From: Acidobacteriaceae bacterium | GTDB lineage: Bacteria > Acidobacteriota > Terriglobia > Terriglobales > Acidobacteriaceae | Length of the DNA stretch: 12,008 nt | NCBI GenBank assembly: GCA_030049955.1 | Contig: JASIJX010000356.1 | Span: 1-12,008 of the forward strand | Direction: 5' to 3' | Shown: in pieces, positions 1 through 12,008 of the stretch | Position numbering within the stretch: the stretch's first letter is position 1 | Layout: each line of letters begins with the position of its first letter | Notes under the pieces: generated by a model | The model's database searches: none | Seen by the model: the letters and a program-made list of their open reading frames with translations, nothing else | What the model was told of the DNA's origin: nothing | Program-made: the position numbers and the translations under genes

Positions 1-180
1 GAACATCTCTGTCCGCCGCTTCGCCCGCTTCAACCGGAAAAATCAGTCAAGAGAAACAGGCGGGCGCCCCACACCAAAGTAATTACACGCTTTCTGGACT
101 GCGACGATATGATGTTGGCGCTGTCTCATAGTTTATTTCTCCCCAGCCGTCTGCACGTGACGAATCGATCATTTCCTGCG

Positions 181-200
181 GCTTTTTAATACTAAAAAGC
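181..200. repeat. 8-bp inverted repeat upstream of the HD-GYP gene
   Basis: GCTTTTTA and TAAAAAGC form perfect 8-bp arms around a 4-nt loop (ATAC), 56 nt before the HD-GYP start codon. It could be an operator or a leader hairpin. No T-tract follows it on the + strand, so it is unlikely to be a terminator there. Its function is unknown. Confidence 0.35.
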
Positions 201-255
201 AAAGGCGCCGGGGGACGCACCAATCGACCCGCGGTGAGCGTCACCTGGAGCAGAT

Positions 256-1914
256 ATGCGCTTTCGAACGCGGGCGTTCTTGTTGTGCTTTGTTCCTTTC
301 GCCTTTTTGTGCGCGGCCAGTTTCCGGATAGCGCAAAGTCTGGTCGAATCTGCGGTGCGCAGTGATCTGCTTGATCATCTCAGAACAAGTCAACTCTCCC
401 TGAGAAATGCCCAGGCGAAGGCCGACCTCCAGAACAGCCGCTTTCTTAGCATCGAGGCAGAAAGCCCGGAGTTCAGGTCGGGAATGCTGCTTCTCCTGTC
501 GAATTCTCCTCGCGGCGCTTCGCGTACATCGATGGAAGATCGTCTGCGCGTGATTGGTGAGCAGATGGGATTCGATCTTCTGTTTGCTTCCGCACCGAAT
601 GGCACGCCGTTGGCTGGAGTTGTACGCCAGCCTGCAGTCAAAGCGGACCGGGCAGGGCAACTCATCCCATTGGAAAATACGCTCGTCGCCCAATCCCCCA
701 CGGGGCTGCTTGTCCTCGGTGGCAGGATGTTCCAGTTCGCATCGGCGCCCGTTCGTGGGGGCGCGGGAAATATTGGGACGCTCTACGTGGGGAAATACTT
801 CCACCTCCCTCAGCCAGGCGACCCCGCTGTTCTGGTCCACGATGGAGAGGTAATCGACTACAACCTCGACAACGTGCCAAATAGGCAAATCCAGTCGGCC
901 ATGAACGGCTGTGCCGGCCGGCAGGAATGCGATTTTCGTCTGGGCAGCGCTAACTGGACCGCCATTCCCATGCAGGACCTGGGTGGCGGGTACACGTTGT
1001 GGAAGCTTGAAAACGTGGACGAGGCCACCGGCCCGATTCGAAAACAGCTGCAAAGCTTGTTCTTGATGATGGAGTTCGGCTCGCTCTTCCTCGCGTTGTT
1101 GAGCAGCATCATCACATCGCGTTCCATCGAAAAGCCGATTGCTCTCGTCATTTCACAGCTTCGCAATGCGGAGCAGACCGGCGTATTGCCGGAAGCTTCG
1201 CTGGATCTCTCCCCGACGACGGAAGCCCGCGAACTGGCGGAAAGCTACACTCGCGCCGCGGTGTCCGCACGCAATGCGCGTCAGAAACTGCAGTCCGCTT
1301 ATGTGGAGTTCATCGGCTCTCTGGCCAACGCACTCGATGCGAGCGATGCTTATACAGCGGGCCACAGCGAACGCGTGAGCCAATATGCGAGTGCCACGGC
1401 CGAGGCAATGGGTCTGGAGAGAAATCAGGTGGAGCAAATTCGCATAGGCGCTCAGTTGCATGACATCGGCAAGATCGGCATCCCCGATAACGTGTTGCAG
1501 AAACCCGGCCGGCTCACCGCAAAGGAATTTGCCATTGTTAAGGAGCATCCCATCATCGGGCGCAGAATCCTCGAGGGGGTCGAGGGACTCGCGCCGTATC
1601 TCGACGCGGTTGAGTTGCACCATGAAAATTGGGATGGCAGCGGTTATCCCAGGGGTCAGTCAGGCGAGGAGACTCCAATCGACGCGCGCATTATCCATGT
1701 GTCGGACGCCTACGATGCGATGACGAGCCACCGTCCCTACCGCCGAGGCTTGACCCACAAGCAGGCGACCCATGAGCTGATTCGGTGCGCCGGAACTCAG
1801 TTTGATCCATACGTGGTGGAGGTATTCGTGAATCTGCCGCATGAGGTCTTCTACGGATTTTTGCTTGATGACCGCAGCCTTGTGCAGGAGCCTGAAACGG
1901 CTGAGGCGCGCTAG
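256..1914 (+). CDS. Membrane-anchored HD-GYP domain protein, probable c-di-GMP phosphodiesterase
   Basis: A 552-residue sensor-effector protein expected to hydrolyse the second messenger c-di-GMP in the cytoplasm in response to an extracytoplasmic signal. The start is supported by GGAG at 247-250. One membrane helix spans about residues 7-28. A roughly 240-residue periplasmic part follows, possibly Cache-like, with a likely disulfide pair C219/C225. A second helix lies at about 268-288, then a HAMP-like linker (about 289-345) and the HD-GYP domain (about 350-530). The metal and catalytic residues are present: H370, H402-D403 followed by IGKIGIP, H455-H456 and the GYP triplet at 463-465. An intact HD plus GYP set is typical of active members of the family. 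It stands alone, with no co-directional partner closer than about 190 bp. The ligand of the sensor part cannot be read from the sequence. Confidence 0.9.
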   Translation: MRFRTRAFLLCFVPFAFLCAASFRIAQSLVESAVRSDLLDHLRTSQLSLRNAQAKADLQNSRFLSIEAESPEFRSGMLLLLSNSPRGASRTSMEDRLRVIGEQMGFDLLFASAPNGTPLAGVVRQPAVKADRAGQLIPLENTLVAQSPTGLLVLGGRMFQFASAPVRGGAGNIGTLYVGKYFHLPQPGDPAVLVHDGEVIDYNLDNVPNRQIQSAMNGCAGRQECDFRLGSANWTAIPMQDLGGGYTLWKLENVDEATGPIRKQLQSLFLMMEFGSLFLALLSSIITSRSIEKPIALVISQLRNAEQTGVLPEASLDLSPTTEARELAESYTRAAVSARNARQKLQSAYVEFIGSLANALDASDAYTAGHSERVSQYASATAEAMGLERNQVEQIRIGAQLHDIGKIGIPDNVLQKPGRLTAKEFAIVKEHPIIGRRILEGVEGLAPYLDAVELHHENWDGSGYPRGQSGEETPIDARIIHVSDAYDAMTSHRPYRRGLTHKQATHELIRCAGTQFDPYVVEVFVNLPHEVFYGFLLDDRSLVQEPETAEAR

Positions 1915-2105
1915 CGCCTGGCGCGCTATCGGAGCAACCACTCCTCGTTTGTACGGGACGAAAGCTGCGCAGCATTCCATCGGATACGGAAATAGCTGGG
2001 AAAGCATGAACTCGCCAGCAAAATCCTCCCATTCCTCAGCCTGGAACAGCTAAACTGATGACCACGTCCTCATGCACTTCGAAAAAAGGAAAGAGACTGC
2101 GTGCC

Positions 2106-2657
2106 ATGAAGAAATGGATTTTAGCCGCATTGCTCGTTGCCACTACCGCGATCGCGCAGCAGACCCACAACGAATACGAGCCGCCGAACGCGCCGGGGGC
2201 TGGTCAGAAACTGCTCGCGCAATTTGCGGGCAACTGGGACGTCGTGAAGACGTTCTTCCCGCGGAATGGAAAGCCGATCGTAACGAAGGGCACGTGTAAG
2301 CAATACATGATCCAGGACGGCAAGTTCCTGGAGTCGGATTTCACGTTCTTCAATCCTGACGGAAGCTCGAGCACCGGCACTGGAATCTCCGGCTTCGATT
2401 CCAAAACCAACCGTTTTACCACCGTGTGGTTCGACTCGCGGCAGACGACGATGTCTATCCGCCAGAGCGACGGCACGTTCGACGGCAAAGACATCGTTCT
2501 GTGGGACACGCCTCTCGACCCCGACCATCCCGGACGCAAAACCGTGGCGCGCGCACACCTTGAGGAGGGCGGCCGCGTCCTCATCCATCGCCATTTTTTG
2601 ATTGACGACAAAGGAAATGAGCGGATGATGATCGAGTTGCGGCTGACGAGGAAGTAG
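2106..2657 (+). CDS. Secreted DUF1579 family protein
   Basis: A 183-residue exported protein of unknown function. I chose the ATG at 2106 over the in-frame ATG at 2058 because 2106 is preceded by AGGAAAGAG (2087-2095) and opens a clean signal peptide: KK, then a hydrophobic run, then a cleavage site after AIA at about residue 17. The mature part has the look of DUF1579: an early AGNW motif, then alternating beta strands with DGKF, FNPDGSSS and a GISGFDSKTNRFTTVWFDS stretch, and a C-terminal strand rich in charged residues. DUF1579 proteins are predicted to be small beta-rich barrels and have no established activity. The gene faces the - strand lipoprotein ORF tail to tail. The next terminator-like hairpin downstream is 320 bp away (2977-3004). 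Confidence 0.8.
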   Translation: MKKWILAALLVATTAIAQQTHNEYEPPNAPGAGQKLLAQFAGNWDVVKTFFPRNGKPIVTKGTCKQYMIQDGKFLESDFTFFNPDGSSSTGTGISGFDSKTNRFTTVWFDSRQTTMSIRQSDGTFDGKDIVLWDTPLDPDHPGRKTVARAHLEEGGRVLIHRHFLIDDKGNERMMIELRLTRK

Positions 2658-2748
2658 CTTCGCTGACCACGCGCACGAGCTTCCAGCTTCCGCTCTCTTT
2701 GCTCCATACATTGTTAAACCGTGCCGTCGCGTCCAGGTGCTCCTGCCT

Positions 2749-2880
2749 CTAACCGCGAGCATAGAATCTCTGAATTCCCGCCTGAATTGCGCCGAACCCG
2801 GGCGCAGTACCGCCCCGAGGCGTCACGAAACCGCATGATACAAGCACCAAAACAACCAACAAGAGAGGCCGCCTCGTCAT
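2749..2880 (-). CDS. Possible small lipoprotein (43 aa)
   Basis: A short ORF reading ATG at 2880 to TAG at 2749. It is preceded by a good Shine-Dalgarno sequence, AGGAGAG, about 9 nt before the ATG. The product begins MTRR, continues with a hydrophobic run (PLLLVVLVLV) and has a lipobox-like LVSC with the acylated cysteine at residue 16. A short tail rich in Gly and Ala follows (residues 17-43). The charge, hydrophobic core, lipobox and ribosome site in the right order argue for a real small lipoprotein of the inner or outer membrane. I do not recognise a family. It starts 97 nt beyond the hairpin at 2977-3004, so it would need its own promoter or read-through. It could also be the remnant of a longer lipoprotein gene. 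Confidence 0.45.
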   Translation of the reverse strand: MTRRPLLLVVLVLVSCGFVTPRGGTAPGFGAIQAGIQRFYARG

Positions 2881-2976
2881 GTTGTTTTTCTCTCCTGCAA
2901 GCCCCTTACGCAGCAGATCGAAGCCTGGTTTCTCGCCGGTCTGACTCTTGGTAGAAACAGATCATCCAGACAGAAC

Positions 2977-3004
2977 AAAGGGCAGCCCACGCGGGCTGCC
3001 CTTT
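2977..3004 (-). terminator. Conserved-stem terminator after DUF899 (copy 1)
   Basis: A perfect 12-bp stem, AAAGGGCAGCCC with GGGCTGCCCTTT, around a 4-nt loop. On the - strand it is followed by TTTGTTCTG, and on the + strand by TTTT. It lies 120 nt past the DUF899 stop codon and could serve as a bidirectional terminator for the convergent + strand gene. The stem sequence is shared with hairpins at 5945-5971 and 9023-9050. Confidence 0.75.
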
Positions 3005-3123
3005 TGCCGTCCTGAGACGCAGTGGATCCGGGTCGAAGGACCGGCCCAAGCGCTCCAGTCAGTAATCCTCCGTTATTCAAGACTCAAGCCGACTTTCGGC
3101 GGGATATCGCACGATGTCCCGGA

Positions 3124-3903
3124 CTACCCGACCTCTGCTGGCACGTAGCGTCCCGCTGAGTTGACATGCCCGCCTGCTTCATAACGGTCATGATGTCGCA
3201 CCCAATCTGCCAAGGTGAAGGTAGGGCCATTCTCGTTTCTGCCCTTCGGCGTGAGATCCAGGTAAAAGTAGGTAGTCAATCCCAGTTCGTCACCGCGCGC
3301 ATAGCAGGAATAGGTGTGAAAGATATCGCCGGCCGGGTCCTTGACGAAGACGCTGACGCCGGAGACTTCTTCGCTGGGGTATGGCAAATCGCGCTCCTCA
3401 AAGTTGTAGAAGACTTTGCCGCGTGCAAGATCGTCCTTTGTAAAGGACACGTGATAGTCGAAATTGAAATCGTTGGCAAAGGAAGAAACCCACTTGAAGC
3501 GCCAGCCCATACGCTTGCGGAATGCCTCGATCTCAGTCAGGGGAGCGCGTGAAACGGCGACATAGGTGACATCGTGATGCTCCAGGTGAGTGAGGGCGCC
3601 TTCGACGTGGTCGGAGCCAAAGGAGCAGCCGACACAGCCCTCCTTCCAGCCGGGACCGAACATAAAATGGCGGACGACGAGTTGGCTGCGCCCGTCAAAG
3701 AGGTCCGCGAGACTCACTTTGCCCTGTGGGCCGTCGAAGAGATAATTCTTCTCGACTCTGACCCGTGGAAGCTCGCGCCGAAGAGCGCGGACGGCGTCGT
3801 ACTCGCGGGTGAGGGCCTTCTCTTTGGCCAGCAGTTCTCTGCGGGCCGCCAGCCATTCTTCACGCGACACTGCTTTCGGGGTTGCTGCTGCGGTATTAGA
3901 CAT
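3124..3903 (-). CDS. DUF899 family thioredoxin-like protein
   Basis: A 259-residue cytoplasmic protein of the DUF899 family, which has a thioredoxin-like fold and no firmly established substrate. Visible family features are an N-terminal helical part (SREEWLAARRELLAKEKA, residues 13-30), RVEKNYLFDG, a beta-strand plus CxxC region (FGPGWKEGCVGCSF, cysteines C90 and C93) that sits where thioredoxins keep their redox centre, then VSRAPLTEIEAFRKRMGW, FNFDYHVSF and a C-terminal YFYLDLTPKGRNE segment. The ATG at 3903 is preceded by GGGAGAG. Its first 8 nt (ATGTCTAA) contain the stop codon of the CPFC small-membrane-protein gene upstream, so the two are translationally coupled. Both probably depend on the ECF-type promoter at 4105-4131. 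A redox or detoxification role is inferred from the cysteines and the neighbours only. Confidence 0.88.
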   Translation of the reverse strand: MSNTAAATPKAVSREEWLAARRELLAKEKALTREYDAVRALRRELPRVRVEKNYLFDGPQGKVSLADLFDGRSQLVVRHFMFGPGWKEGCVGCSFGSDHVEGALTHLEHHDVTYVAVSRAPLTEIEAFRKRMGWRFKWVSSFANDFNFDYHVSFTKDDLARGKVFYNFEERDLPYPSEEVSGVSVFVKDPAGDIFHTYSCYARGDELGLTTYFYLDLTPKGRNENGPTFTLADWVRHHDRYEAGGHVNSAGRYVPAEVG

Positions 3904-4051
3904 CTTTCTCTCTCCCTTCGTCTGAGTTGGAAACCGTTGCTGCTGCTTTATTGGGGTTGCGGCGAAGTTTCAACGCCAGTGCTGCGAGACCTCCCGTTGA
4001 GGTTGCACTGATTGCGGCCAGCGCCAGCGTTGACCAGCAAAAAGGACACAT
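3896..4051 (-). CDS. Small CPFC membrane protein (51 aa), coupled to DUF899
   Basis: A 51-residue ORF running from the ATG at 4051 to a TAA at 3896. It has a strong ribosome site, GGGAGG, about 5 nt before the ATG. The product opens with MCPFCW, giving a CxxC pair at residues 2 and 5. A single probable membrane helix follows (about residues 7-27, ending GGLAALAL), then a basic stop (KLRR) and a polar tail. The last codons overlap the DUF899 start by 8 nt, a classic sign of a co-translated pair. It sits 96 nt downstream of the sigma factor gene, and that gap holds an ECF-type promoter. I do not know a named function. I recall similar very short CPxC-opening membrane proteins in other genomes but cannot verify that here. 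A redox or metal-linked partner of DUF899 at the membrane is inference. Confidence 0.75.
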   Translation of the reverse strand: MCPFCWSTLALAAISATSTGGLAALALKLRRNPNKAAATVSNSDEGREKDV

Positions 4052-4104
4052 GCGTTACCTCCCGTTAGCGGCATCTGGCCGCCGGATATGTCTTCTATGG
4101 GGAT

Positions 4105-4131
4105 AACGGGTGAAGCAGGATGATTTCGACA
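4105..4131 (-). promoter_or_regulatory. ECF-type promoter of the CPFC-DUF899 unit
   Basis: On the - strand: TGTCGA (4131-4126), a 17-nt spacer, then CGTT (4108-4105). The start codon at 4051 lies about 54 nt downstream of the -10. The -35 extends to TGTCGAAAT, identical over 9 nt to the promoter at 5798-5824, with the same spacer length. TGTCGA as the -35 matches what I recall for ECF42 sigma factors. Confidence 0.65.
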
Positions 4132-4147
4132 GGGACGGCGAAGAAAA

Positions 4148-5383
4148 TCAGCCTCGTTTATTGAGCAGGAAATGCCGGATGGCGGGATCGTCTGCCAGGC
4201 CAATGGCGCGATCAAAGGCATCTCGCGCTTCCGCCGTGTTTCCAAGGCGCTCGAGAAGATGAGCGCGCACCGCCCAGTAAGGCTGATATGCGGATGCTGC
4301 CTGAAGATCGATGGCGTTCAGCGCAGCCAGTCCGGCCTCCGCCCCACCCGCCTCGCCGAGCGCTGCCGCGTATCCGGTGCTCACTCCGAGCGAGGGGTGG
4401 ATGCGGAGGAGCTGACCATAGAAGGCTACAATGGCAGGCCACTCAGTACGGCGGCCGTGCGCTCGTTCCGCATGGACAGACTGAATTGCGGCCTCAAGCT
4501 GAAAGCGTCCGATGCAACGGCGTTCCGCAGCTTCGGCCAGCAAACGTTCTGCCTCCTCAATCAGCGGAAGCGACCACTGCCGCGAGTCCTGCTCGGAGAG
4601 AGGAATGTACTGGCCTGCGAATCCGCGCCGCGCCGCGCGACGAGCTTCACAGTGCAGCATAAGCGCCAGCAGCCCGCGCACCTCGGGCTCATCTGGCATC
4701 AGGTGCAGCAGCACCCGCGCAAGCCAGATCGCCTCTTCGGCAAGTTCGCGCCCGCGCTCGCTTGCCCCGGCCATGTCATCCCATCCAATGCCAAAGGCAG
4801 CATAGATGGCTTCGAGGACTGCATCCAGGCGGCTGGGCAACTCGCTCTTCTGGGGGATTTCAAAAGGAACGCCGGCCTCGCGAATGCGGCCCTTGGCGCG
4901 CACCAGCCGCTGCCCCATGGTTGACGCCGGAACAAGGAAGGCCTGCGCGATGCGGGCCGCCTCGAGGCCCAATACCGCCTGAAGCATGAGCGGTGTATGC
5001 ATGTCCGCGCTGATTTTTGGATGGGCGCAGGCAAAGAGCAACTTCAGGCGCTCATCCGGAAACTCCGGCGCAGCTGGGGCCTCAGCGCCGTTCGTTCTCA
5101 TCAGGGTTAACGTGTGCTCGCTGGCCAGCACGACATTCTCATGGCGCACGCGATCGATGATCCGGTGGCGCGCTGTGGTCAGCAGCCAGGCTTCCGGTTT
5201 TTGTGGAACGCCATCGCGCGGCCATGCCGTAAGCGCCGCCAACAACGCCTCGCTAAGAGCATCCTCTGCGCTGGCCAGATCGTGCGTGTGCGCCGCAAGA
5301 TAGGCAACAAGGCGGCCGTAGGATTCTCGAGCGATCCGTTCGACAGCGCGATGCGTCCACTCCTGATTGTTGTCGTCGCTCAT
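4148..5383 (-). CDS. ECF42-type RNA polymerase sigma factor with C-terminal helical extension
   Basis: A 411-residue sigma factor, about twice the length of an ordinary ECF sigma. Region 2 spans about residues 20-82 (SYGRLVAYLA, ASAEDALSEALLAAL, then KPEAWLLTTARHRIIDRVRH). Region 4 spans about 110-170 (ERLKLLFACAHP, then an HTH ending MGQRLVRAKGRIREA). The remaining 240 residues form the extension typical of this group (DUF6596 plus TPR-like helices): EAIYAAFGIGW near 191, LALMLHCEARRAAR near 239, RFQLEAAIQSVHA near 293, and a last repeat LLERLGNTAEARDAFDRAI near 376. No anti-sigma gene is adjacent, which suits this group, where the extension is thought to control activity. The ATG overlaps the stop of the DGPF gene as ATGA, so translation is probably coupled. 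It should recognise the two TGTCGA promoters in this locus, including its own. Confidence 0.92.
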   Translation of the reverse strand: MSDDNNQEWTHRAVERIARESYGRLVAYLAAHTHDLASAEDALSEALLAALTAWPRDGVPQKPEAWLLTTARHRIIDRVRHENVVLASEHTLTLMRTNGAEAPAAPEFPDERLKLLFACAHPKISADMHTPLMLQAVLGLEAARIAQAFLVPASTMGQRLVRAKGRIREAGVPFEIPQKSELPSRLDAVLEAIYAAFGIGWDDMAGASERGRELAEEAIWLARVLLHLMPDEPEVRGLLALMLHCEARRAARRGFAGQYIPLSEQDSRQWSLPLIEEAERLLAEAAERRCIGRFQLEAAIQSVHAERAHGRRTEWPAIVAFYGQLLRIHPSLGVSTGYAAALGEAGGAEAGLAALNAIDLQAASAYQPYWAVRAHLLERLGNTAEARDAFDRAIGLADDPAIRHFLLNKRG

Positions 5384-5748
5384 TCCTCAATCCGCCGCTT
5401 TGTTTCAGGCGCCAGAGGGCGAACCTCTACGGATCCCACAGTGACCGCGGGGCACCGTGCCGCCCATTCGAGAGCCACATCGCGAGACGGGAGTTCCAGA
5501 AGGATAACTCCCGCTAGTTGCTCTTTGGTGTCGGCATATGGGCCATCCTGTACGCGGCGGGTCCCGTTCCGTACTGCAACTGTTGCTCCGGAGTGAGGAA
5601 GTTCGAGCGGATTTCCCCCAAGGTAGATTCCCGCTTCAAGCATTGATTTGTAGTAAGCCCGCCAGGCTCCGCGATAGGGGTCGGGATCCTCGTTATTGCG
5701 CATGGCAAAGGCTTCGGGCGATTCATAGATCAGCAGGGCGAATTGCAT
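5380..5748 (-). CDS. YCII-related DGPF domain protein
   Basis: A 122-residue protein of the YCII/DGPF family (ferredoxin-like fold). The family opening MQFALLIYESPE is followed by the signature DGPYADTKEQLAG (residues 68-80), the version of the DGPF motif found in this group, and a C-terminal VGSVEVRPL strand. The start at 5748 has AAGGAG (5759-5754), 5 nt away. It is the first gene of a two-gene operon with the ECF42 sigma factor, which it overlaps by 4 nt (ATGA). DGPF genes next to ECF42 sigma factors are a well-known pairing. The biochemical role of DGPF proteins is not settled; small-molecule binding or an effector of the sigma factor are both possible. An ECF-type promoter lies 50 nt upstream. 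Confidence 0.92.
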   Translation of the reverse strand: MQFALLIYESPEAFAMRNNEDPDPYRGAWRAYYKSMLEAGIYLGGNPLELPHSGATVAVRNGTRRVQDGPYADTKEQLAGVILLELPSRDVALEWAARCPAVTVGSVEVRPLAPETKRRIEE

Positions 5749-5797
5749 GGGGTCTCCTTAACTTGAGATCGAATGCGTTAGTGATCATCCTACTGGT

Positions 5798-5824
5798 GAC
5801 GGATGAGAGGGTGGTATTTCGACA
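5798..5824 (-). promoter_or_regulatory. ECF-type promoter of the DGPF-sigma operon (probable autoregulation)
   Basis: On the - strand: TGTCGA (5824-5819), a 17-nt spacer, then CGTC (5801-5798). The start codon at 5748 lies 49 nt downstream of the -10. The spacer, the extended TGTCGAAAT and the distance to the gene closely match the promoter at 4105-4131, so one sigma factor, most simply the ECF42 encoded here, should read both. Confidence 0.7.
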
Positions 5825-5944
5825 TCTCCGGTGGGCAAATTACACCACATGCTGCTCTGTCCATTCTGAATCATCAGGAAAAGTCCGCCCGCTCCTCGTC
5901 TCGCAACAGGAGAAAGACCGCCCATGCCGCCCTCGAAAAACAAG

Positions 5945-5971
5945 AAAGGCAGCCCACTCGGACTGCCCTTT
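5945..5971 (-). terminator. Conserved-stem terminator after acr3 (copy 2)
   Basis: On the - strand: AAAGGGCAGTCC, loop GAGT, then GGGCTGCC-TTT, followed by CTTGTTTTT. It is a degenerate copy of the hairpins at 2977-3004 and 9023-9050, with one base missing and one mismatch. It begins 31 nt after the acr3 stop and ends the ars operon. Confidence 0.75.
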
Positions 5972-6001
5972 CCAGTGCGATTGAGAAGGCCTGAGTCCAG
6001 T

Positions 6002-7090
6002 TCAAACCGACCGGGCGCCGGTAGCACAGAACCCTTCTATCTCTGCAGATTCCGGGCTCACGAAGTACCGGCGCTGGAAGTGCAGAGCTAGATTAACAAG
6101 CGCGATCATTACGGGCACTTCGACCAGAGGACCGATTACCGCCGCGAACGCCGCGCCGGAATTAATGCCAAACACCGATACGGCCACAGCGATCGCCAGT
6201 TCGAAGTTATTTGAGGCAGCCGTAAACGAGAGCGTTGTCGTCTTCGAGTAGTCGGCGCCAAGCTTTCGGCCCATGTAAAACGACACCAGGAACATCACCA
6301 CAAAGTAGATCAAGAGCGGTAGTGCGATCCTGAGCACGTCCAAAGGCAGACGCACGATGTACCCGCCCTTGAGAGAAAACATCACCACAATGGTGAATAG
6401 CAGGGCAACGAGCGTCATTGGCGCGACTCGCGGCACAAAATTCCGGTCGTACCATTCGCGCCCTTTCGCTCGGACCAGCGCCGTGCGAGTCAGAAAGCCT
6501 GCGATAAACGGAATGCCGAGATAAATGAAAACGCTCTTTGCGATCTCGCCGATGGAGACGTTGACCGTGGCGCCGCGCAGGCCGAACCATCCGGGTAGCA
6601 CTGTGATGAACACCCAGGAGTAAACCGAGTAGAAGAAAACCTGAAAGAGCGAATTGAACGCCACCAAACCGGCTGCGTATTGCGTGTCGCCTTTCGCCAG
6701 TTCGTTCCACACGATTACCATGGCGATGCAGCGCGCCAATCCAATCATGATGAGGCCGGCCATGTACTCCGGATATCCGCGAAGGAACATGATGGCAAGC
6801 ACGAACATCAAAACCGGCCCGATCAGCCAGTTCTGCGCCAGCGACAGCGCTAGAACGCGCTTGTTGCGGAAGACCTCGTGCAGTTCTTCGTATCGCACCC
6901 GCGTGAACGGCGGGTACATCATCAGGATCAGTCCCGCCGCAATGGGCACAGACGTTGTGCCGATGCTGAAGCGATTCAGAAACGGCACGACGCCGGGAGC
7001 AAGCCAACCCAGCGCAATGCCCAGAACCATCGCGGCGAAGATCCATCCCGTCAGGTAACGATCCAGAAAAGACAACCGGCTCTTCTTCAC
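6002..7090 (-). CDS. acr3: Acr3 family arsenite efflux transporter
   Basis: A 362-residue integral membrane protein of the ACR3 (BART superfamily) type, with about ten hydrophobic helices. It exports arsenite from the cytoplasm using the proton-motive force. The diagnostic residues are visible: a cysteine in the fourth helix (C121 in [13 protein letters not shown]), the [14 protein letters not shown] segment (about 291-304) and a glutamate in the last helix region (E324 in [13 protein letters not shown]), both known to be needed in ACR3 proteins. It starts with GTG at 7090, with AGGAGG overlapping the arsC stop codon, and follows arsC after 8 nt. It is the last gene of arsM-arsC-acr3. The length is slightly longer than a typical bacterial Acr3 because of a short C-terminal tail (about 345-362). 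Confidence 0.95.
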
Positions 7091-7098
7091 GCTTCCTC

Positions 7099-7590
7099 CT
7101 ACGACTGGCCTATCCGGTCGATTTCGCGCTTGATCGCCATCTCCTCAAGCGTCGCGAGCGGCAGCGAGAGAAACAGCCCAATTCTGCGGTCGAGCGCAGT
7201 ATAGGCATCACGAAACGCGCGGGCGATTTCCTCGGGACTCCCTTTAACCGCCGCAGGATCAGGAATACCCCAGTGCGCTGTCATCGGCTGCCCTGGCCAG
7301 TAAGGGCACTGCTCTTTCGCCGCGTTGTCGCACACCGTAAAGACGAAGTCCAGCGTCGGCGCCCCCGGCCGCGAGAACTCGTCCCACGATTTGCTGCGCA
7401 GCCCCGCCGTCGGCAGCCCGGCCGATTCGATCTGCCCGAGCGCTTCCGCGCGCGGCTGTCCGGTGGGATGACTGCCCGCGCTGTAAGCCGTAAACCTTCC
7501 CTTCCCTTTATGGTTCAGGATGGCCTCGGCCATGATTGAGCGCGCCGAGTTGCCTGTGCAGAGAAACAGAACGTTGTAATGATCAGCCAT
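7099..7590 (-). CDS. arsC: Arsenate reductase, low-molecular-weight phosphatase type
   Basis: A 163-residue ArsC of the LMW protein tyrosine phosphatase family, which reduces arsenate to arsenite in the cytoplasm. The P-loop CTGNSARS starts at C11, the nucleophile. The redox cysteines follow as C87 (FTVCDNAA) and C95 (EQCPYWPG). The general acid aspartate is D111 in WGIPDPA. Three cysteines in this arrangement point to a disulfide cascade regenerated by thioredoxin or a similar donor; no such gene is in the operon. It lies 5 nt after arsM and 8 nt before acr3, so it is co-transcribed. The product arsenite becomes the substrate of both Acr3 and ArsM. Confidence 0.95.
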
Positions 7591-7595
7591 GGTTG

Positions 7596-8510
7596 TTATT
7601 CCTTTGCTCCCGAATACGCAGGCATGCAGCGGCCTGGCTCGCAGCAGGCGGCTTTGGGCTTATTCGCGCGGATGAAGGCGCTGAAGAACTTCTCGTTCAC
7701 CTTTAGAGCGATGGCATCCACGTCAACGCCAGCCTCGGTAAGGAACTGGTGCGCATCCTCGACGTTATACACTCGCGTCGGCTCGACTGCGGCTTCTTCA
7801 AAGCCTGCCGCGGCCAGCTTCGCCAGGTATTCATTCTCCTCGAGCGCTCCTGCAATGCAGCCAACCCAGAGCAGCATGCTCCTGCGCACCTCTTCCGGCA
7901 CGTTTCCGCGAACCACCACATCGGAAACAGCGAACCGTCCGCCTGGTCTCAACACCCGGAAGGCTTCGTTGAGAACGCGATCTTTGTCGGCGGAGAGATT
8001 GATGACGCAGTTGGAGATGATGACGTCGACAGAACCGTCCGGCAAAGGAATGCTTTCAATCTCTCCTTTCAGGAACTCCACATTCGTCACCCCGGCCTGC
8101 TTCTGGTTCTCGCGCGCCAGCGCCAGCATTTCATCCGTCATATCCAGGCCGTACGCTTTGCCTGTTGGCCCGACGCGCTTGGCCGAGAGCAGCACATCAA
8201 TGCCGCCGCCCGAGCCCAGATCGAGAACGGTCTCGCCGCGCCGAAGATCGATCAGCGCAGTCGGATTGCCGCATCCGAGCGAAGCTCTGACCGCTTTCTC
8301 AGGAATAATCCCGGTTTGATCGGCGTTGTAGAGATTCGTGGTGATCGGATCGCAACAGCGCAAACCCGGGGCCCCCGCGGACAGGTCTTCATGCGCGGGG
8401 TGGAAACCCGAATCGCAACATGCCTGCACGCTGCCGGATTTGGCCACTGCCCGTGCGGCGCTTCCATACTTTTCCTTTACCTGTTCCTGAACGCTGGACG
8501 TCGATTGCAC
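7596..8510 (-). CDS. arsM: Arsenite S-adenosylmethionine methyltransferase
   Basis: A 304-residue SAM-dependent enzyme that methylates arsenite to mono- and dimethyl arsenic species. The SAM site is DLGSGGGID (97-105), with GLDMTDEM at 121-128. The arsenic-binding cysteines of the family are present: C80 (SLGCGNP), C168 (ISNCVINLS) and C218 (WVGCIAGAL), with C52/C53 near the position of the fourth. The N-terminal KEKYGSAAR is also typical. It ends in extra paired cysteines (C289-C290 and C295). The start is GTG at 8510 with only a weak AGGG site; no better in-frame start exists. It is the first gene of the operon, under a TTGACA-17-TACATT promoter (8540-8568) that overlaps the ArsR operator. 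Confidence 0.95.
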
Positions 8511-8539
8511 GATGAGCCCTCATCGCATACGCTAAGGCG

Positions 8540-8568
8540 AATGTATTCTCACTGGACACATCTGTCAA
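8540..8568 (-). promoter_or_regulatory. Promoter of arsM-arsC-acr3
   Basis: A perfect -35 TTGACA (8568-8563) on the - strand, a 17-nt spacer and a -10 TACATT (8545-8540). The expected start near 8533 gives a leader of about 22 nt. The -35 lies inside the TCAAT/ATTGA operator. Confidence 0.7.
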
Positions 8569-8580
8569 TACGTATATGAT
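8553..8580 (+). promoter_or_regulatory. Promoter of arsR, implying a leaderless transcript
   Basis: TGGACA (8553-8558), a 16-nt spacer, then TATGAT (8575-8580). Transcription would begin about 7 nt later, at the arsR ATG (8587). GAGG at 8582-8585 is only 1 nt from the ATG, too close to work as a ribosome site. The -10 lies inside the operator. Confidence 0.65.
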
Positions 8581-8583
8581 TGA
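8565..8583. promoter_or_regulatory. Probable ArsR operator
   Basis: TCAATACGTATATGATTGA: perfect 5-bp arms TCAAT and ATTGA around 9 nt, with an inner palindrome ATACGTAT. The A/T-rich dyad fits ArsR/SmtB family sites. It covers the -35 of arsM and the -10 of arsR, so one dimer could block both. Confidence 0.65.
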
Positions 8584-8586
8584 GGC

Positions 8587-8985
8587 ATGGCGCGCTTCGA
8601 TCTGGCACTTCTGTTCGCAGCTTTGGCGGACCGCACCCGGCTCCGGTTGCTCAACCTGATGGATGGACGCGAAGTATGCGTCTGCTATTTTGTGGAGGTT
8701 CTGGGCCAGAGCCAGCCGAAGATCTCCCGGCATCTCGCCTATCTTCGCCGCGCCGGCATCGTCTCGGCTCGCCGGGAGGGCAAATGGATGCACTATAAAA
8801 TCGTCTTTCCGGCCCACGCCGCAGCGGTCCAGATCTTGCAAGCGACGCTGGCAGCTTTAGGAACGGAGAAGGAATTGATCGCCGATCGTGCACGATTCGA
8901 CAAATGTTGCTGCGCACCGAAAAGCAACTCCGCGCTCAACGGCGCACCGCTGCCTGTCCAGCTTGGGAAAGAAATCTGCTGCTAG
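8587..8985 (+). CDS. arsR: ArsR family arsenic-responsive repressor
   Basis: A 132-residue winged-helix repressor expected to leave DNA when it binds As(III). The family core is clear: FAALADRTRLRLLNLM (10-25), REVCVCYFVEVLG (28-40), the recognition helix QPKISRHLAYLRRAG (43-57), and the wing EGKWMHY (64-70). C31 and C33 form the CxC of the classical alpha-3 site, but the third cysteine of the E. coli arrangement is replaced by V36. The C-terminal tail instead carries C107-C108-C109 and ends with C131-C132. The ATG at 8587 is the first start after an in-frame stop (TGA at 8581) and appears leaderless. It is divergent from the arsM operon. Confidence 0.95.
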   Translation: MARFDLALLFAALADRTRLRLLNLMDGREVCVCYFVEVLGQSQPKISRHLAYLRRAGIVSARREGKWMHYKIVFPAHAAAVQILQATLAALGTEKELIADRARFDKCCCAPKSNSALNGAPLPVQLGKEICC

Positions 8986-9022
8986 ATTCGCAGTATCCCC
9001 TCGTCATCCCGCAACAAAACAG

Positions 9023-9050
9023 AAAGGGCAGCCCAATCGGGCTGCCCTTT
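9023..9050 (-). terminator. Conserved-stem terminator between arsR and the porin gene (copy 3)
   Basis: A perfect 12-bp stem, AAAGGGCAGCCC with GGGCTGCCCTTT, and a 4-nt loop. The - strand tail is TTTCTGTTTTGTTG. It starts 23 nt past the porin stop codon and 37 nt past the arsR stop, so it probably serves both. Same stem as at 2977-3004. Confidence 0.8.
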
Positions 9051-9072
9051 GCTGACTTGCTGACGCGCCGCC

Positions 9073-10875
9073 TTACGGCAGGTAATACCGGAACGACGTA
9101 AACACCATGTTGTCGGTGCCGTATGCGCCGTTGCCCGGGTTCGCAGTGCCACCATTGCCCGACCACAAATCGCGGCGGATGTCGCTGTACTGGACGCCCT
9201 GGCGCAGGCGGCCATGCGGACCGTTGATCAGGTTGAACCAGTAGCCCGCCGTGAACTCCTGCACGTCCTTCGTGTTGGCGCTGCAGCTGCTCGGAGCGAT
9301 TGGGGCAGCGCCCGTGGCGCCGGCAGTCGGCGAGCCAGGCTCAACAAGGCAACCCGTCATTGCCACGCTGCGCGTGCCGTAGCCCACCTGCGTGGTGCCG
9401 CTCAACACGTAGTCGCGATCGATTTCGTCGCCGCCGTAGTTGAAGTAAAGGTTCAGCCGGTCGGTCGGATTCAGCTCAACCGTGCTCAGGCCGGAGAAGC
9501 CGTGAAGCGGAGAAAGCTGGCCGTCCGGACGAACGGTCACGTCGGCAATCGTCGACGAGCCGTAGCGGCCTACTCCCTGGCCCCACAATCCTTTCAGGCC
9601 GATCGTGACTTTCTTATCGAACAGCGGGCCGCGGAATCCGCCGCCGATGCCGGCGCCGATTTCCTTGTCGTTATAGGCTCCTACCGAGCTTCCGCTCGTA
9701 GGATAGACGCGATCGCGGAAGTTGCGCTCGATGCCGAACAGTTCCCAGTGGCCCCAGCCCGGCTCAAGAGCGGCCTTCAAAATAAAGTCCGGCGTGTAGT
9801 TGAACGAGTAGTTGGCGGTGGTGTTATAGAGGCCGCCGTTGGTCCCGGTCGAACCAAAAAGATAATTGCTCGGCAGATTCTGGCCTGCTGGATTCAGCGT
9901 TTCGGCGTTCTCGACCGAGGCGCCAAGGAAGAACTTGTTGGCGCCCATGCTCACGCGGAAGCTCTCCTGCCGCGCCCACACAAAGCCGGTTTCGTACTGC
10001 GAGTCGATAGTCGACGGCAGAATCTCTGTGCCGCGCAGCAGACCCGTGGTGGTTTCTGTGGCCAGCGACCATCCCTGACCGCCGGAAAACACCCAGCCGC
10101 TGTTCAGGGCCGCCTGGCCCCAGACCTGCCGCTGGCGCAGCGTATAACTGTTCGACTGGTTGTTGTTGGACGTGGTGCCGGAGGAAAGAAAGTCAGCTTC
10201 GTAGTAGCCGGTGAGCCTCACGCTGCGCTCAGCACCGGTGGCGCGCAGTGCGATACGCGACTGCCGGCCGCTGGCGAAGAATTCAGTCAACTGCGCTGCC
10301 TGGGAGTTGTTGAGCGGAATACCGGTGAACGACGTATTGATGTCGCCGCCCGTAGCGCCGCTGCGCCACACGGTTTCAGCCGCCAGAAAGCTGCCCGACG
10401 GCGAAAGCGTAACGCCCTTGTAGTGAATCGCGTCAGGCGACTCCACTTCCTTCTTGAGCGCAACCGTACTGTCCGAGATCGTGCTCGCAAGCGAGGCCTG
10501 ATTCATCTTCAGATCGCTTACCGTGGACTGCAGCGTAGAAACCGCCGCGGAGTTCTCGGTGTACGACTGCTGTTGCTGATCGGCTGCCTGCTGCGCCTTG
10601 GCTGCGGCGGCCTGCGCATCGGCAGCCTGTTGCTGCGCCTGTTTCAACTCAGCGTCCTTCTGTGCCAGATCATTTTTCAGCGAATCAATCTGGCTCTGCA
10701 TCTCCTGGCGCAGCGCGTTGATCTGTTCGCTGATCTGCTCCTGGACCGAAGGCCGAGCCTCCGCCTTGTGGACATGCTTTTGGGCCGCAGGCGCGGCGTC
10801 TCCCGCCTGGGCGTACGAAACAACGGCAGTGGCTGCGAGCAAAGCTGCGGCAGCCGCATGCATGCGATATTTCAT
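9073..10875 (-). CDS. Coiled-coil outer membrane porin-like protein
   Basis: A 600-residue exported protein. I chose the ATG at 10875 because it follows GAGAGAGG at a good distance and opens a signal peptide (MKYRMH, an Ala/Leu core, cleavage after AQA at about residue 24). An in-frame start at 10938 would bury this. Residues about 43-145 form a long coiled coil, rich in Gln and Ala between about 70 and 104, that may act as a periplasmic spacer. The rest (about 150-600) alternates aromatic and polar strands with Gly/Ser/Asn loops, as in a beta barrel, and ends in SFRYYLP with an aromatic close to the C-terminus. One loop near the C-terminus has two cysteines about 22 residues apart (TGCLVEP ... 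PSSCSAN). This build is common in acidobacterial outer membranes. The substrate is unknown. It stands alone, with the hairpin at 9023-9050 after it. Confidence 0.8.
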   Translation of the reverse strand: MKYRMHAAAAALLAATAVVSYAQAGDAAPAAQKHVHKAEARPSVQEQISEQINALRQEMQSQIDSLKNDLAQKDAELKQAQQQAADAQAAAAKAQQAADQQQQSYTENSAAVSTLQSTVSDLKMNQASLASTISDSTVALKKEVESPDAIHYKGVTLSPSGSFLAAETVWRSGATGGDINTSFTGIPLNNSQAAQLTEFFASGRQSRIALRATGAERSVRLTGYYEADFLSSGTTSNNNQSNSYTLRQRQVWGQAALNSGWVFSGGQGWSLATETTTGLLRGTEILPSTIDSQYETGFVWARQESFRVSMGANKFFLGASVENAETLNPAGQNLPSNYLFGSTGTNGGLYNTTANYSFNYTPDFILKAALEPGWGHWELFGIERNFRDRVYPTSGSSVGAYNDKEIGAGIGGGFRGPLFDKKVTIGLKGLWGQGVGRYGSSTIADVTVRPDGQLSPLHGFSGLSTVELNPTDRLNLYFNYGGDEIDRDYVLSGTTQVGYGTRSVAMTGCLVEPGSPTAGATGAAPIAPSSCSANTKDVQEFTAGYWFNLINGPHGRLRQGVQYSDIRRDLWSGNGGTANPGNGAYGTDNMVFTSFRYYLP

Positions 10876-10893
10876 GGAGCCTCTCTCTGTTTT

Positions 10894-10911
10894 TTCAGGA
10901 ATGGTCCTGAA
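10894..10911 (-). repeat. Hairpin in the leader of the porin gene
   Basis: On the + strand TTCAGGAATGGTCCTGAA: 7-bp arms around a 4-nt loop. In the porin transcript it lies about 19 nt before the start codon and just upstream of the GAGAGAGG ribosome site, with only an A-run between. It may be an operator or an RNA-stabilising leader hairpin. Confidence 0.4.
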
Positions 10912-11051
10912 TCGACCCCCGGTGCGGCCTGTTGCCACACACGCGGGCGATCAAGGAATATGGAGCGTTCAGTTTTCATCGCAGGGACGAAAGATGCACT
11001 TGCAGCAGGGGTAGCTTGAACTCTCCCGATAGGCCTAGACTGGCAGCACTT

Positions 11052-11091
11052 TGTGAATTTTTGACGAACTTAACCAAGAATTCACATGTGA
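11052..11091. repeat. Inverted repeats upstream of the methyltransferase gene
   Basis: TGTGAATT (11052-11059) and AATTCACA (11079-11086) are perfect 8-bp arms 19 nt apart. The right arm runs into a 10-bp palindrome TCACATGTGA (11082-11091). Three TGTGA half sites result, as for a CRP/FNR-type or Rex-like regulator, though the spacing fits neither consensus. A TTGACG lies between the arms at 11061-11066, without a clear -10. Confidence 0.4.
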
Positions 11092-11206
11092 GGCCGGTCA
11101 CATTGCACGAAAGCCGGCTCAGCACGTGGAAATTCATCTTGCTGTAATAAACTTCACAACGTCCGCGGCGCGGCAGCCCATTGTTTCCCGCATGCCATCA
11201 TTGCTT

Positions 11207-12007
11207 ATGGAATCCTCGAAGCCAGCCGCCAACCTGCATCACGCTGAAATCCTCGATCAGTTCACCCAGCAGGCAGAGCCCTTCGCCAAGCGTCACGCGG
11301 GGCGGGATACAGATCTGCTGGCACTTATGGCCGACTGCGCTTGCGTCGGCTTGCAGCACGCTGTGCTCGATGTTGCCTGCGGCCCCGGCATTGTCTCCTG
11401 CTTCTTCGCGCACCGCGCACGCCACGTCACCGGCCTCGATATCGTTCCTGCCATGCTGGAGCGCGCGCAGCGGCTGCAGGCCGAAGAGCAATTGACGAAC
11501 GTGACTTGGCGACAAGGGCCCTCGGACGAACTTCCCTTCCCGTCCGGCTCGTTCGACAGCGTAGTCACGCGCTTTTCGTTTCACCATTTTCTGGATCCTC
11601 TGAGTGCTCTAAGCGAAATGAAACGGGTCGCCAAGCGGGGAGGCACGATCCTGGTCTGTGATGTAGCACCGCGGCCTGAAGCGCAGGAGGAGTTCAACCG
11701 ATGGGAAATTCTGCGCGATCCATCGCACACATGCGCGCTCACCGAAGCTGAGTTCGAGGCTCTGGGCAACCGCGCTGGCCTGGAACTGTGCCGCAAAGAG
11801 CATTACGCGCTCGCCATGGACTTCGAAAACCTGCTTGCCGGGTCGTTTCCAAAACCCGGCAACGCCAGCCGCCTCCGCACACTGTTTGAAGAAGAGATTC
11901 GCGCCGGCAGTGATTGCCTTGGCGTAACTGCGCGCCGCGCAGAAGAACGGATCGAGATCACTTACCCCGTGGCGATATTTGCCTGGCGCAAACCGATGGC
12001 CGAATGA
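11207..12007 (+). CDS. Class I SAM-dependent methyltransferase
   Basis: A 266-residue Methyltransf_11/UbiE-like enzyme of unknown substrate. From the ATG at 11207, the SAM motif I is VLDVACGPGIVSCFFA (53-68), the acidic end of motif II is GLDIVPAM (76-83), and ELPFPSGSFDSVVTRFSFHHFLDP (108-131) holds motifs II/III. EMKRVAKRGGTILVCD follows. The N-terminal helix HHAEILDQFTQQAEPFAKRH contacts SAM in related proteins. The reading frame is open back to a GTG at 11126 and contains another ATG at 11192. None of the three has a convincing ribosome site, so the start is uncertain; I preferred 11207 because conserved-looking sequence begins just after it. The stop TGA at 12005-12007 is inside the window, so the gene is complete. 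It is divergent from the porin gene, with no obvious functional link to it. Confidence 0.85.
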   Translation: MESSKPAANLHHAEILDQFTQQAEPFAKRHAGRDTDLLALMADCACVGLQHAVLDVACGPGIVSCFFAHRARHVTGLDIVPAMLERAQRLQAEEQLTNVTWRQGPSDELPFPSGSFDSVVTRFSFHHFLDPLSALSEMKRVAKRGGTILVCDVAPRPEAQEEFNRWEILRDPSHTCALTEAEFEALGNRAGLELCRKEHYALAMDFENLLAGSFPKPGNASRLRTLFEEEIRAGSDCLGVTARRAEERIEITYPVAIFAWRKPMAE

Positions 12008-12008
12008 C

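Follow-up and report, generated by a model that had tools for sequence, protein, structure and literature searches.

An ECF42-type sigma factor gene in an acidobacterial genome and two matching promoter elements that very probably form a local regulon

We analysed a 12,008 nt stretch of DNA from a member of the Acidobacteriaceae (contig JASIJX010000356.1; hereafter the window) that carries four co-directional genes on the minus strand (Table 1). These encode a YCII/DGPF-family protein, a sigma factor, a mini-protein (termed the CPFC peptide) and a DUF899 protein, with the CPFC gene overlapping the start of the DUF899 gene by 8 nt. A scan of the region for terminator-like hairpins found four where 3.4 are expected in shuffles, and the evidence for terminators is therefore weak, though the two hairpins that flank the cluster have 11 and 12 pairs. 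Directly upstream of this sigma island, on the same strand, lies an arsenic cluster (ArsM, ArsC-like and ACR3) with a divergent ArsR-family gene (window positions 6002-8985). Positions 9073-10938 of the minus strand encode a protein of 621 aa without a Pfam or NCBIfam match at an E value of 0.001; by eye, its start resembles a signal peptide and its N-terminal part a coiled coil.

Table 1. Genes, hairpins and promoter-like elements of the sigma factor cluster, in window coordinates
Feature	Position	Strand	Description
Terminator-like hairpin 3' of DUF899	2977..3004	-	Pattern match, 12 pairs
DUF899 protein, 259 aa	3124..3903	-	PF05988, E 2.1e-93; C90xxC93; thioredoxin-like modelled fold
CPFC mini-protein, 51 aa	3896..4051	-	N-terminal MCPFC, one hydrophobic segment, then a basic stretch
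ECF42-type promoter 2 (candidate), TGTCGA-N17-CGTT	4105..4131	-	TGTCGAAATCATCCTGCTTCACCCGTT (4131-4105), between sigma and CPFC genes; pattern scan, relatives, matrix
ECF42-like sigma factor, 411 aa	4148..5383	-	Region 2, weak region 4, DUF6596; helical, possibly TPR-like C-terminal extension
YCII/DGPF-family gene, 122 aa	5380..5748	-	PF03795, E 1.4e-17; motif here DGPY; 4-nt overlap with sigma start
ECF42-type promoter 1 (candidate), TGTCGA-N17-CGTC	5798..5824	-	TGTCGAAATACCACCCTCTCATCCGTC (5824-5798), ahead of YCII-sigma; pattern scan, relatives, matrix
Terminator-like hairpin between ACR3 gene and promoter 1	5945..5970	-	Pattern match, 11 pairs

A sequence-only reading of this DNA had identified the sigma factor as a member of the ECF42 group paired with a DGPF gene, and its anatomy bears this out: region 2 is present, a YCII/DGPF gene lies directly upstream and the C-terminal extension is long and helical. 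Specifically, region 2 matches Sigma70_r2 above the Pfam cut-off (E 3.4e-12), region 4 matches Sigma70_r4_2 below it (E 0.0013), and the NCBIfam ECF superfamily model covers residues 20-170, below its own cut-off. The extension contains DUF6596 at residues 185-286 (E 1.4e-29), and residues 179-411 are modelled as helices (mean pLDDT 87 for the model overall). A TPR_14 match to the extension falls below cut-off (E 0.0014). Fold comparison of the model returned TPR proteins for the most part at the top and ECF sigma factors lower down, and no match reached E 0.001. In a review, the C-terminal extension of ECF42 factors is described as TPR-rich, about 200 residues long and essential for activity, and a YCII-domain gene as lying nearby (PMC8999054). 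A protein search with the sigma factor yielded 59 related loci (referred to by number below), of which 15 are at 60% identity or more, and a YCII match is present in 58 of the 59, with none in L054. The closest relatives come mostly from acidobacterial genomes, and among 200 genomes of the class, 93 encode a relative of the sigma factor at E 1e-40 or better.

The −35 element of the ECF42 group has the consensus TGTCGA. According to the sequence-only reading, the same element occurs twice on the minus strand, each time with a 17-nt spacer from TGTCGA to CGTY, and we found both occurrences exactly as written and the spacer in each. The start-codon distances given with them, 49 and 54 nt, stand for the YCII gene (49 nt) and change for the CPFC gene, which begins 53 nt from the last base of CGTY; the earlier pair of figures mixed two ways of counting. 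A third match to a loose version of the pattern, TGTCGA-N(13-20)-CGTY, lies at 8031-8004 and was rejected, having an 18-nt spacer and a position inside the arsM reading frame. Also, a conserved hairpin was suspected by eye in the CPFC leader, from the −10 element to the ribosome site. RNAalifold on 13 CPFC leaders placed its five pairs elsewhere, and at one pair a single sequence has both partners changed; the hairpin is for this reason not claimed.

The frequency of the motif was compared with that in 400 dinucleotide shuffles of the window. As had been anticipated, TGTCGA alone is expected several times in 12 kb (8 seen, shuffle mean 6.3). The full pattern TGTCGA-N17-CGTY is seen twice against a shuffle mean of 0.065, and one shuffle of the 400 reached two. 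The shared 9-mer at equal spacing, TGTCGAAAT-N14-CGTY, also seen twice, has a mean of 0.005, and no shuffle reached two, in agreement with the earlier claim that it lies beyond chance. Furthermore, a matrix was trained exclusively on sites of relatives, without any window sequence; of the 32 sites listed, 31 are distinct, and they themselves had been chosen by a pattern. It has a two-block build with a poorly conserved middle, and it ranks the two elements first and second of all window positions on both strands (28.3 and 28.0; third best, −3.3). The training sites score from 27.5 with a median of 36.2, which places both window sites at the low end of the range. The CPFC site departs from the training sites in having CGTT rather than CGTC.

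The sequence-only reading had staked the promoter assignment on conservation of the motif upstream of orthologues, and this is what we found, promoter 1 being present in 13 of 13 close loci and the second site in 11 of 15 by pattern. The promoter 1 count is out of 13 because L001 and L038 come without upstream sequence, and the 13 are not all independent, since L009 and L011 are near-identical there. Specifically, TGTCGAA-N16-CGTC stands ahead of the YCII gene in every one of these loci, always with the N17 spacer. More distant loci carry variants at promoter 1, including TGTCGAAATG...CGTC in Variovorax (L028), TGTCGA...CGAC in Nocardia (L055) and, by eye, TGTCGA-N17-CCTC in Rhizobium loci such as L016. 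In an ECF42-like Terriglobia clade at 40% sigma identity (L135, L139, L140, L142, L144, L147-L149), a site with a spacer of 16 or 17 lies 3' of the sigma gene, ahead of YCII matches. This site reads TGTCGA...CGAC, and in L135, L140, L147 and L149 it forms the imperfect palindrome TGTCGAA...TTCGAC.

A scan of whole genomes for the motif, proposed earlier as a check, was carried out with the perfect consensus TGTCGAA-N(15-17)-CGTCA in the genomes of 12 relatives. Of 80 matches, 28 have N16, equivalent to the 17-nt spacer, and 23 of these 28 are on contigs with a sigma cluster. In contrast, none of the 52 with a spacing off by one (N15 or N17; 25 and 27 at the two spacings) is so placed. A reversed control pattern gave 31 matches over three spacings, or about 10 per spacing. 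For perfect-consensus sites in these 12 genomes, the earlier description of the regulon as ‘local’ holds, and we infer that it applies to the window organism's own genome. The elements could instead belong to a wide regulon of which the cluster is a small part, with the other five N16 matches among its members. The scan took perfect-consensus sites, with TGTCGA as the −35, which leaves this alternative some room. However, the five are fewer than the matches at either neighbouring spacing or per spacing in the reversed control, and all of them coincide at least in part with open frames longer than 120 codons. On reading, none looks like the promoter of a related gene, the least unlikely being L162, which lies ~120 nt ahead of a GTG start. 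We consider a wide regulon unlikely.

By tblastn, nine of the 59 loci have a CPFC gene with DUF899 past the sigma gene, and in all nine the element of the second site is found 51-57 nt ahead of the CPFC start, with TGTAGA as the −35 in four (L003, L006, L007 and L010). TGTAGA also replaces TGTCGA at the CPFC promoter in L091-L094, L150 and L153, and in L150 and L153 it does so at both promoters. L038, by eye, has TGTCGA-N17-CGCC ahead of a CPxC peptide that tblastn had not detected. The sequence of loci L002, L012 and L032, as far as it extends, contains the sigma gene but no second site. In L001, L005, L008 and L156, the site right after the sigma gene precedes a short-chain dehydrogenase gene (Pfam run for L005 and L008); CPFC-DUF899 follows further on with a site of its own in L001, L008 and L156, and the L005 sequence, from the cultured relative Edaphobacter aggregans DSM 19364, ends first. 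Second, divergent DUF899 paralogues (~30% identity to that of the window) occur further downstream in L009, L011, L041 and L154.

CPFC genes that lack a sigma neighbour provide a natural control for this association. A class-wide search with the CPFC peptide gave 32 matches in 29 of 200 genomes. Thirty were obtained as loci, 29 of which have a DUF899 match. L115, which is not a CPFC gene, was dropped and L098 was left out (3 nt of upstream sequence), giving 28 loci. A gene was called sigma-adjacent when a sigma gene lies inside its locus (about 1.5 kb of flank), and sites were sought within 150 nt upstream. The pattern TGT[CA]GA-N17-[CT]GT[CT] is present at six of six sigma-adjacent CPFC genes and at none of the 22 others (Fisher p 2e-6, run with 23 others, L098 included). 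The pattern had been relaxed after the sequences had been seen: the exact pattern of the sequence-only reading fits one of the six, and TGT[CA]GA-N17-CGTY fits five. Four of the six have TGTAGA, and L097 has TGTC as its −10. In the three genomes with both kinds of CPFC gene, the site is at the sigma-adjacent copy in each and at the remote copy in none.

One locus counted as having no site, L113, carries TGTCGA-N16-CGTC ahead of a YCII gene that precedes the CPFC gene, and a 40%-identity sigma gene is ~2 kb away on the contig. YCII, CPFC and DUF899 there stand in a row behind this element (L113 positions 2178-1433, minus strand), a layout that may therefore be a variant of the same arrangement with another gene order. 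CPFC-DUF899 pairs without a sigma gene often lie behind other small genes. Pfam on eight such neighbours from six loci identified AHSA1 three times, an ArsR-type HTH three times, DinB once and YCII once. Comparison of these relatives establishes that both sites exist, that their spacing is fixed and that they are conserved, and it ties the predicted promoter 2 to CPFC-DUF899 pairs that neighbour this sigma gene; in the relatives examined, this putative promoter goes with the sigma gene as neighbour.

The arrangement of the genes would also allow promoter 1 alone to be used, with CPFC-DUF899 transcribed by read-through from the sigma operon past a decayed or unused promoter 2. The four genes point the same way, a pattern scan found no terminator-like hairpin on the minus strand between the sigma and CPFC genes, and the window's second site is the CGTT variant. 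Furthermore, the CPFC gene of L157 (from the L041 genome), some 740 nt past a site, and the second CPFC gene of L152 have no site of their own. These points are countered by the retention of the second site in most close loci and by the matrix, which scores promoter 2 of the window as high as promoter 1. Moreover, where the distance between the sigma and CPFC genes is larger (L001, L008, L154 and L156), the site stays with CPFC, lying ~0.9 kb past the sigma gene in L154. Read-through as the sole route to the second unit is, in our judgement, quite unlikely.

Promoters of this group have been described in Sinorhizobium meliloti. In one study (PMC6180224), overexpression of the ECF42 factor RpoE10 raised two operons 2-fold or more, and the promoters of both read TGTCGG-N17-CGTC, the printed sequence ending 9 nt past CGTC. 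A third promoter, at the YCII gene, is printed as far as CGTC (PMC6180224). The 17-nt spacer and CGTC are found in all three of the printed sequences (PMC6180224). The YCII gene did not rise on overexpression, and the authors suggest that overlap of the motif with the start site could explain the missing response (PMC6180224). In the window, the YCII start codon is 49 nt past the element, and such an obstacle is therefore not evident here. In principle, such a pair of similar sequences might serve any DNA-binding protein, for example as the operator of another regulator, whether repressor or activator. A two-block build with a fixed 17-nt spacer and a poorly conserved middle, a position 49-53 nt ahead of the starts and the match to the promoters published for S. 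meliloti (PMC6180224) speak against an operator, which we regard as very unlikely. Chance resemblance, for which only the commonness of TGTCGA itself could be adduced, is opposed by the shuffles, the matrix rank and the conservation alike and can be set aside as extremely improbable.

The sites, their spacing and conservation, the ECF42 anatomy of the sigma factor and the match to S. meliloti lead us to conclude that the two elements very probably serve as promoters for the ECF42-type sigma factor whose gene lies between them, and that they form a local regulon. Both sites would, on sequence grounds, be used by the sigma factor of the window, which probably activates its own expression. In the mechanism we propose, the sigma factor would first become active, a step whose control is attributed, in this group, to the C-terminal extension. 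RNA polymerase with the active sigma factor bound would then start at promoter 1 and produce more YCII protein and sigma factor, and would start at promoter 2 and produce the CPFC membrane mini-protein and the DUF899 protein.

The proteins of the second unit both have conserved cysteines. C90 and C93 of DUF899 are invariant in 20 of 20 aligned relatives (hand-chosen rows, some from one locus), and in a model of moderate confidence (mean pLDDT 66) the CxxC motif lies between a strand at 74-80 and a helix at 91-108. Foldseek matches the model best to thiol-disulfide oxidoreductases and peroxiredoxins of the PDB (E about 1e-5, query TM about 0.3-0.4); by sequence, no solved structure matched DUF899 with an E value below 0.34. 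A 2010 paper includes one DUF899 sequence among the matches of a peroxiredoxin-like search and assigns the family to the thioredoxin-like clan (PMC3091736). With moderate confidence, DUF899 can be described as a CxxC protein with a predicted thioredoxin-like fold.

The CPFC peptide belongs to a CPxC mini-protein family whose members are about 50 aa long, with MCPxC, one hydrophobic segment and a basic stretch (window 3896-4051, minus strand; L090-L119). Residues M1, C2, P3, C5, G20 and G21 are invariant in 20 of 20 aligned sequences, the rows again hand-chosen. Scoring of 7,995 candidates gave at least 2,445 relatives with an E value of 0.001 or better, and no Pfam domain was found among the 120 relatives listed. 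By the positive-inside rule, the basic side of a membrane segment is cytoplasmic. The basic side of the CPFC peptide should accordingly be cytoplasmic, with the CPFC end predicted to be outside. The motifs and the moderate-confidence model suggest that the CPFC peptide and DUF899 may be the ‘redox pair’ that the sequence-only reading took them for.

A bolder and rather doubtful reading is that Terriglobia ECF42 sigma factors act on a swappable cassette in which the membrane CPxC mini-protein and DUF899 form a membrane thiol relay, and that this relay might report redox state to the C-terminal extension of the sigma factor. In this reading, the pair has an ECF42 promoter when beside the sigma gene and otherwise often lies behind ArsR-type and AHSA1 genes. 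The sigma group (ECF42) and the promoter type were already known; the target pair and its natural control are added here. In the literature searched, which was mostly without subscription papers, we found no paper that names DUF899 or a CPxC peptide among the targets of ECF42 factors. Because its second output is defined, a local regulon of two promoters would provide a short list of ECF42 effectors to test, and the comparison has a built-in control in that the same gene pair occurs with and without the promoter. The CPxC membrane mini-proteins also deserve notice as an unnamed family associated with DUF899.

The system described here resembles the ECF42 group, of which S. venezuelae Sven_0747, P. 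putida ECF-10 and S. meliloti RpoE10 are named representatives, in its long C-terminal extension, its YCII/DGPF gene directly upstream and a two-block promoter with a 17-nt spacer and CGTC. Its targets differ. Here they would be a CPxC mini-protein and DUF899, and the clusters of some relatives also hold short-chain dehydrogenase or AHSA1 genes, whereas the S. meliloti targets are genes with glyoxalase-like and hydrophobic-ligand-binding domains. ECF41 factors are comparable in that their control is attributed to a C-terminal domain fused to the sigma factor and that, in S. meliloti and R. sphaeroides, the factor acts on its own operon. In contrast, that extension is SnoaL-like and the S. meliloti neighbour is a carboxymuconolactone decarboxylase, and the window has a DUF6596/TPR-like extension and a YCII gene. 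Finally, the same mini-protein and DUF899 are paired in other Terriglobia where no sigma gene neighbours them. All 22 of these cases lack an ECF42 site within 150 nt, and several lie behind ArsR-type, AHSA1 or DinB genes.
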